From: Streptomyces sp. NBC_00223 | Lineage (GTDB): Bacteria; Actinomycetota; Actinomycetes; Streptomycetales; Streptomycetaceae | DNA length: 64,000 bases | Reading direction: 5' to 3' | Assembly: GCF_036199905.1 (NCBI RefSeq) | Contig: NZ_CP108109.1 | Span: 1,240,001-1,304,000 of the forward strand | Part shown: in pieces, positions 1-64,000 of the stretch | Layout of the letters: every line of letters begins with the position of its first letter | How positions within the stretch are numbered: the first letter of the stretch is position 1 | Program-made: the position numbers and the translations under genes | Notes under the pieces: generated by a model | Seen by the model: only the letters and a program-made list of their open reading frames with translations | The model's database searches: none | What the model was told of the DNA's origin: nothing

Positions 1-97
1 GCGTTCGGTTCCAACCCAGGGGCCCGCCGCCCCTCCGACGGGTGGTCAGCCCGTGCGACGCCGCAGGCCGTCCCCCGTGGTGCGCTCGCGCGGAACG

Positions 98-829
98 CTA
101 TCCGTAGAGGGCGTCGATCCAGTGCTGCCACTCCCCCGAGATACGGGCCGCGTCCGCGCCGGGCTCGAAGTCGTGGACGCTGACGCCGACGGTCGCGCCG
201 AAGTGGTTGCGGCCGAAGACCCGGTACATCGCGTCGCCGGTGCGCAGTCCCAGGAAGTACGCGTTCCGGTAGTCGAGCACCGCCGCCACCGGACCGTCGG
301 CGCCGGGCGGTGTGGCCCGTACGGTCTCCCCCTGGACCGCTGTGTCCGCGATCCCCAGGGCCCGTACGGCGACGTCGAACGCGTCGGCCGCGCCTGAGGC
401 CACCGGGCCGTTCGCCCCCGCGAAGACCGCGGGCCGTCCGGCGAAGTGCCGCAGATACTCCCGCAGGGTGTGCAGATAGAAGTCGGTGTGCTTGTCGGCG
501 CCGTCGTACTGGTTCTCCCAGTCGTCGACGAAGATCCCGCTGTGCACGTAGCGCACCCAGGAGCCGCCGCCCGCGCGGGGCTCGATGAGGTGGTCGAGCT
601 GGTTGAAGGTCTGCCGCGGTACGTCCTCGGGGTCTTCGGTACGGGCGATGAGGCGGTGCGGCGGGTCCCAGGCGGTGACGGTCCCGCCGAAGGGCGCGGC
701 GCCGCCTTCCTTGGGCTCGTACTCCATCGGCCACAGCCAGCCGGCCGTACCGGTGGTGACGGCCTCCCAGACCTCGTCGGGGCCGGCGTCGACCTCGAAC
801 TCCCGGACGATCTCGAACCGTTCAGACAC
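98..829 (-). CDS. SRPBCC (AHSA1-like) domain protein
   Basis: A 243-residue soluble protein of the START/SRPBCC superfamily, which forms a hydrophobic ligand cavity; the ligand cannot be read from sequence. The first strand (FEIVREFEVDAGPDEVW) and the block TVTAWDPPHRLIART near residue 50 are typical of AHSA1-like members. The GTG start at 829 lies inside the end of the upstream reductase gene (8-bp overlap), so the two are probably translationally coupled. It is the last gene of an ArsR-reductase-SRPBCC operon. ArsR plus SRPBCC pairs are common in actinobacteria, with the regulator probably controlling the operon (inference). Confidence 0.88.
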   Translation of the reverse strand: MSERFEIVREFEVDAGPDEVWEAVTTGTAGWLWPMEYEPKEGGAAPFGGTVTAWDPPHRLIARTEDPEDVPRQTFNQLDHLIEPRAGGGSWVRYVHSGIFVDDWENQYDGADKHTDFYLHTLREYLRHFAGRPAVFAGANGPVASGAADAFDVAVRALGIADTAVQGETVRATPPGADGPVAAVLDYRNAYFLGLRTGDAMYRVFGRNHFGATVGVSVHDFEPGADAARISGEWQHWIDALYG

Positions 830-1388
830 GCTGCTCGCCCCCGCTCCGCGGCGCCGGGGCGTAGACCACGTGGTGGACGCCCGAGGGGAACAGCTCTGAC
901 TTCACGACGGTCAGCGGGATCTCGGCCAGTCCCTCCTGGAAGAGGCGCTTGCCGCGGCCGACGACGACCGGGTCGATCAGCAGGTCGACCTCGTCCACCA
1001 GGCCCTGGCCGAGCAGCCACTGCACGAGGGTGGCGCTGCCCATCACGGTGATGTCCCCGCCGTCCCGCCGCTTGAGTGCGGTGATCGCGGCGGCCGGGTC
1101 GTCGGCGATGACGGTGGAGTTGTTCCAGTCGGCCTTCTCCAGAGTGGTGGAGACGACGTACTTCGCGATGCCGTTCATATGGTCGGCGCCGGGCTCGTCG
1201 GCCATCGCGGGCCAGGCGGCGGCGAAGCCCTCGTAGGTCGTACGGCCGAGCAGCAGCGCGTCGGACGCGGCCATCTGGGCGGAGACCGTACGGGACATGT
1301 CCTCGTCGAAATACGGGCCGTGCCATTCGTTCGGCGCTTCCATCACGCCGTCGGCGGTCAGGAACTCGGTGACGATCAGCTTTCTCAT
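822..1388 (-). CDS. Dihydrofolate reductase-like (RibD C-terminal domain) protein
   Basis: A 188-residue protein of the RibD_C/DHFR-like family: N-terminal MRKLIVTEFLTADGVMEAP, the ALLLGRTTYEGFAAAWP segment near residue 45, and GDITVMGSATLVQWLL near residue 110, where the nucleotide-binding loop sits. Such stand-alone proteins presumably bind NADPH, but their substrate is generally unknown and they are not the housekeeping DHFR. The ATG at 1388 overlaps the stop of the ArsR-like gene (ATGA), supporting co-transcription and this start rather than longer readings. Confidence 0.88.
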   Translation of the reverse strand: MRKLIVTEFLTADGVMEAPNEWHGPYFDEDMSRTVSAQMAASDALLLGRTTYEGFAAAWPAMADEPGADHMNGIAKYVVSTTLEKADWNNSTVIADDPAAAITALKRRDGGDITVMGSATLVQWLLGQGLVDEVDLLIDPVVVGRGKRLFQEGLAEIPLTVVKSELFPSGVHHVVYAPAPRSGGEQRV

Positions 1389-2125
1389 GACGTTCTCTCG
1401 ATCTCCTCGGGCTCGCGTTCCTGGTGTTCGCGTTCCTGGTGTTCGTGTTCCTGGTGTTCGCGTTCCTGGTGCTCGCGTTCGCCGGCTTCTCGGTCCTTGA
1501 CTTCTCGGTCCTTGGCCGCGGCGACCACCAGGGCGTCCGGCGCGGCCTTCACGGTCGGGTGAAGGGCGACGACGACCCGGTGCGGACGGCCGCTCTCGGC
1601 GTCCGGGTCGTGGTACCGGGCGATCAGCGCGCTCACGCCGAGTGCCAGCTCCTCCACGAACGCGGCGCGTTCGGCCGCCGAGGCGAAGCGCACCTCGCCG
1701 TCGAGCGCGAAGGTGGCGACGGGCCGGCGGGCCCGGTCCGCGCCGGTGATCAGCGTGCCGACGTCCCGGACCAGCCGGGCCGCGACGGACAGCAGCCAGC
1801 GGGCGGACAGCTGGTCGCGGAACCGGGCAGGGTCGGGCTGCACGGCCGCGAGCGCGGTCGGCGAGATGACGTACGAGGCCGCGGTCGCGCGCATCAGCCG
1901 CTCGGTGACATTGCCCTTGCGGCGCTCCCCCGAGAGCTCGACCAGGCCGTGCTTCTCCAGTGCGCGCAGGTGGTAGTTCACCTTCTGCCGGGGCAGGCCG
2001 ACCCGGGCGGCCAGCATCGTCGCCGAGGCCGGGCCCGCGGCCAGCTCCGCCAGCAGCCTGGCCCGTATCGGGTCCAGTGAGGCCGCTGCCGCGTCGGCAT
2101 CCTCGATCACGCTCACGTCCAACAT
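1385..2125 (-). CDS. ArsR-type winged-helix transcriptional regulator with repetitive charged tail
   Basis: A 246-residue DNA-binding regulator. A winged helix occupies about residues 15-90 (LDPIRARLLAELA, then LPRQKVNYHLRALEKHGLVE, the recognition helix region). I see no Cys metal-binding pair, so metal sensing is unlikely. A second domain (about 110-200) has no clear assignment. The last roughly 40 residues are low-complexity charged Glu/His/Gln/Arg repeats encoded by 15-bp tandem DNA repeats, an unusual tail that may vary between strains. First gene of the operon; probably autoregulatory. The start at 2125 gives the normal ArsR N-terminus. Confidence 0.88.
   Translation of the reverse strand: MLDVSVIEDADAAAASLDPIRARLLAELAAGPASATMLAARVGLPRQKVNYHLRALEKHGLVELSGERRKGNVTERLMRATAASYVISPTALAAVQPDPARFRDQLSARWLLSVAARLVRDVGTLITGADRARRPVATFALDGEVRFASAAERAAFVEELALGVSALIARYHDPDAESGRPHRVVVALHPTVKAAPDALVVAAAKDREVKDREAGEREHQEREHQEHEHQEREHQEREPEEIERTS
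1411..1516. repeat. 15-bp tandem repeats inside the ArsR-like gene tail
   Basis: Between 1411 and 1480 a 15-bp unit (gttcgcgttcctggt and one-base variants) recurs about 4.5 times, encoding repeats of E-H-Q-E-R on the minus strand. A second 15-bp unit (ttctcggtccttgac) follows twice at about 1487-1516, encoding K-D-R-E-V. Because the unit is a multiple of three, copy changes would keep the reading frame. Confidence 0.9.
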
Positions 2126-2142
2126 GACTCCACGGTCCCACC

Positions 2143-2168
2143 GAACACTTTTCTTGTCCAGAACATTC
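2143..2168. promoter_or_regulatory. Direct repeat upstream of the ArsR-like gene
   Basis: GAACACTT (2143-2150) and GAACATTC (2161-2168) lie 18 bp apart, just upstream of the regulator start at 2125. They are candidate half-sites for the regulator itself, by position only. Confidence 0.3.
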
Positions 2169-2404
2169 ACCTTGTCGGCGCAACGACCACTCCGGGCGCC
2201 CACCAGCCCGGGCCGCCCATCGCCCGACCTCCGTCGCCCAACCACCCGCCGCCCAGGTCGCGTGCCCGGGGCCGCCCGGCGAGGGCTGGGGCAGCGTGTT
2301 CGTGCGACCCGTGGGGGCCGGGCTCAGGCAGGCGTGATATCTACCTGTCGGGGGGCAGTCTTGGCACGGCCCTGCGGAGCAGCAGCCGACGAAGGGGTCG
2401 CCAC

Positions 2405-3391
2405 ATGCCATTGATCCGCCGCCGTACCGCCGCGAGACCGTCGAGGCGGGGGCGGAGCACGACGCCTCGGGTGGATCCCGCCTACGGCGACCCCGGGTTG
2501 GCCGAGGTCCGCGCAGCCGCCGCGGCGGGCCGCTGGCCGGAGGTCCGCGCCCACCTCACCGCCGCCGCCGAGAGCGGCGAAGGCGAGCAACTGACCTGGC
2601 TCGCCGAGGGCGTGATGCTCACCGCCGGCGCCGAGCTGTGGCTCCCGGACGCGGTCGCCGCGGAACCGGACTCGCCGCTGCCGCTGCTGCTCACCGGCGC
2701 CCGGCACATCGAGTGGGCCTGGGAGGCCCGCACCCGCAAGATGGCCAAGTACGTCTCGGAGGAACAGTTCAGAACCTTCCACGCCCGGTTGCGGATCGCC
2801 GAGGAGCAGTTGTACGAGGTCGCCGAGCGCGCCCCTGACTGGGCCGCTCCCTGGTACTTCCTGCAGATCACCGCACGCGGCCTCCAGGTCGGACAGCAGG
2901 CCGCCGCCCGCAGGTTCGAGGCCGCGGTGCGCCGCCGACCCGGTCATCTGGCCGCCCACCGCCAGCAGTTGCAGCAGCTGTGCCGCAAGTGGGGCGGCTC
3001 GCACGAGGCCATGCACGCCTTCGCCCGCGCCTCGATGCTCGCCGCGCCCGAGGGCAGCCCGCTCGGCGAACTCGTCGCCGTCGCGCACCTGGAGCAGTGG
3101 CTGGACGAGGAGGACGACAACCCGGGTTATCTGCGGCACTCCTCGGTGGTCCTGTCGCTGTACGAGGCCGCCGAGCGCTCGGTGCACCACCCGGACTACG
3201 TGCGGCACCGTGACTGGACGCGCGGTTTCAACACGTTCGCGATGGCCTTCGCCCAGGCCGGGGAGGCCGACGCGGCGGCGGATCTGTTCCGCGTACTGGA
3301 CGGCCGGGTCACCGAGTTCCCGTGGATGTACCTCGACGGCCAGGACCCGACCGCGCCCTTCGGTTCCTTGCGGGCGCGCGTCAAGGGGTAA
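2405..3391 (+). CDS. TPR-like helical protein upstream of HSP90
   Basis: A 328-residue soluble, helix-rich protein with an Arg-rich N-terminus. The body is made of helical hairpins of TPR type (LAEVRAAAAAGRWPEVRAHL; ARRFEAAVRRRPGHLAAHRQ; FNTFAMAFAQAGEADAAADL). It may belong to the DUF4034-type TPR-like proteins, but I am not certain. An AAGGGG ribosome site precedes the ATG at 2405. It lies 110 bp before the HSP90 gene in the same direction, and a third TPR gene follows that, so a shared chaperone-related role is plausible (inference). Confidence 0.85.
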   Translation: MPLIRRRTAARPSRRGRSTTPRVDPAYGDPGLAEVRAAAAAGRWPEVRAHLTAAAESGEGEQLTWLAEGVMLTAGAELWLPDAVAAEPDSPLPLLLTGARHIEWAWEARTRKMAKYVSEEQFRTFHARLRIAEEQLYEVAERAPDWAAPWYFLQITARGLQVGQQAAARRFEAAVRRRPGHLAAHRQQLQQLCRKWGGSHEAMHAFARASMLAAPEGSPLGELVAVAHLEQWLDEEDDNPGYLRHSSVVLSLYEAAERSVHHPDYVRHRDWTRGFNTFAMAFAQAGEADAAADLFRVLDGRVTEFPWMYLDGQDPTAPFGSLRARVKG

Positions 3392-3501
3392 CGTCCCTTC
3401 TTCGCACACGAGTTCCCCCACCTCCCGTTTTCCGCCCCGCCCCTCCCCCGCAACCGCTCCCGAGCCGAGCCATCCCCGAGCCGACCGAGAAAGCCGCACC
3501 G

Positions 3502-5343
3502 GTGTCAGACGCACAGACAACGCACACATTCCAGGTCGACCTGCGCGGGCTGGTCGACCTGCTCTCGCATCACCTCTACTCAAGTCCCCGGGTCTATCTG
3601 CGCGAGTTGCTGCAGAACGCGGTGGACGCGATCACCGCCCGCCAGGCGCTCGGAGTGGACGCGCCCGCCCGGATCACCGTGCACGCGGGCACCGACGCGC
3701 TGACCGTCACCGACACCGGCATCGGGCTGACCGAGGCGGATGTGCACCGCTTCCTCGCCACGATCGGCCGCAGTTCCAAGCGCGGCGCCGACGGCGGTCT
3801 GGACGGCGACGGACTGGCCTCCGCGCGCGGCGACTTCATCGGTCAGTTCGGCATCGGGCTGCTGGCCTGCTTCGTGGTGGCCGACGAGATCACCGTGCTG
3901 ACCAGGTCGGCCGCCGACCCGGACGCGCCCGCCGTGGAGTGGCGCGGCAGTTCCGACGGCCGCTACGCGATCCGTACGCTGCCGGCCTCCGCCGTCCCCG
4001 AGCCCGGCACGACCGTCACCCTCGTACCGCGCGCGGACGGCGCCGAGTGGACCCGCCCCGAGCAGGTCGTCGCGCTCGCCCGGCACTACGGGGGCCTTTT
4101 GCGGCACCCGGTCACCGTCACCGACGAGCGCGGCGGCGTCACCCGGATCAACGAGACGCCCGCGCCCTGGGAGGTGCGGTACGGCTCGCCGCTCGCCCGC
4201 CGGGAGGCGCTGGTCGAGCACTGCCGCAGGACCTTCGACTTCACCCCGCTGGACACCATCGAACTCGACCTGCCGCTCGTGGGGTTGCGCGGGGTCGCGT
4301 ACGTACTGCCCACGTCCGTGCACCCGTCGCGGCAGGCCGGGCACCGGGTGCACCTCAAGGGCATGCTGCTGTCGGACCAGGCGCACGAACTCCTGCCGGA
4401 GTGGGCGTTCTTCGTGCGCGTCGTGGTGGACGCGGACAGTCTGCGGCCGACCGCCTCGCGTGAGGCGCTGTACGAGGACGAGACGCTCGGCGCGATCCGG
4501 GACGCGCTCGGCGCCCGGATCCGCGACTGGCTGACCGCCCTGTCCGCCAGCGACCCGGCGCTGCTGCACCAGTTCATCGCCGTCCACCATCTCGCGGTGA
4601 AGGCGCTGGCCCGCTACGACGACGAGTTGCTGCGGCTGCTGCTGCCCTGGCTGCCGTTCGAGACGACCGACGGTCAGGTCACGCTGGACGAGTTCGCCCG
4701 CGCGCACCCGGTGCTGCTGGTCACGCAGACCGTCGAGGAGTTCCGGCAGGTGGCGCCGATCGCGGCCGCGGCCGGACTCGGCGTGGTCAACGGCGGCTAC
4801 GCGTACGACCGGGACCTGGTGCACCGCATGCCGGAGGTCCGGCCGGGCTGTTCGGTGGTGGACCTCGATCCGGGGACGGTCACCGCGCACCTGGACACGG
4901 TGGACCCGGCCGCGGAACTGGCGGCGGCGGCCTTCCTGCACACCGCGCGGGAGGTGATCGGCCAGTTCGACTGCGACGTGGTGCTGCGCAGCTTCCACCC
5001 GGTCAGCGCGCCCTCCCTGCTGCTCGACAACCGCGAGGCCAGGCACGAGCGGACCCGTACCGAACTCGCGGGCCGGGCCGACGGGTTGTGGGCCGACATC
5101 CTCGGCTCGCTGCGTTCCGAGGCGCCCCGGGCGCAGTTGGTGCTCAACCATCTCAACCCGCTGGTACGGCGGGCGGCCACGATCACCGAGCGGGGTCTCG
5201 CGGTGACGGCGGTCGAAGCGCTGTACGGCCAGGCTCTGTTGCTGACCCGCCGCCCGCTGCGGTCCTCGGAGAGCGCGCTGCTGAACCGGGCGTTCATCGG
5301 GCTGCTCGACCACGCGATGCACGATGTCCGGGAGGAGTCGTGA
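3502..5343 (+). CDS. HSP90-family (GHKL ATPase) protein
   Basis: A 613-residue HSP90-like protein. The N-terminal GHKL ATP site is present: ELLQNAVDA (Glu35 catalytic, Asn39), DTGIGL (Asp71 binds adenine), IGRSSKR (lid) and FIGQFGIGLLACFVVADEI. The middle domain contains DSLRPTASREALYED, the analogue of the HtpG DxLPLNxSRE segment with Pro-Leu altered. It is slightly short for HtpG and divergent in the canonical NASDA motif (NAVDA). The GTG start at 3502 gives the expected FQVDLRGL start; longer in-frame readings run into the preceding gene. The stop overlaps the start of the following TPR gene, so they are coupled. Confidence 0.92.
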   Translation: MSDAQTTHTFQVDLRGLVDLLSHHLYSSPRVYLRELLQNAVDAITARQALGVDAPARITVHAGTDALTVTDTGIGLTEADVHRFLATIGRSSKRGADGGLDGDGLASARGDFIGQFGIGLLACFVVADEITVLTRSAADPDAPAVEWRGSSDGRYAIRTLPASAVPEPGTTVTLVPRADGAEWTRPEQVVALARHYGGLLRHPVTVTDERGGVTRINETPAPWEVRYGSPLARREALVEHCRRTFDFTPLDTIELDLPLVGLRGVAYVLPTSVHPSRQAGHRVHLKGMLLSDQAHELLPEWAFFVRVVVDADSLRPTASREALYEDETLGAIRDALGARIRDWLTALSASDPALLHQFIAVHHLAVKALARYDDELLRLLLPWLPFETTDGQVTLDEFARAHPVLLVTQTVEEFRQVAPIAAAAGLGVVNGGYAYDRDLVHRMPEVRPGCSVVDLDPGTVTAHLDTVDPAAELAAAAFLHTAREVIGQFDCDVVLRSFHPVSAPSLLLDNREARHERTRTELAGRADGLWADILGSLRSEAPRAQLVLNHLNPLVRRAATITERGLAVTAVEALYGQALLLTRRPLRSSESALLNRAFIGLLDHAMHDVREES

Positions 5344-8261
5344 CGGACACCCCGGACGAGGTCTTCGCGGCGCTGCGCGAGAACAACGAGCGCCCCTACG
5401 GCCGGCAGCGGACCGTACGCGCGGAGGAACTGGTCGAGGCAGCCGAGCAGTTCGACGACAAGGGCGCGCTGGTGACGGCGCTGTTCGAGCTGATGTCGGC
5501 GTACACGTACTCCGGTGAGGAGCGGAAGTCGCCGGTGGTCTTCGCCCGCATCGTGCGGATGTGGGACACCGGGCCGGACGACTTCAGCGAGTGGGAGGAG
5601 CACCAGCTCTACTGGCGCTTCAAGTGGGTGGCGAACGCGCTGGTGCAGGTGCCCGAGGTGCCGCTGGCGGCGATCGAGCGGTGGGCGGGAGAGATGCGCG
5701 ACCGGTACCGCGCGGCCGGTCACGGCATGCAACCGGTCTACGCGGTACGGCACTTCGTCGCCCAGCACACCGGTGAGGGCGCCGACGCGGCATACGACCT
5801 GTGGGTGACCCGGCCGCGTACCGACCTGAGCGACTGCGAGGCGTGCGAGACCCGGGAGCGGGCACTGCACCATGTGGCGGCGGGCGACGACGTGCGGGCG
5901 CTGGCGGAGTGGGAGCCGGTGCTCGACGGCGCGCAGACCTGCATGGAGGAGCCGTACGTCAGCATGGCGTACGCGCTGCTGCCGCTGCTGCGGGCGGGCC
6001 GGAGCGACGAGGCGCGCTCGTACCACCTCGTGGGCTACCGCTTCGCGCGCGGCAAGCCGGACATGACCGAAGCGGTGGGCAGGCACCTGGAGTTCTGCGC
6101 GCTGTCCCGCAACGAGGGCCGCGGGCTCGAGGTGCTGGCGGAGAACCGGGCGATGTTCGAGGTCACCGGTTCGCCGCTGGACCGGCTGGGCTTTCTGACC
6201 GGCGTGGAGATCCTGCTCGCCCGGCTGGCCGAGCAGGGGCACGGGGCTCTGGCCGTGGCGGGCCCGCCGGGACGTACCTGGACGGTGGACGCACTGCGCG
6301 GCCGTGTGCGGGACGAGGCGTCGGCTCTCGCGGCGGCCTTCGACACGCGCAACGGGACCTCGGCCGTGAGCGAGCGGCGGCGTGAGCGGCTGGCCCAACG
6401 GCCCTTGCTGAACGAGCCGTTGGCGCTGGGCATCCGGGCGGCGCTGCCGTCGCCGGTCCGCCCGCCGGACGCCGAACCCGTCACAGAGACGGGGTCGGAC
6501 GCCGGGGCCGAGGACTTCGCCGGACTGGTGCTGCGGGCACGGGAGTTGACGGCCATCGGGCGGCCGGACGCGGACGCGCTGTGGGACCGCATCCGCGCGC
6601 TCACCGCCGCCGAGGACCACCGGCACGACGGTACGGTCGGCCCGGAGGCCGTGCTGCGGGCCGAACTCGCCGAGCGGGACGCCTTCGACGGCTTCGACCG
6701 CGAGGAGTGGGCACGGGCCCGCGAGGTGATGTTGGAGGCCGCCGCGCTGTACGAGGAGGGCGGGCAGCGCGGGCGGGCCGCCGCCGCGCGGGCCAGGGCG
6801 GCGACCGCGCTGGTCGCCGCGAGCGAACGCGACCCGGCGGTGGACTCCTCGTCCGCGCGGAACGAACTCGACGCCGAAATGCGGCTGGCCACGGAGCTGT
6901 TGGGGACCGCCGGCGGCATCGAGGACGACCGCTATCTGGCCGTGCTCCAGTGCGACGCGATGGTGACCCGGCACGCGCTGGTCGACGAGCTGCCCGAGCC
7001 GTCGGCGGCCGTGCGGGACGCCTTCGACGCCTCCGTGGCCACGCTGCTGCGCGAGTCGGACCGGCTGGGCTCGCTGCCGCGCGCCTCCGCGGCCCGGCAG
7101 TACGCCGCCGATGTGGCCGCGCGCACCGGGCGGTTCGAGGCGGCGACCGAGGAACTGACCGCGGCGCTCGACCTGGTGGAGCGGGCCGGGCACCCGTGGC
7201 GCGCTCCGCGGCCGCTGGCGCTGCTCGCCCAGATCAAGGTGCAGAGCGGCCACGCGGACGAGGCGGTGCCGCTGATCCACCAGGCGCTGGCGGCCGCCGC
7301 GCGCTGGCCGGACGCGTCGCTGTCGCTCGGCCCCTTCCACGCGCTGCTCGGCCACGCCTGCGCGCACTCCGGTGACGCGGCGGGCGCGGTACGGCACCTG
7401 TCCGAGGCCGCGGACCGGCTGGACCGGGACGGCAGCGACGAGCACGCGGCGCAGGTCCGCCTGGAACTCGCCGATCTGCTGTCCGGGCAGGGGCGGCAGG
7501 CCGACGCGGTGGCCGTGCTGGAGTCGATCGTGCTCGGCGAGACCGGCAAGCTCGACCCGCGGCTCGTCGCCCAGATCCAGCTCAACCTCGCCCGGGGACT
7601 TGTCGGGCTCGGCGAACTGCGGGCAGCCGCCGAGGAGTTCCTGCGGCTGGCCGACGTGGTCGAGCAGTGGGACGACGACCGGTACACGCACACCCTCGTG
7701 GCGTGCGAGGCGGCGGTCGCACTGGCCAACGCCGGCCGCTGGGACGCCGCGCACACCGCGTACCGGCGGGCCGTCGCCTCGCACGAGCGTGCCGCGCGGC
7801 CCGCTCCGGTGGCGAGCATGATGCGGGAGTTCGCCCGGCTCACCATGGCCGAGCGGGAGGCCGAGGGGCTGCCCGACGCGCTGGGGCACCTGGCGGAGGC
7901 GGAGGCGCTGTGCGCCCAAGTCCCGCCGGACGTCGAGGACTTCGTGCACTGGTACCAGCGCGGCGCGGTCCACTACCAGCGCTCCCGCGCGTACGCGGCG
8001 GCGCAGGAGTACGACAACGCCCTCGCGGAGATGGAACAGGCCATCGCCGTCTACGACACGGGCGGCCGGCCCGGCGAGGAGCCCCGCGCCGAGGCGGTGC
8101 GGATCGCGGCGCTCATCGAGGGCAACGCCCTCGGTGACGTCGCCGCGGCGACCGCCCGCCTCACCGCGTCGATCACCCGCTGCGAGGCCGCCGGTTTCCC
8201 CGAGGCGGCCGCGGCGCTGGCCTCGGTCCGCGCGACCCTCGCCGCTCCCCGCCCCTCCTGA
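5340..8261 (+). CDS. Large tetratricopeptide-repeat protein coupled to HSP90
   Basis: A 973-residue cytoplasmic protein made almost entirely of TPR-like helical pairs, for example AAEELTAALDLVERAGHPW, DEAVPLIHQALAAAARW, AAVRHLSEAADRLDRDG and AHTAYRRAVASHERA in the C-terminal half. No catalytic motif is visible. The GTG start at 5340 overlaps the HSP90 stop (GTGA), so the two are made together. Eukaryotic HSP90 works with TPR co-chaperones, and this arrangement suggests a bacterial client-adaptor pair (inference). It lacks a transmembrane segment or signal peptide. Confidence 0.9.
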   Translation: MTDTPDEVFAALRENNERPYGRQRTVRAEELVEAAEQFDDKGALVTALFELMSAYTYSGEERKSPVVFARIVRMWDTGPDDFSEWEEHQLYWRFKWVANALVQVPEVPLAAIERWAGEMRDRYRAAGHGMQPVYAVRHFVAQHTGEGADAAYDLWVTRPRTDLSDCEACETRERALHHVAAGDDVRALAEWEPVLDGAQTCMEEPYVSMAYALLPLLRAGRSDEARSYHLVGYRFARGKPDMTEAVGRHLEFCALSRNEGRGLEVLAENRAMFEVTGSPLDRLGFLTGVEILLARLAEQGHGALAVAGPPGRTWTVDALRGRVRDEASALAAAFDTRNGTSAVSERRRERLAQRPLLNEPLALGIRAALPSPVRPPDAEPVTETGSDAGAEDFAGLVLRARELTAIGRPDADALWDRIRALTAAEDHRHDGTVGPEAVLRAELAERDAFDGFDREEWARAREVMLEAAALYEEGGQRGRAAAARARAATALVAASERDPAVDSSSARNELDAEMRLATELLGTAGGIEDDRYLAVLQCDAMVTRHALVDELPEPSAAVRDAFDASVATLLRESDRLGSLPRASAARQYAADVAARTGRFEAATEELTAALDLVERAGHPWRAPRPLALLAQIKVQSGHADEAVPLIHQALAAAARWPDASLSLGPFHALLGHACAHSGDAAGAVRHLSEAADRLDRDGSDEHAAQVRLELADLLSGQGRQADAVAVLESIVLGETGKLDPRLVAQIQLNLARGLVGLGELRAAAEEFLRLADVVEQWDDDRYTHTLVACEAAVALANAGRWDAAHTAYRRAVASHERAARPAPVASMMREFARLTMAEREAEGLPDALGHLAEAEALCAQVPPDVEDFVHWYQRGAVHYQRSRAYAAAQEYDNALAEMEQAIAVYDTGGRPGEEPRAEAVRIAALIEGNALGDVAAATARLTASITRCEAAGFPEAAAALASVRATLAAPRPS

Positions 8262-8315
8262 CCCGCGCTCGGCCCGCTCGCCCTCCCGGCGGGCGGGCCG
8301 CCGGCCGCGGCGCGG

Positions 8316-9059
8316 CTATTCGGAGGCGGCGGCCGGGGAGCCGTACTCGCGCAGCGCCCAGGCCACGACCTCCTCCAAGTGGGCGTGGTGCGCGCCCTTC
8401 CAGTAGACCCGCTCACACGCGGTGCACCGCGCGAACACGTCGTACGACGCGCGCGTGCCGTCCCGCAGCCGGTCGCGTACCGAGTCCTTGTCCGCGGCTT
8501 CGAGCCGCCCGTTGCAGGCGACGCACCGCGTCCAGGGCGCGAGGACGGGCGCGAACCGCCCCAGGACGTCGGCGAGTTGCTCCTCGGGCCGGTCGCTGTA
8601 GATGTACGCGCCCGCCCAGATCTCCCGCCGGCGCAGCAGCCCCCGGTCGCGGGTGAGCATCACCCGCCGCTCCTTCGCCGACAGCGCGGCCAGCGCGGGG
8701 TCACCGATGTCCTCGTTCTCGTAGGCCGCGTCGACGCCGAGCAGCCGCAACCGCCGTGCCAGCGTGCCCAGATGCACATCGAGCAGAAAGCGCAGTGGCG
8801 CGCCCGGCACGTCCTGCGGCCGTTCCACCGCGCGCACCTCGACCGCCTCGCCGGCCGCCGGCACATGCGCGAAGGGCACGTCCCGCCCGTCCACGGCCAG
8901 TTGCCCCACTTCGGTGAGCGGGATGCCCAGCGACTCCACGACGTGCCCGAGGGACGACGTGCCGTCGACGGCCACGTCCGTCACCTCGCCGCGCCGGTCC
9001 GCGGCCACGAACAGCCGTAGTCCGGCCGGAATTCTGACGGTGATGTGCGCGCGTTTCAC
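8316..9059 (-). CDS. Mut7-C PIN-like RNase domain protein with N-terminal ThiS/MoaD-like domain
   Basis: A 247-residue protein with two parts. Residues 1-85 look like a ubiquitin/MoaD-type fold (ITVRIPAGLRLFV, DVAVDGTSSLGHVVESLG). From about residue 90 comes the Mut7-C domain: LRFLLDVHLGTLARRLRLLG with an acidic Asp, then LTRDRGLLRR, and a zinc ribbon formed by CVACNGRL and CTACERVYW. Mut7-C is predicted to be a PIN-type ribonuclease; RNA targets are unknown. It converges on the TPR gene, and it stands alone. Confidence 0.92.
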   Translation of the reverse strand: MKRAHITVRIPAGLRLFVAADRRGEVTDVAVDGTSSLGHVVESLGIPLTEVGQLAVDGRDVPFAHVPAAGEAVEVRAVERPQDVPGAPLRFLLDVHLGTLARRLRLLGVDAAYENEDIGDPALAALSAKERRVMLTRDRGLLRRREIWAGAYIYSDRPEEQLADVLGRFAPVLAPWTRCVACNGRLEAADKDSVRDRLRDGTRASYDVFARCTACERVYWKGAHHAHLEEVVAWALREYGSPAAASE

Positions 9060-9198
9060 CGGCCCAGCATCCCATCCGGCCGGGCGCGGGGACCACGCGG
9101 TTTCAGCGGGCCGGCGCGCGCCCGGCGCCGAGGACTTCGCCGACGAACGTCCGGCGCCGGGGCCTGCGCCGACGAGCGCGCGGACCGGCGGAACGTCC

Positions 9199-10005
9199 TC
9201 AGAGGTCGTAGACGACCGTCACCGGCGCGTGGTCCGACCAGCGCAGATCGTGCGCGGCGGCCCGCTCGACCACGGCCCCGGTCGCCCGCTTCGCGAGGTC
9301 CGGCGTGGCGACCTGGTAGTCGATCCGCCACCCCGTGTCGTTGTCGAAAGCCCGGCCGCGGTAGGACCACCAGGAGTACGGGCCCGGGACGCCGGGGTGC
9401 AGATCGCGTACGACATCGGTCCAGGGCGTGAGCACCTGGGTGAGCCAGGCCCGCTCCTCCGGGAGGAACCCGGCCGACTTCTGGTTGGCCCGCCAGTTCT
9501 TGAGGTCGGCCTCCTGGTGGGCGATGTTCCAGTCGCCGCAGACCAGCGCGTGGGTGCCGGCCTCGGCGCTGCGGGCGCGCAGCGTGTCGAGGTGGCCCAG
9601 GAACTCGTCCATGAAGCGCAGCTTCTCGTCCTGCCGCTCGGTGCCGACCTCGCCGGAGGGCAGATAGAGGCTGCCGACGGTCACCCCGGGTCCGGCGTCC
9701 GGGAGGTCGATCTCCAGATAGCGGCCGGAGGCGTCGAACTCCGCCGAGCCGAAGCCGACCCGCACCGCGGCGGGCGCCCGGCGGGTGAGAACGGACACAC
9801 CCGCGCGGCCCTTCGCCGTCGCGGGCGCGTGGTACGCGTGCCAGCCGTCGGGGTCGCGCAGCGCCGCGGGAAGCTGATCGGGCTCGGCCCTGACCTCCTG
9901 GAGGCAGACCACATCGGCGGCGGTCGCTTCGAGCCAGGGCAGGAAACCCTTCTTGGCGGCGGCCCGCAGACCATTGACATTGGCGGTGGTGACGATAAAG
10001 GACAC
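9199..10005 (-). CDS. xth: Exodeoxyribonuclease III (AP endonuclease family)
   Basis: A 268-residue Mg-dependent DNA repair nuclease acting at abasic sites and 3' blocked ends. Family motifs are complete: TANVNGLRAA (metal/DNA Asn), LQEVRAEPDQLP (catalytic Glu), CGDWNIAHQEADLKNW (GDxN-type Asp/Asn), WRIDYQVATPDLA and the final SDHAPVTVVYDL. The GTG start at 10005 gives the normal VSFIVTTANVNG N-terminus. Length is normal. The neighbour upstream is a divergent GNAT gene, separated by 122 bp. Confidence 0.95.
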   Translation of the reverse strand: MSFIVTTANVNGLRAAAKKGFLPWLEATAADVVCLQEVRAEPDQLPAALRDPDGWHAYHAPATAKGRAGVSVLTRRAPAAVRVGFGSAEFDASGRYLEIDLPDAGPGVTVGSLYLPSGEVGTERQDEKLRFMDEFLGHLDTLRARSAEAGTHALVCGDWNIAHQEADLKNWRANQKSAGFLPEERAWLTQVLTPWTDVVRDLHPGVPGPYSWWSYRGRAFDNDTGWRIDYQVATPDLAKRATGAVVERAAAHDLRWSDHAPVTVVYDL

Positions 10006-10115
10006 CCTTCGGACGATACCCGGACTGTCCCGTGCCCCCGACGCCCGTCCCCGTCGGCCCCGCCGGCCCTCCCCACCGAGCGGACCGGCCGATCGGACCC
10101 CCTCCCGTACACACG

Positions 10116-10121
10116 TACGAT
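10116..10121 (+). promoter_or_regulatory. Candidate -10 for a leaderless transcript
   Basis: TACGAT at 10116-10121 ends 6 bp before the GTG start of the acetyltransferase, with no ribosome site visible. This fits a leaderless mRNA, which is common in Streptomyces. No convincing -35 is seen. Confidence 0.35.
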
Positions 10122-10127
10122 GATCGG

Positions 10128-10607
10128 GTGGAGATCCGAGAGACGCGCTTCGACGCTCCCGACGCGGTGAAGCTCAACGACATGGTCCAGCAGGAGTACG
10201 TGCAGCGGTACGGCGACGGCGACCTGACCGTGATGGACGCGGCGCACTTCGAGCCCCCGCGCGGGCTGTACCTGCTGGCGTACGACGAGGACGGCAGCCC
10301 GGTGGCCAGCGGCGGCTGGCGGGCCTGGAACGCCTCGCCGGAGGGCTTCCGGGACGGCGACGCGGAGATCAAGCGGATGTTCGTACTGGCGCATGCCCGT
10401 GGCCGGGGGTTCGCCCGGGCGATGCTCGCGCGGCTTGAGGCGAGCGCGGCTGCCGCGGGCCGGACCCGGATGGTGCTGGAGACCGGGCTCAAGCAGCCCG
10501 AGGCGATCGCACTGTACGAGTCGAGCGGCTATCTGCCGGTGCCGAAGTTCGGCTACTACCGGCACGAAGAGCTGAGCGTGTGCCTCGGCAAACCGCTGTC
10601 GGCCTGA
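10128..10607 (+). CDS. GNAT-family N-acetyltransferase
   Basis: A 159-residue acetyl-CoA-dependent transferase. Motif A is EIKRMFVLAHARGRGFARAML near residue 85 (the R-G-R-G-F-A acetyl-CoA loop), followed by TRMVLETGLKQPEAIALYESSGY, the classic motif B. The substrate is unknown. The GTG start at 10128 immediately follows a TACGAT hexamer, suggesting leaderless translation. It diverges from exonuclease III. Confidence 0.92.
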   Translation: MEIRETRFDAPDAVKLNDMVQQEYVQRYGDGDLTVMDAAHFEPPRGLYLLAYDEDGSPVASGGWRAWNASPEGFRDGDAEIKRMFVLAHARGRGFARAMLARLEASAAAAGRTRMVLETGLKQPEAIALYESSGYLPVPKFGYYRHEELSVCLGKPLSA

Positions 10608-10706
10608 TCGGCTCAGCACACGGCCGCACGGTCATACGATCCGACCGGCCGGCGACCATCCGCACGGTCCGACCGTACGATCAGCGCAACGGGACCGACG
10701 GCACGG

Positions 10707-10952
10707 TCACCGTCCGCCGCGGCGCCCGCCGCCGCGCCGCAGATACCGCCCGCACAGCACGCCGACCAGAAACGTGGCCAGCAGCGCCACCCACAGCGGG
10801 GTGCTGACCACCGGACCGATCAGCCGGATATCCACATGCCGGGTGTTCTCGAAGATGAACACCAGGGCGAGCACCGTGAGGATCAGTACGACGATCCGTC
10901 CCGGCGTCAGCAGATCACGCGCGCTCCGGCCGTCGGCCTTGTCCCTGTCCAT
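10707..10952 (-). CDS. LapA/DUF1049-type small membrane protein
   Basis: An 81-residue inner-membrane protein with two hydrophobic helices (IVVLILTVLALVFIFENT near residue 20 and LWVALLATFLVGVLCGRYL near residue 50) separated by the VDIRLIGPVVSTPLW loop. FENT followed by V-x-I-x-L is typical of the LapA family. The C-terminus is Arg/Gly-rich and cytoplasmic. The ATG at 10952 is preceded by GGAGAC. In E. coli the family acts in lipopolysaccharide assembly, which cannot apply in a Gram-positive, so the role here is unknown. Confidence 0.88.
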   Translation of the reverse strand: MDRDKADGRSARDLLTPGRIVVLILTVLALVFIFENTRHVDIRLIGPVVSTPLWVALLATFLVGVLCGRYLRRGGGRRGGR

Positions 10953-11087
10953 CACGCCCACCTGTCTCCGGCTCCGCGGTCGCCCCCGCGTCCATGATCG
11001 CCGCACGGGCGGCCCCCGTGGTCGCTGGAGGACTCCGAACGGGTGACGCGCCGCACAGCTCCGCGCGGCGGCGAGCCGGCGGGGGGC

Positions 11088-12326
11088 TCACGCGCACAGC
11101 CCCTCGTACACCGCGAGGACGCTGCGGGCCTGCTGCTCGACCTGGTCGGCCACCGGCACCCACCGGGGGCGGTACGCCCGCTCGTACGCCTCGCACCACG
11201 TGTCGACCAGGTGCGTGACGGACGGGACCGCGGCGATCCGGCGGAGCATCGCGGCGGCGCGCAGCGGGACGCGCTGGGCGTAGACCTCGATGCTGGTGAC
11301 GCGGGCGGTGGTCATGGGCGGCAGGGGCGCGGCGTCGGGCGGGCGGACGGCGGGGTCCCACTCGGCGGTGAGCTGCGGTCCGATGCCGACGAGTTCGCGT
11401 ACGGTCCGCAGCAGCGCGCGTTCACCTCCGAGGAGTTGGGGGTCGATACGGTTCAACACCCTTGCCACGGTGGGCAGATCTCGGCGCAGCGCGGCGCCCG
11501 CCGTACGCAGCGCGTGGTCGGCGTCGGGGTGCGGGGTGGTGTCGGCGATCCGGTCGCAGGCCCACATGGGCACTTCGACGATGGCGGTGACACCGTCGTA
11601 GCGCTGGGCGTGCACCCAGGTGGAGTGCGCGCCGTCACCGGCGGCCGGGTCGGACGCGGGCGGCATGACGTAGACCCCGGGACCGGGGCTCGGCCACTGG
11701 AAGGCGTCGGAGGAGCCGCTCTCCAGCGGGATGTCGAGTTCGGCCGCGGACTTGCCGATCCGCTCGGGCACGCCGGGTATGTCGCGGGTGAGCTGGACGA
11801 AGCTGCCGCCGACGTCGATGCCGTGCAGCGAGCACTGGAGCACCGGCCGCAGCGCGTCGAGCAGGCCGACCAGCGCACGGGTCTCGGGCAGGGCGGCGGC
11901 CCGGACGACGCCGTCGTGCGGCAGCCACTCGGGCTGCTCGGCGGCGCACGGCCGAAAGAAGTGCTCGTAGTGGCCACGCAGCGTGTAAGGGCCGTGCAGC
12001 CAGGGCTCGTTGAGCGCGGCACCGTCGGGGTCGATGCAGAGCAGGAAGTGCCAGGCGCTGCCGTCGTCCTCGCCGCGTTCGCGGGCGGCGGCGATCTGTC
12101 CGGCCAGCCGCAGTACGGTGGCGCCGCCGAGCGCCGCCTCGTTGGCGTGCGGACCTGCCACCACCAGCACGTTCCGCGATCCCTGACCGACCGTCAGCAT
12201 CATCAGCGGACGACCCGCGCGCGAACTGCCGACTCGCCCCAGCCGACAGATCCCGGGGTATCTCAGGGCCAACAGCCGGGCGCCCTCGGTTACTTCAACC
12301 GTCGTCGGATAGTGCTCTCTCGCCAC
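11088..12326 (-). CDS. M14-family zinc carboxypeptidase
   Basis: A 412-residue metallopeptidase-like protein. VVAGPHANEAALGG gives the HxxE zinc pair (His60, Glu63) and QCSLHGIDVGGSF the third zinc His near residue 170. VEVPMWACDR near 250 may carry the catalytic Glu. There is no signal peptide, so it is probably cytoplasmic. The GTG at 12326 is chosen because a strong AGGGGG ribosome site lies 6 bp upstream; a further in-frame GTG/ATG reading would begin at 12386 without one. Substrate unknown. Confidence 0.88.
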   Translation of the reverse strand: MAREHYPTTVEVTEGARLLALRYPGICRLGRVGSSRAGRPLMMLTVGQGSRNVLVVAGPHANEAALGGATVLRLAGQIAAARERGEDDGSAWHFLLCIDPDGAALNEPWLHGPYTLRGHYEHFFRPCAAEQPEWLPHDGVVRAAALPETRALVGLLDALRPVLQCSLHGIDVGGSFVQLTRDIPGVPERIGKSAAELDIPLESGSSDAFQWPSPGPGVYVMPPASDPAAGDGAHSTWVHAQRYDGVTAIVEVPMWACDRIADTTPHPDADHALRTAGAALRRDLPTVARVLNRIDPQLLGGERALLRTVRELVGIGPQLTAEWDPAVRPPDAAPLPPMTTARVTSIEVYAQRVPLRAAAMLRRIAAVPSVTHLVDTWCEAYERAYRPRWVPVADQVEQQARSVLAVYEGLCA

Positions 12327-12472
12327 CGCAGTCCCCCTGGCGCCGACACTCTGACCGGCTGCGACCGCGTCACGACACCGAGTCAATCCAGCCAGTAGGT
12401 CACGGGCCCCGCCGAGGTGTCAACGGCGCTACGCACATCGGTTTGTCGCGTGCATGATTAATCACGGACGGA

Positions 12473-12492
12473 GTCGTACCCCGGAGTACGAC
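12473..12492. promoter_or_regulatory. Perfect operator-like palindrome
   Basis: GTCGTAC and GTACGAC form perfect 7-bp arms around a 6-bp centre (12473-12492), 147 bp upstream of the carboxypeptidase start. The size suits a dimeric TetR-type regulator. No regulator is encoded nearby. Confidence 0.5.
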
Positions 12493-13025
12493 CGGGCCGC
12501 CGGCCGCGCGGTACAGGGGGCCGGGCCCCTCCGTTCGCGCCCGGAACCGGCGGGCGGCGCGGCCGGTCGGTGCGGCCGCCGGGAACACGTACCGGCAGTA
12601 CGAAGGCGAGGTGGGCGGCGGTGCGGCGTTCGGCCGCCGCCGAGGATCGCCGGGCCGCGGCACGTACGACGCGGCGCCGCCCCCGCCCGCCGCCGCGTCC
12701 GCCCGGCCGTGGCGGCGCCGACCACACGTAGACCGCCCGCCTCACAGCTCTCCCGTAAGGACGCTCCGGCGAACGGTGAGCACCGCGCCTCCGGCCGGAC
12801 GACATACGGCAGATGCCCGAGTCCCCCACCCCTGCCCGCCGCACCCCCCATACGCAGCGTTTCGCCCGGCCGGGGCCGGGTCTGCGTCCCCAGCCCGTGG
12901 CGCGTGCGGCGCGCCGGCGGAACGGTCGTGTCATGCCGTCACCCGTCAGCCCACCGCGTGCCCGTGCGGCGCGCCGAGCCCCAGCGGGAAAAGGGCCGCA
13001 CCCCCAGATCCGTGGGCCCGCACGG

Positions 13026-13316
13026 CCGCCACCCGTCCAGCTGGATGCGGTTCGGGCCGCGTCCCCAGACGCGCGGGCCCGCGAACCCGCCCGGCGCGGC
13101 GCGGCGGTGCTTGTCACGGGGCTGGGCGCCGTCGCCGTCCGCACATCCGTGCGGGGTGCGGCCCGCCTGCGGCGGGCCGATGTTCCCGCCCCGCCCCACC
13201 CGTGCGGGTTTCGTACTCAGGTGCGGGTGGCCCCTATGGGGGTGCCCGCCGTCGGCGGCCGCAGGTCCACGCGTCGGGGAAGCGACCCAAACCGCATCCG
13301 GCTGGACGGGTGGCGG
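13026..13316. repeat. Imperfect 48-bp inverted repeat
   Basis: The segment 13026-13073 matches the reverse complement of 13270-13316 at all but four bases plus one single-base gap. Shared core words are CCGCCACCCGTCCAGC and GGATGCGGTT. About 196 bp separate the arms. This looks like a dispersed intergenic repeat family inserted or copied in both orientations. Confidence 0.8.
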
Positions 13317-13328
13317 CGGCGAAGGCCC

Positions 13329-13370
13329 GCCACCCTAATGGCATCATCGTCAACCTTCCATTAGGGTGGC
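13329..13370. promoter_or_regulatory. Perfect 13-bp inverted repeat before the alpha/beta hydrolase
   Basis: GCCACCCTAATGG (13329-13341) and its exact reverse complement (13358-13370) flank 16 bp, ending 51 bp before the hydrolase ATG. The TAAT cores are AT-rich for this genome. It could be an operator or a stem-loop overlapping the promoter. Confidence 0.6.
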
Positions 13371-13421
13371 GATCAGCGGCGACACTACGTCGCCGCGCTC
13401 CACGGGGAGGGACACGCGCTC

Positions 13422-14315
13422 ATGCCCGCACTGCGACTGCCACGAGTGGCACACCGCTTCACCGAGGTGAACGGCCTGCGGATCTTCTACCGGGAGGCCG
13501 GCCCAGCGGACGCCCCCGTACTGCTCCTGCTGCACGGCTTCCCCTCGGCCTCGCACCAGTACCGACGGCTGATCGACGCTCTCGGCGCCGACTACCGGGT
13601 GATCGCCCCGGACTACCCGGGCTTCGGCCACAGCGCGCTGCCCGCCGACCGTGGGTGGTCGTTCGAACGGCTCGCCGACGCCGTCGAGGGCTTCTGCCGG
13701 GCGCTGGAGCTCGACCGTTTCACCCTCTACGCCTTCGACTTCGGCGCCCCCGTCGGCTTCCGCCTCGCCACCCGGCACCCGGAGTGGATCGCTGGCCTGG
13801 TCGTACAGAACGGCAATGTGTACGAGGACGGGCTCAGCGACATGGCCCGGGGCTTCGTGGCCGAGGCGCCCGAGGTCGAGGGAGCCGAGAAGCGGGTACG
13901 GGACCTGCTGACGCTCGCGGTCACCCGGGGGCAGTACGAGGGCGGCGCCTCGGACCCGGCCACCGTCGCGCCCGAGGGATGGACCCTCGACCAGCACTTC
14001 CTGGACCTGCCCGACCGCAAGGACATCCAGGTCGACCTGGCGTTCGACTACAAGAGCAATGTGGCGCTCTACCCGCGCTGGCAGCGGTGGCTGCGGGAGC
14101 ACCGGCCGCCGCTGCTCGTGGTGTGGGGCGCGCGGGACGCCTTCTTCACCGTGGCGGGGGCGCGGGCGTTTCTGCGGGACGTCCCCGAGGCGGAGCTGCA
14201 CCTCTTCCCGACCGGGCACTTCGCGCTCGAAGAGCACGTCGGCGAGATCGCGCCGCTCGTCGCGGACTTCCTCGACCGGACGTGGGCCGACGTGCCGGTG
14301 GCGGCGGCCCGCTGA
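13422..14315 (+). CDS. Alpha/beta hydrolase (haloalkane dehalogenase/epoxide hydrolase-like)
   Basis: A 297-residue cytosolic hydrolase. LLLHGFPSASHQYRRLIDAL near residue 45 is the oxyanion loop, and YAFDFGAPVGFRLA near 110 places an Asp nucleophile (not Ser), as in dehalogenases and epoxide hydrolases. VVWGARDAFF near 240 and TGHFALEEH near 270 supply the acid and His. Substrate is unknown. GGGGAGGG precedes the ATG. A strong palindrome at 13329-13370 probably controls it. Confidence 0.9.
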   Translation: MPALRLPRVAHRFTEVNGLRIFYREAGPADAPVLLLLHGFPSASHQYRRLIDALGADYRVIAPDYPGFGHSALPADRGWSFERLADAVEGFCRALELDRFTLYAFDFGAPVGFRLATRHPEWIAGLVVQNGNVYEDGLSDMARGFVAEAPEVEGAEKRVRDLLTLAVTRGQYEGGASDPATVAPEGWTLDQHFLDLPDRKDIQVDLAFDYKSNVALYPRWQRWLREHRPPLLVVWGARDAFFTVAGARAFLRDVPEAELHLFPTGHFALEEHVGEIAPLVADFLDRTWADVPVAAAR

Positions 14316-14535
14316 CCCCCGCGCGGTGACCGGTGCGACCACTGCGCGGGGCATGGCCGCGGACAGGAACACGTATGTCGACCCGGCCGGTACCGCGACG
14401 CGCACTTCGGCGTGCGGCCGCCCCCGCGCCGCCCGCCCCCGCGCCGGCCGTACGCCGGCCGCCCGCCCCGCGGAGAGCGGAGAAGCGACGCCGCTCCCCC
14501 ACCGGTCGACGCCGCCCCGGCGGGAAACCTCGGCC

Positions 14536-15504
14536 TCACACCAGCGCGGGCACCTCCAGCGTCAGCGTCCCCGCGTCCGCGTCGAGGAGGGCCGGCACGC
14601 CGAGCGGGACGGTGAGCGTGGACGGGCTGTGCCCGAAGCCCAGTTCCTCCACGATCGGCACCCCGAGACCGCCGAGCAGGTCCAGGAAGAGCGCGCGCAC
14701 CTCGTCGTAGGGCCCGCAGTCCTGCCAGGAGCCCAGCACGATCCCGGCGACGCCCTCCAGCCAGCCGGAGCGCAGGAGTTGGGTGAGGATGCGGTCGAGC
14801 CGGTAGGGCTCCTCGCCGACGTCCTCCAGGACGAGCAGACCGCCCGCGGCGGACGGCCGCGCGTACGGCGTGCCCAGGTCGGCCGCGAGCAGGCTGACGC
14901 ACCCGCCGAGGGTGACCCCGCGCGCCCGGCCCGGCACCAGCGTGCGCGCGCCCGCCGAGGTCAGCTCACGTGTGTCCTGCGGCGCGAAGAGCGTGCGCCG
15001 CAGATGCTCCTGGGTGGCGCGGTCGTGGAGGAACGTCTCGGTGGCCGCCATCGGCCCGTGCAGCGTGGCCAGCCCCAGCCGGGTGGCGAACGCCTCGTGC
15101 AGCGCGGTGATGTCGCTGTAGCCGATGAACGCCTTGGGCCGCGCCGCCCCCATCTCCTCCCAGTCCAGCAGGTCCACCATGCGCTGCACCCCGTAGCCGC
15201 CCCGGGCGCACAGCACGGCCGCGAGGTCCGGGTCGCACCAGGCGTCCTGGAGGTCGTCGGCGCGGGCCCGGTCCTCGCCGGCCAGATACCCGGACCGGTG
15301 GGCGTCCAGCACATGCGGGAACACCACCGGCTCCAAGCCCCACCCGCGCAGCACGGCGAGTCCCGCGTCGAGCCGGTCGCGCGGTACGGGTCCGCTGGGC
15401 GCGACGACGGCTATCCGGTCGCCGGGGACCAGCCGCCGGGGCCGGATCAGCGCGGGCACCGGCACTCCGACCACGTCGGCCACCCGTTTCAGGCGCTCGC
15501 TCAC
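14536..15504 (-). CDS. LD-carboxypeptidase-like protein (peptidase S66)
   Basis: A 322-residue member of the S66 family, which removes D-alanine from L,D-linked muropeptides, or hydrolyses related amide bonds. Seen: GDRIAVVAPSGPVPRDRLDA near residue 28, CARGGYGVQRMVDLLDW near 95, GYSDITALHEA near 122 with the catalytic Ser, LVLEDVGEEPYRLDR near 220 with Glu, and GFGHSPSTLTVPLG near 295 with His. Start GTG at 15504 overlaps the stop of the S9 gene (GTGA). It is the last of four peptidase genes, probably acting on peptidoglycan-derived or D-amino-acid peptides. Confidence 0.92.
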   Translation of the reverse strand: MSERLKRVADVVGVPVPALIRPRRLVPGDRIAVVAPSGPVPRDRLDAGLAVLRGWGLEPVVFPHVLDAHRSGYLAGEDRARADDLQDAWCDPDLAAVLCARGGYGVQRMVDLLDWEEMGAARPKAFIGYSDITALHEAFATRLGLATLHGPMAATETFLHDRATQEHLRRTLFAPQDTRELTSAGARTLVPGRARGVTLGGCVSLLAADLGTPYARPSAAGGLLVLEDVGEEPYRLDRILTQLLRSGWLEGVAGIVLGSWQDCGPYDEVRALFLDLLGGLGVPIVEELGFGHSPSTLTVPLGVPALLDADAGTLTLEVPALV

Positions 15505-17495
15505 CAGGTCAGCTCCAGCTCCGGAATCCCGGCCGGGTGGAAGCCGAAGACCCGTCCGTAGAGGGCGAGTTCGGACTCCAGGGCGGTGACCATGGTGTCG
15601 AGGCGGCGGAAGCCGTGGCTCTCCCCGGCGAAGGTCAGATACGCGTGCGGGATCCCGCGCCCGGCGACCGCGGTCAGGAACCTCTCGCACTGCACGGGCG
15701 GGCAGATCGGGTCGTCCAGGCCCTGGAGCAGCAGGAAGGGCACGGTGATCCGGTCGCCGTGGCTGACCGGGGAGCGGTCCCGGTAGCGCTCGGGCACCTC
15801 GGCCAGCGGCCCGATCAGCGACTCCAGGTAGTGGGACTCGAAGTCGTGGGTCTCGCCGCCGGCCGGGGACCAGCCGGACAGGTCGAGGATCGGGTAGATG
15901 ACGGTGCCGCAGGCGTAGGTGCCGGTCGTGGTGAGCGCGGCGGCGCTGGTCCAGCCGCCCGCGCTGCCGCCCCGGACGGCCAGCCGCGCGGGGTCCGCGG
16001 CGCCCTCGGCGACGAGTCCTTCGGCGACCGCCGCGCAGTCCTCGACGTCGACGACGCCCCACTGCTCGCGCAGCCGGTTGCGGTACGCGCGGCCGTAGCC
16101 GGTGGAGCCGCCGTAGTTGACCTCGGCGACGCCGATACCGCGGGAGGTGAAGTAGGCGATCTCCAGGTCGAGGACCATCGCGGCGCGGCTGGTGGGGCCG
16201 CCGTGCGCCCACACCGCATAGGGGGCCGGGCCGGTCGCGCCGGCGTCCGGGTTGCGCGGCGGGTAGATGTGCGCGTGCACCTCGCGTCCGCCGGGCCCGG
16301 TGAAGACCCGGTCGAGGGCGTCCGGCAGATAGGCGGGGTCGACGGTGTCGTGGTGGGCGTTGCCGAGGACACGGGTCCGGCCGGTGGCCGCGTCCAGCTC
16401 CACGATCTCGTACGAGGTGCGGGCGCTCGCGGCGACACCGATGACGCGGCTGCCGGTGACCGCGAGGGTGGGGTTCCACTCGGTCCAGCGGCCGCCCGCG
16501 TCGGTGACCTCGCCGGTGGCGGGGTCGAGCAGGCCGAGCCGGGGGGCGCCGACACCGTGCAGGACGGCGACCAGGCCGTCGTGCAGCGGGCGGAACCAGC
16601 GCTGGCCGAGCTTCCACAGCGCGCCGGCGAACTCCTCCTCGCGCGGGCACAGATTGACGGCCTCGCCGCTGACCGGGTCGACCCGGTGGAGGTTCCACCA
16701 GCCGGTGCGGTCGGTCGCGGCCAGCAGGGTGCCGTCGGCCGCCCACTCGACCTGGGCGACGGATTCCTCGGGGCCGCCGATCAGGGTGCGGGCGGGCCCG
16801 AAGGTCCCGTCGGCCGCCGTGTCGGCGATCCTCAGCTCGGTGCCGTCCCACGGCATCCTCGGGTGGTCCCAGGCCAGCCACGCGGCCTGCCGCCCGTCCG
16901 GGGACAGCCGCGGCCCGGTGACGAACCGGTGGGTGTCCGCGGCGAGTTCGCGTACCGCGCCGCGGTCGTCCGCCGCCGAGCCGTCCAGCGGTACGGCGGC
17001 CGGCACCCGGCGGCAGTCGCCCGGGCCCTCGCCGGTGAACTCCTCCAGGACGCCCCAGACCTCGCCGCGGTCCGGGTGGATCGCCAGATCCGCCCAGCGC
17101 AGTCCGCCGCCCACCGGGGACAGCGGGGTCAGCGGGCGCGGCGCGGGGTCGGGTCCGTCCGGCCGGAAGGCGTAGAGCCGCTGGTCGGGGTGGTGGACGA
17201 AGACGATCAGCGGGGAGCCGTCGAGCACGGCGCCGGCCCAGGGCGTGCCGCCGTACTCGATGACGCGGCTGCGGACGTTCCAGGGCGCGGGCAGCGGGCA
17301 CTGCTCGCTGCCGTCGGGCAGCCGGCGGATCAGCGCGCGGCGGCCCTCCTCGGCGGGCCGGGGCGCGGTCCACCACACCTCGTCGCCGACCACGCCGACG
17401 AATTCGGGGCTTCCGTCGTGGGCGGCGGCGGTGGCCGCGTCGATGGGGGACGGCCAGCTGCCGTGGACCGGGTGCTGCCCGGTGGCGGAGGTCAT
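15501..17495 (-). CDS. S9-family (prolyl oligopeptidase-type) serine peptidase
   Basis: A 664-residue cytosolic oligopeptidase. Residues 1-400 form the propeller (VIEYGGTPWAG, RLSPDGRQAAWLAWDHPRMP), and the C-terminal alpha/beta hydrolase domain carries GGSAGGWTSAA (nucleophile Ser), LLLQGLDDPICPP (Asp) and FAGESHGFRR (His). YGRAYRNRLREQWG precedes the nucleophile, as in dipeptidyl/acylaminoacyl peptidases. No signal peptide. Both ends overlap neighbours (ATGA upstream with M20, GTGA downstream with S66). Confidence 0.93.
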   Translation of the reverse strand: MTSATGQHPVHGSWPSPIDAATAAAHDGSPEFVGVVGDEVWWTAPRPAEEGRRALIRRLPDGSEQCPLPAPWNVRSRVIEYGGTPWAGAVLDGSPLIVFVHHPDQRLYAFRPDGPDPAPRPLTPLSPVGGGLRWADLAIHPDRGEVWGVLEEFTGEGPGDCRRVPAAVPLDGSAADDRGAVRELAADTHRFVTGPRLSPDGRQAAWLAWDHPRMPWDGTELRIADTAADGTFGPARTLIGGPEESVAQVEWAADGTLLAATDRTGWWNLHRVDPVSGEAVNLCPREEEFAGALWKLGQRWFRPLHDGLVAVLHGVGAPRLGLLDPATGEVTDAGGRWTEWNPTLAVTGSRVIGVAASARTSYEIVELDAATGRTRVLGNAHHDTVDPAYLPDALDRVFTGPGGREVHAHIYPPRNPDAGATGPAPYAVWAHGGPTSRAAMVLDLEIAYFTSRGIGVAEVNYGGSTGYGRAYRNRLREQWGVVDVEDCAAVAEGLVAEGAADPARLAVRGGSAGGWTSAAALTTTGTYACGTVIYPILDLSGWSPAGGETHDFESHYLESLIGPLAEVPERYRDRSPVSHGDRITVPFLLLQGLDDPICPPVQCERFLTAVAGRGIPHAYLTFAGESHGFRRLDTMVTALESELALYGRVFGFHPAGIPELELTW

Positions 17496-18868
17496 GCCCG
17501 GGGCTCCTCTCGGGTGTCGCCGCGCAGGAAGCGGTCGAGGACGTGGACGCCGAAGTGCAGGGCGTCGACGGGTACCCGCTCGTCCACGCCGTGGAAGAGC
17601 GCCTGGTAGTCGAAGTCCGGGGGCAGCTTCAGCGGCGAGAAGCCGTAGCCGGTGATGCCGAGCCGGGAGAACTGCTTGGCGTCGGTGCCGCCGGACATGC
17701 AGTACGGCACGACGTGCGCCTGGGGGTCGAAGTGGCCGAGCGCCTCGCGCATGGCGGCGAAGGTGGGCGAGTCGACCGGGGCCTCCAGCGGCACCTCGCG
17801 GTGGGCGTACTCCCAGGAGACATGCGGGCCGGTGAGCCGGTCCATGGTGGTGACGAACTCGTCCTCGCCGCCGGGCAGTACGCGTCCGTCGACATAGGCG
17901 GTGGCCGAGCCCGGGACGACGTTCACCTTGTAGCCGGCCTGGAGCATGGTCGGGTTGGCGCTGTTGCGGACGGTGGACCGGACCAGCGAGGCGGTCGGGC
18001 CGAGCCGGGCGAGCAGCACGTCCACGTCGGCGAAGTCGGCGGACTCCCCGTGGAGCGCGGCGAGTTCGGTCAGCGCGGCCCGTACGGTGTCGGTGATCCT
18101 GACCGGCCAGCGGTGTTCGCCGATCCGGGTGATGGCGGCGGCGAGGTGACTGACCGCGTTGTCGTGGTTGACCTTGGAGCCGTGGCCCGCCGTGCCGTGC
18201 GCGGTGAGCTTGAGCCAGGCGGTGCCGCGCTCGCCCGCGGCGACGGGGTAGATCCGCAGGGTGTCGCTCGCGTGGAAGGTGTAGGCGCCGGACTCGCTGA
18301 TGCCCTCGGTGCAGCCCTCGAAGAGGTCGGCGTGGCGGTCGGCGAGGAATCCGGAGCCGTAGGAGGCGCTGTCCTCCTCGTCCGCGGTGAAGGCCAGCAC
18401 GATGTCGCGCCGGGGGCGCAGGCCCGAGCGGGCCCAGGCGCGGACAGTGGCGAGCACCATCGCGTCCATGTTCTTCATGTCGATGGCGCCGCGGCCCCAG
18501 ACGACGCCGTCGCGGATCTCGCCGGAGAACGGGTGGACGGACCAGTCCGCGGCCTCGGCGGGCACCACGTCGAGGTGGCCGTGGACGAGCAGGGCGTCGG
18601 CGGCCGGGTCGGTGCCGGCGATCCTGGCCACGACATTGGCCCGGCCGGGCGCGGACTCCAGGACGCGCGGCTCGATCCCGGCGTCGGCCAGCTGCTCGGC
18701 GACGTACTCGGCGGCGGGCCGTTCGTTGCCGTCGCCGCCGCCGCGGTTGGTGGTGTCGATACGGATCAGGTCGGAGGTGAAGCGGACCACTTCGTCCAGC
18801 GCCCGGCCGTCCACGGCGGACCGCCCCTCGCTCGGGACCGGAAGGGTGTCCACGGACTGCTCAGCCAT
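17492..18868 (-). CDS. M20-family zinc peptidase
   Basis: A 458-residue di-zinc hydrolase of the M20 (ArgE/DapE/CPG2) family. LLVHGHLDVVP holds the first His and Asp, WGRGAIDMKNMDA the bridging Asp, FTADEEDSAS the catalytic and metal Glu pair, and FHGVDERVPVDAL the final His. GTAGHGSKVNHDNAV marks the dimerisation lid domain. Similar actinobacterial proteins are usually annotated as M20 dipeptidases. ATG at 18868 overlaps M55 by 8 bp. Confidence 0.93.
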   Translation of the reverse strand: MAEQSVDTLPVPSEGRSAVDGRALDEVVRFTSDLIRIDTTNRGGGDGNERPAAEYVAEQLADAGIEPRVLESAPGRANVVARIAGTDPAADALLVHGHLDVVPAEAADWSVHPFSGEIRDGVVWGRGAIDMKNMDAMVLATVRAWARSGLRPRRDIVLAFTADEEDSASYGSGFLADRHADLFEGCTEGISESGAYTFHASDTLRIYPVAAGERGTAWLKLTAHGTAGHGSKVNHDNAVSHLAAAITRIGEHRWPVRITDTVRAALTELAALHGESADFADVDVLLARLGPTASLVRSTVRNSANPTMLQAGYKVNVVPGSATAYVDGRVLPGGEDEFVTTMDRLTGPHVSWEYAHREVPLEAPVDSPTFAAMREALGHFDPQAHVVPYCMSGGTDAKQFSRLGITGYGFSPLKLPPDFDYQALFHGVDERVPVDALHFGVHVLDRFLRGDTREEPRA

Positions 18869-19694
18869 ACTGCTCCTCCACGGCCTGCGACACGAGTGTG
18901 GTGACGGCCTTGAAGGCCCTGATCGCCTCGTACATGGTGGGCAGCGTGTAGGCCACCCGCCGCTCCCCCGCGCGCTCCACGCCGGGCACCACGGTGGCGG
19001 CTCCGGCCAGGTGCACGGCGTCGAACTCCAGTTCCACCGTGAAGGGTCCGGCCGCGGCCGGTTCGTGGCGCACGGCGAGCGCGGCCGCCTCCTTGGCCGC
19101 GGCCCGGATGTCGGCGGCGGTGCGCGCGGGCGGGCGGCACACGGCCGCGTACCGGGACACGTAGTCCTTCACCGCGACCGTACGGGCCCGGGGGGCGTAG
19201 CTCCGCGCGTCGATCCCCGTGCGGTCGTCGCCGGTCACCAGCACGACGGGGACCCCGTACTCGGCGACGACCAGCGCGTTGAGGTACCCCTCGCTGGCCG
19301 GCGCTCCGTTGACCCACACGCCCGTGATGGAGTTGGCGAGGTAGGTGTGGGCGAGGACGCCCTCGGTCCCGGCGCCGGTGTGATAGCCGACGAACGCGAT
19401 GCCGTCCACGTCGCCGTGCTGGACGCCCTCGACCATGGACAGGTCCTTGTGCCGGCCGGTGAGCATCTGGGCGCGCTCGTCCAGCTGCTCCAGCAGCAGA
19501 TTGCGCATGGTCCAGTGCGCCTCGTTGACGAGCACGTCGTCGGCGCCGCCGTCGAAGAAGCCCGCGACGGCGGCGTTGACGTCGGAGGTGAACATATGGC
19601 GGCAGCGCTGCCACTGCTCGCTGCCGGGCAGCACGTCGGCCGGCCAGGTCACACCGGTCGCGCCTTCCATGTCCGCCGAGATCAGGATCTTCAT
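18861..19694 (-). CDS. M55-family D-aminopeptidase (DppA-like)
   Basis: A 277-residue zinc peptidase resembling Bacillus DppA, which cleaves D-Ala-D-Ala and D-Ala-Gly-Gly. ISADMEGATGV at residues 5-15 supplies Asp8 and Glu10 metal ligands; VNEAHWTMRNLL near 58 and VGYHTGAGTEGVLAHT near 103 supply His ligands. It is first in the four-peptidase operon, whose members overlap by 4-8 bp. A DasR-like operator sits 68 bp upstream. Together the operon could degrade cell-wall-derived D-peptides (inference). Confidence 0.93.
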   Translation of the reverse strand: MKILISADMEGATGVTWPADVLPGSEQWQRCRHMFTSDVNAAVAGFFDGGADDVLVNEAHWTMRNLLLEQLDERAQMLTGRHKDLSMVEGVQHGDVDGIAFVGYHTGAGTEGVLAHTYLANSITGVWVNGAPASEGYLNALVVAEYGVPVVLVTGDDRTGIDARSYAPRARTVAVKDYVSRYAAVCRPPARTAADIRAAAKEAAALAVRHEPAAAGPFTVELEFDAVHLAGAATVVPGVERAGERRVAYTLPTMYEAIRAFKAVTTLVSQAVEEQYG

Positions 19695-20564
19695 GTCACG
19701 TCACGTTACGCGGCGGCGGGAGCACCCCACCAGGGGCTTCGGGCAGCCTGTGGATAACTTCAATGGTCTATACCTGCTGAAGTCGGCCCGCGCGCCCGTC
19801 ACCAGCGCGTTCCGCGCCGCCCGGCGGCGCACCCAGCGGCGCCGTGAACTCGGCCGCCACGGGCGCCCGTTCACCCTCCGCGACGAGCCGTGACCCGACG
19901 GCCGGACAGCCGGCCCTGCGCCCGCCACCCTCCGCCGCCAACGACCGCGCGAAAACAGGTCCACCCGCCCCCCGGCCCGAAATTTGGCGTGATTCATTCG
20001 AACACGGCAGCCGGTCCGCCCCCGCCGAACCGGGACCACACCCCGCCTGGCCGCCGCGCGACCCGGCACGAGCCCGCCGACCAGCGCCCCCGCGGACCGT
20101 CCGACGACTCCCCGCGGCGGCCGCACCCCCGCTCACCGCCGCCCGATTCGTCCCTCGAACGGCCGAACGGCCGACGCGCGCCCGTACTCCTGTACGACAG
20201 TGGCCCCACCGTGCCCACGAACCCCACCGCAAGGGGGAACCGACCGTAAAAAGGTGGCGGATCACCGCTGTCCATGGTTCGTTGGGCTCGTTCTCCCGGC
20301 ATCCACGAGCCGTGCCCGGGCCGGCGGCGGTACTTCTCCGGCACTCCCCGACCCACGCTTCACACCGCCGCCGCCACCGTACGACCGGGTCCCGCCGAGA
20401 GGGAGAGCGCGCGCCGATTCGCGCGCCCGCCCCCGCGCGGGCAACCGAACGGGCCGTGCTAGCGTCCAAACTCTCTGTTCGAACTCTGCTCCTCGGTAGG
20501 AGTTCGATCCCGCCGGACAGGGGGTCCGGACGGGACACTCCGCACTGTTTCCGGAAGAGGCCTC
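19695..20564. other. 870-bp region upstream of divergent genes
   Basis: No supported gene. It contains a DasR-like site (19762-19777) before the peptidase operon. Before the rightward membrane-protein gene lie an extended -10-like TGCTAGCGT (about 20457-20465) and a palindrome with TCGAACTC/GAGTTCGA arms (20479-20507). The rest is GC-rich with nothing recognisable. Confidence 0.6.
19762..19777. promoter_or_regulatory. DasR-type operator-like site
   Basis: aATGGTCTATACCTgc (19762-19777) matches 11 of 16 positions of the remembered dre consensus (A-C/G-TGGTCTAGACCA-C/G-T), including the central GGTCTA-ACC. It lies 68 bp upstream of the M55 start. GntR-family DasR senses phosphorylated amino sugars. 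Confidence 0.45.
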
Positions 20565-22286
20565 GTGACCACCTGGCAGCCCGCACGCACGGCCGCCGTA
20601 CGGAGACCGGTGGCACTCCTCCGGCGGGTGGACCTGCGCCACCCGGTGTGGATCGCCACCGCGCTGGCCGCCGTGCTGCATGTGCTGTGGGCGTTCTTCC
20701 TCGCCAAGGACTCCGGCGACATGGCCGCGCAGTACGCCTGGACGGACTTCATACGGGCACACCCGTCGGCCTCGTACAACCTGTCCTGGTACGGCGGCAT
20801 GCACCCCGCCTCCTACAGCATCCTGTCGCCGTACATCATGGCCGCGCTCGGGGTGCGGATGACCGCGGTGATCGCGGGGACGCTGTCGGCGACGGTCTCG
20901 GCGGTGCTGCTGACCCGGCTGCCGGTCAGACGGCCGATGTGGCCGGTGCTGTGGACCACGTTCGCTCTTTGGTGTGATGTGGTGTCCGGCCGGGTGACGT
21001 TCGCCCTGGGCATTCTCTTCGCCCTGGTGGCGACCGCGCTGCTCTTCCCGGCAGAGCGCTCGGTGCGCGGCCGCTCGCCCCGGCTGGCGACGGCCACCGC
21101 GATGGCCGCCCTGGCCACCATGTGCAGCCCGGTGGCGGGGCTGTTCCTGCTGGTGGTGGCCGGCTCGATGTTCCTCATCGGGCGCCGCAAGGACGCCTAC
21201 ATACTGGCCGCCGCCCCGCCGCTGGTGGTCGCAGCCACCTCGCTGCTCTTCCCCTTCTACGGGGTGCAGCCCTTCGCCTGGTACTTCGCCATCATCCCGC
21301 TGGCCATCTCCGTGGTGATCGGCCTGGTCGTTCCCCGGGCCTGGCGGACGGTCCTGGTGGGCGCCTGGGTGTACTCGATCGGCATCGTGCTGACCTGGGT
21401 GATCCCCTCGCCCATCGGCAGCAATGTGGAACGGCTCGCGCTGCTCTTCGGCGGCACCGTGCTGCTGATCGTCGCCATGGGCAGCGCCTGGGGCACCCGG
21501 CGCACCCTCGCGCTGTGGCTGGCCTTCGCCGGGGCCGCGTCGTGGCAGATCGTCAAGCCGATAGTCGACCAGGTGACCACCTCGGCGGTGACCTCCACCG
21601 TCCGGCACGCGGCCCCGCTCATCGCCGAGCTGCGCGAGGTGCGGGCCGACCGTGGCCGGGTCGAGGTCGTCCCGCTGCGCTCGCACTGGGAGGCGTCCGG
21701 CCTGTCGCCGTACGTCAACCTGGCCCGCGGCTGGAACCGGCAGGCCGATGTGGAGCGCAATCCGCTCTTCTACGACGGCACGCTGAGCGCCGAGACCTAC
21801 CGTGACTGGCTGCGCCGCTGGAGCGTCAACTACGTGGTGCTGCCCTCGGCCAAGCCGGACGGTGCCGCCGTCGCCGAGGCGAAGATCGTGGCGGCGGGCC
21901 AGGAGTGGCTGCACCCGGTCTGGCAGGACGCGCACTGGAAGCTGTACGAGGTCACCGGCGCGGACCCGATGGCCGACCCGCCCGCGATCGTGAACCAGGC
22001 GGGCCCCGCCGAGCTGACCGTGACGATGCCGAGGCCCGGCTCCGTGGTGCTGCGCATCCCCTGGTCGCCGGTGCTGGGCATCGAGGGCGCCACCGACACC
22101 AAGCACGGCTGTCTGGCCCCCGACGGCGACTGGACCCGGCTCTACGCGCCCTCGCCCGGCACCTACCGGATCGGCGGGAGCTACGCGCTGATCCGCGGCA
22201 CGCAGTGCGACAAGGACGAGATCAAGGAGCACGGCCGGCCGGGCGGGGACGGCAGCCCGGCCGACATCGGCCCGGACGCGGGCTGA
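20565..22286 (+). CDS. Polytopic membrane protein, possible GT-C-like glycosyltransferase
   Basis: A 573-residue membrane protein. About ten hydrophobic helices span residues 25-345 (VWIATALAAVLHVLWAFFLA first), then a soluble C-terminal domain of about 200 residues outside the membrane (NYVVLPS, WKLYEVTGA, a beta-rich GSYALIRGTQC end). An extracellular loop after helix 1 carries KDSGDMAAQYAW with an acidic pair and SWYGGMHPASYS. This layout resembles GT-C glycosyltransferases, but no definite catalytic motif proves it; such genes are often loosely called MFS. GTG start at 20565 with GGAAGAGG upstream. Confidence 0.75.
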   Translation: MTTWQPARTAAVRRPVALLRRVDLRHPVWIATALAAVLHVLWAFFLAKDSGDMAAQYAWTDFIRAHPSASYNLSWYGGMHPASYSILSPYIMAALGVRMTAVIAGTLSATVSAVLLTRLPVRRPMWPVLWTTFALWCDVVSGRVTFALGILFALVATALLFPAERSVRGRSPRLATATAMAALATMCSPVAGLFLLVVAGSMFLIGRRKDAYILAAAPPLVVAATSLLFPFYGVQPFAWYFAIIPLAISVVIGLVVPRAWRTVLVGAWVYSIGIVLTWVIPSPIGSNVERLALLFGGTVLLIVAMGSAWGTRRTLALWLAFAGAASWQIVKPIVDQVTTSAVTSTVRHAAPLIAELREVRADRGRVEVVPLRSHWEASGLSPYVNLARGWNRQADVERNPLFYDGTLSAETYRDWLRRWSVNYVVLPSAKPDGAAVAEAKIVAAGQEWLHPVWQDAHWKLYEVTGADPMADPPAIVNQAGPAELTVTMPRPGSVVLRIPWSPVLGIEGATDTKHGCLAPDGDWTRLYAPSPGTYRIGGSYALIRGTQCDKDEIKEHGRPGGDGSPADIGPDAG

Positions 22287-22293
22287 ACACGCG

Positions 22294-22328
22294 GCCGGGC
22301 CGGGCGGCAAACGGCCGCCCGGCCCGGC
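22294..22328. terminator. Bidirectional hairpin terminator
   Basis: GCCGGGCCGGGCGGC (22294-22308) pairs perfectly with 22314-22328 around an AAACG loop: a 15-bp stem between two convergent genes. Confidence 0.8.
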
Positions 22329-22394
22329 TGACCCGCGCTTTCCGGCCCGGCCGATACCTGCTCGGCTGACCGGTCGGCCTGCCGGCCGCGCCCC

Positions 22395-24887
22395 TCAGTC
22401 CGCGTGGCCGAGCTGGAGGTCGCGCTCGGTCCGCCCGCCGCCCGCGACCTGGAGGACGGTGGCCACCGGCGGGTAGCCGGCGGCGATCACCGTGTACTCG
22501 CCGGCCGCCAGGTCCACGAAGCGGAAGTGGCCGTCGGCGGCCGTGGTGACCGAGTCCACCACATTGCCCGCCGCGTCCAGCAGGGTGACCCGGGCGTCCT
22601 CGACCAGCCGGCCGCCCGGCGCCCGTACGATGCCGCGCAGCGACGCGCCGCCCGCCAGCTCGACGTCCTGCCGGGTCTCGCGGGACGCCTGCACGGACAC
22701 CGGCAGCGCGGCGGGCCGGAAGGCGGGCGCGCTGGCGGCCAGGGTGTATTCGCCCGCGACCAGCTCGGTGAGCGCGTAGAGCCCCTCACGGCCGCTGCGG
22801 GAGGTGGCGACGACATCGCCGCGCACGTCGGTGAGGGTGACGATCGCGTCCCTGACCGGGGTGCCGTCCGCGGTGTGCACGGTCCCGGCGAGCCGGCCGG
22901 CGCCGCCGAGCACCACGTCGAGTTCGACCGGATGGTCCCCGACGGTGACGCTCACGGCCTGCGGCTGGTGGCCGCCCGCGGCGGCGATCAGCACATAGCT
23001 CCCGCTGCCCGGCGTGCTCAGCGCGTACCTGCCGTCCTGGGCGGTGGCACCCCGCCCGATCTGGCGTCCGATGCCGTCGATCAGGGTGAGCGCGGCGCGG
23101 CCCACGCTGGTGCCGTCGGAGTGCCGGACGGTCCCGCAGACGGGCACTCCCCCGCCCGGGGCGCGCCGGGCCCCGGGGACCTCGGCCCCGGTGGGGAAGG
23201 TGTCCGTCGCGGCGGGGGCCGTGTACCCGCCGCCGGGCGTCCCGCCGAGGTCGTAGCCGGGTTCGTATCCGGATTCGTACGCGGGGTCGTACGCCGTCTG
23301 GGCGGCGGGGCCGTGCTGGGACACCAGGGGTTTCTCCTTGAGCAGGAAGGCGAAGAGGAAGCCGAGCACGAGCACCGGCACCAGATAGAGGAAGATCCGG
23401 GGCATGGCGTCGGCGTACGCGGCGATGTAGCCGTCGCGTACCGGTCCGGGCAGGGTGCGGACCAGCTGTGGGGTGACCGACTGGGGGTCGGGCAGCCGCA
23501 CGCCGTGCGGAAGTTCGACGGCGAGACGTTTGGTGAGGCGGTCGGCGAAGAGGGTGCCGAAGACGGCCGCGCCCACCGAGCCGCCGATCTGGCGGAAGTA
23601 GTTGTTGGCGCTGGTGGCGGAGCCGATGTCGGACGGCCGCACCGAGTTCTGCACGGCGAGCACCAGCACCGGCAGGATCAGACCGATGCCCAGGCCGAGC
23701 ACCGCCATGTAGACGCTGTACTGGGCGCGGCCGGTCCCCGCGTCCAGCAGGGACAGCAGATACATGCCGGCCGCCGACAGGGCGCCGCCGACGACGGGGA
23801 AGACCTTGTACCGGCCGGTGCGGCTGATCAGCTGGCCGCCGGCGATCGAGGCGACCACCACGCCGAGCATCATCGGCAGCATGAGCAGCCCGGAGCCGGT
23901 GGCGCTCGCGCCTTCGACCATCTGGAGGAAGGTCGGCAGATAGCTGGCCGCGCCGAAGAGGGCGACGCCGACGACCCCGCCGATCAGCGCGGTGACGTTG
24001 AAGACGCCGTCGCGAAAGAGCCTTAGCGGAATGACCGGTTCTTCGGCGAAGTGTTCGACGAGGACGAAGAGCAGGGCGCAGACCACCGCCCCCGCGGCGA
24101 GCGCCAGGATCTCCCGGGACCGCCAGCCGTACGTCGAACCGCCCCAGGTGGTCAGCAGCACCAGGCAGGTGGACCCGGCCGCCAGCAGCAGCGCGCCCAG
24201 GACGTCGAGCTTGGGGCGGGTCTCGGGCTTGGGGAGCTTGAGCACCAGGGTGATCACCACGAGGGTGACCAGGCCGAAGGGCACATTGATCGAGAAGCAC
24301 CAGCGCCAGGAGGCGTGGTCGGTGAAGAAGCCGCCGAGCAGCGGTCCCGCCACCGACGCGACACCGAAGGCGGCGCCGATCAGGCCCATGTAGCGGCCGC
24401 GCTGCCGGGGCGGGACGATGTCGGCCATGATCGCCTGTACGCCGATCATCAGACCGCCGCCTCCGACGCCCTGGATGGCGCGGAAGGCGATCAGCTCGTC
24501 CATCGTGCGGGACCAGGCGGCCAGCGCGGAGCCCGCGACGAACACCAGGATCGCGAACTGGAAGACGATCTTGCGGCCGAAGAGGTCGCCGAGCTTGCCG
24601 TAGACGGGCAGGCCGATGGTGGAGGCCAGCAGATAGGCCGTGACGACCCAGGACATCCGGTCCAGGCCGTGCAGTTCGCCGACGATCTTCGGCAGGGCCG
24701 TGGCCACGATCATCTGGTCGAGGGCGGCCAGCAGCAGGGCCAGCATCAGGCCGAGGAAGACCAGGCGGACCCGGCGCGGGGGCAGCTCCGCGGGGGGCCG
24801 GACCGCGTCCGGGACCGGGTCCCGGGGCGGTCCGTCCGCCTCACCGGTCACCGCCGCCGTACGCTCGATCAGCGTGCTGCCGCTCAC
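22395..24887 (-). CDS. MFS (DHA2-type) efflux transporter fused to three carboxypeptidase-regulatory-like domains
   Basis: An 830-residue fusion. Residues about 40-540 are a 14-helix DHA2 drug:proton antiporter: [18 protein letters not shown] (motif in helix 1), [13 protein letters not shown] (motif A), [12 protein letters not shown] (motif B) and VAGPLLGG (motif C). The rest, past a Tyr-rich linker, holds three beta-sandwich modules, each G-T-V/I-R-x-x-D/G-G-x-x-V-x-x-A-x-V-T-L and ending in GEYT/GSYV. GTG at 24887 has GAGGGGAG upstream; an in-frame TTG at 24941 lacks one. The tail should face the cytoplasm if the helix count is even. Confidence 0.9.
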
Positions 24888-25046
24888 TGCCGCTCCCCTC
24901 GTCACGCCTGCCTCGCCACCGTTGCCCGCATGAGGCGACAACGACGGACAGGCGCGGCGATTCTCAGGAAGTAGGCAGAACCACCCGTATCAGTGAACGG
25001 GCGCGTGACCGATCGACTCCGGGGCCGTTACCGGCCCCGGCGGCGG

Positions 25047-25505
25047 TCAGCCGCTGGTCGCGGGCTGTTCCACCTTGGCGGCGAGGGCGGCGAGCACCTC
25101 GTCGTAGATCCGGTTGAGACCCTTGGGTGCGAACGTGCGCTCGAAGAAGCCGCCCACGCCGGTCGCACCCTGCCAGGAGGTGGCCACGACGACCCGGCTG
25201 CGGCCCTCGCCCGCCGGGGTGACGGTCCAGGTGGTCACCAGGGTGGAGTTGCGGTCGGTCTCGACCAGTTGGCCTGGGGTGGGCGCGGTGACGTCGAACA
25301 GGCAGTCGCGGACACGCTTGCTCGTGGCCTGGAGCCTCCAGTGCACGAGGGTGCCCGCGCCCTGGCCGCCCTCGCGCACCTCGTACTCGCTGAACTGCCC
25401 GGGAAGTACCTCGCCGCGGGTGCCGGCGTAGTCGGCGAGGGCGTCGTACACCCGCTCCGGCTCCGCTGCGACGATCCGCTCCGTGGTGGCCTCGACCTGC
25501 GCCAT
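25047..25505 (-). CDS. SRPBCC-family (polyketide cyclase-like) protein
   Basis: A 152-residue single-domain START-like protein: AQVEATTERIVAAEPERVYDAL opening, then VLPGQFSEYEVREGGQGAGT and the long C-terminal helix FFERTFAPKGLNRIYDEVLAAL. No catalytic residues can be assigned; a ligand cavity is likely. GGAGACGTC precedes the ATG at 25505. It diverges from the radical SAM gene across a short region holding a LexA-like box, which could affect both. Confidence 0.88.
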   Translation of the reverse strand: MAQVEATTERIVAAEPERVYDALADYAGTRGEVLPGQFSEYEVREGGQGAGTLVHWRLQATSKRVRDCLFDVTAPTPGQLVETDRNSTLVTTWTVTPAGEGRSRVVVATSWQGATGVGGFFERTFAPKGLNRIYDEVLAALAAKVEQPATSG

Positions 25506-25572
25506 GACGTCTCCTCGGTTCTGTGTCCGCACGCGTTCCGCACGCGCCGCACAAGCCAACCACATCCGCTTT

Positions 25573-25592
25573 TCGAATCTGTGTTCTATTAT
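25573..25592 (+). promoter_or_regulatory. LexA/SOS-box-like site overlapping a -10
   Basis: TCGAATCTGTGTTCTA (25573-25588) matches 10 of 12 defined positions of the actinobacterial SOS box (TCGAAC-N4-GTTCGA). TATTAT (25587-25592) overlaps its right half and could be the -10 of the radical SAM gene 41 bp downstream. Confidence 0.6.
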
Positions 25593-25632
25593 GGGGGCAA
25601 GGTTGCGGGGGCTGACACGGAAGGAGGCCGCG

Positions 25633-26703
25633 ATGCGCTGGCAACAGCTGAGCGGTGACGACTCCACGGGGGCGCTCTTCGGGACGGGCGCGGTGACCCG
25701 GACCTTCGACACCCCGGAGTTCCGCGGCATCACCTTCCACGAGATACGGGCCCGGACGATCCTCAACCGGGTGCCGGGCGCCTCGCGGATGCCGTTCGAA
25801 TGGACGATCAACCCGTACCGGGGGTGCAGCCACGCGTGCGTCTACTGCTTCGCGCGGCGCACCCACAGCTATCTGGACCTCGACACCGGGCTGGACTTCG
25901 ACACGCAGATCGTGGTGAAGACGAACGCGCCTGATCTCCTTGGGCGCGAACTCGCCTCGCCGCGCTGGAAGGGCGAGCACGTCGCCATGGGTACGAATGT
26001 CGACTGCTACCAGCGGGCGGAGGGCCGGTACCGGCTGATGCCGGGCATCCTCGCGGCCCTGCGGGACCGGGCCAACCCGTTCTCGATCCTGACCAAGGGG
26101 TCGCTGGTGCTGCGGGACCTCGACGTGCTGCGGCAGGCCGCACGCGTCACCGAGGTGTCCGTCGCGCTGTCCGTCGGCTTCCTCGACAACGGGCTGTGGC
26201 GCAGCGTGGAACCGGGCACGCCGTCGCCGCAGACACGGCTGGCGGTCTGCCGCACCCTCAACGAGAACGGCATCTCCTCGGCCGTCCTGATGGCCCCCGT
26301 GCTGCCCTTCCTCAGCGACTCGCCGGAGCAACTGCGGGCGACGGTACGGGAGATCGCCGCCGCGGGCGCCACGTCGATCACGCCGCTGGTGCTGCATCTG
26401 CGGCCGGGCGCGCGTGAGTGGTACATGGCCTGGCTGGCCCGCAACCATCCGCGTCTCGTACGGCGCTACGAGACGATGTACGCGGACGGCTCCTATGCGC
26501 CGAAGTGGTATCAGCGGCAGGTCACCCGCCAGGTGCACGAGTTCGCCGCCGAGTTCGGCTGCGGTCCCACCCGGCGCGGCCAGGCCCGGCGGCCGGCGGA
26601 CCCCGACGAACCGCCGGCGGCGGACCCCGGGTACGGGTCCGAGGCGCGGTCCGCGCCGGGCTCCCCGCCGGAGCCGGAGAATACCCAGCTCACGCTGATG
26701 TGA
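25633..26703 (+). CDS. Rv2578c-family radical SAM protein
   Basis: A 356-residue iron-sulfur enzyme. CSHACVYC gives the CxxxCxxC cluster ligands (Cys65, Cys69, Cys72) in INPYRGCSHACVYCFARR. The barrel continues with EHVAMGTNVDCYQ, SILTKGSLVLRDLDVL and PLVLHLRPGAREWYMAWL. These are family hallmarks, related to SplB-like repair enzymes; the reaction is not known. A perfect AAGGAGG lies 5 bp before the ATG at 25633. The LexA-like box upstream suggests induction by DNA damage. The C-terminal 40 residues are Pro/Glu-rich and disordered. Confidence 0.93.
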   Translation: MRWQQLSGDDSTGALFGTGAVTRTFDTPEFRGITFHEIRARTILNRVPGASRMPFEWTINPYRGCSHACVYCFARRTHSYLDLDTGLDFDTQIVVKTNAPDLLGRELASPRWKGEHVAMGTNVDCYQRAEGRYRLMPGILAALRDRANPFSILTKGSLVLRDLDVLRQAARVTEVSVALSVGFLDNGLWRSVEPGTPSPQTRLAVCRTLNENGISSAVLMAPVLPFLSDSPEQLRATVREIAAAGATSITPLVLHLRPGAREWYMAWLARNHPRLVRRYETMYADGSYAPKWYQRQVTRQVHEFAAEFGCGPTRRGQARRPADPDEPPAADPGYGSEARSAPGSPPEPENTQLTLM

Positions 26704-26722
26704 TCTCTCCTAGAGTCGGTCC

Positions 26723-27238
26723 ATGGCGCTCATACGGTTGATGACCGAGGCCGATGTCCCGGCCGTGTCCAGGATACGGGTACGGGGCTGGCGGGCCGCG
26801 TACGGAGGGATCGTGCCGCGGAGCTATCTCGACGCCATGGACGCGGACGAGGACGCGGCCAGGCGTCGGGAGTTCCTCGCGCACTCGGCGGGCCGGGTGC
26901 GCGATCTCGTCGCCGTGGAGGCGGACGAGGTCGTCGGCTGGGCGGCCTTCGGCCCGTACCGCGGGGAGGACACGGGCGCCGAGAACGGTGAGCTGTACGC
27001 CCTCTATGTGCGGCCCGAGTCGATCGGTACGGGGATCGGGCGGGCGCTGACCGCCGCGGTGCTGGAACAGTCGGCCGAACTCGGGCGGCGGACCGTGGCG
27101 TTGTGGGTGCTCGCCGACAACGCGCGGGCCCGGCGTTTCTACGCGGCGGCGGGATTCGCCCCGGACGGCGCGGAGATGACCGACACATACGACGGCGTCC
27201 CCCTCCGCGAACTCCGCTACACCATCCCCCTCCCCTGA
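26723..27238 (+). CDS. GNAT-family N-acetyltransferase
   Basis: A 171-residue acetyltransferase. ELYALYVRPESIGTGIGRALTAAV (about residues 93-116) is the acetyl-CoA site, with G-T-G-I-G-R standing for the Q/R-x-x-G-x-G/A motif, and ALWVLADNARARRFYAAAGFAPDG is motif B. WRAAYGGIVP near residue 24 is typical of amino-acid or antibiotic acetyltransferases, but the substrate is unknown. It starts 19 bp after the radical SAM stop and is probably co-transcribed with it. Confidence 0.93.
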   Translation: MALIRLMTEADVPAVSRIRVRGWRAAYGGIVPRSYLDAMDADEDAARRREFLAHSAGRVRDLVAVEADEVVGWAAFGPYRGEDTGAENGELYALYVRPESIGTGIGRALTAAVLEQSAELGRRTVALWVLADNARARRFYAAAGFAPDGAEMTDTYDGVPLRELRYTIPLP

Positions 27239-28215
27239 CCCCGCGGGCCTCCGCCACCGCCGGGCCACGCGCCCCCGCAGGGGCACCCCGTCGGGGCCGT
27301 ACGGCTCCCCGCCCGGACGGGGGCCCACCACCGCGCCCCGCCGCGCGCGGCCGCGAGCCCGGCGGTTTCCCCCACGCCCGGCCGCAGGCCGCACGGCCAC
27401 GCGCGAGCGCCAAGGATCGCGCCCCGCCAGCCGCGCGGCTGAGCCCGCCACCGCGGGGGCGCCCCTGTCGGAGCCCCACATGACTGCCCACTCACGGCCG
27501 CAGCCGCCGCGCGCGGGCGCAAGGCCCCGCAGTTCCCCGCCCGCGCGACCGCAAGGGTCGCGCCCAGCCAGCCGCGCGGCTGAGCCCGCGCACGACCGCC
27601 CACCCACTGGTAGCCGCAGGCCGCACGGCCGCGCCCGGGCGCGGGCCCGACAGCTCCCCCATGCCCGACCGCAAGCCGCACCGCCGCGCCCGGGCGCGAG
27701 GCCCCGCAACTCCCCGCCCACGCCCAGCCGCAGGCCGCACGGCCGCGCGCGAGCGCCAAGGATCGCAGGCCCGCCCACCCGCGCGCTGGGCCCGCCCCCG
27801 CAGGGGCACCCCCCGTCGGGGCCGCACGACTGCCCGCCCCGCGGCCGCAGGCCGCAATCGCCGCGCCCGGGCGCGGGCGGTTCTCCCATGGCCGGCCGCA
27901 GGCCAATCCGCTCAGATGTGAGGCGTCGAGATCACATGCGCGGAAGGGTAGCGCGCAGGTTACCCGTCGGTTTACGCTCGGAGACGTGCACGGCGGTCTG
28001 GTGACGCAGCCGCCGCGCACCCGTGAGAACCCGTAGGACCCGTAAGAAACACAGTCGGTTCGGCATCATCGCGGCGCGGCCCCGGGACAGGGCGCGCCGG
28101 CAGTTCGGGCGGGCGCGCACACCTTTCGCGCCCGGCCCGCGACTCCACCCCCACTCCACCAGCGCCGTGCGCGCGTATCCGCGCCCGCGCTGCCCTCTGC
28201 CCCTGGAGTCCCGCG
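27239..28215. repeat. Cluster of degenerate GC-rich intergenic repeats
   Basis: About 980 bp with no supported gene. From 27240 to 27930 several words recur: GCAGGGGCACC-CGTCGGGGCCG at about 27276 and 27800, CGCGCGAGCGCCAAGGATCGC at 27399 and 27748, GCCGCGCGGCTGAGCCCGC at about 27431 and 27579, and GCAGGCCGCACGGCC at least three times. These are typical dispersed Streptomyces intergenic repeats. The last 280 bp before the dehydrogenase gene are less repetitive and should hold its promoter. Confidence 0.7.
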
Positions 28216-30033
28216 ATGGACCGTCCGTCCACCCCGTCAGCGTCACCCTCTCCCACCGCCTCCCCTTCCCTGATCGCCGTGGTCGGCCTCGGCACCATGG
28301 GCACCGGCATCGCCGAGGTCCTGGCCCGCGCCGGGCACGAGGTCGTCGGCATCGACCTCAGCCCCGCGGCCGCCCGCCGGGCCGTGACCGCCCTGGAGCG
28401 TTCCACCGCCCGGGCCGTGGAGCGCGGCAGGCTCTCCGCGGCCGAGCGCACGGCCGCGCTCGGCCGCTTCCGCACCTTCCCCGAGCTGCGGGCCGCCGCC
28501 GAGGCCGACCTCGTCATCGAGGTGGTCGACGAGCGCTACGACACCAAGCGCGAGGTCTTCACCGCGCTCGACCGGATCCTGCGGCCCGGCGCGATCCTGG
28601 CCACCGGCACCAACGCGCTGTCGGTGACCCGCCTGGCCGCCGAGACCTCCCGCCCGGACCGCGTGCTCGGCCTGCACTTCTTCGCGCCCGCGCCGGTCAT
28701 GAAGCTGGTCGAGGTGGTCTCGACCGTGCTGACCTCGCCGGAGGCCACCGCGACCGTCACCGCGCTGGTCCGCGGCCTCGGCAAGGAGCCGGTCCCGGTC
28801 GGCGACCGGCCGGGCTTCATCGCCGACGGACTGCTCTTCGGCTATCTCAACCAGGCCGCCGCGATGTACGAGGCCAAGTACGCCACCCGCGAGGACATCG
28901 ACGCGGCGATGCGGCTGGGCTGCGGTCTGCCGATGGGCCCGCTGGCGCTGCTCGACCTGATCGGGATCGACACGGCCACGACCGTGCTGGACGCGATGTA
29001 CGAGGCCAGCGGGGACCGGCTGCACGCGCCCGCCCCCGTGCTGCGGCAGCTGACGGCGGCCGGGCTGCTGGGCCGCAAGTCGGGGCGCGGCTTCTACACC
29101 TATCGGGCGCCGGGCGGCGCGGCCGTGGTGCCGGACGCGCAGACGCCGGGCGAGCGCCACTCGCGCGGCGCCGGGCGGCCCGTGCGCACGGTGGGTGTGG
29201 CCGGCTCCGGCACCATGGCGACGGGCATGGCCGAGGTCTTCGCCAAGGCCGGTTTCGCCGTCGCGCTGGCCGCCCGCACCCCGGAGAAGGCCGAGGCCGC
29301 CGTCGCCCGGATGGCCGCGTCGCTCGACCGCTCGGTCGCCAAGGGACGGCTGACCCAGTTGCGGCGGGACGAGGCCGTGGCCCGGGTGACGGCCGCCGGG
29401 TCGTACGACATCCTCGCGGACGCCGATCTGGTGGTGGAGGCGGTCGCGGAGGATCTGCTCGTGAAGCAGGAGCTCTTCCGGGTGCTGGACAAGGTGTGCC
29501 GGCCGGGTGCGGTGCTGGCCACCACGACCTCCTCGCTGCCGGTGGTGGCCGTCGCCCGGGCCACCGGCCGCCCGTGGGACGTCGTCGGGATGCACTTCTT
29601 CAACCCGGCCCCCGCGATGCGGCTGGTCGAGGTCGTGCGGACGGTGCTGACCGGCGAGGAGGTGATCGCCACCGTCCACGAGGTGTGCGGCGCCCTCGGC
29701 AAGCAGGCCGTGGACTGCGGCGACCGGGCGGGCTTCATCGTCAACGCGCTGCTCTTCCCGTATCTGAACAACGCCGTGAAGATGCTCCAGGACCACTACG
29801 CGAGCGTGGACGCGATCGACGCGGCGATGAAGCTCGGCGGCGGCTATCCGATGGGCCCGTTCGAGCTGCTGGACGTGGTGGGCCTGGATGTGTCGCTGGC
29901 GATCGAACAGGTGCTGCACGAGGAGTTCCGCGACCCCGGCCTGGCCCCGGCGCCGCTGCTGGAGCACCTGGTGTCCGCGGGCTGCCTGGGCCGCAAGACC
30001 GGCCGCGGCTTCCGTGAGCACGCCGGGCGCTGA
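28216..30033 (+). CDS. Tandem double-domain 3-hydroxyacyl-CoA dehydrogenase
   Basis: A 605-residue NAD-dependent dehydrogenase made of two full copies of the usual 285-residue enzyme. Each copy has a Rossmann loop (VVGLGTMGTGIAEVLARAG near residue 20; VAGSGTMATGMAEVFAKAG near 332), the catalytic signature LHFFAPAPVMKLVEVV / MHFFNPAPAMRLVEVV, DRPGFIADGLLFGYLN / DRAGFIVNALLFPYLN, and the end LLGRKSGRGFY / CLGRKTGRGFR. It interconverts 3-hydroxyacyl- and 3-oxoacyl-CoA, here probably for the C4 entry to the ethylmalonyl-CoA pathway downstream. Both active sites look intact. Confidence 0.93.
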   Translation: MDRPSTPSASPSPTASPSLIAVVGLGTMGTGIAEVLARAGHEVVGIDLSPAAARRAVTALERSTARAVERGRLSAAERTAALGRFRTFPELRAAAEADLVIEVVDERYDTKREVFTALDRILRPGAILATGTNALSVTRLAAETSRPDRVLGLHFFAPAPVMKLVEVVSTVLTSPEATATVTALVRGLGKEPVPVGDRPGFIADGLLFGYLNQAAAMYEAKYATREDIDAAMRLGCGLPMGPLALLDLIGIDTATTVLDAMYEASGDRLHAPAPVLRQLTAAGLLGRKSGRGFYTYRAPGGAAVVPDAQTPGERHSRGAGRPVRTVGVAGSGTMATGMAEVFAKAGFAVALAARTPEKAEAAVARMAASLDRSVAKGRLTQLRRDEAVARVTAAGSYDILADADLVVEAVAEDLLVKQELFRVLDKVCRPGAVLATTTSSLPVVAVARATGRPWDVVGMHFFNPAPAMRLVEVVRTVLTGEEVIATVHEVCGALGKQAVDCGDRAGFIVNALLFPYLNNAVKMLQDHYASVDAIDAAMKLGGGYPMGPFELLDVVGLDVSLAIEQVLHEEFRDPGLAPAPLLEHLVSAGCLGRKTGRGFREHAGR

Positions 30034-30130
30034 CCACGCGGATGGCCAGGACCGGGTCTCCCGTCCGGCCGGCCGGGACGGATTCCCACCGGCCGCCGGG
30101 CGGGACGCCCGGGCGTGTTACGTTCCCCAC

Positions 30131-30922
30131 ATGCCCCAGTCCGTGAAGCCCGACGCCTCCGAGACCGTCAGCGGCCGCAGGGCCGCCGCCCAGCGCCACC
30201 GGGTGCGCCAGGATCTCGCGTCGGCCGCCATGCGCCTGTTCGCGTCCCAGGGCTACGAGGCCACGACCGTCGACGAGATCGCGGCGACGGCGGGGGTGGC
30301 CCGTCGTACGTTCTTCCGGCACTTCCGCTCCAAGGAAGAGGCGATCTTCCCGGACCACGACGACACCCTGGTCCGGGTGCAGGCCGTACTGGACTCCGCC
30401 GACCCTCACGAACACCCCCTGGACACCGTGTGCCGGGGCATCACCGAGGTCCTGCGGATGTACGCGTACATGCCCGAGGTGTCGGTCGAGCGCTATCGGC
30501 TGACCCGTGAGGTGCCGACGCTGCGGGAGCGCGAGATTGCCTCGGTGGCCCGCTACGAGCGGCTGTTCACCCGCTATCTGCTGGGCCACTTCGACGAGGA
30601 CGCGCACCGCGACGGCAACGACGACCCGCTGCTCGCCGAGGTGGCCGCCTCCGCGGTGGTCGCGGCGCACAACCATGTGCTGCGGCGCTGGCTGCGCGCG
30701 GGCGGCAAGGGCGACGTGGAGGCGCAGCTCGACCACGCCTTCGACGTGATCAAGGCGACCTTCGGAACCGGCATCGGAGCCGGCCGGATACCCTCGCGGG
30801 CCGGGACGGAGAGCCCGGCCACGGTGTCCCGGCAGGGCGAGGTGGTCGTCGCGGTCGCGCGTACGGACGCCTCCCCGGCCCAGATCCTGCGCAGCATAGA
30901 AGAGGCGCTCCGCAAGGCCTGA
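30131..30922 (+). CDS. TetR-family transcriptional regulator
   Basis: A 263-residue repressor. The N-terminal HTH covers about residues 28-75: AAMRLFASQGYEATTVDEIAATAGVARRTFFRHFRSKEEAI contains the classic TVDEIA-AGVARRTFFRHF recognition helix. The rest is a ligand-binding helical domain with a C-terminal extension. It lies between the dehydrogenase and ccr, so it probably controls the ethylmalonyl-CoA genes, with TGGCACGGGGTGCCA at 31084 as a candidate operator. No ribosome site is visible before the ATG; a TTACGTT about 7 bp upstream suggests a leaderless transcript. Confidence 0.92.
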   Translation: MPQSVKPDASETVSGRRAAAQRHRVRQDLASAAMRLFASQGYEATTVDEIAATAGVARRTFFRHFRSKEEAIFPDHDDTLVRVQAVLDSADPHEHPLDTVCRGITEVLRMYAYMPEVSVERYRLTREVPTLREREIASVARYERLFTRYLLGHFDEDAHRDGNDDPLLAEVAASAVVAAHNHVLRRWLRAGGKGDVEAQLDHAFDVIKATFGTGIGAGRIPSRAGTESPATVSRQGEVVVAVARTDASPAQILRSIEEALRKA

Positions 30923-30984
30923 GCCCCGCCGCACACAGGCGCCCCCGCTGCCCGGGTGCGCCCGGCGCACCCCCCAACCGGCCC

Positions 30985-31020
30985 ACAGCGGCCGTCCGGA
31001 CCCCTCCGGACGGCCGCTGT
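30985..31020 (+). terminator. Strong hairpin after the TetR gene
   Basis: ACAGCGGCCGTCCGGA (30985-31000), loop CCCC, then its exact complement (31005-31020): a perfect 16-bp stem. It should insulate ccr from upstream transcription. Confidence 0.85.
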
Positions 31021-31317
31021 TGCTCGTTTGTGGCCATGGGGTGACACTTGAGAGAAATTGTTGGCACGCAGTGTCTTTACGAGTGGCACGGGGTGCCATA
31101 TTGTCTTCCCTAGTCCGGACGGGCGGCGTGCGCGGACCCTCACGTACGCCGACTGTCCCGCAAGCGTCCGGACCGCCTGCGTCACCAGGCATCCCCGCGC
31201 CACCGCGCGGCTCCTTCACCGTCACGCACACGCCGAACCGACGACGGCACCGCCACCCCATTCACCCCCGCGTTCCCTCAAGCGTCATCGCAGAACGCTT
31301 CGCCGGAGGCGAGTCAT
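31021..31317 (+). promoter_or_regulatory. ccr promoter region
   Basis: About 300 bp with no gene, between the TetR terminator and ccr. It is less GC-rich from 31040 to 31110 (for example AGAGAAATTGTTGGC). It contains the palindrome TGGCACGGGGTGCCA (31084-31098). A -10/-35 pair cannot be assigned confidently. GGAGGCGAG lies just before the ccr ATG. Confidence 0.55.
31084..31098. promoter_or_regulatory. Palindrome in the ccr promoter
   Basis: TGGCAC-GGG-GTGCCA, perfect 6-bp arms. Placed 220 bp before ccr and 160 bp after the TetR gene, it is a candidate operator for that regulator. Confidence 0.45.
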
Positions 31318-32670
31318 ATGACGAGTCATACGAAGGAAATCCTGGACGCGATCCTCGCGCCGGACAGTTCGGCCGCCGACTTCGCGGCACTGCCGCTTCC
31401 CGAGTCGTACCGCGCGGTCACCGTGCACAAGGACGAGGCCGGGATGTTCGACGGAATGTCCAGCCGCGACAAGGACCCGCGCACCTCACTGCACGTGGAC
31501 GACGTGCCGGTGCCCGAACTCGGCCCCGGCGAAGCCCTCGTCGCCGTGATGGCCAGCTCGGTCAACTACAACTCGGTCTGGTCCTCGATCTTCGAGCCTG
31601 TCTCCACCTTCGCGTTCCTTGAGCGCTACGGCCGGCTGTCGCCCCTGGGCAAGCGCCACGACCTGCCGTACCACGTCCTCGGCTCGGACCTGTCGGGTGT
31701 CGTGCTGCGCACCGGGCCCGGGGTGAACAAGTGGCGGCCCGGCGACCGGGTCGTCGCGCACTGTCTGAGCGTGGAGCTGGAGTCCGCCGACGGGCACAAC
31801 GACACGATGCTCGACCCCGAGCAGCGGATCTGGGGCTTCGAGACCAACTTCGGCGGCCTCGCGGAGATCGCGCTGGTCAAGTCCAACCAGCTGATGCCCA
31901 AGCCCGCGCACCTCAGCTGGGAGGAGGCCGCCGCGCCCGGCCTGGTCAACTCCACCGCCTACCGTCAGCTCGTCTCGCGCAACGGCGCCGGTATGAAGCA
32001 GGGCGACAACGTGCTGATCTGGGGCGCGAGCGGCGGACTCGGCTCGTACGCCACCCAGTTCGCGCTGGCCGGCGGCGCCAACCCGATCTGTGTGGTCTCC
32101 AGCCCGCGCAAGGCCGAGATCTGCCGGCGGATGGGCGCCGAGGCGATCATCGACCGCGGCGCGGAGGAGTACCGGTTCTGGAAGGACGAGCACCACCAGG
32201 ACCCGCGTGAATGGAAGCGGCTGGGCGGCAGGATCCGCGAACTGACCGGCGGCGAGGACGTGGACATCGTCTTCGAGCACCCCGGACGCGAGACCTTCGG
32301 CGCCTCGGTCTACGTCACCCGCAAGGGCGGCACGATCGTCACCTGCGCCTCGACCAGCGGCTACACCCACGAGTACGACAACCGGTATCTGTGGATGAGC
32401 CTCAAGCGGATCGTCGGCTCGCACTTCGCCAACTACCGCGAGGCGTGGGAGGCCAACCGCCTGGTCGCCAAGGGGAAGATCCACCCCACCCTGTCGCGCA
32501 CGTACCGCCTGGAGGACACCGGCCAGGCCGCGTACGACGTCCACCGCAACCTCCACCAGGGCAAGGTCGGCGTCCTCGCACTGGCCCCGGACGAGGGCCT
32601 GGGCGTGACGGACCCGGAGCTCCGCGAGCGCCACCTCCCGGCCATTAATCGTTTCAAGGACACGCCATGA
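31318..32670 (+). CDS. ccr: Crotonyl-CoA carboxylase/reductase
   Basis: A 450-residue NADPH-dependent enzyme that reductively carboxylates crotonyl-CoA to (2S)-ethylmalonyl-CoA. It belongs to the medium-chain dehydrogenase/reductase family: SSVNYNSVWSSIFEPV near residue 80, HVLGSDLSGVVLRTGPGVNKW near 120, WGASGGLGSYATQFALAGGAN near 240 (NADPH loop), VFEHPGRETFGASVYV near 320 and SHFANYREAWEANRLV near 365, all typical of Ccr. First gene of ccr-meaA-maoC-acd. In streptomycetes it feeds acetate assimilation and ethylmalonyl-CoA for polyketides. Start ATG at 31318 with GGAGG. Confidence 0.96.
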   Translation: MTSHTKEILDAILAPDSSAADFAALPLPESYRAVTVHKDEAGMFDGMSSRDKDPRTSLHVDDVPVPELGPGEALVAVMASSVNYNSVWSSIFEPVSTFAFLERYGRLSPLGKRHDLPYHVLGSDLSGVVLRTGPGVNKWRPGDRVVAHCLSVELESADGHNDTMLDPEQRIWGFETNFGGLAEIALVKSNQLMPKPAHLSWEEAAAPGLVNSTAYRQLVSRNGAGMKQGDNVLIWGASGGLGSYATQFALAGGANPICVVSSPRKAEICRRMGAEAIIDRGAEEYRFWKDEHHQDPREWKRLGGRIRELTGGEDVDIVFEHPGRETFGASVYVTRKGGTIVTCASTSGYTHEYDNRYLWMSLKRIVGSHFANYREAWEANRLVAKGKIHPTLSRTYRLEDTGQAAYDVHRNLHQGKVGVLALAPDEGLGVTDPELRERHLPAINRFKDTP

Positions 32671-34667
32671 CGGCCGCCCGTCCGAAGGACCGCCCCTGGC
32701 TGATGCGGACCTACGCCGGGCACTCCACCGCCGAGGCGTCCAACGCGCTGTACCGGCGCAACCTCGCCAAGGGCCAGACCGGTCTGTCCGTCGCCTTCGA
32801 CCTGCCGACGCAGACCGGCTACGACCCGGACCACGTGCTGGCCCGCGGCGAGGTCGGCCGGGTCGGCGTGCCGGTGTCCCATCTCGGCGACATGCGGCGG
32901 CTGTTCCAGGACATCCCGCTGGACCGGATGAACACCTCGATGACCATCAACGCCACCGCCATGTGGATGCTCGCGCTCTACCAGGTGGTCGCCGAGGAGC
33001 AGGGGCTCGACATCGCGGCCCTCCAGGGCACGACGCAGAACGACATCGTCAAGGAGTACCTGTCGCGGGGCACCCATGTCTTCCCGCCGGTCCCCTCGCT
33101 GCGGCTGACCACCGACATGATCACGTACGCCGTCCACCGCGTCCCCCGGTGGAACCCGATCAACATCTGCAGCTACCACCTCCAGGAGGCCGGGGCCACG
33201 CCCGTGCAGGAGATCGCCTACGCGATGTCCACCGCGATCGCCGTGCTGGACGCGGTGTTCGCCTCCGGGCAGGTGCCCGAGGAGCGGCGCGGGGACGTGG
33301 TCGGGCGGATCTCGTTCTTCGTGAACGCGGGCGTGCGGTTCGTCGAGGAGATGTGCAAGATGCGCGCCTTCGGCCGTATCTGGGACACCGTCACCCGTGA
33401 GCGGTACGGCGTCCGGGACGCCCGGCAGCGCCGCTTCCGCTACGGCGTGCAGGTCAACTCGCTCGGCCTGACCGAGGCGCAGCCGGAGAACAACGTCCAG
33501 CGGATCGTGCTGGAGATGCTGGCCGTCACGCTGTCCAAGGACGCCCGCGCCCGCGCGGTCCAGCTCCCGGCGTGGAACGAGGCGCTGGGCCTGCCCCGGC
33601 CGTGGGACCAGCAGTGGAGCCTGCGCATCCAGCAGGTGCTGGCGCACGAGAGCGATCTGCTGGAGTACGAGGACCTCTTCGCCGGCAGCCATGTCGTCGA
33701 GGCGAAGGTCGCCGAACTGGTCGGGGCGGCCACCGCGGAGATGGCGCACATCGAGGAACTGGGCGGCGCCATGGCCGCGGTGGAGTCCGGTTACCTCAAG
33801 TCGCGGCTGGTGTCCTCGCACGCCGAGCGGCGGGCCAGGATCGAGTCGGGCGAGGAGAAGATCGTCGGGGTCAATGTCTACGAGTCCACCGAGCCCAGTC
33901 CGCTGACGGCCGACCTGGACACCGCGATCATGACCGTCGACCCGGCCGGTGAGGCCCGGGTGGTGGCCGCGCTGCGCGAATGGCGGGCGGCGCGCGACGA
34001 GCGGCGGGCGCGGGAGTCGTTGGCCGCGCTGCGGTCGGCCGCCGCGGGCACCGGGAACCTGATGGGCCCCACCCTGGAGTGCGCCCGCGCGGGCGTGACC
34101 ACCGGGGAGTGGTCGGGGGCGCTGCGGGAGGTGTTCGGCGAGTTCCGCGCGCCGACCGGGGTGAGCGGCGCGCCGGTCACGGTGGCCGCCGAGGCGGGCG
34201 GCGAACTGGCCGAGGTCCGCCGCCGGGTCGCCGACACCGCCGCCGAACTCGGCGACGGCCGGCTGCGGCTGCTGGTCGGCAAGCCGGGTCTGGACGGGCA
34301 CTCCAACGGCGCCGAGCAGATCGCCGTACGGGCCAGGGACGCCGGTTTCGAGGTGGTCTACCAGGGGATCAGGCTCACCCCCGAGCAGATCGTCGCCGCG
34401 GCCGTAGCCGAGGACGTGCACTGTGTGGGCCTGTCGATCCTGTCCGGCTCGCACGCCGCGCTCGTGCCGGACGTGCTGACAAGGCTGCGCCGGGCGGGGG
34501 TGGACGATGTGCCGGTGGTGGTCGGCGGGATCATCCCGGCCGCGGACGCCAAGGAGCTGCGCTCGGCGGGTGTGGCCGCCGTCTTCACGCCGAAGGACTT
34601 CGGTATCACCGCAATCATCGGCCGGATCGTGGACGAGATCCGGCGAGCGAACCAGTTGGAGGTATGA
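32667..34667 (+). CDS. meaA: Ethylmalonyl-CoA mutase (MeaA)
   Basis: A 666-residue coenzyme B12-dependent mutase that converts ethylmalonyl-CoA to methylsuccinyl-CoA. The substrate TIM barrel covers residues 1-510: YAGHSTAEASNALYRRNLAKGQTGLSVAFDLPTQTGYD, with the mutase signature, and SYHLQEAGATP. The cobalamin domain starts near 530 with LVGKPGLDGHSNGAEQIA, giving D-G-H-S-N-G (DxHxxG base-off ligand His), then LSILSGSHAALVPDVL and GGIIPAADAKEL. MeaA and methylmalonyl-CoA mutases are close relatives; the context with ccr decides for MeaA. ATG overlaps the ccr stop (ATGA). Confidence 0.95.
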   Translation: MTAARPKDRPWLMRTYAGHSTAEASNALYRRNLAKGQTGLSVAFDLPTQTGYDPDHVLARGEVGRVGVPVSHLGDMRRLFQDIPLDRMNTSMTINATAMWMLALYQVVAEEQGLDIAALQGTTQNDIVKEYLSRGTHVFPPVPSLRLTTDMITYAVHRVPRWNPINICSYHLQEAGATPVQEIAYAMSTAIAVLDAVFASGQVPEERRGDVVGRISFFVNAGVRFVEEMCKMRAFGRIWDTVTRERYGVRDARQRRFRYGVQVNSLGLTEAQPENNVQRIVLEMLAVTLSKDARARAVQLPAWNEALGLPRPWDQQWSLRIQQVLAHESDLLEYEDLFAGSHVVEAKVAELVGAATAEMAHIEELGGAMAAVESGYLKSRLVSSHAERRARIESGEEKIVGVNVYESTEPSPLTADLDTAIMTVDPAGEARVVAALREWRAARDERRARESLAALRSAAAGTGNLMGPTLECARAGVTTGEWSGALREVFGEFRAPTGVSGAPVTVAAEAGGELAEVRRRVADTAAELGDGRLRLLVGKPGLDGHSNGAEQIAVRARDAGFEVVYQGIRLTPEQIVAAAVAEDVHCVGLSILSGSHAALVPDVLTRLRRAGVDDVPVVVGGIIPAADAKELRSAGVAAVFTPKDFGITAIIGRIVDEIRRANQLEV

Positions 34668-34668
34668 C

Positions 34669-35190
34669 GTGCAGTTCGGCCGCACCTATGAGGAGTTCGA
34701 AATCGGTGCGCTCTACAAGCACTGGCCCGGAAAGACGGTCACGGAATACGACGACCATCTCTTCTGCCTCCTCACCATGAATCACCACCCGCTGCACCTC
34801 GACGCCAACTACGCCGAGCAGAGCACGGACTTCGGGCGGAATGTGGTGGTCGGCAACTACGTGTACTCGCTGCTGCTGGGCATGTCGGTGCCCGACGTGT
34901 CGGGAAAGGCGATCGCCAACCTGGAGGTCGAGTCGCTGCGGCACGTGGCGCCGACCTTCCACGGCGACACGATCTACGGCGAGACGACCGTGCTGGACAA
35001 GCGGCCGTCGAAGTCCAGGGACGACCGCGGGATCGTGCAGGTGGAGACCAGGGGCTACAAGCAGGACGGCACGCTGGTGTGCGTGTTCCGCCGCAAGGTG
35101 ATGGTCCCGACCGCCGCGTACGTCGAGCAGCGCGGCGGCGAACAGCCGGGCCGGCCGCGCCCGGCCGCCGACTCCCGGGGAGGGAACTGA
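34669..35190 (+). CDS. MaoC-family hydratase (mesaconyl-CoA hydratase-like)
   Basis: A 173-residue hotdog-fold hydratase. TMNHHPLHLDANYAE near residue 42 carries the catalytic Asp/His pair of MaoC/R-hydratases, and GNYVYSLLLGMS and VESLRHVAPTFHGDTIYGET are family core segments. In the ethylmalonyl-CoA pathway this step hydrates mesaconyl-CoA to beta-methylmalyl-CoA. It is about half the length of proteobacterial Mch, as usual for the streptomycete version. GTG at 34669 lies directly after the meaA stop, with GGAGG upstream. No CitE-like lyase separates it from meaA. Confidence 0.88.
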   Translation: MQFGRTYEEFEIGALYKHWPGKTVTEYDDHLFCLLTMNHHPLHLDANYAEQSTDFGRNVVVGNYVYSLLLGMSVPDVSGKAIANLEVESLRHVAPTFHGDTIYGETTVLDKRPSKSRDDRGIVQVETRGYKQDGTLVCVFRRKVMVPTAAYVEQRGGEQPGRPRPAADSRGGN

Positions 35191-35191
35191 C

Positions 35192-36406
35192 ATGGGCAAC
35201 CGTCTCGCGCAGACCGACGGCCTGACCGACGTCCAGCGGGAAATCCTCGCCACCGTCCGCCGTTTCGTGGACAAGGAGATCCTGCCGTTCGCGACCGAAC
35301 TCGAACACCGTGACGAATACCCGTCGGAGATCGTCGAGGGCCTCAAGGAACTCGGCATCTTCGGCCTGATGATTCCCGAGGAGTACGGCGGGCTCGGCGA
35401 GTCGCTGCTGACGTACGCGCTCACCGTGGAGGAGATCGCCCGCGGCTGGATGAGTGTGTCGGGGATCATCAACACGCATTTCATCGTGGCCTACATGATC
35501 GGGCAGCACGGGACGCCGGAGCAGAAGGAGCACTTCCTGCCGCGGATGGCGACCGGCGAGGTGCGCGGGGCCTTCTCGATGTCGGAGCCCGGGACGGGCT
35601 CGGACGTCTCCGCGATCCGCACCAAGGGGGTGCGGGACGGGGACGCGTACGTCGTCAACGGCCAGAAGATGTGGCTGACCAACGGCGGCACGTCCCATCT
35701 GGTGGCCGTGCTGTGCAGGACCGACGAGGGGCAGCCGGCCGACGCGCCCCCGCACCGGTCGATGACGACCTTCCTCATCGAGAAGGAGCCCGGCTTCGGC
35801 CCCAACCCGAAGGTCGCCGGGCTGACCGTGCCCGGCAAGATCGAGAAGATGGGCTACAAGGGCGTCGACACCACCGAGCTGATCCTGGAGGACGTACGGG
35901 TCCCCGCGGACCGCGTGCTCGGGGGCGCGAGCGGCCGCGGTTTCTACCAGATGATGGACGGGGTCGAGGTCGGCCGGGTCAATGTGGCCGCGCGCGGCTG
36001 CGGGGTGGCACAGCGGGCATTCGAGCTGGGCATCGCCTACGCGCAGCAGCGGCACACTTTCGGCAAGCCGATCGCCGAGCACCAGGCGATTCAGTTCAAG
36101 CTGGCCGAAATGGCCACGAAAGTCGAGGCCGCGCACCAGATGATGGTGAACGCGGCCCGCAAGAAGGACTCCGGGCGGCGCAACGACCTGGAGGCGGGCA
36201 TGGCGAAGTACCTGGCCGCCGAGTTCTGCAAGGAGGTCGTCGAGGACTCCTTCCGTATCCACGGCGGCTACGGATTCTCCAAGGAGTACGAGATCGAGCG
36301 GCTGTACCGGGAGGCTCCGATGCTGCTCATCGGGGAGGGCACCGCCGAGATCCAGAAAATGATCATTGGCCGCCGACTGCTGGAGGAGTACGGTATCCAG
36401 GGATGA
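35192..36406 (+). CDS. mcd: Acyl-CoA dehydrogenase, probable (2S)-methylsuccinyl-CoA dehydrogenase
   Basis: A 404-residue FAD flavoprotein. AFSMSEPGTGSDVSAIRT (about residue 130) is the first ACAD signature; QRHTFGKPIAEHQAIQFKLAEMAT and the C-terminal RIHGGYGFSKEYEIERLYREAP (about 350) are the others, with Glu or Gly near the usual catalytic base. Context assigns it to oxidising methylsuccinyl-CoA to mesaconyl-CoA. Other short-branched acyl-CoA substrates cannot be excluded. ATG follows the maoC stop by one base, with GGGGAGGG upstream. Confidence 0.88.
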   Translation: MGNRLAQTDGLTDVQREILATVRRFVDKEILPFATELEHRDEYPSEIVEGLKELGIFGLMIPEEYGGLGESLLTYALTVEEIARGWMSVSGIINTHFIVAYMIGQHGTPEQKEHFLPRMATGEVRGAFSMSEPGTGSDVSAIRTKGVRDGDAYVVNGQKMWLTNGGTSHLVAVLCRTDEGQPADAPPHRSMTTFLIEKEPGFGPNPKVAGLTVPGKIEKMGYKGVDTTELILEDVRVPADRVLGGASGRGFYQMMDGVEVGRVNVAARGCGVAQRAFELGIAYAQQRHTFGKPIAEHQAIQFKLAEMATKVEAAHQMMVNAARKKDSGRRNDLEAGMAKYLAAEFCKEVVEDSFRIHGGYGFSKEYEIERLYREAPMLLIGEGTAEIQKMIIGRRLLEEYGIQG

Positions 36407-36587
36407 TTGTCCCCATGTGGCGGGAATTCTACGAGGTTGAGGTCACGCTGAGTCAACGATGACGACGCGGGAACCAGCCATCGACTCGCCCTTCAGCTTG
36501 CCGAGTTGCCGGTGTCAGCCGATACCATCGACCAAAGCCGCCGTCCCCTGAAGCAATTCGCGGCATCCTCCGCTACGAAGGTCTTCC

Positions 36588-37235
36588 ATGCCCCACAGCC
36601 ATTCCTCTGCACCACGCGGCAGGGTCCGCCTCGCGCGCGGAGCGTCGCCGTGGCTCCTCCCGACCCTGGCCACCGCGGCCGTCAGTCTGGCGCGTTCCCG
36701 CCGCTCCGGACGCTGGGCCGCCGTGGCCGTACCCACCACGGCGCTCGCCGCCGGCATGCTGTGGTTCTTCCGCGACCCCGAGCGCGAGATCACCGACGGT
36801 CGAGTGATCTCCCCGGCCGACGGTGTGGTGCAGAGCATCATGCCGTGGAAGGACGGGCGCACCCGCGTCGCGATCTTCATGAGCCCGCTGAACGTGCACG
36901 TCAACCGGGCCCCGCTGGCGGGCACGGTCACCTCCGTCGAGCACATCCCGGGCGGTTATGTACCGGCGTTCAACAAGGAGAGCGAGTTCAACGAGCGGGT
37001 GATCTGGCACTTCGACACCGAGCTCGGTGACATCGAGGTGGTGCAGATCGCCGGCGCGGTGGCGCGGCGGATCGTGCCGTACGTGCCGCGCGGCTGCAAG
37101 GTCGAGCAGGGTGACCGGATCGGGCTGATCAGGTTCGGCTCCCGGGTGGACGTCTACCTCCCCGAGGGCGTCGAGCCCGCGGTCGAGGTCGGCCAGACCA
37201 CCACGGCTGGGGTGACTCGCCTTGACCGTGATTGA
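36588..37235 (+). CDS. psd: Phosphatidylserine decarboxylase
   Basis: A 215-residue pyruvoyl enzyme making phosphatidylethanolamine. One hydrophobic segment lies at about 42-60 (AVAVPTTALAAGMLWFF). RDPERE, SPADGVVQSI, FMSPLNVHVNRAPLAG and the self-cleaving site IRFGSRVDVYLPEG (Gly184-Ser185, from which the pyruvoyl group forms) define the short archaeal/actinobacterial Psd type. It overlaps pssA by 14 bp; together they make PE from CDP-diacylglycerol. The 181 bp upstream should hold its promoter. Confidence 0.95.
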   Translation: MPHSHSSAPRGRVRLARGASPWLLPTLATAAVSLARSRRSGRWAAVAVPTTALAAGMLWFFRDPEREITDGRVISPADGVVQSIMPWKDGRTRVAIFMSPLNVHVNRAPLAGTVTSVEHIPGGYVPAFNKESEFNERVIWHFDTELGDIEVVQIAGAVARRIVPYVPRGCKVEQGDRIGLIRFGSRVDVYLPEGVEPAVEVGQTTTAGVTRLDRD

Positions 37236-38076
37236 ACCGGACACCGAGTCGACCTGGGTGAAGGAGCTGCAGGAACGGGAGGAAGTCGCCGACCTCCCGC
37301 TGTCCACCCGGCTCTCCATCGCGGACGCGCTCACGCTCGGTAACGCGATCTGCGGATTCATGGCCGTGTACTTCACGACCACCGGCGTGCTCGTGCCGCA
37401 TCTCATGGGTACGAACGACGGCGCCATGTCCAAGCACAGCGCGGCGAACGCGGTCACGTTGATGCTGATGGCGTCGGTCTTCGACCTCTTCGACGGGCTC
37501 GTGGCGCGCAAGCTGCGGAGCTCCGCGATGGGGGCGGAGCTGGACAATCTCTCCGACCTGATCAGCTTCGGGCTGGCGCCCGCGTACTTCGTGGTCGTGT
37601 GGGGGATCGTCTCCGACGACGCGCACGGGAAGGTGGCCGCGCTGGCGGCCGTACTGCTCGTGCTGGCGGTGGTGCTGCGGCTGGCCCGGTTCTCGTGCAC
37701 GACGCTGCGGGACGGGGTCTTCCAGGGCATGCCGAGTCCCTTCGGGGCGATGACGGTGGTGTCGCTGATCCTGCTGGAGCTGCCGTTCGTTCCGACGGTC
37801 CTCGCGATCGTGGGGGTCGCGTGGCTGATGGTGAGCCGGGTCGAGTACCCCAAGCCGCGGGGGCGGCTGGCGCTGATGACGTTCTGCTGGACGCTGATCA
37901 GCATGGGGTGCTTGGCCGCTTGGACGCTGGACGTTCCCGGTGGGCATACGTTGCTCCAGACCGGGGCGGCGTTGCAGTGTGTGGCGGCGGCGGTCATTCC
38001 GTGCTTTGCGACTACGCGTCGCGTCAACACGTTTCGCGCCAATCGGCGCGAGGCGCGGGCCGAAGCGGCCCGCTGA
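37222..38076 (+). CDS. pssA: CDP-diacylglycerol-serine O-phosphatidyltransferase
   Basis: A 284-residue integral membrane enzyme making phosphatidylserine. The CDP-alcohol phosphatidyltransferase motif DG-x2-AR-x8-G-x3-D-x3-D is present: FDLFDGLVARKL then SAMGAELDNLSD (about residues 93-120). About eight hydrophobic helices follow (FGLAPAYFVVVWGIV; AVLLVLAVVLRLARF). TTG at 37222 has GGGGTGA six bases upstream; GTG at 37228 is the alternative. Its downstream terminator appears to be split by an insertion sequence. Confidence 0.94.
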   Translation: MTVIEPDTESTWVKELQEREEVADLPLSTRLSIADALTLGNAICGFMAVYFTTTGVLVPHLMGTNDGAMSKHSAANAVTLMLMASVFDLFDGLVARKLRSSAMGAELDNLSDLISFGLAPAYFVVVWGIVSDDAHGKVAALAAVLLVLAVVLRLARFSCTTLRDGVFQGMPSPFGAMTVVSLILLELPFVPTVLAIVGVAWLMVSRVEYPKPRGRLALMTFCWTLISMGCLAAWTLDVPGGHTLLQTGAALQCVAAAVIPCFATTRRVNTFRANRREARAEAAR

Positions 38077-38103
38077 CCCCGCGCCCCAAGGGCCCCGCTC
38101 CCC

Positions 38104-39585
38104 CTTGGGTTCTAACGGTCCTCGCAACACCTGCGATCTGTGGGAGTTGCGGGGACTGTGGGCGTTGAGTGTGGGGATCGTGTGGGGTTGCGGGAGCGTT
38201 TCCTTGCGCGGCTGGATGCTGTGGGGAACGTGACGGTGGTGGCCCGTGAGCTGGGGGTGAACCGGAACACTGCTTTCGGCTGGGCCCGGAAGGCCGGACA
38301 GGGCTCGGTGCGCCTGCCGCGGCGGCATCCCGGGCGGGATGAGTACGAGCGGCTTCGGGCCGCCGGTGTCGCACGCCGGGTGGCGGCCCGGCAGGTCGGT
38401 GTGAACGAGCGCACGGCCAAGGACTGGGACTGGGGCGTCAAGAAGAGCGGCACCACACGCACCTATGCCGACGGCCGCCGTGTCGACTACACCACCGGGA
38501 CCGTCACGATGGGCGGTGTGACCACAGTACCGGTGGGCCTGCCAGCCCTGGAAAAGCAACTGCATCCGCGATTTCTGACACTGGCCGAGCGCGAACAGAT
38601 CCGCGATCTGCGTGCGCTGGGCTGGTCGCTGCGGGCGATCGGGCGTGCCCTGGGGCGGCCGGCGAGCACGGTCAAGCGGGAGATCGACACGAACTCCGGC
38701 ACCGGGGGCTACCAGCCCTACGCCGCCCACCGCGCCGCTGCCGCGCGCAGGCCCCGGCCCAAGGACCGCAAACTACTGCGCGAGGGACGGCTGCGCCGCT
38801 TCGTCCAGGACGGACTGCGCAGGCGGTGGTCACCGGAGCAGATCTGCCACGCTCTGTTCAAGGAGCATCCCGACGACCGGAGCATGCGGGTGAGCGTGGA
38901 AACGATCTACCAGGCACTGTACTTCCAGGCCCGTGGCGGCCTGAGGCGGGAAGTGCAGGCCGCCGTCCGTTCCGGCCGGACCCGCCGCAAACCACGCCGC
39001 GACCCGCAGCGGCGCACACCACGGTTCACCGACCCGATGGTGATGATCAGCGACCGCCCCGCCGATATCGAGGACCGGGCGGTGCCCGGCCACTGGGAAG
39101 GCGATCTGATCATCGGCGCGGGCGGGCGCTCCGCGATCGCCACCCTGGTCGAGCGGACCACCCGCTACACCATGCTGGTCCACCTGCCCGGCGCAGCCCA
39201 CGACGCCGAAACCGTCCGCGACGGCCTCGTCGCCACGATCCAGACCCTGCCCGCCCACCTGCGCGGCTCCCTCACCTGGGACCAGGGCAGCGAGATGGCA
39301 CGCCACCAGCAGTTCACCATGGCCACAGGCATGCCCGTCTACTTCTGCGACCCCGCCTCACCCTGGCAACGCGGCTCCAACGAAAACACCAACGGCCTGC
39401 TCCGCCAGTACTTCCCGAAGGGAACCGACCTCAGCATCCACAGCCCCGAAGACCTCGAACACGTCGCCCAGCAACTCAACGGCCGCCCACGCAAGACACT
39501 CGACTGGGATACCCCAGCCGAGCGCCTACGTGATCTACTCACCACCTGAAACCAGGCGGTGTTGCGACGACCCCATGAACCCAAG
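38104..39585 (+). mobile_element. IS30-family insertion sequence, 1482 bp
   Basis: Ends are imperfect 28-bp inverted repeats (38104-38131 and 39558-39585), identical at 23 of 28 positions: CTTGGGTTC outside and GGTC-TCGCAACACC inside. The inner part (GGTC--CGCAACA) matches the ends of classical IS30 as I remember them, which sets the outer boundary. A single transposase gene fills the element. Flanks are C runs (CCC/CCCCC) consistent with a 2-3 bp target duplication, though this cannot be proved in a homopolymer. Confidence 0.85.
38140..39549 (+). CDS. IS30-family transposase
   Basis: A DDE transposase of up to 469 residues. An N-terminal HTH region (ARELGVNRNTAFGWARKAG) and the IS30 HTH (LTLAEREQIRDLRALGWSLRAIGRALGRPASTVKREI) precede the catalytic core: GHWEGDLIIG (first Asp), LTWDQGSEMARH (second Asp), and PWQRGSNENTNGLLRQYFPKGTDL (Glu). 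All three acidic residues are present and the frame is open, so the element may be active. The true start is uncertain; GTG at 38140 is only 9 bp inside the left repeat and GTG codons further in are possible. Confidence 0.93.
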   Translation: MGVAGTVGVECGDRVGLRERFLARLDAVGNVTVVARELGVNRNTAFGWARKAGQGSVRLPRRHPGRDEYERLRAAGVARRVAARQVGVNERTAKDWDWGVKKSGTTRTYADGRRVDYTTGTVTMGGVTTVPVGLPALEKQLHPRFLTLAEREQIRDLRALGWSLRAIGRALGRPASTVKREIDTNSGTGGYQPYAAHRAAAARRPRPKDRKLLREGRLRRFVQDGLRRRWSPEQICHALFKEHPDDRSMRVSVETIYQALYFQARGGLRREVQAAVRSGRTRRKPRRDPQRRTPRFTDPMVMISDRPADIEDRAVPGHWEGDLIIGAGGRSAIATLVERTTRYTMLVHLPGAAHDAETVRDGLVATIQTLPAHLRGSLTWDQGSEMARHQQFTMATGMPVYFCDPASPWQRGSNENTNGLLRQYFPKGTDLSIHSPEDLEHVAQQLNGRPRKTLDWDTPAERLRDLLTT

Positions 39586-39644
39586 CCCCCGCCAGGGGGG
39601 AGCGGGGCCCTTCCGCGTACCCGGGCACGCACCCCCGCGCAGCG

Positions 39645-40086
39645 GGCGGGCCGGGGTACGGCGGACGTACCCCCGGAACCGCCGCGACGGCGGGACGCGG
39701 GACGGCGCAGGTCGGCGGTGCCCGGCACAGGCGCGCCCCGGCATGGCACCGCCGGACAGCCAGGATGCGGCCGAGCACCGCTGCGGCGGAAAAGAGCGGG
39801 CTGCGCCCCGCAAGCCGCCCCGCAGGGGCCCGGGGTTCGGGCGACGCGCCCCCGCCGAGGCCGGGGCCTCACCCCCAGCCGGGGGCCGGGGGGTACGGCG
39901 CACGTACCCCCCGGAAACCGCCGCGACGGCGGGACGCGGGACTGCGCGGACCGGCGGTGCCCGGCGCAGGCGCGCCCCGGCATGGCACCGCCGGACAGCC
40001 AGGATGCGGCCGAGCACCGCTGCGGCGGAAAAGAGCGGGCTGCGCCCCGCAAGCCGCCCCGCAGGGGCCCGGGGTTCGGGCGACGC
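39645..40086. repeat. 239-bp tandem duplication between IS30 and glycerate kinase
   Basis: Positions 39645-39847 and 39884-40086 are near-identical with a constant 239-bp offset; 39728-39847 and 39967-40086 are exact over 120 bp. Each copy carries a GCGGG-loop-CCCGC hairpin followed, on the minus strand, by TCTTTT (39789-39811 and 40028-40050). No gene is supported in this 586-bp interval. Confidence 0.88.
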
Positions 40087-40134
40087 CTCCGCGCGCGGGG
40101 CCCGGGACCTAACCCCCGAGCTGGGGGTGCGGCG

Positions 40135-40158
40135 GAAAAGAAGGGGGCTGCGCCCCCG
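40135..40158 (-). terminator. Intrinsic terminator of the glycerate kinase gene
   Basis: GGGGGC-TGC-GCCCCC (40143-40157) followed on the minus strand by TTCTTTT, 14 bp after the kinase stop. The two repeat copies further on carry similar hairpins. Confidence 0.85.
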
Positions 40159-40171
40159 ATTGCGGGGCGTC

Positions 40172-41308
40172 TCAGGAGAGGAAATCTGACGCCAGGGTCG
40201 CGGCCAGGCGTTCGAGGAGGGGGCCCGCGTCAGCGATGCAGCGGGACGTGTCCGGCTCCAGGTCCGTGAGGGCGTACGCGCGGCGGATCCCCGCCGCGCC
40301 CAGCGCCGGCGGCGGCAGCGTGAGCCGCCCGCAGACGGCCACCACGTCGATCCCCCGCGCCCGCGCCGCCTGCGCGACCCCGACCGGCGCCTTCCCGTGC
40401 AGCGTCTGCTCGTCCAGCGACCCCTCCCCCGTGATGACCAGGTCCGCCCGCGACAGCGCGTCCTCGAAGCCGAGGACGTCGAGCAGCACGTCGATCCCCG
40501 CCCGGAACGTCGCCCCGAGCCCGACCAGCGCCCCGAACCCGACGCCGCCCGCCGCGCCCGCGCCCGCCGCCCGCGCGGCCGACTCCGCGCCCAGCACCTC
40601 CACGAACCGCCCGAGCGCCGCGTCCAGCAGGGCCACGTCCGCCTCGGACGCCCCCTTCTGCGGCCCGTAGACCGCCGCCGCGCCCTTCGCCCCGAGCAGC
40701 GGATTGTCCACGTCACTGGCCAGCACGATCTCCGTGTCGGCCAGCCGTGCGTCGAGCCCGGACAGATCCACGGACGTCAGCCCGGCCAGCGGCCCGCCGC
40801 CCGGCCCGACGGGCACCCCGTCCATGTCGAGCAGCCGCATGCCGAGCGCGTGCAGCATCCCCGCCCCGCCGTCGGTCGTCGCGCTTCCGCCCACCCCGAG
40901 CACGATCGTGCGCGCCCCCGCGTCCAGCGCGGCCCGCAGCACCTCACCGGTGCCGTACGTCGTCGCGGTCAGCGGCGCGAAGACCCCGGGCGGCAGCAGC
41001 CGCAGCCCGGACGCCTCGGCCATCTCGACCACCGCCGTGCCGTCCCGCAGCGCGTACGCCGCCTCGACCGTCTCGCCGAGGGGCCCGGTGACCCGTACCG
41101 TACGGCGCTCGAAGCCGCTCGCGACCGCGGCGTCGACCGTGCCGTCACCGCCGTCCGCGACGGGCAGCGACTCGACCACCACCGCGGGCACGACCGAGCG
41201 CAGCCCGGCCTCGACATGCGCGGCCACCTGGACCGCGGTCAGCGAACCCTTGAACTTGTCCGCGGCGATCAGCACGCGGGCCGTCGATCGAGTCGGTACG
41301 TCGGACAC
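40172..41308 (-). CDS. Glycerate kinase (GlxK/GarK family)
   Basis: A 378-residue enzyme that phosphorylates D-glycerate. Family blocks are complete: VLIAADKFKGSLTAVQVAAHV near residue 10, LPVADGGDGTVDA near 45, LGVGGSATTDGGAGMLHALG near 135, SDVDNPLLGAKGAAAVYGPQKGA near 190, and DLVITGEGSLDEQTLHGKAPVG near 290. GTG at 41308 has GGGGAG seven bases upstream and is preferred to an in-frame ATG at 41329. It stands alone, ending in a clear terminator. Role: glycerate or glyoxylate catabolism. Confidence 0.93.
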   Translation of the reverse strand: MSDVPTRSTARVLIAADKFKGSLTAVQVAAHVEAGLRSVVPAVVVESLPVADGGDGTVDAAVASGFERRTVRVTGPLGETVEAAYALRDGTAVVEMAEASGLRLLPPGVFAPLTATTYGTGEVLRAALDAGARTIVLGVGGSATTDGGAGMLHALGMRLLDMDGVPVGPGGGPLAGLTSVDLSGLDARLADTEIVLASDVDNPLLGAKGAAAVYGPQKGASEADVALLDAALGRFVEVLGAESAARAAGAGAAGGVGFGALVGLGATFRAGIDVLLDVLGFEDALSRADLVITGEGSLDEQTLHGKAPVGVAQAARARGIDVVAVCGRLTLPPPALGAAGIRRAYALTDLEPDTSRCIADAGPLLERLAATLASDFLS

Positions 41309-41412
41309 TCGGGCACTCCCCATCCGCAATCGGCACTTCGGGCCGTTCGACCCTATCCCGGCCTCCCCGCCCGGTTCGGGCGCCCACGCGGGGATGTGTC
41401 CGCCGAGCCACC

Positions 41413-41493
41413 GGGCGGCCGTACCGCAACGCGCGGCCCGGGCAGCCGTACCGCAACGCCCGGCCCGGGCGGCCGTACCGCAACGCCCGGCCC
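41413..41493. repeat. 27-bp tandem repeat, three copies
   Basis: Three head-to-tail units (41413-41439, 41440-41466, 41467-41493) of GGGCGGCCGTACCGCAACGC plus seven further bases, differing at two positions. It sits between divergent glycerate kinase and Nudix genes and ends 31 bp before the Nudix start. Confidence 0.9.
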
Positions 41494-41524
41494 CGGACCC
41501 CGGCCCGCCACGTAGGTTGTCGGC

Positions 41525-42055
41525 ATGAGCACTGACTTCGCCAGCTACATCGCGGGCCTGCCGAGGATCCTGGCAAGCGCCAACACCCTGTTCCGTTCGG
41601 CCGACGGCCGGGTCCTCCTCGTGGAGCCGAACTACCGTGACGACGGCACCTGGACGCTGCCCGGCGGCACGATCGAGTCGGACCGCGGCGAGTCGCCTCG
41701 GCAGGGTGCCCGCCGGGAGACGGTCGAGGAGATCGGCCTCGACGTGGCGCCGGGCGCGCTGATCGCGGTGGACTGGGTGACCGGCCCTGGGCGCCCGCCG
41801 CTGTCGCTCTATCTGTACGACGGCGGGGTCCTGACCGAGCAGCGGCTCGGGGCGATCCGGCTCCAGACGGAGGAGCTGGACTCCTGGCGGCTGGTCGCGC
41901 CCGACGATCTCGACGGCTATCTGTACCCGAGCGCCGCCCGCCGGATCCGCGCGGGCCTGGCCGCGCTGCTCGCGGGCACGGGCCCGGCCGAGCTGGTGAA
42001 CGGCCGGCCCGCCGACGCCGCGGCGGACGCGGCCGACGGCGCTCTGCCGAACTGA
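41525..42055 (+). CDS. Nudix hydrolase
   Basis: A 176-residue Mg-dependent pyrophosphohydrolase. The Nudix box (G-x5-E-x7-REUxEExGU) is complete: GGTIESDRGESPRQGARRET followed by VEEIGLD, about residues 57-83. WTLPGG precedes it. The substrate class cannot be told. It converges with a second, unrelated-looking Nudix gene only 7 bp away, an unusual tail-to-tail pair. The Ala/Asp-rich C-terminus is likely disordered. Confidence 0.92.
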   Translation: MSTDFASYIAGLPRILASANTLFRSADGRVLLVEPNYRDDGTWTLPGGTIESDRGESPRQGARRETVEEIGLDVAPGALIAVDWVTGPGRPPLSLYLYDGGVLTEQRLGAIRLQTEELDSWRLVAPDDLDGYLYPSAARRIRAGLAALLAGTGPAELVNGRPADAAADAADGALPN

Positions 42056-42062
42056 CGCCGGT

Positions 42063-42587
42063 TCAGGGCCCGTTCGGGACGTACCCCAGGTCGGGTGCCG
42101 GGTCGCGCGGCCCGTGCACCCGCAGGTCGCCGAGGAGCGCGTGCAGATTCGGCGGCCACAACGCCTCCTCGGCGGCGCCGAGTTCGGCCGGTGTCCACCA
42201 GCGCCCGAGCTGGATGCCGTCCGCCGCGTGCGCCTCGGCGAGGTCGCCGGTCAGCGGGCGGCGCGGCGCGTGCGCGACGTAGATGTGCTCGTGCTGCCGT
42301 ACGGGCACGGTCCCCCGGGTGAAGTCGTGCTCCCAGGTGCACAGCAGGGGTCCGGGCTCGATGTCCGTCCAGCCGGTCTCCTCGCGCACCTCGCGCCGCG
42401 CGCCCTCGCGGGGGGTCTCACCGGGGTCGAGCCCGCCCCCGGGCATCGCCCAGTGGACACCGACCTCCGGATTGTCGTACCGCAGCAGCAGGACCGACCA
42501 GTCCGGGGCGAGGACGGCGACCCGTGCCGCCCGCCGCGGGACGCGTATGAGCGGCTGCGCCGGGTCGGGTGGTGTGGCCGCGTGCAT
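42063..42587 (-). CDS. Nudix hydrolase
   Basis: A 174-residue Nudix protein. The box is GGGLDPGETPREGARREV then REETGWTD, about residues 48-73, with WAMPGG before it. HDFTRGTVPVRQHEHIYVAHAP follows. Sequence similarity to the convergent Nudix gene is confined to the box. ATG at 42587 is preceded by AAGGGGAA; a longer reading from 42809 lacks support. Substrate unknown. Confidence 0.9.
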   Translation of the reverse strand: MHAATPPDPAQPLIRVPRRAARVAVLAPDWSVLLLRYDNPEVGVHWAMPGGGLDPGETPREGARREVREETGWTDIEPGPLLCTWEHDFTRGTVPVRQHEHIYVAHAPRRPLTGDLAEAHAADGIQLGRWWTPAELGAAEEALWPPNLHALLGDLRVHGPRDPAPDLGYVPNGP

Positions 42588-42936
42588 GGGGTTCCCCTTC
42601 GTCGGCGGGTGGCCCGACCCTACGGCAGCGGGCGCCGGGCGGACCGTCTCCGGCACCATGTGAAGCGCTTCGAGCGTCTTCGTCCCGAGGTCTGTCCAAC
42701 CAGGGGACAGGGGAGCGTGGTCGCCCCTATGATGCGAGCCTGCGCATCCGGGGGGCGGTCGGCCATCAGTGGCCGGCAACTTGGCGATCGCGCGACCACG
42801 CCATCTCATCCCATGCTTCGGCCTGCCCGACAGCTGTCGTCACACGTGTCACGACGACGGCTGCTGCGGCGCTGTCCGCGAGGGTCCGGATCGGCGCGTT
42901 TCCCCGACTCCGTGAACAAGCGAAAGGCAGCGACAC
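42588..42936. promoter_or_regulatory. Intergenic region with near-perfect 18-bp palindrome
   Basis: About 350 bp, no gene. TCGTCACACGTGTCACGA (42837-42854) is symmetric at all but one base pair position each side, centred on ACACGTGT. It lies 82 bp before the small membrane-protein ATG and could be its operator. A TATGAT (about 42727) may be a -10. Confidence 0.5.
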
Positions 42937-43215
42937 ATGGCAGAGCGTCAGATACTCGGTCAGGGCACCAACACGTCCTGGGAGAAGTTCTGGTACGTAC
43001 TCGGCTGCATCTACTTCGGCGTGGCGTACCTCCAGAAGGTACCGGTCAAGAAGGCGCTCAGCGAGTACGGCCTGGTCGAGATGACGGGTGCGGAGAAGGG
43101 CTGGTACGTCGTGCTGTGCATCCTCGGCGGCAGCGGTTACCTCTCGAAGGTCGTCATCAAGAAGGCGCTGTCCGAGGTGCCTTCGGTCGGTGCCGCGCCC
43201 ACGCACGCGGGCTGA
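42937..43215 (+). CDS. Small two-repeat membrane-associated protein
   Basis: A 92-residue protein I do not recognise. It consists of two similar halves: residues about 18-43 and 55-80 both begin W-Y-V and end in KKALSE, with Y-L-x-K-V between. Each half has a hydrophobic stretch (VLGCIYFGVAYL and VVLCILGGSGYL), so two membrane helices or amphipathic hairpins are likely. Codon bias is good and a 16-bp terminator follows. It stands as a single transcription unit; function unknown. Confidence 0.85.
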   Translation: MAERQILGQGTNTSWEKFWYVLGCIYFGVAYLQKVPVKKALSEYGLVEMTGAEKGWYVVLCILGGSGYLSKVVIKKALSEVPSVGAAPTHAG

Positions 43216-43240
43216 CCGCACACCCGGGCGGCACGCGTCC

Positions 43241-43277
43241 GCGGCCCGGCCACCGGGAGCACCGGTGGCCGGGCCGC
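43241..43277 (+). terminator. Strong hairpin after the small membrane gene
   Basis: GCGGCCCGGCCACCGG (43241-43256) pairs perfectly with 43262-43277 around GAGCA: a 16-bp stem. Confidence 0.85.
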
Positions 43278-43347
43278 TTCCGCACCCGGCGGTGGGCGAG
43301 GTCAAAAGCCGTTCGCCCGCGCCCTGTTCGCCGCCTACCCTCGGCCC

Positions 43348-44091
43348 ATGACCACCCGTAAGCCGCTCGTGGCGCTGCTGACCGGCGCCGGGATCTCCAC
43401 GGACTCCGGCATCCCCGACTACCGCGGCCCCAACGGCCTCTGGCGGCGCGACCCGGCGGCCGAAAAGCTCGTCACGTACGACACGTACATGGCCGATCCG
43501 GAGATCCGGCGCCGGGCGTGGCTGATGCGGCGGGACAGCGAGACCTGGCAAGCCCGGCCGAACGCGGCGCACGAGGCGATCGCCCGGCTGGAGCGCGCGG
43601 GCGTCCCCGTGCGGGTCATCACCCAGAACGTCGACGGGCTGCACCAGTCGGCCGGGGTGACCCCGCGCAAGGTGCTCGAACTGCACGGCACCGCGCGGGC
43701 GGTGGTCTGCACGGCCTGCGGCGACCGCGGCACGATGGCCGATGCCCTGGCCCGGGTGGCGGCGGGCGAGCCGGACCCCGCGTGCCGGGCGTGCGGCGGG
43801 ATCCTCAAGTCCGCGACGGTGATGTTCGGTCAGCGGCTCGACCCGGTGGTGCTCGCGGAGGCGATGGCCGTCGCCAAGGGCAGCGACCTCTTCCTCGCGG
43901 TCGGTACGACCCTCCAGGTGCGGCCCGCGGCCTCGCTCGCGGGAATCGCCGCCGAGCACGGCGCCCGGCTGGTGATCGTCAACGCCGGGCCGACACCGTA
44001 CGACCCGCTGGCCGCCGAGGTGATCCGCGAGCCGATCGGTACGGCCCTGCCGGCGCTGCTCGACGCGCTCGTCCGGGAGGCGGCGGGCTGA
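43348..44091 (+). CDS. cobB: NAD-dependent protein deacylase (sirtuin)
   Basis: A 247-residue Sir2-family enzyme. [22 protein letters not shown] near residue 12 is the NAD loop, [13 protein letters not shown] near 92 the NxD segment, [12 protein letters not shown] holds the catalytic His, and the zinc site is CTACGD plus [14 protein letters not shown] and [13 protein letters not shown] complete the set. It probably removes acetyl or longer acyl groups from lysines, regulating acyl-CoA enzymes such as acetyl-CoA synthetase (family knowledge). It begins a new unit after the terminator. Confidence 0.95.
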
Positions 44092-44113
44092 CCCGAGGCC
44101 GGGCCGGTGTCTC

Positions 44114-45547
44114 TCAGTGCCGTTCCGCCGCCCGCCGCAGGTGCCGCAGCACCGCCCGCGCCGCGTTGTGCCCGCTCATGCCGTGCACTCCGGGTCCGGG
44201 CGGGGTCGCGGACGAGCAGAGGAAGACCCCCGGCCGCCGGGTCGCGTATGGGATCGCGGCCAGTCGCGGCCGCAGCACGGTCTGGAGTCCCGAGAAGGCG
44301 CCGCAGGCGATGTCGCCGCCGACGTAGTTGGCGTTGCGGGCGGCAAGACCGGCGGGGCCGGTGACCGCGCGGGCCAGTACGAGGTCGCGGAAGCCCGGTG
44401 CGAAGCGCTCGATCTGCCGCTCCACGGCGTCCGTCGCGTCGCCGTGCCAGCCGTGCGGCACATGCGCGTAGGCCCAGAAGACATGCTTGCCCTCGGGCGC
44501 CCGGGACGGGTCCACCACTGTGGGCTGCGAGGTGATCAGGAACGGCGTCTGCGGCGGCCGCCCGGTGACCGCCCGGCCCAGCGCCTCGCCGATCTCGGTG
44601 TACGAGGGCCCGATGTGCACGGTCCCGGCCCGCCGCGCGTCGGGCGCGGTCCACGGCACCGGACCGTCGAGCGCGTAGTCGATCTTGAACACGGCGGGCC
44701 CGTAGCGGTAGCGCCGGTAGGCGTCCCCGAGCGCGGCGATGCGCGCGAGCGCGGTCGGCGAGGTGTCGAAGACATAGGCGCGCGCGGGCGGCAGCTCGTC
44801 CAGCTTGCGTACGGTCACCCCGGTGCGGATCACCCCGCCGAGTTCGGTGAGGTGTGCGGCCAGCGCGTCGGAGATCGCCTGGGAACCGCCGCGCGCGACC
44901 GGCCAGCCCCGCTCGTGCCCGGCCAGCGCGAACATCAGCGCCATCGCCCCGGTGAAGGGCTCGGTCAGCTTGCAGATCGCGTGCCCGGCGAGCCCCGCGA
45001 GCAGCGCGCGCCCCTTGGGGTCGCGGAAGAGCCGCGCCAGCACGGCGACCGGCGGGGTGCCGGTGAGCCCGAACCGCACGAAGCGGTACGGGTCGCGCGG
45101 CAGCCCGGCCCACGGCGGCCGGAAGAAGTCGGCGGCCACGGCGTCCCAGTGCCCGATGTAGGGCGCGAGCAGCCTGCGGTACGTGCCCGCGTCGCGGGGC
45201 CCGAGCGACGCGGCGGTCTCCCCCACCGTGCGGCCGAGCACGGCGGCGGTGCCGTCGGGGAAGGGGTGGGCCATCGGCACTTCGGGCTGCACCCACTCCA
45301 GGCCGTGCCGGTCCAGCGGCAGCGCGCGGAAGGCGGGCGAGCCGACGCCGAAGGGGTGCACCGCGGAACAGGGGTCGTGCCGGAATCCGGGCAGCGTCAG
45401 CTCTTCGGTACGGGCGCCGCCGCCGACGGTGTCCTGGGCCTCGTAGATCTGCACGGTCAGGCCCGCGCGGGCGAGTTCGACGGCGGCCGTCAGCCCGTTG
45501 GGTCCCGCGCCGACGACGACCGCGTCGGCCACCACCGCCCGGCTCAC
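44114..45547 (-). CDS. FAD-dependent phytoene desaturase-like oxidoreductase
   Basis: A 477-residue flavoprotein. [22 protein letters not shown] is the N-terminal dinucleotide fold, followed by [10 protein letters not shown]. The C-terminus has [21 protein letters not shown], the second FAD motif of the CrtI/PNDRD family. The middle, [20 protein letters not shown], is typical. No carotenoid genes are near, so the substrate is unknown. GTG at 45547 overlaps the inositol phosphatase-like gene (GTGA), so they share an mRNA. Confidence 0.92.
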
Positions 45548-46419
45548 CGTGCCGCTCCGGCCGGCTCGGCCGCCATCAGGTCGACGATCCGCCGGGCGGT
45601 GGCGGCGTCACGGGCGACGGTGAACGGCAGCGTGTTGCCGCCGGGGATACGGAAGGGCTCGTCCGCCGCCGTCAGGCTCGCGCCGCCCGCCTCCTGGACG
45701 AGCAGCAGCCCGGCGGCGTGGTCCCACGGCGACTCCCAGAAGAAGGCCACGCCGTCGGTCGTACCCCGCGCCACGTCGAGATAGGCGAGCCCGGCGCAGG
45801 TGCAGGGCGCGCAGCGGGCGCCGGCCGCCTCCAGCCGGGTCAGCACCTCGCGCTCGCGGGCGCTGCGGTAGACCGGGTTGGAGGTCCACAGGGCGATCGG
45901 TTCGACGGGCCCGCGGGTGCGCAGCGGCACCCCATCGAGATGGGCGCCGCGTCCCCGGCGGGCGGTGGCGAACAGGCCGAGCCGGGGCGCGTAGGTCCAG
46001 GAGGCCAGCGGTTCGCCGCCGCGGACCAGCGCGACCAGTGTGGCGAAGCCGTCCTCGCCGCGGACGAAGGCGGCGGTGCCGTCGACCGGGTCGATCACCC
46101 ACACCGGTTCTTCGCCGTGCAGCCGGTGCAGGACCGACGGGTCCGCGCCGACCGCTTCCTCGCCGACCACGACCGAGCCGGGCAGCAGCGCGGTGAGGCG
46201 TTCGGTGAGCCGTTCCTCGGCGAGCCGGTCGGCGGTGGTCACCAGGTCGTAGGGGCCGGTCTTCTGGGCGATGTCGCCCTCGGCGAGGCGTCGCCAGCGG
46301 GGGACGACCTCGGCGGCGACGACCGACCGGATCGTGTCCTCCACGTCGGCGAGCAGCGCGTCACCGACACCGTCCGTGTCTGCCGGTTCACCGGCCACCG
46401 TACCGACCTCGTCGCCCAT
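45544..46419 (-). CDS. Inositol monophosphatase-family phosphatase
   Basis: A 291-residue Mg-dependent phosphatase (IMPase/CysQ/FBPase fold). VVGEEAVG (metal Glu pair), [15 protein letters not shown] (D-P-V-D-G-T, two metal Asp) and [17 protein letters not shown] (third Asp) are all present, so it should be active; the sugar or nucleotide substrate is not clear. The start is chosen at ATG 46419; a second in-frame ATG is at 46428. Upstream is GC-rich with no clear ribosome site. Confidence 0.92.
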
Positions 46420-46643
46420 ACCCGCCATCCAACCAGACCGGGCGGCGCTGTTGCTCCCGGGTTCCGGGCAGCGGGTGATATGCGGAGTTCGGCCCGGGGC
46501 CGGCGTGCAGGGTCCGGCACTGGACTCAGCGCAGGGCCCGGCGCGGGTCCGTTGCGGGGTTCGGCGCAGGCACAGGCGCGAGGGTCGGCGCAGGCACCCG
46601 CGCGGAACCGGCACAGGGCCCGGCCCGGGGTACGGCACCGGGT

Positions 46644-47657
46644 TCAGCGCAGTACGGGGATGACGTGCTCGCCGTACGCGTCGATGGTGGCCTCCTTCGC
46701 GTCGTGCATGTCGTAGACCGCGAACTGGTCGACGCCCAGGTCCCGCAGTTCGGCCAGCCGGGCCACGTGCGCCTCCTGCGGGCCGAGCAGGCAGAAGCGG
46801 TCCACGATGTCGTCGGGCACGAAGGCGGTGTCGGGGTGGTCGGCGTGGCCGTGGTGGGCGTAGTCGTAACCCTGGCGCCGCTTGATGTACGCGGTGAGTT
46901 CGTCGGGGACCAGCGCGGAGTGCTCGCCGTAGCGGCCGACGAGTTCGGCGACGTGGTTGCCGACCATCCCGCCGAACCACCGGCACTGCTCGCGGGCGTG
47001 CGCGAGGGCGGCGGGCGAGTCGTCGGAGGTGACGTAGGCGGGCGCGGCGACGCACACGGTGATTCCGGCCGGGTCGCGGCCGGCCTTCTCGGCGGCCTCG
47101 CGCACCGAGGCGACCATCAGCTTGGTGAGGTAGGGGTCGGCGAGCTGGAGGATGAAGCCGTCGGCCTTCTCGCCCGCGAGTGCCAGCGCCTTGGGTCCGT
47201 AGGCGGCCATCCACACGGGCAGCCGTCCGTCCTCGACCCAGGGCAGCCGCAGCGCGGTGCCGTCCACGACGGCCTCGCGGCCTTCGGCGAGGTCGCGGAT
47301 GACGGTGATCGCCTCGCCGAGCCTGGCCAGCGTGTTGGGCGGGCGGCCGGCCACCCGCATCGCGGAGTCGCCGCGGCCGATGCCGCAGACCGTGCGGTTG
47401 CCGTACATCGAGTTGAGGGTGGCGAAGGTGGAGGCGGTCACCTCCCAGGTGCGGGTGCCGGGGTTGGTGACCATCGTGCCGACGGTGAGGTGGTCGGTGT
47501 GGTCCAGGACGCGGCTGTGGATGACGAAGGGTTCCTGCCACAGCACGGCGGAGTCGAAGGTCCAGCCGTGGGTGAAGCCGTTGCGCTCGGCGCGCCGCAT
47601 TAGGGCGACGACCTCCGCGGCGGGCGGGTCGGTCTGGAGCACGAGGCCGAAGTCCAT
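46644..47657 (-). CDS. LLM-class F420-dependent oxidoreductase
   Basis: A 337-residue TIM-barrel flavin/F420 enzyme. DFGLVLQTDPPAAEVVALMRRAE opens it; ERNGFTHGWTFDS, TVGTMVTNPGTRTWEVTA, CGIGRGDSAMRVAG and PVWMAAYGPKALALAGEKADG are bacterial-luciferase-like signatures. It resembles the TIGR03842-type group often placed with hydantoinases. AAGGA lies 9 bp before ATG 47657; GTG 47663 is the alternative. It is downstream of dihydropyrimidinase in the same direction and could act on a heterocycle of that pathway (inference). Confidence 0.9.
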   Translation of the reverse strand: MDFGLVLQTDPPAAEVVALMRRAERNGFTHGWTFDSAVLWQEPFVIHSRVLDHTDHLTVGTMVTNPGTRTWEVTASTFATLNSMYGNRTVCGIGRGDSAMRVAGRPPNTLARLGEAITVIRDLAEGREAVVDGTALRLPWVEDGRLPVWMAAYGPKALALAGEKADGFILQLADPYLTKLMVASVREAAEKAGRDPAGITVCVAAPAYVTSDDSPAALAHAREQCRWFGGMVGNHVAELVGRYGEHSALVPDELTAYIKRRQGYDYAHHGHADHPDTAFVPDDIVDRFCLLGPQEAHVARLAELRDLGVDQFAVYDMHDAKEATIDAYGEHVIPVLR

Positions 47658-47690
47658 GGGCACCGTTCCTTGGTGGTTCCGTGAAGTGGG

Positions 47691-47774
47691 CGTGACGTCC
47701 CGGTCGAGGCGGTCCGGTCGTGACGTCCCGGTCGTGGCGGTCCGGTCCTGGCGGTCCGGTCGAGGCGGTCCGGT
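47691..47774. repeat. 14/28-bp tandem repeat
   Basis: Two 28-bp units (47691-47718, 47719-47746) share CGTGACGTCCCGGTCG and GGCGGTCCGGT, followed by two 14-bp half units (47747-47760, 47761-47774) ending in GGCGGTCCGGT. It lies between the dihydropyrimidinase and LLM genes. Confidence 0.85.
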
Positions 47775-47781
47775 CCCGGTC

Positions 47782-49191
47782 TCAGTCGAGGTACTGGCAG
47801 AGGCCGCGCGGGGTGTACTGGCCGTGTCCGGCCCGGCCGGTCCAGCGGCGGTTGTCGATCACCGGTACGCCCCTGGACAGCACGGTCTCGACCCGGCCGG
47901 TGAGCCGCCGGCCCTCGTACGCGCTGTAGTCGACGTTCATGTGGTGGGTCTGCGCCGAGACGATCTGCTCGGTGTGCGGGTCGTAGACCACCACGTCCGC
48001 GTCGGCGCCGGGGGCGAGCGTGCCCTTGCGCGGATAGAGGCCGAACATCCGGGCCGGCGTGGCGCAGGCGACCTCGATCCAGCGGCGGCGGGTCAACCGG
48101 CCCTCCACGACGGCCTGGTGGAGCAGGTCCATCCGGTTCTCCACACCGGGCAGCCCGTTGGGGATCTTGGAGAAGTCGCCGCGGCCGATGTCCTTCTGTC
48201 CGGTGAAGCAGAAGGGGCAGTGGTCGGTGGAGACCACCTGGAGGTCGTTCGTGCGCAGCCCCCGCCAGAGCGCGGCCTGGTGCTCGCGCGGGCGCAGCGG
48301 GGTGCTGCACACGTACTTGGCGCCCTCGAAGTCCGGCTCGGCGAGCTGGTCGGTGGACAGGAAGAGGTACTGCGGGCAGGTCTCGCCGAAGACCGGCAGG
48401 CCCTGGTCACGGGCGGCGGCGAGTTCGGCGACGGCCTGCTCGGCGGAGACGTGCACGACGTAGAGCGGTGACCCGGCGACGCGGGCGAGCTGGATCGCGC
48501 GGTGGGTGGCCTCGGCCTCCAGCAGGGCGTGCCGGACCTCGCCGTGGTACCGGGGGTCGGTCCGGCCCGCGGCGAGGGCCTGGCGGACCAGGACGTCGAT
48601 GGCGATGCCGTTCTCGGCGTGCGCCATGATCAGGCCGCCGTTGTCCGCCGCGCGCTGCATGGCCTGGAGGATCTGCCCGTCGTCGCTGTAGAGGACGCCG
48701 GGGTAGGCCATGAAGAGCTTGAAACTGGTACACCCCTCCTCCACGAGAAGGTCCATCTCCTTGAGCGAGCGGTCGTTGACGTCGGAGACGATCATGTGGA
48801 AGGCGTAGTCGATCGCGCACTGCGCGTCGGCCTTGGCGTGCCAGCTGTCGAGCCCGGCGCGCAGTGAGCGGCCCGCGGTCTGGACCGCGAAGTCCACGAT
48901 CGTCGTGGTCCCGCCCCAGGCGGCCGCCCGGGTGCCGGTCTCGAAGGTGTCGGACGCCGTGGTGCCGCCGAACGGCATCTCCATATGGGTGTGGGCGTCG
49001 ACCCCGCCCGGGATGACGTACCTGTCGGTGGCGTCGATGACGGTCTCGGCGGTCCAGCCCGCCGCGGTGTCGCTGTCGTGCGCGGCGAGGGCGGCGATCC
49101 GGCCGCCCTCGATGAGCACGTCGGCGTGCGTCTCGTCGGAGGCGGTGACGACCAGGCCGCCGCGTACGAGGGTGCGGGCCTGGCTCACCAC
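47782..49191 (-). CDS. hydA: Dihydropyrimidinase (D-hydantoinase)
   Basis: A 469-residue zinc amidohydrolase that opens dihydrouracil/dihydrothymine or 5-substituted hydantoins. YVIPGGVDAHTHMEMPFGGT gives the HxH pair, EGCTSFKLFMAYPG the carbamylated Lys, MAHAENG and VVHVSAEQA the further His ligands, and STDHCPFCFTGQK the metal Asp region with the substrate loop. These are characteristic. It starts at GTG 49191, overlapping the aminotransferase by 7 bp. Central step of the reductive pyrimidine pathway. Confidence 0.95.
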   Translation of the reverse strand: MVSQARTLVRGGLVVTASDETHADVLIEGGRIAALAAHDSDTAAGWTAETVIDATDRYVIPGGVDAHTHMEMPFGGTTASDTFETGTRAAAWGGTTTIVDFAVQTAGRSLRAGLDSWHAKADAQCAIDYAFHMIVSDVNDRSLKEMDLLVEEGCTSFKLFMAYPGVLYSDDGQILQAMQRAADNGGLIMAHAENGIAIDVLVRQALAAGRTDPRYHGEVRHALLEAEATHRAIQLARVAGSPLYVVHVSAEQAVAELAAARDQGLPVFGETCPQYLFLSTDQLAEPDFEGAKYVCSTPLRPREHQAALWRGLRTNDLQVVSTDHCPFCFTGQKDIGRGDFSKIPNGLPGVENRMDLLHQAVVEGRLTRRRWIEVACATPARMFGLYPRKGTLAPGADADVVVYDPHTEQIVSAQTHHMNVDYSAYEGRRLTGRVETVLSRGVPVIDNRRWTGRAGHGQYTPRGLCQYLD

Positions 49192-50522
49192 CGGTCCCGC
49201 CCTTCCTCGCGCGCGGCCTGGGCGAGTTTCAGGGCCGCCTGGAGCGCTTCCGCGCCCTCCTCCGCCTCGCCGACGGTCAGCGACAGCGGGGGCGCGATCC
49301 GCAGCACGTTCCCCTCCCGGCCGCCCTTGCCGATGAGCAGACCGTGCTCGCGGGCGGCTTCGAGTACGAGTACGGCGGCGGCCGGCGACGGTGTGTCGGT
49401 GCCGGGCTCGATGAGTTCGATGCCCAGCATCAGCCCGCGGCCGCGTACTTCGCGGACGATGCCCACCCCCGCCACCACGGCGTCCAGCCGGGCCTTGAGC
49501 AGGCCGCCGACGCGGCGGGCGTTGCCCTGGAGGTCGTGCTCGATGAGGTAGGCGAGGTTGGCGAGCGCGCCCGCGGCGGTGACCGGGCTGCCGCCGAAGG
49601 TGGAAATGGAGTTGGCGGTCAGGCAGTTCATCACCTCGGCGCGGGCCACCACCCCGCCCATGGACAGGCCGTTGCCGACGCCCTTGGCGAAGGTGAGGAT
49701 GTCCGGCGGCCCGGCCTCGGAGTGCGCCTGCCAGCCCCAGAAGTGCTCACCGGTACGGCCCCAGCCGGTCTGCACCTCGTCGCTGATCCACAGGATGCCG
49801 TGCCGGTCGAGCACCCGCTTGAACGCGGCGAGCAGCCCGTCGGGCCCGGAGGTGAAACCGCCGACGCCCTGGATCGGTTCGGCGATCAGCGCGGCGACCG
49901 GGCCGCCCACCTGGCCGAGTACGTCCTCCAGGTCCTCGACGCACGCGGCGGTGAAGTCGGCGTCCGACAGCTGCGCGTACGGCCCGCGGGTGCGTACCCC
50001 GCCGTGCACGTACAGCGTCTGGAGCGGCGACAGACTCGTCGGCGACCAGGCCGAGTTGCCGGTGATGCCGATCGAGGCGAAGGAACGGCCGTGGTAGCTG
50101 TTGCGCAGCGCGAGGATCTGGTTGGAGCGGCGGTAGGCGGTCGCGAGCAGCAGCGCGGTGTCGTTGGCCTCGGTGCCGGAGGTGGTGAAGAAGACCCGGG
50201 CGTCGGGGATGCCGGACAGCCGGGCGACGCGTTCTGCCAGCTCCACGGTGTGCCGGCTGAGGTAGAGCGTCGAGGAGTGCAGGATCTTCCGGGACTGCTC
50301 GGCGACCGCGTACGCGACCTCGGGCAGCGCGTGCGCGGTCATCGTGGTGAGGATGCCGCCGAAGAAGTCCAGATAGCGGGTGCCCTCGGCGTCCCAGACG
50401 TGCCGGCCCTCGCCGTGGGTCAGTTCGATCGGCCGCTCGTAGTACGTGGTCAGCCAGTCGGGCAGCACCGCCTGGTGGCGGTGGTGGAGCGCGGTGTGCG
50501 GATTCTCGGTCTCGGTGGCCAT
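49185..50522 (-). CDS. Class III PLP aminotransferase (beta-alanine/AGXT2-like)
   Basis: A 445-residue transaminase. LDFFGGILTTMTAHALPEV, FTTSGTEANDTALLLA, LRNSYHGRSFASIGITG, WISDEVQTGWGRTGEHFWG (PLP Asp) and ILTFAKGVGNGLSMGG (Schiff-base Lys) are complete. In this operon it would convert beta-alanine or beta-aminoisobutyrate, the ends of reductive pyrimidine catabolism, to semialdehydes. Starts at ATG 50522, 4 bp after the upstream nitrilase-type gene. Confidence 0.94.
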   Translation of the reverse strand: MATETENPHTALHHRHQAVLPDWLTTYYERPIELTHGEGRHVWDAEGTRYLDFFGGILTTMTAHALPEVAYAVAEQSRKILHSSTLYLSRHTVELAERVARLSGIPDARVFFTTSGTEANDTALLLATAYRRSNQILALRNSYHGRSFASIGITGNSAWSPTSLSPLQTLYVHGGVRTRGPYAQLSDADFTAACVEDLEDVLGQVGGPVAALIAEPIQGVGGFTSGPDGLLAAFKRVLDRHGILWISDEVQTGWGRTGEHFWGWQAHSEAGPPDILTFAKGVGNGLSMGGVVARAEVMNCLTANSISTFGGSPVTAAGALANLAYLIEHDLQGNARRVGGLLKARLDAVVAGVGIVREVRGRGLMLGIELIEPGTDTPSPAAAVLVLEAAREHGLLIGKGGREGNVLRIAPPLSLTVGEAEEGAEALQAALKLAQAAREEGRDRW

Positions 50523-50526
50523 TGGC

Positions 50527-51369
50527 TCACCCCTCCGTCAGTTCGCCGTAGGCGTCCGGCCTGCGGTCCCGGTAGAAGGCCCAGGTCTGGCGTACCTCGT
50601 CGATGAGGCCGAAGTCCAGGTCGCGCACGATGAGTTCGTCGTCGTGGTCGGAGGCGGCGGCGCCGACGAGCTGTCCGCGCGGGTCCACGAAGTAGCTGCC
50701 GCCGTAGAAGTCGTTGTCGCCGTACGGTTCGCGGCCGACGCGGTTGATCGCCGCGATGAAGTACTCGTTGGCGACAGCGGCGGCGGGCTGTTCGAGCCGC
50801 CACAGATGGCTGGACAGACCGCGGCTGGTGGCCGACGGGTTGTAGACGAGCTGGGCGCCGCGCAGGCCGAGCGCGCGCCAGCCCTCGGGGAAGTGCCGGT
50901 CGTAGCAGATGTACACGCCGATCCGGCCGGCCGCGGTCTCGAACACCGGCCATCCCACGTTGCCCGGCCGGAAGTAGTACTTCTCCCAGAAGCCCTCCAG
51001 TTGCGGGATGTGGTGCTTGCGGTACTTGCCGAGGTAGCTGCCGTCGGCGTCGATCACGGCGGCGGTGTTGTAGTAGACGCCGGGCTGCTCCCGCTCGAAG
51101 ACGGGGACCACGATCACCAGGCCGGTCTCCCGGGCGAGGTCGCGCATCCGCCGCACGGTGGGGCCGTCGGGCACGGGTTCCGCCCAGCGGTAGTGCGTGG
51201 CGTCCTGGACCTGGCAGAAGTAGGGGGCGTTGAAGACCTCCTGGAAGCCGATCACCTTCGCGCCCTGTGCGGCGGCGGCGCGGGCGTGTTCCTCGTGCTT
51301 GACGATCATCGACTCGGTGTCGCCGGTCCAGGTGGCCTGGACGAGCGCGGCTCGCACGACCTTGCTCAT
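50527..51369 (-). CDS. Beta-ureidopropionase-like carbon-nitrogen hydrolase
   Basis: A 280-residue nitrilase-superfamily amidase. The Glu-Lys-Cys triad is clear: VIGFQEVFNAPYF (Glu), LGKYRKHHIPQLEGFWEKYYF (Lys) and RIGVYICYDRHFPEGWRALG (Cys). FWEKYYFRPGN is typical of N-carbamoyl-beta-alanine hydrolases, which follow dihydropyrimidinase in the pathway. First gene of the nitrilase-aminotransferase-hydantoinase operon. ATG at 51369 with AGAGAGGAA upstream. Confidence 0.94.
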   Translation of the reverse strand: MSKVVRAALVQATWTGDTESMIVKHEEHARAAAAQGAKVIGFQEVFNAPYFCQVQDATHYRWAEPVPDGPTVRRMRDLARETGLVIVVPVFEREQPGVYYNTAAVIDADGSYLGKYRKHHIPQLEGFWEKYYFRPGNVGWPVFETAAGRIGVYICYDRHFPEGWRALGLRGAQLVYNPSATSRGLSSHLWRLEQPAAAVANEYFIAAINRVGREPYGDNDFYGGSYFVDPRGQLVGAAASDHDDELIVRDLDFGLIDEVRQTWAFYRDRRPDAYGELTEG

Positions 51370-52277
51370 GAACGGTTCCTCTCTCCCGTGGGCGCCTCCG
51401 GCCCGGGGGTACGGCCGGGGGTACGGCCGGGGGTACGTCGGGGTACGCCCGGTGCCGACGTCCGGGGGTCCGGGGTGAGGCCGGGGACGGGCCGGGGGCG
51501 TACCGCGGACGTCCGGGTCCGGGGGCGCAGGTCCACTGTGGCAAGCGGGGCGGGGTTCCCCGTGTCCCACGCCCCTTTTCGGGCCAAGGGTGACCCATTC
51601 GGGCGACGCGGGGGGCGCGACGCGCGCTTGTGCGCTTGGCGCTTGGCGCTTGGCCCCGGGACGTGCGCGGCCGTCGTACCGCCCGGCGGACAACGGGCGC
51701 CGCACCCCGGAAGGTGCGGCGCCCTGGGCCCGTCCGCACGCCGGCTCCCGAGGGAACCGTCGCGTCAAGCCGGAGCGGGCCCTCCTCACGGCCGGCGGGG
51801 CGAACCCTTTCCCGCCGGGCGAGGAGCTGATGCGAACCCGGTTCAGCGGCGGTCGACATGACAGCCGCTCAGGTCCCGGACGGGGTGTCCGCCCGCCGAG
51901 TACAACGGCTGACGCCCCGCCAAGTACCGGGCGAATATGCCCCGATCCCGACCGGCCCACTCCCCCGTGCCCGTTACGACCGCGCGCGCCACCCCTAGGG
52001 GAGACGATCGCGGCCGCGCGGACGAGCGTGCTGTCATACGATCTGCTGTGCGACTCGGCGCTGCCACCTGCCGAATCCCCGAACTCATCCACGTTGCACC
52101 ATATTTCCCACGCTTCATGACGTAAAGCCCCTACCCCTGCCTCGACTTACGGGGATTGGGCCTGGTGAGCGCGGGTGGGGCCACCGAGACGTTTGTTCAC
52201 GAGCCCCCGCACGTGGCCGCGGTGGCGGTCCGGGCTCAGGCCCGGGCTCGGGGTGACCGTTCCCGCCGTGGGCGGGG
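51370..52277. other. 900-bp gene-free region upstream of the pyrimidine operon
   Basis: No supported gene. It holds a 12-bp GGCCGGGGGTAC repeat (51401-51436, three copies), short CGCTTGG repeats (51633-51653), a perfect 12-bp hairpin (51695-51724) and, at 52037-52125, a TACGAT hexamer followed 5 bp later by a 25-codon frame starting VRLGAATCRIPELI. That peptide opening is vaguely like PucR-family regulators and may be a remnant. Confidence 0.5.
51695..51724. terminator. Perfect 12-bp hairpin
   Basis: GGGCGCCGCACC (51695-51706) pairs with 51713-51724 around CCGGAA. It lies 326 bp upstream of the nitrilase ATG; a terminator for rightward transcripts or a leader structure are both possible. Confidence 0.5.
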
Positions 52278-53204
52278 TCAGCGGTTTCCGGGCTCGTCCG
52301 CCGGGGGGCGGCAGACCGCTCGCAGGACCGTACGGGCCTGGTCGCGCAGCCAGAGGTGCGCGCGATCGCCGTCGTAGCGCTGGTGCCACACCAGGTTGAT
52401 CGGGATGGCGGGCAGGTCGAGGGGCAACGGCAGCGCGCGCAGGCCGAGATCGCCGAACGCGGGCCGGCTGACGGCTTCGGGGACCGCGACCACCAGGTCG
52501 CTGCCGCGGACGAGTTGCAGCGCCGTGGCCCCGGTGGGCGCCGCGGCGATGACACGTCGCCGCAGGCCCCGGGCGTGCAGCGCGTCGTCGAGGGGGTCGC
52601 TCAGCCGGCCTCGGCGCGAGACGGTGACGTGCTCGGCGGCCGCGTACCGGTCCAGGGTGAGCGGCCCCTCCGTCAGCGGATGACCGGCGCGGACCACGAC
52701 GACCAGCCGGTCGTGGCCGACCGTCTCGTGGCGGATCTCGGGCAGCGCCGGCTCCGCGGAACCGGCTTCGAGGTCGGCCTCACCGCGCCGCAGATCCTGG
52801 GTGTCCGTGCTCGACTCGGCCATGAAACGCAGCTGGACCCCGGGCGCCTGCGCGTGGACGGCGGTGAGCAGTGCGGGGCCGCACGCGTTCGCCAGGGAGT
52901 CGTGCCATTTGAGGGTGAAGGTGCGCTCCAGGGTCGCCAGGTCGACGTCCCGGTCCCGGGACAGCACCGACTGGGCCTGGTGCACAAGGCCGTGCACCTC
53001 CTCGCGGATGGCGACGGCGTGCGGCGTCGGCGTCATCGTCCGCCCGGTGCGCACCAGAATCTGGTCGCCTGTCGTCCGCCGGATACGGCCCAGGGTCCGG
53101 CTCATCGCGGGCGCGGACACATGCAGCCGGGCGGCGGCGCCTGTCACGCTGCCCTCCTCCAGCAACGCGTCGAGCGCGGTCAGCAGATTCAGATCCAGTT
53201 GCAT
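52278..53204 (-). CDS. LysR-family transcriptional regulator
   Basis: A 308-residue regulator. The winged HTH is at residues 1-65: LDLNLLTALDALLEEGSVTGAAARLHVSAPAMSRTLGRIRRTTGD. The effector domain follows (RLVVVVRAGHPLTEGPL, VPEAVSRPAFGDLGLRALPLP). It diverges from the IMPase-like gene across 112 bp containing ACAAG-N6-CTTGT, so it probably controls that gene and the NmrA-like gene. Effector unknown. Confidence 0.93.
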   Translation of the reverse strand: MQLDLNLLTALDALLEEGSVTGAAARLHVSAPAMSRTLGRIRRTTGDQILVRTGRTMTPTPHAVAIREEVHGLVHQAQSVLSRDRDVDLATLERTFTLKWHDSLANACGPALLTAVHAQAPGVQLRFMAESSTDTQDLRRGEADLEAGSAEPALPEIRHETVGHDRLVVVVRAGHPLTEGPLTLDRYAAAEHVTVSRRGRLSDPLDDALHARGLRRRVIAAAPTGATALQLVRGSDLVVAVPEAVSRPAFGDLGLRALPLPLDLPAIPINLVWHQRYDGDRAHLWLRDQARTVLRAVCRPPADEPGNR

Positions 53205-53223
53205 ACAGGTAATCCTAGGCGTA

Positions 53224-53239
53224 ACAAGCCTGCACTTGT
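53224..53239. promoter_or_regulatory. Inverted repeat between LysR and IMPase-like genes
   Basis: ACAAG-CCTGCA-CTTGT (53224-53239), perfect 5-bp arms in the divergent promoter, with TAA/TTA extending outward. A candidate LysR operator. Confidence 0.5.
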
Positions 53240-53316
53240 CGTTATCTGCCCGTCGACCTACCTTCGAAAGCGGGTGGTGAAACGCCACGCGAATCCGCAG
53301 TCCGAAGGAGCACGCC

Positions 53317-54156
53317 ATGTCCGAGACGTACCTGAACACCTCCGCCGGCCTTCCCGCGGCCTCCGCCGGGGACGACGCGCTGCTGGTCCTGACCGTCGAC
53401 GCCGTCCGCACGGCCGGCGCGCTCCTGCGCGAGCGCTTCTCCCGCGACGCCCGCCCTGGCGACCCCGGCGAGATCGTCACCGAGATCCACGCCAACGACG
53501 ACGCCGTGCTGGACGTCCTCAAGGCGCCGCTGCTCGCGGCCCGGCCGGGTTCCGGATGGGTCGAGGACGAGCTGGCGAGCGGGGCGCTGCCGCCGGGCGA
53601 GTGGTGGATCACCGACCCCGCCGAGGGCAACATCAACCACATCCACGGCATGAACGAGTGGGCGGTGACCGCCACCCTCGTCCGCGACAACGTGCCCGTA
53701 CTGACCGTCGTCCACCTCCCGCTGACCGGCGACACGTACACCGCGCTGGCCGGCCGGGGCGCCCACCTGAACGGGCGGCCGCTGCGGCCCTCGGCGAAGA
53801 CGACGCTGAAGGCGGCCCTCGTGGGCACCGGCCAGGCCCGGCCGGGCGAGGACGAGGCGACCTTCCGCCGGATCGGCGCGTCCGTCACCGCGATGCTGAT
53901 CGGCGCCCTGGTCGTACGGGTCTCGGTGCCGGCCACCTTGCAGCTCATCCAGGTCGCGGCCGGGCGGACGGACGTCTTCTGGCAGTTCTCCGACGTGCGG
54001 TCGGGGCTGCTGGCCGGGGCGCTGCTGGTCGCGGAGTCGGGCGGGACGGTCACGGACACGCACGGGGAGCCGTGGAGCCTCACCAGCCGGGACTTCCTGG
54101 CCGCCGCGCCCGGGGTCCACGCCGAGGCCGTCGACGTCCTGTCCGCGCTGGGCTGA
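53317..54156 (+). CDS. IMPase-like protein with altered catalytic motifs
   Basis: A 279-residue protein of inositol-monophosphatase fold. It keeps SGWVEDELASG (metal Glu-like) but the core DP-I/V-DGT motif is TDPAEGNINHIHG, with the second Asp replaced by Glu and Thr by Asn. The usual WDxxA is replaced by FSDVRSGLL. It may be a poor phosphatase, have another specificity, or be a binding protein. AAGGAG precedes the ATG at 53317. The NmrA-like gene follows 129 bp later. Confidence 0.85.
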   Translation: MSETYLNTSAGLPAASAGDDALLVLTVDAVRTAGALLRERFSRDARPGDPGEIVTEIHANDDAVLDVLKAPLLAARPGSGWVEDELASGALPPGEWWITDPAEGNINHIHGMNEWAVTATLVRDNVPVLTVVHLPLTGDTYTALAGRGAHLNGRPLRPSAKTTLKAALVGTGQARPGEDEATFRRIGASVTAMLIGALVVRVSVPATLQLIQVAAGRTDVFWQFSDVRSGLLAGALLVAESGGTVTDTHGEPWSLTSRDFLAAAPGVHAEAVDVLSALG

Positions 54157-54285
54157 GGCCGCTCCCCCGCTTCCCCGCTCTCCCGCTCTCGCGCGTCCGG
54201 GTGGCCGCGCGCCGCTCGCCGCTCGCCGCTCGCCGGCGGGTTCGACGCCCGCCGGCGCCACCTCTACCTACCTCTGGAGAACACC

Positions 54286-54912
54286 GTGAAGATCGCCGTA
54301 CTCGGTTCCACCGGACAGACCGGCCGCCTGCTGGTCGCCCAGGCCCTCGCGAGGGGCCACGAGGTCACCGCCCTGGCCCGTACGCCCGACCGGCTCACCG
54401 GACTCACCGGTGACGCCCTGCGTACGGTCCGTGCGGACGTGGCCGAACCGTCCACCGTCCTGGCCGCCGTCGAAGGCGCCGACGTCGTCGTCAGCGGCCT
54501 GGGCATCACCAAGAAGCAGGACCCGAGCGTCCTCGTCGAGGGGGCCCGCCTGATCGCCTCGGCGGCCCCCCGGGTGATCTGGCTCAGCTCGCTCGGCATG
54601 GGCGAGACCCAGGGCGCGCTGGGCAGGGTGAACGGCGCGCTGCTCAAGCGGCTGCTGCGCCACGAGTGGGACGCGAAGGGGGTGTCCGGGGAGGCGGTCC
54701 GCGCGGCCGGGGGGACGGTCGTGTACGCCGGGCCGCTGACCAACCGGCCCTACGCGGGCGGCGGGCGGCTCGTGCCCGCCGGGGAGTTCGCGCCGCGGCT
54801 GATCCCGCCGGCGGCGCCGCGGGCGGGGGTCGCCGCGCTCATGCTGGGCGAGGCGGAGGAGCCGTGGATCGGGGCCGCGGCGGCGGTGGCGCTGTTCGAC
54901 CGCCGCGGGTAG
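54286..54912 (+). CDS. NmrA-like NAD(P)H-binding protein
   Basis: A 208-residue atypical short-chain dehydrogenase. The N-terminal loop is IAVLGSTGQTGRLLVAQALARGHEV (G-x-x-G-x-x-G), then ALARTPDRL, and ADVVVSGLGI. There is no YxxxK catalytic pair; LSSLGMGETQGALGRVNG stands where it would be. Such proteins act as redox sensors or unusual reductases. GTG start at 54286 with GGAGA. Probably under the divergent LysR regulator. Confidence 0.9.
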   Translation: MKIAVLGSTGQTGRLLVAQALARGHEVTALARTPDRLTGLTGDALRTVRADVAEPSTVLAAVEGADVVVSGLGITKKQDPSVLVEGARLIASAAPRVIWLSSLGMGETQGALGRVNGALLKRLLRHEWDAKGVSGEAVRAAGGTVVYAGPLTNRPYAGGGRLVPAGEFAPRLIPPAAPRAGVAALMLGEAEEPWIGAAAAVALFDRRG

Positions 54913-55083
54913 CGCTCCGCGCGGCGGGTGCGGGGGTACGGCGGCCCGACCGTCGGCCCCGGCCCGACCGGACCGCTTAACGCTCTTAAACCCCCGCCCG
55001 CGTCTGGCGGGACGACCTGCGCCTACGTGTTCTCCCGCCTCGGGGCGACGCCCTTGACGCGCGACGGGAGGCCCCCTGGGGGG

Positions 55084-55340
55084 TCAGTCCCACCAGAAGC
55101 TCCACACCGTCCGGTGGAGCAGACCGTCGGCGTACTCCTCGAACGTGTCCGGGCTCTGCTCGACGGCGTCCGGGCAGACGAGACAGTGCTCCAGGGCGAG
55201 CCGCCGCGCCTCGCCTTTGCTGTCCGGCCGGGCGGCGACCGAGACGAAGGCCCTGGCGTGGCCGAGGCCGACAAGCCGGGCACCGAACCGCTCCTCCCAG
55301 GAACGCAGTACGGCGGACAGTTGAGCGCGGGGCCTGACAG
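55084..55340 (-). pseudogene. DUF4253 C-terminal fragment
   Basis: On the minus strand a frame ending at the TGA 55084-55086 reads LSAVLRSWEERFGARLVGLG and finishes YADGLLHRTVWSFWWD. This is the characteristic end of DUF4253 proteins. An in-frame stop lies just upstream at about 55343, and no N-terminal half is found, so about two thirds of the gene are lost. The remaining 170 bp up to the NmrA stop (54913-55083) hold nothing recognisable. Confidence 0.75.
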
Positions 55341-55423
55341 CTCAAGGCGCCCCCCGATCGGCATACCGGCCGACACCGCGTGGTGCGCCTATGTGCTCGA
55401 CCTCCACATCTCGGCCTCGGGGG

Positions 55424-56305
55424 CTATCGAGTTGAGTCTTCGTACGCCGGCGGCTGCCCGGGTTCGGATTCGAGTAGCCAGAGAGGGCGTCCGTCGCCAC
55501 AAACAATCCGGGGCCCGTCGGCAGCTTCGAGACTCGTGCGGATGATGTGCAGCCATTCGCCGCCCTCAACCCGTGCGAGCGGGTGGGTGGTGGATCGCAT
55601 GTAGCGGTGCGTTCTGACCTGATTGTGGATATCGCGTGCGCTGTCGGACCAGTTGACCACGGAGAAGTCGTCTTCCATGAATCCCGCGTAGGTAGCCGCA
55701 TCAGCATCCTGTGTCTCACCGGCGTAGCCGTCGGCGGCCAGGTCGAGGGACTTCCTCAGCAGGTCGTGGATGACGGGCAACGCGTCGTCGCAGTAGTTCT
55801 TCCAAGTGATGTCGTCAGCGAGGGGGATGCCGTCCCGCTGCGCGAGGATGTTTCCTGTGTCGAACTCTTCGTCCATCCAGTGCACTGTTACCCCACCGGT
55901 CGTGTCGCCGTTGCGGATCGCCCAGAGCATTGGGGCGGGTCCGCGGTATTTCGGCAGCATGGAGACGTGGATGTTCATCATGCCGAGCCGTGGGATCGCC
56001 AGGACGGCCCGCGGGATCTTCCATGCGAAACCGAACACGATCACCAGGTCGAGGTGGTAGCTCTCCAAGGCGCCGGCGAGTCCGTCCATGCTCCCGGGCA
56101 GCAGCAGGTCCATCCCCGGTGGGACGGCGTCGAGGATCTCCGCGGTTGTCTCTGGGGCATCGCTGAGATTCGGGCCGCCGGATCGGAGGGACCGGCCGTA
56201 GAAGTAGGCGACCGGGAGATGTCCGGCGTCTGTGCAGGCTGCGTGGATCGTGGCGAATTCGGCGGGACCGGAGGAGATCACGCCGATCCTCAGGGCTTGT
56301 GGCAA
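55424..56305 (-). CDS. Formyltransferase-family protein
   Basis: A 293-residue protein of the methionyl-tRNA/sugar formyltransferase fold, which transfers formyl from N10-formyltetrahydrofolate. NIHVSMLPKYRGPAPMLWAI (Asn and His), then TTGGVTVHWMDEEFDTGNIL with the catalytic Asp, fit the N-H-D triad; the usual NIHPSLLP has lost Pro. It is not the housekeeping Fmt, given length and context. Opening RIGVISSGPAEFATIHAA. Substrate, perhaps an amino sugar or small metabolite, is unknown. It heads an accessory island. Confidence 0.88.
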   Translation of the reverse strand: MPQALRIGVISSGPAEFATIHAACTDAGHLPVAYFYGRSLRSGGPNLSDAPETTAEILDAVPPGMDLLLPGSMDGLAGALESYHLDLVIVFGFAWKIPRAVLAIPRLGMMNIHVSMLPKYRGPAPMLWAIRNGDTTGGVTVHWMDEEFDTGNILAQRDGIPLADDITWKNYCDDALPVIHDLLRKSLDLAADGYAGETQDADAATYAGFMEDDFSVVNWSDSARDIHNQVRTHRYMRSTTHPLARVEGGEWLHIIRTSLEAADGPRIVCGDGRPLWLLESEPGQPPAYEDSTR

Positions 56306-56367
56306 GCTCCCATCCTCATCTTGGGTGGTCTGGATTCACGATGGCGGGCGGCTACACCCCGGTCCGC

Positions 56368-56901
56368 TCAGGTCAGCTTGTACTCGCTGTGGGGAATGCC
56401 CAGCTTCCATGCCTCTTCGAACGCGTCAGCGCAGCGTGTTGCCACGTCGGGATCTGTGTTCAGCTCGTTGCCGACCCAGCCCCCGTCTCCGGTGAAGTGG
56501 TTGAACAGCACTGTCCGGCCATCGAAGATCCAGCAGTCGTTGCCGGGCAGCGACAGCGTGGAGGCCCGAGTGCGCGGCAGCCAGCGCACGTCTTCGCCCG
56601 CGGCAATGTTCTGCGGCGTCCCGTCATGCTCGAATCGGATGTACTCGGTAACGGGCTCGGAGACGATGCGCGCTCTGCGCAGCTTCACGCCCCGTGCCGC
56701 GGTGGCCCTCATGAGGTCGAGCCAGCCGGCTTTGCTCTCGGCGTCCTGCGCGGGTCCCCAGTCACCGGCCCGCCATTTCTCGATGTCGGACTGCTCTTCC
56801 TGTACCGCGTAACTGTCGCGCATTTCCAGGTGGCTGGCGGACTCGCGGCAGGCGTTGAACAACCGCGCCCAGCCATCTGCGTCAAGAGACTCCACGTGCA
56901 C
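56368..56901 (-). CDS. DUF6879 family protein
   Basis: A 177-residue soluble protein of the actinobacterial DUF6879 type: SYAVQEEQSDIEKWRAGDW, RGVKLRRARIVSEPVTEYIRFEH, AGEDVRWLPR and FDGRTVLFNHFTGDGG are its marks. Function unknown; a relation to phospholipase-D-like folds has been suggested for some of these, but no HKD motif is seen. It overlaps the preceding small gene by 20 bp, so both are translated from one mRNA. Confidence 0.85.
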   Translation of the reverse strand: MHVESLDADGWARLFNACRESASHLEMRDSYAVQEEQSDIEKWRAGDWGPAQDAESKAGWLDLMRATAARGVKLRRARIVSEPVTEYIRFEHDGTPQNIAAGEDVRWLPRTRASTLSLPGNDCWIFDGRTVLFNHFTGDGGWVGNELNTDPDVATRCADAFEEAWKLGIPHSEYKLT

Positions 56902-57097
56902 CGTCCTTCGGTAAGTAGTCGAACAGGGACGCGGGGACGCGTACGACCGTCTCGCCGGCAGGAATCTTCATCTGTTCCAGGTCGGACGGTTCGTCGATGA
57001 CGTAGCCCTGCACGATGAAGTCGCCGCTCTCCGCGTCCCTGTACAGCCGCGGGGAACCGCCCTGACCTGTGGAACCGCCGACGAACTCTATCTTCAT
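56882..57097 (-). CDS. Small partner protein of DUF6879
   Basis: A 71-residue protein I cannot name. It opens MKIEFVGGSTGQGGSPRLY and contains FIVQGYVIDEP and AGETVVRVPASLFDYL. In actinobacteria such small beta-rich proteins commonly precede DUF6879 genes (from memory). ATG at 57097 with GAGG upstream; a longer reading from 57415 would run through the divergent promoter. Confidence 0.8.
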   Translation of the reverse strand: MKIEFVGGSTGQGGSPRLYRDAESGDFIVQGYVIDEPSDLEQMKIPAGETVVRVPASLFDYLPKDGARGVS

Positions 57098-57315
57098 GAT
57101 CGAACCTCGCGTCTCGACGTCACTCCGGGCAGGAACATGGCGCAGAACGCCTGACGGCGCTGCGATGGCGCATTGGGCGCATCGAGCACCGCACTCGTCC
57201 ACCGACTGCTGCGGCTTGATCCGGTATTGCAGAGACGGAGGAGGTGTGTTGCTATCGCCAAGAGCGATGTTAGCCAGTGAGCTGACCCGGAAAACCCCGT
57301 TCGGAGGATGTCGGG

Positions 57316-59787
57316 GTGTCCGCCTCAGGTTCGCGCCAATGGGGAGAAGGTCACTTGACGGGGGAACCGAACGGTCGGAGCGGCGCGCCGGTGCCACCGG
57401 GGTATCACGTGACACATTCCGACATGTCCGGTTCCGCGGGCAGCGTGGTGCAGGCCCGGGACATTGGCGGGGGCGTCCACTTCCACTCCTCCCACCTCGC
57501 TGCCGGGCCCCGCCCGGGGCAGCTTCCGGGAGAGGCGCGGGGATTCGTCAACCGCGTGCAGGAACTGGAGAGTCTCGACGCCGCGGTAGCGAGTCCCGTC
57601 GGCGGGGAAGCGGGCCCGCTGCGGCTCGCATTGATCGTCGGCACGGCCGGCGTGGGCAAGACATCGCTGGCGGTCCGCTGGGCGCACCAGGTCAGGGACC
57701 GCTTTCCTGATGGTCAGTTGTATGTCAACCTTCACGGTTACGATCCAGGACCGCCGGTCGCCGCAACGGATGTACTCGTACGGTTCCTGCGCGCCCTGGA
57801 CATCCCGCTGGAACGCATTCCCAACGGCGAGGAGCCGCGGGCGGAGCTCTTTCGCTCGTCCATGGCCGAACGTCGTATCCTCATGCTCTTGGACAACGCC
57901 GCCACGGCAGGACAGATCCGTCCGCTGCTGCCCGGGGCCCCGAACTGCCTGGTGGTCATTACCAGTCGCACCCGCATGTCGGGACTGGTGGCACGGGAAG
58001 GGGCACATCGCGTGAGCCTGGAGACTCTCTCACAGAACGCCTCGGTTCAGTTGCTCCGCACCGTCCTCGCCGCATACCGCACCAGCGACGATGACGAGGA
58101 ACTCGCCGAGTTGGCCCGCCTGTGCGCCCGGCTGCCACTGGCGTTACGCATCGTGGCGGAGCGCGCCGCCGCCCGGCCACGGATGCCTCTGCGCGACCTC
58201 ATCACGGACCTGCGCGACGAGTCCGGCCTCTGGGACGCACTGTCGTCCGAAGACGAACAGGGCCCAGAACAAACAGACGCGGTTCGAACCGTATTCGCAT
58301 GGTCCTACCGTTCGCTCGCTCCCCAGGCAGCACGCATGTTCCGGCTGCTGGGGCTCCATCCCGGACCGGACTTCAGCCTCGACGCGGCTGCCGCCCTCGC
58401 GGCGGTTCCTCCCGTCACGGCACGGCGACAGCTCGACACCCTGGCCGGCGCACACCTTCTGGAAGAGAGCGGACACCACCGCTACCAATTCCACGACCTC
58501 CTGCGCGCGTACGCTCTCGACCAGGCCCAGACCGAGGAACCCGCGGAAGACCGGCACGCCGCCCTGGAACGCCTCCTCGGCTGGTACCTGCACGCCGCGG
58601 CGGCAGCCGCCCAGGTCGGATCAAGCGCCTACACGCTGCCCGTCACACTGCAGCACCTGCCCGACAACGTGAACGCAGCCACCTTCGAAGACGGCAGAGC
58701 GGCCATCGCCTGGTACGAGACCGAACGAACCAACCTCGTTGCCGCAGTCCAGGCGGCGTGGACCAGCGGAATGGACCGCATCGCCTGGCAGATTCCCGCC
58801 GCCCTCACCATGATCATCGCCGATCGTGAGCCCGCCGACGCATGGCTCCCCGCTCAGCAGATGGCGCTTGAAGCGGCACGGCGGGCAGATGACCGATACG
58901 GAGAAGCGATCACGCTCGACAATCTGGGCATCGCCTACCGCCATCTGTTCCAGCTCCCACAGGCAGAAGAACACTTCAGCGGGGCTCTGACGGTATTCCA
59001 CGGCCTTGGCGACACGTTCGGCAAGGCGCGGGCCGCGAACGGCCTCGGCGTCACGCACATGTTCGCGCACCACCCCGACCGGGCCGCGGTCCGCTTCGAG
59101 GAGGCCCTGCACCTGGTGCGCGAACTCGGCAACCAGCTCTACACCGGCGCCTTCACGCGCAACTTAGGCTGGGCGCTCCTGGAGCGAGGTGACGTCGACC
59201 GGGCGGAAACAGTGCTGCGCCAAGCAGCAGACATGCTGTCCGGAGCCGGGGAGTCCCTGGAACAGGCGGAGGCGCTCACCCTCCTCGCCGCGGTGTACAG
59301 GCGCTCGCACCGTTTCGACGCGGCCGACGCAGCGGCCGAGCAGGCGTTGGCCATCGCCGGCGAATCCGATGCCACCCTCTTCGAAGCGCTCGCCCTGCTC
59401 GAACTCGGCCGCAACGCCGTGGCACGGCCGGAAGCCGGCGAAGCGTTGAGCCACCTCCAACAGGCAGCAGCCCTCTTCCAACGAGTCGGCCGCCCCGATC
59501 TCCAAGCCACCACGTGGGACGTAACCGGCGAGGCATACTTCCGGCTCGGGCGTACCGAGGACGCCGCCGGCTTTCACCGCCAGGCCGCCACCGCACATCG
59601 CAGCCGCGGCGACCGGTGGTCGCTCGCAACCGCCCTCGCCCACCTCGCAGACGCTCTGGTCCAGGAGGGAAACCTCCTCGAAGCGCAGGAGCACCGCCGC
59701 GAGGCAGTCCAACTCCTTGCGGACTTCACCGGACCCGAGGCCGAAGCCAAACGCACCCACCTGGAAGCAGGAATCCACCCGGAATAG
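57316..59787 (+). CDS. STAND (NB-ARC) NTPase with TPR repeats
   Basis: An 823-residue signal-transduction ATPase. A short N-terminal tag includes SVVQARDIGGGVHFH (about 43-57). The NB-ARC domain follows: GTAGVGKT P-loop at 109-116, RRILMLLDN Walker B near 190, CLVVITSRTRM sensor near 215, RLPLALRIVAERA (GxP-like), and a winged helix to about 420. Nine or more TPRs fill the C-terminus (GEAITLDNLGIAYRHLFQLP). No catalytic effector is fused. The gene carries a TTA codon (59164-59166), so translation should depend on bldA. TTG 57355 is an alternative start with GGAGAAGG. Confidence 0.92.
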   Translation: MSASGSRQWGEGHLTGEPNGRSGAPVPPGYHVTHSDMSGSAGSVVQARDIGGGVHFHSSHLAAGPRPGQLPGEARGFVNRVQELESLDAAVASPVGGEAGPLRLALIVGTAGVGKTSLAVRWAHQVRDRFPDGQLYVNLHGYDPGPPVAATDVLVRFLRALDIPLERIPNGEEPRAELFRSSMAERRILMLLDNAATAGQIRPLLPGAPNCLVVITSRTRMSGLVAREGAHRVSLETLSQNASVQLLRTVLAAYRTSDDDEELAELARLCARLPLALRIVAERAAARPRMPLRDLITDLRDESGLWDALSSEDEQGPEQTDAVRTVFAWSYRSLAPQAARMFRLLGLHPGPDFSLDAAAALAAVPPVTARRQLDTLAGAHLLEESGHHRYQFHDLLRAYALDQAQTEEPAEDRHAALERLLGWYLHAAAAAAQVGSSAYTLPVTLQHLPDNVNAATFEDGRAAIAWYETERTNLVAAVQAAWTSGMDRIAWQIPAALTMIIADREPADAWLPAQQMALEAARRADDRYGEAITLDNLGIAYRHLFQLPQAEEHFSGALTVFHGLGDTFGKARAANGLGVTHMFAHHPDRAAVRFEEALHLVRELGNQLYTGAFTRNLGWALLERGDVDRAETVLRQAADMLSGAGESLEQAEALTLLAAVYRRSHRFDAADAAAEQALAIAGESDATLFEALALLELGRNAVARPEAGEALSHLQQAAALFQRVGRPDLQATTWDVTGEAYFRLGRTEDAAGFHRQAATAHRSRGDRWSLATALAHLADALVQEGNLLEAQEHRREAVQLLADFTGPEAEAKRTHLEAGIHPE

Positions 59788-59931
59788 CGCTCCTTTCCCT
59801 CGTGGCACCGATCCCGCGGGGAATCGGCGGGTACCCGCACGAGGAGCCGCAGGCGCCATCCTTCGCCGGAGATCGACTTCGCCGGGCCTGCCGGCGGCCA
59901 CCCGGATGATGGCGGACAGAGGGGCCGACGG
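59788..59931. other. Short unassigned spacer after the STAND gene
   Basis: No gene or strong terminator is seen; a weak CGAT-CCCGCGGGGA-ATCG pairing lies near 59806-59825. Confidence 0.4.
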
Positions 59932-60204
59932 GGTCAACCCGGATGCACATCCCCGTGGATGTTGCCCGCCTGAATGACCACCTGCCGGAACTTCCCGCCG
60001 TTAATAGTGTTATGGACTGGGCCCGCAGTCTGACTGCCCTCCGCGATGAGCTCCCGGAGCGCGGCCGACGCGGAGGGTCCTCGCGAAGCAGCTGACGCAG
60101 CCTGATCCGCCAGACCGCCTCAAGGTCGGCGATCATCGTCGGGTCGCCTTCATCCCGTGCCGCTGTCACGTCCCGGCGTTCCGATTCCCTCTCGGCCTCG
60201 ACAT
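59932..60204 (-). pseudogene. Frameshifted small NTINGG/VVIQAGNIHG protein
   Basis: AGGAGG at about 60213 precedes an ATG (60202-60204) whose frame closes after 12 codons. The coding signal continues in the next frame (TMIADLEAVWRIRLRQLLRE) and, after another one-base shift near 60075, as SAALRELIAEGSQTAGPVHN, ending with FRQVVIQAGNIHGDVHPG before the TGA at 59932. Small actinobacterial proteins with an acidic helical head and a V-x-N-T-I-x-G-G tail have exactly this layout. Two shifts make it a decayed gene, unless the sequence is in error. Confidence 0.65.
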
Positions 60205-60321
60205 GATTTGTGTCCTCCTGCGTTGCGCTGCCTCGCCGCAGGAACAGTCCGTCAATTCGGCTTACGTCAAGGCTCCTTGGGGTTGTCCCTGGCCCGCCCG
60301 ACTATGGCCACGGTAGATGTG

Positions 60322-60453
60322 TCACCGTATCGGCGCAGCGGCGACGAGCAGTTGCGCCAGGTGCTGCACGATCGTGGACTTCGCGGCGCCGCTCGGCCCG
60401 TCGACGCCGGCGAACAGGCCCCGTTGGCGGTCAGAAAAGGGTCGGAGGCTCAT
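60322..60453 (-). pseudogene. Truncated P-loop kinase (thymidylate-kinase-like) fragment
   Basis: GGGAGGGGG precedes ATG 60453. The 43-residue frame contains RGLFAGVDGPSGAAKSTIV, a Walker A motif resembling GPSGAGKST with one Gly changed to Ala, followed by QHLAQLLVAAA and a stop. The rest of the kinase is absent. It is in frame with the upstream exonuclease fragment. Confidence 0.55.
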
Positions 60454-60705
60454 CGTGTCGCCCCCTCCCTGTCTCTGGCCGCGCAGTTCATCCAGGCTGG
60501 CCGCTTTGGTGGCGAGCAGCACGAACAGCCGGGCGGCGACCAGCGCGTCATACGTCGCCCGGTGCGGCCGGAGGCCCTCCGGCAGGCCATCGGCCAGGTT
60601 GAACGCCTCAACCAAGCTGCCGAGCCGGTAGCTGTCCATCCCCGGCACCAACCGGCGGGCCGGCTTCAAGGTGTCAAACACCTCAGGAGGCTCCCAGCCG
60701 GTCAT
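60454..60705 (-). pseudogene. 3'-5' exonuclease (DnaQ-like) C-terminal fragment
   Basis: The frame from ATG 60705 (AGGAG upstream) reads FDTLKPARRLVPGMDSYRLG, then HRATYDALVAARLFVLLA, which is the Exo III motif (HxAxxDA) of DnaQ-type exonucleases. The Exo I and II motifs with the other catalytic acids are missing, so it cannot be active as it stands. It runs straight into the kinase fragment. The 102 bp upstream hold only a GGATCTT/AAGATCC hairpin (60779-60796). Confidence 0.6.
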
Positions 60706-60778
60706 CTCGCTTCTCCTCGCCCTTCCCTCCGATGTCGGCACGACCATGCCGACTCGCGTCATGCGGTTCGGCTGATCC

Positions 60779-60796
60779 GGGATCTTCGGAAGATCC
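60779..60796 (-). terminator. Hairpin after the membrane protein gene
   Basis: GGATCTT-CGG-AAGATCC forms a 7-bp stem, 12 bp past the membrane gene stop. No T tract follows, so its strength is uncertain. Confidence 0.45.
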
Positions 60797-60807
60797 GCCA
60801 GGACTTC

Positions 60808-61461
60808 TCAGAGTCGCTTCCCTGACACGCCGGCTTCCGCGCGCTCCTCGGTCCGGCTCCGCCGGGTGCGCCAGCCCCACGCTGTGTGCCCGACGAGAGC
60901 GACAGCGGAAATGACGGCAACAACGCGAATCGCGTTCCAGGTCATGGAGAACGTCATCCCTTGCGCGTCAGCCTCTGTGTTCAATCGCTGCGTGGCCTCG
61001 AAGAAGGCGATCAATGGAACAAGCAGACGGAACAGAAGGCCGCCCACGCAGGGCGTTCGCGCTACGTTCCCCACGAGCCCCACAGGCGCGCCGAAAACGA
61101 AAGCCGCTGATCCCCACACGAGAACTTTCCCCTCGCCGGAGCCATGATATTCTATTCCGGCCGGAACGGAGGTGGCAGCTTCCATTCCAGCCGGAACGGT
61201 GGGATACATATCCTTAAAAAGGTAGTACGTGACTACGCCGACGGCCAGCCCAAAAGACGACAGCAACGCTGATTCGATTTTGGATCGGCGGAAACAACCC
61301 ACCAAGAATGCATAACAGGCCCACGGCCAACCGCTGGAAAACACAATACCAACGGCGACACAGGCGGGATTGTCCCATTTCTCGAAAACGGGGCCCACCA
61401 GGCCAAGTAACAAACCCGCCCCGAGGGCCACAGCGACCGGCACGAAACGAACACACGTCAA
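60808..61461 (-). CDS. Polytopic membrane protein of unknown function
   Basis: A 217-residue membrane protein with about five or six helices (VAVALGAGLLLGLVGPVF; CVAVGIVFSSGWPWACYAFLVG; SSFGLAVGVVTYYLF; VLVWGSAAFVFGAPVGLVG; AIRVVAVISAVALVGHTAW) and an Arg/Glu-rich tail. Unrecognised. GC is lower than average and it contains a TTA codon (61408-61410), both signs of acquired DNA. TTG 61461 with GGGGAAGAG upstream is preferred; a frame from 61548 would overlap the small gene and add another TTA. Confidence 0.7.
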   Translation of the reverse strand: MTCVRFVPVAVALGAGLLLGLVGPVFEKWDNPACVAVGIVFSSGWPWACYAFLVGCFRRSKIESALLSSFGLAVGVVTYYLFKDMYPTVPAGMEAATSVPAGIEYHGSGEGKVLVWGSAAFVFGAPVGLVGNVARTPCVGGLLFRLLVPLIAFFEATQRLNTEADAQGMTFSMTWNAIRVVAVISAVALVGHTAWGWRTRRSRTEERAEAGVSGKRL

Positions 61462-61483
61462 GCGTATGATTTCTCTTCCCCGT

Positions 61484-61687
61484 TCAGCGAGTAAGCCAGA
61501 GCCGGAGGTGGCGCCACCCTGCGGATGCGCGATCGATAGCCTTGACAATCGCCTCAGCCTTCTCGACCTGCGTCTCCGGCGGTAGACGATCCGAAGCTAT
61601 GCCGGCAAGGGCGGTCTTGAGAGCAGTGACGGTCCGCTCAGGGCGCGGGATCAGCTCTTCAGCGCGGTGTCCCGGCCGCGCAGTCAC
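61484..61687 (-). CDS. Small helical protein
   Basis: A 67-residue acidic-basic protein: RPERTVTALKTALAGIASDR then ETQVEKAEAIVKAIDRASAG, predicted as two long helices, ending WRHLRLWLTR. GGAGGAG lies just before GTG 61687. Its shape resembles small actinobacterial proteins found near Uma2 or toxin genes, but the link is not proven. It may be a remnant. Confidence 0.55.
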   Translation of the reverse strand: MTARPGHRAEELIPRPERTVTALKTALAGIASDRLPPETQVEKAEAIVKAIDRASAGWRHLRLWLTR

Positions 61688-61772
61688 CTCTCCTCCGCGC
61701 AGTTGGGCCGACACTACGCTTCACGCCGCCGGTCCCTCAGTTTGAGGGCAATGGACGAGCCGGCGCCGTGCG

Positions 61773-62318
61773 TCAGTGGGCGTCCGCGTTGGGCCAGGGC
61801 AGCTCGTCCAGGTCGAGCGTGTAGGTCCGCCCGTCGGCCAGCTCGATGGGCAGCTTGCCCGAACCGTACTTGTGCGTGTGCGCCGCGATGTAGCCGGAGC
61901 CGGTGGGCTGGGTGTGGACGACGACCTCCCCGACGTACGGATCCACCACCACGTAGACCGGAATGCCGTAGCGGCCGTACTTCCCTGTGCAGTCGTCGTA
62001 GTCCTTGCGCGCGGAGGAGACCGACACCACCTCGGCGATGAGCAACACGTCCTCGAAGCCGTAGCGCTTGCCCTGCCGCTCGGCGTCCTCCCGCATGATC
62101 GCGAAATCGGGAGCGGAGTTCTCGTCGGCCGGGAAGTCGATGTAGACGTCGGAGATGACCTTCGCGTGCCGGCCGAGGGCCAGGGAGTCGATCTGCATCG
62201 ACCTGATGGTGCTGGAGTGCTCTTCGCTCTGCGGAGTCATGACCACCTTCCCGTCGGTACCGAAGAAGACCACGTACCCCGTGGGGAACTCGGTGTGCAT
62301 GACCGCGTCAATACTCAT
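61773..62318 (-). CDS. Uma2-family (PD-(D/E)xK-like) endonuclease
   Basis: A 181-residue protein of the DUF820/Uma2 nuclease fold. Core: PDFAIM (metal Asp) followed by LLIAEVVSVSSARKDYDDCT with Glu and Lys of the ExK motif, then KYGRYGIPVYVVVDPYVGEV, which is the strongest family signature. Most actinomycetes carry many copies; their role is unsettled. ATG 62318 with AAGGAG six bases upstream; a second ATG is at 62321. Confidence 0.88.
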   Translation of the reverse strand: MSIDAVMHTEFPTGYVVFFGTDGKVVMTPQSEEHSSTIRSMQIDSLALGRHAKVISDVYIDFPADENSAPDFAIMREDAERQGKRYGFEDVLLIAEVVSVSSARKDYDDCTGKYGRYGIPVYVVVDPYVGEVVVHTQPTGSGYIAAHTHKYGSGKLPIELADGRTYTLDLDELPWPNADAH

Positions 62319-62646
62319 CATCAGCTCCTTCCCGTCGCCCCTCAGCATATGGTGCCCCGGGCCCCGCGCAGGGCGGACACTGTGAGTGTCAGCCGTGATG
62401 CAGGCAGTCGACCCACCTCCCACGGCACCATCCCTGCGGGCCGGTGCTCTGTGGTGTCGACGCCGGCGGCAGGCGACGAGCCGCGTCCGCAGCACGTACT
62501 TCCGGTCGGTCTCAGGTGCTTCGGGGCCCCTCAGAGCAACTGCCGGCCGAAGAACGGAACCGGCTCAGAGGTCAGCCGCAACAGCACCACCCCATCAGGC
62601 CACTTCACTCCGCCAGCGCATGATGAACGGGGGTCGGTCGAACTGC
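62319..62646. other. Gene-free interval with a possible coding remnant
   Basis: About 330 bp. On the minus strand a frame ending at 62531 finishes GVKWPDGVVLLRLTSEPVPF and may be a scrap of a small actinobacterial protein, but it is too short to name. Nothing else is seen. Confidence 0.35.
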
Positions 62647-63558
62647 TCAAGCGCGCCTTGAGACGGCATCGCCTCCGAGCTGCCACATCTCGTAGTTCCC
62701 ACATTCTGCCGTGATCTCGGCCGCCGACCGAGCCGCAGTGACGAAGTCGTCTACTACCGGCGAGGTGTGAGATGCCGCCACCGCAAGGCACACCTGGTCG
62801 GGCGCCAGATCCGGGATGGGCACATAGACGACGTCCGGATGCGAGTAGAACACGGACGCCGAACGGGCCAGGAAGGAGATGCCCCGGCCGGCCGCGACAT
62901 GCTCGAGCGTCTCGTCCACCCCGCGCACCGGGTACCCGGCATTGGGGAGCGGGCGCTTGGTGGGCTGTGTGCTCGGGTCACCGTGCCAGACCAGCGGTTC
63001 GCCGGCCAGGTCGGCCTCGGTGACCTCCTTCTTGCCGGCGAACCGGTGTCCGGCGGGCAGTACCGCTACCCGCGGCTCGGTGTACAGCGGGGTGACGCGC
63101 AGGCCGGCCTCGTCGATGGGCAGCCGCACGTAGCCGACGTCGATACGGCCGTCGAGCAGCATCGCAGCCTGGTCGTCCCCTTCGATCCGCTGCATGTCCA
63201 CGACCACGTCCGGGTGCCGGTCCTCGAACGCACGGGCCGCCGGGGTGACGGCAACGCCGGCCCGGAAACCGACCATCAGCCGCCGCTTGCCGCCGGCGGC
63301 CGCGGACACCCGGCGGCGGATCGCGTGGGTCGAGGCGAGCAGCGGACCGGCGTCGGCCAGCAGTTGCCGGCCCGCATCCGTCAGCTCCACGCCGTGGCGA
63401 TCCCTGGTGAACAGCGAGGCGCCGAGATCCTGCTCGAGCGCACGGATCTGCCGGCTGAGCACCGGCTGCGCGATGTGCAGCTCATCGGCGGCGCGGCCGA
63501 AGTGCAACTGGTCGGCCACAGCGACGAAATAACGCAGTTTGCGCAGGTCCAGATCCAT
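62647..63558 (-). CDS. LysR-family transcriptional regulator
   Basis: A 303-residue regulator. LDLRKLRYFVAVADQLHFGRAADELHIAQPVLSRQIRALEQDLGASLF is a textbook LysR HTH. The effector domain includes GFRAGVAVTPAARAFEDRHP and GIDVGYVRLP-type segments. ATG 63558. It diverges from the F420-reductase-like gene across 267 bp and probably regulates it, a common streptomycete arrangement. Confidence 0.94.
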   Translation of the reverse strand: MDLDLRKLRYFVAVADQLHFGRAADELHIAQPVLSRQIRALEQDLGASLFTRDRHGVELTDAGRQLLADAGPLLASTHAIRRRVSAAAGGKRRLMVGFRAGVAVTPAARAFEDRHPDVVVDMQRIEGDDQAAMLLDGRIDVGYVRLPIDEAGLRVTPLYTEPRVAVLPAGHRFAGKKEVTEADLAGEPLVWHGDPSTQPTKRPLPNAGYPVRGVDETLEHVAAGRGISFLARSASVFYSHPDVVYVPIPDLAPDQVCLAVAASHTSPVVDDFVTAARSAAEITAECGNYEMWQLGGDAVSRRA

Positions 63559-63825
63559 GGCGCCCCCAGTTGGTGATGCCTCCAGAGTATCACCACGGCT
63601 GAAAGAAGTATTGGACGCCCACTCAGGCCAATGGCAATCTGAATATGTACCTGATGGTCCGAGCGAATTCGGCACAAGAATTCGACATCGGAGGGCCCAG
63701 GACCAGAATTGGCGCATCAGGAGTTGAACGCCCCCATCGCGTCATTCGACGGCGTCGACGACACAACCGTTAACAACGACGAGGCGGGCATGTCGTCCTG
63801 TCCAGCTCCAGAAAGCAGGAACTCC

Positions 63826-64000
63826 ATGAGCAGCATCAGCATTATCGGCCTGGGGAACGTGGCCCGCGCCCTGGCCGCCCGGGCGCTCGCCGGCGGCAAC
63901 GCAGTCGAGATCATCGGCCGCGACCCGGCCAAGGCCAAGGAATTGGCCGCCGCGCTCGGTGGCGCCACTGTCGGGACGGCCGGCACCGCCCCGGCCGGGG
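63826..64000 (+). CDS. NADPH-dependent F420 reductase-like protein (partial)
   Basis: The first 58 codons of a Rossmann-fold protein: SISIIGLGNVARALAARALA (G-x-G-x-x-A NADP loop, Val for the usual Met), then NAVEIIGRDPAKAKELAAAL. This is typical of the F420 reductase/Npd family; the remainder lies beyond the window. Ribosome site AGCAGGA before ATG 63826. Confidence 0.85.
   Translation, partial: MSSISIIGLGNVARALAARALAGGNAVEIIGRDPAKAKELAAALGGATVGTAGTAPAG

Follow-up and report, generated by a model that had tools for sequence, protein, structure and literature searches.

The gene for an Rv2578c-family radical SAM protein in the window (the whole stretch of DNA analysed, 64,000 nucleotides of a 7.96-Mb chromosome) is preceded by an actinobacterial LexA box that is conserved upstream of its orthologues, and the protein ends in a conserved pentapeptide resembling ligands of the bacterial sliding clamp. 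We consider it probable that the box is a functional LexA operator and that the product, a radical SAM enzyme of the Rv2578c/PA0069 branch, is tethered to the clamp and acts on damaged DNA at replication forks. LexA bound to the promoter, where the box lies over the -10 region, would keep the gene off; DNA damage would cause RecA-stimulated self-cleavage of LexA and release the promoter. As a member of the Rv2578c/PA0069 branch of COG1533, the product would use a [4Fe-4S] cluster and SAM for radical chemistry. Its tail, variable and probably flexible, carries the clamp-binding-like pentapeptide (QLTLM here) and would hold the enzyme on the DnaN sliding clamp. There it would act on damaged DNA at or behind the forks, where it would probably reverse or process a base lesion by a radical mechanism.

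SOS control of this gene is already known, through a published orthologue in Streptomyces venezuelae, as is the more general theme of SOS control of COG1533 radical SAM genes. What is new is how widely the box is conserved, together with a proposed reassignment of the operator in the S. venezuelae promoter and the probable clamp-binding tail. A preliminary description of this DNA, which had proposed a LexA-controlled, SplB-like repair enzyme, is partly supported. The features of the locus are listed in Table 1.

Table 1. Features of the radical SAM (rSAM) locus, in window coordinates
Feature	Position	Strand	Basis or remark
Divergent SRPBCC (PF10604) gene	25047..25505	-	Common 127-nt promoter region with the rSAM gene
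Candidate LexA operator (SOS box) TCGAATCTGTGTTCTA, 10/12	25573..25588	+	Sequence match; kept in orthologues
-10-like hexamer TATTAT, putative, over the right half of the box	25587..25592	+	Sequence
Ribosome-binding site AAGGAGG	25621..25627	+	By eye
Rv2578c-family radical SAM protein, 356 aa	25633..26703	+	NF038135, 512.3 bits (cut-off 430); PF04055, 41.5 bits
CX3CX2C iron-sulphur motif, C65-C69-C72	25825..25848	+	Invariant in 63/63 aligned family members
C-terminal QLTLM, predicted beta sliding-clamp-binding motif	26686..26700	+	Sequence conservation
GNAT acetyltransferase ORF	26723..27238	+	19 nt after the rSAM stop; perhaps co-transcribed here

The radical SAM protein and its C-terminal tail

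With a score above the curated cut-off of the NCBIfam model NF038135 (rSAM_Rv2578c) and an intact CX3CX2C motif, the protein belongs to the Rv2578c family. A single-sequence AlphaFold2 prediction was unusable for the fold (pLDDT 38). Several orthologues from other actinomycete families (L117, L126, L131, L135, L136, L137, L140, L141 and L258) are 505-736 aa long. The C-terminal part of the NCBIfam model for intein-containing Rv2578c proteins aligns from residue 72 of the window protein, the third cysteine of the cluster, and an intein at this point would explain their length.

The NF038135 match ends at residue 310. It is followed by a variable linker and then by five final residues that are again conserved: family tails end in QLTLL, QLSLL, QLTLM, QPTLF, QDTLF and similar peptides. 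The consensus for ligands of the bacterial sliding clamp is QL[SD]LF, and it is exemplified by Escherichia coli MutS, UmuC and Pol II. We used the pattern Q-x-x-[LM]-[FLIMV], a looser form of this consensus, and QLTLM matches it. The pattern occurs in the last 12 residues of 80 of 92 family proteins, which are not independent (30 are from the window's genus), compared with 0.5% of shuffled tails. Ten of the remaining 12 tails are variant-like (for example, APTLF, QLALPGF and QLTFP), while two (L288 and L290) show nothing similar. In an alignment of 15 sequences, Q352 is nearly invariant and L355 is invariant.

The motif was also sought in other homologues. Of 11 divergent actinobacterial ones (ten scoring below the model cut-off and one second copy at 49% identity), 10 have it and L252 was not readable; it also stands at the end of all seven proteobacterial relatives (QLSLF, QLSLL twice, QLTMF, QLRLF, QLRLL and QGELF). 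Eight distant relatives with a radical SAM domain lack it (mobile pair B, archaeal, clostridial, cyanobacterial and others). A ninth, L304, was dropped as an unannotated reading frame ending inside the domain.

We infer that the tail tethers the enzyme to DnaN. SOS enzymes tethered to the clamp are known in E. coli, where Pol II, Pol IV and UmuC are SOS-induced and bind the clamp through a pentapeptide located at the C-terminus or close to it, as the Rv2578c family putatively does; these are polymerases, whereas the window protein is a radical SAM enzyme with a predicted clamp motif. Comparison with the polymerases of the same genome is weak: the DnaE and Pol IV frames contain QDDLF and QEDLF, but the loose pattern also matches the DnaE frame at five further places, and such a C-terminal motif was not found in the dnaE2-type and second Y-family frames. 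A literature search, with a scope lying mostly outside subscription journals, gave no paper with both 'sliding clamp' and 'radical SAM' among the matches listed, and as far as these searches reach the clamp-like tail of Rv2578c-family proteins is new. If the tail is a true clamp-binding motif, these enzymes would be found at replication forks, binding could be tested without knowledge of the substrate, and the search for that substrate would be steered towards replication-blocking lesions.

Two other views of the protein must be weighed against clamp-tethered DNA repair. The first is that of an SOS-induced enzyme acting on RNA, a protein or a metabolite, the tail marking it for degradation or serving some other interaction. 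Radical SAM enzymes vary widely, DNA is a presumed substrate of this one, and induction of the gene by mitomycin C does not by itself imply that the enzyme repairs DNA. Hydrophobic C-termini can, moreover, be recognised by proteases. A generic degradation signal would not, however, explain the glutamine and leucine at fixed places in the tail, its likeness to clamp ligands, or its distribution, since it is found in branches with SOS-type sites and is absent from the eight distant relatives. We therefore regard this alternative as unlikely, and a DNA-repair role for the enzyme as likely, with added support from the clamp-like tail.

The second, slightly less likely again, is that the protein is a true spore photoproduct lyase (SPL), SOS-induced and reversing the thymine dimer of UV-irradiated spores. 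SPL requires a fourth, hydrogen-donating cysteine. Among 63 aligned family proteins (L272, one of the seven proteobacterial sequences, was left empty) there is no invariant cysteine beyond C65, C69 and C72; position 125 is a cysteine in 52 and a proline in the other 11. Mycobacteria possess Rv2578c but form no endospores. No SPL family model appeared among the matches of the window protein up to E = 10 (the filters remove most of those beyond about 0.1); one family member scored only 10.1 bits with an SPL model. SPL structures in the PDB are weakly similar by profile over the CX3CX2C and EPGT segments (best E 0.21). Thirteen PDB profile matches have E values up to 1, and the eight of these to proteins other than SPL lie at 0.41 or more. 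The family thus has the cluster motif and an EPGT-containing segment in common with SplB (PDB 4fhc and 4k9r), but differs from it in having neither a fourth invariant cysteine nor a significant profile match. The authors of PMC9380542 and PMC3323433 interpret the gene or its relatives as SPL, whereas PMC12924846 gives 17.6% identity and an RMSD above 4 Å between an orthologue and Bacillus subtilis SplB. With every invariant cysteine lying within the cluster, 'SplB-like' holds only loosely for the window protein. The repair role in the preliminary description stands as likely, while membership of the SPL family is not supported.

The LexA box and its conservation

The box matches 10 of the 12 fixed positions of TCGAAC-N4-GTTCGA and starts 60 nt before the ATG of the radical SAM gene. 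Both the match and its overlap with a probable -10 hexamer had been pointed out before and are confirmed in the sequence, the promoter itself being putative. As a lone match the box would be weak because such sites are numerous: the window contains eight with at most two mismatches (mean of 2.2 in shuffled sequences) and the genome 623, compared with 271 for a reversed control pattern. Its weight comes from conservation upstream of orthologues rather than from the single match. As positive controls, the boxes upstream of lexA (11/12 and 10/12) and recA (10/12) were recovered in the same genome, and both deviations of TCGAATCTGTGTTCTA from the consensus recur there, one in lexA (the ATTCGA half) and the other in recA (the GTTCTT half). 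The second DnaE match of this genome, of the dnaE2 type, is also preceded at 90 nt by a LexA-like box with one mismatch. Two more with one mismatch occur in the window, at 14032-14047 and 19021-19036.

Orthologues were collected at three levels. In the window's genus, 34 of 35 genomes contain one at 76% identity or more; in the family Streptomycetaceae there was a match in 193 of 297 genomes; and in the class 119 of 296 genomes exceeded the cut-off of the family model. We compared the upstream regions of 111 Streptomycetaceae orthologues and of 52 from other actinomycete families, the latter total becoming 51 on omission of L204, which has no MRW start. Loci were picked from the match lists before their upstream DNA had been seen, with the exception of S. 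venezuelae, which was found through its box. The box was sought within the 100 nt preceding the start codon and, as a control, in the stretch 120-220 nt upstream.

In the Streptomycetaceae, a box with at least 9 of the 12 positions precedes 106 of the 111 orthologues (control stretch, 5/111; shuffled sequences, 3.2%), and 37 of the 111 have at least 10 (control, 0). Outside this family, 50 of the 51 regions reach at least 10 (control, 1/50; shuffled sequences, 0.4%) and 43 of the 51 at least 11 (control, 0/50), a score attained by only 2 of the 111 Streptomycetaceae boxes. These figures rule out a chance match. The columns of the box hold about 1.4 bits compared with 0.2-0.3 in the upstream flank, although the value for the right half is biased, this half having been used to place the alignment.

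The two groups differ in detail. Outside the Streptomycetaceae, 45 of the 49 boxes that could be placed lie 23-25 nt upstream of the start codon, and TTGAC precedes the box by 11 nt in nine cases; judged from the sequence, this spacing would suit leaderless transcripts, with the operator occupying the spacer and the -10 element. Of 110 Streptomycetaceae regions, 105 have GTTCTA as the right half, and the -10-like hexamer takes the form TATT[CGA]T in 95 of the 110 promoters placed. The left half varies (GGGAAC in 61, TCGAAT in 26 and TCGCTC in 8), being mostly GAAT rather than GAAC in the window's genus and mostly GGGAAC in Streptomyces. The Streptomycetaceae operator thus appears less perfect yet strictly kept. 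Given the deviations of the left half and the few boxes at 11/12, its affinity for LexA may be lower.

Published data bear directly on this control. In PMC9380542 (Stratton et al. 2022), S. venezuelae vnz_31145, a 'Radical SAM protein', is listed among the ChIP targets of LexA; mitomycin C induces it 19.97-fold, and its LexA box is printed as TCGACCGTTCGCTC at position -61. We searched this 14-mer in 392 Streptomyces genomes, 99 of which have a match somewhere. In one genome (G578) it occurs once, on the strand opposite an Rv2578c-type gene and 25-38 nt before the ATG. This gene is 1032 bp long, the length implied for SVEN_6313 in PMC12924846, where the same gene is described as the attB gene of phage Samy. 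Since the published box is unique and the length agrees, G578 is presumably S. venezuelae and vnz_31145 (SVEN_6313) is very probably the orthologue of the window gene, although the coordinates in the latter paper are about 1 kb off and the printed -61 disagrees with the ATG assumed here. The two proteins are 76% identical and their genes have the same divergent SRPBCC neighbour; they differ in the box (GGGAACAGGTGTTCTA in S. venezuelae and TCGAATCTGTGTTCTA in the window), and a GNAT gene of the window kind is absent from the S. venezuelae stretch compared.

LexA occupancy and the 20-fold induction have thus been demonstrated by others in an orthologue (PMC9380542), and together with the conservation of the box they strongly support the LexA control proposed at the outset. 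The operator itself, in our proposal, would be the conserved box GGGAACAGGTGTTCTA rather than the published 14-mer, directly downstream of it: the former stands for the box that most of the family keeps and scores 9/12, while the latter scores 8/12 and occurs on neither strand of the 110 other family upstream regions. This reassignment provides a precise site for mutation in a well-studied Streptomyces promoter. Induction of Rv2578c by DNA damage was not found under that name in the literature searched; an M. tuberculosis study lists an unnamed RecA-dependent 'DNA repair photolyase' (PMC8151990), which may be Rv2578c.

It is very improbable that the conserved element serves chiefly as a promoter or as a binding site for a different regulator (such as PafBC or an ArsR-type protein), its likeness to the LexA box being incidental: although its right half and TATT[CGA]T are the most rigid part in the Streptomycetaceae (where the alignment was placed on that half) and ArsR sites resemble the SOS box (PMC8151990), the boxes of other families are near-perfect, a LexA ChIP peak lies on the S. 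venezuelae orthologue (PMC9380542), and a PafBC-type TGTC[AG][GC]-N10-TANNNT (the mycobacterial form only, from PMC8151990) lies within 150 nt in 0 of the 111 and 0 of the 51 upstream regions. A T-T-T-T-C-G stretch that precedes the -10-like hexamer by 17 nt in the window's genus looks suggestive of PafBC control, but it is absent from most family members outside this genus.

Neighbouring genes and more distant relatives

The GNAT gene had been assigned to the same unit as the radical SAM gene. It is close enough to be perhaps co-transcribed here, but is a local neighbour rather than a conserved partner: this GNAT gene lies within 1.5 kb at 16 of 30 loci of the window's genus and at 0 of 19 Streptomyces loci, which speaks against a functional partnership. 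The divergent SRPBCC gene is kept more widely (28 of 30 loci of the genus, 19 of 19 in Streptomyces and 0 of 12 in other families) and might also be LexA-controlled through the common promoter region. A role in anti-phage defence was considered and set aside, PADLOC having given no match.

SOS control of related genes has been described elsewhere. COG1533 'splB' genes are reported to be SOS-controlled in alpha- and beta-Proteobacteria (PMC3323433) and in Bacteroidetes (PMC8565304), and SplB-like proteins are tied to SOS gene neighbourhoods (PMC3765255). These systems resemble the present one in placing a radical SAM gene under SOS control. The proteobacterial relatives also have the clamp-like ending, and one is annotated as PA0069 family; they differ in their LexA motif and are 36-42% identical to the window protein over the aligned parts. 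Radical SAM proteins of the Rv2578c/PA0069 branch recur in the SOS regulons of several phyla, where the labels 'SplB' and 'photolyase' reflect a distant resemblance. We lean, with some reserve, towards the view that SOS-induced proteins of this type form a class of clamp-riding DNA repair enzymes, radical-based lesion processors recruited by a C-terminal peptide, common to Actinomycetota and Proteobacteria and distinct from SPL.

Some further observations concern these relatives. In four of six alphaproteobacterial cases (L266, L267, L269 and L271), on large plasmid records, GTTC-N7-GTTC, which we take to be the alphaproteobacterial LexA motif, lies near the start of the frame. Two haloarchaeal radical SAM relatives (L301 and L306) adjoin genes for the three-Cys-motif partner protein TcmP. 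Viral relatives (2 and 8 loci) were too few and too distant for alignment. One viral contig, IMGVR_UViG_2514752031_000001 (L238), ends inside the gene itself, with 97% identity over residues 24-52 (window 25702-25788), as would a prophage integrated in the radical SAM gene in the manner of phage Samy (PMC12924846).
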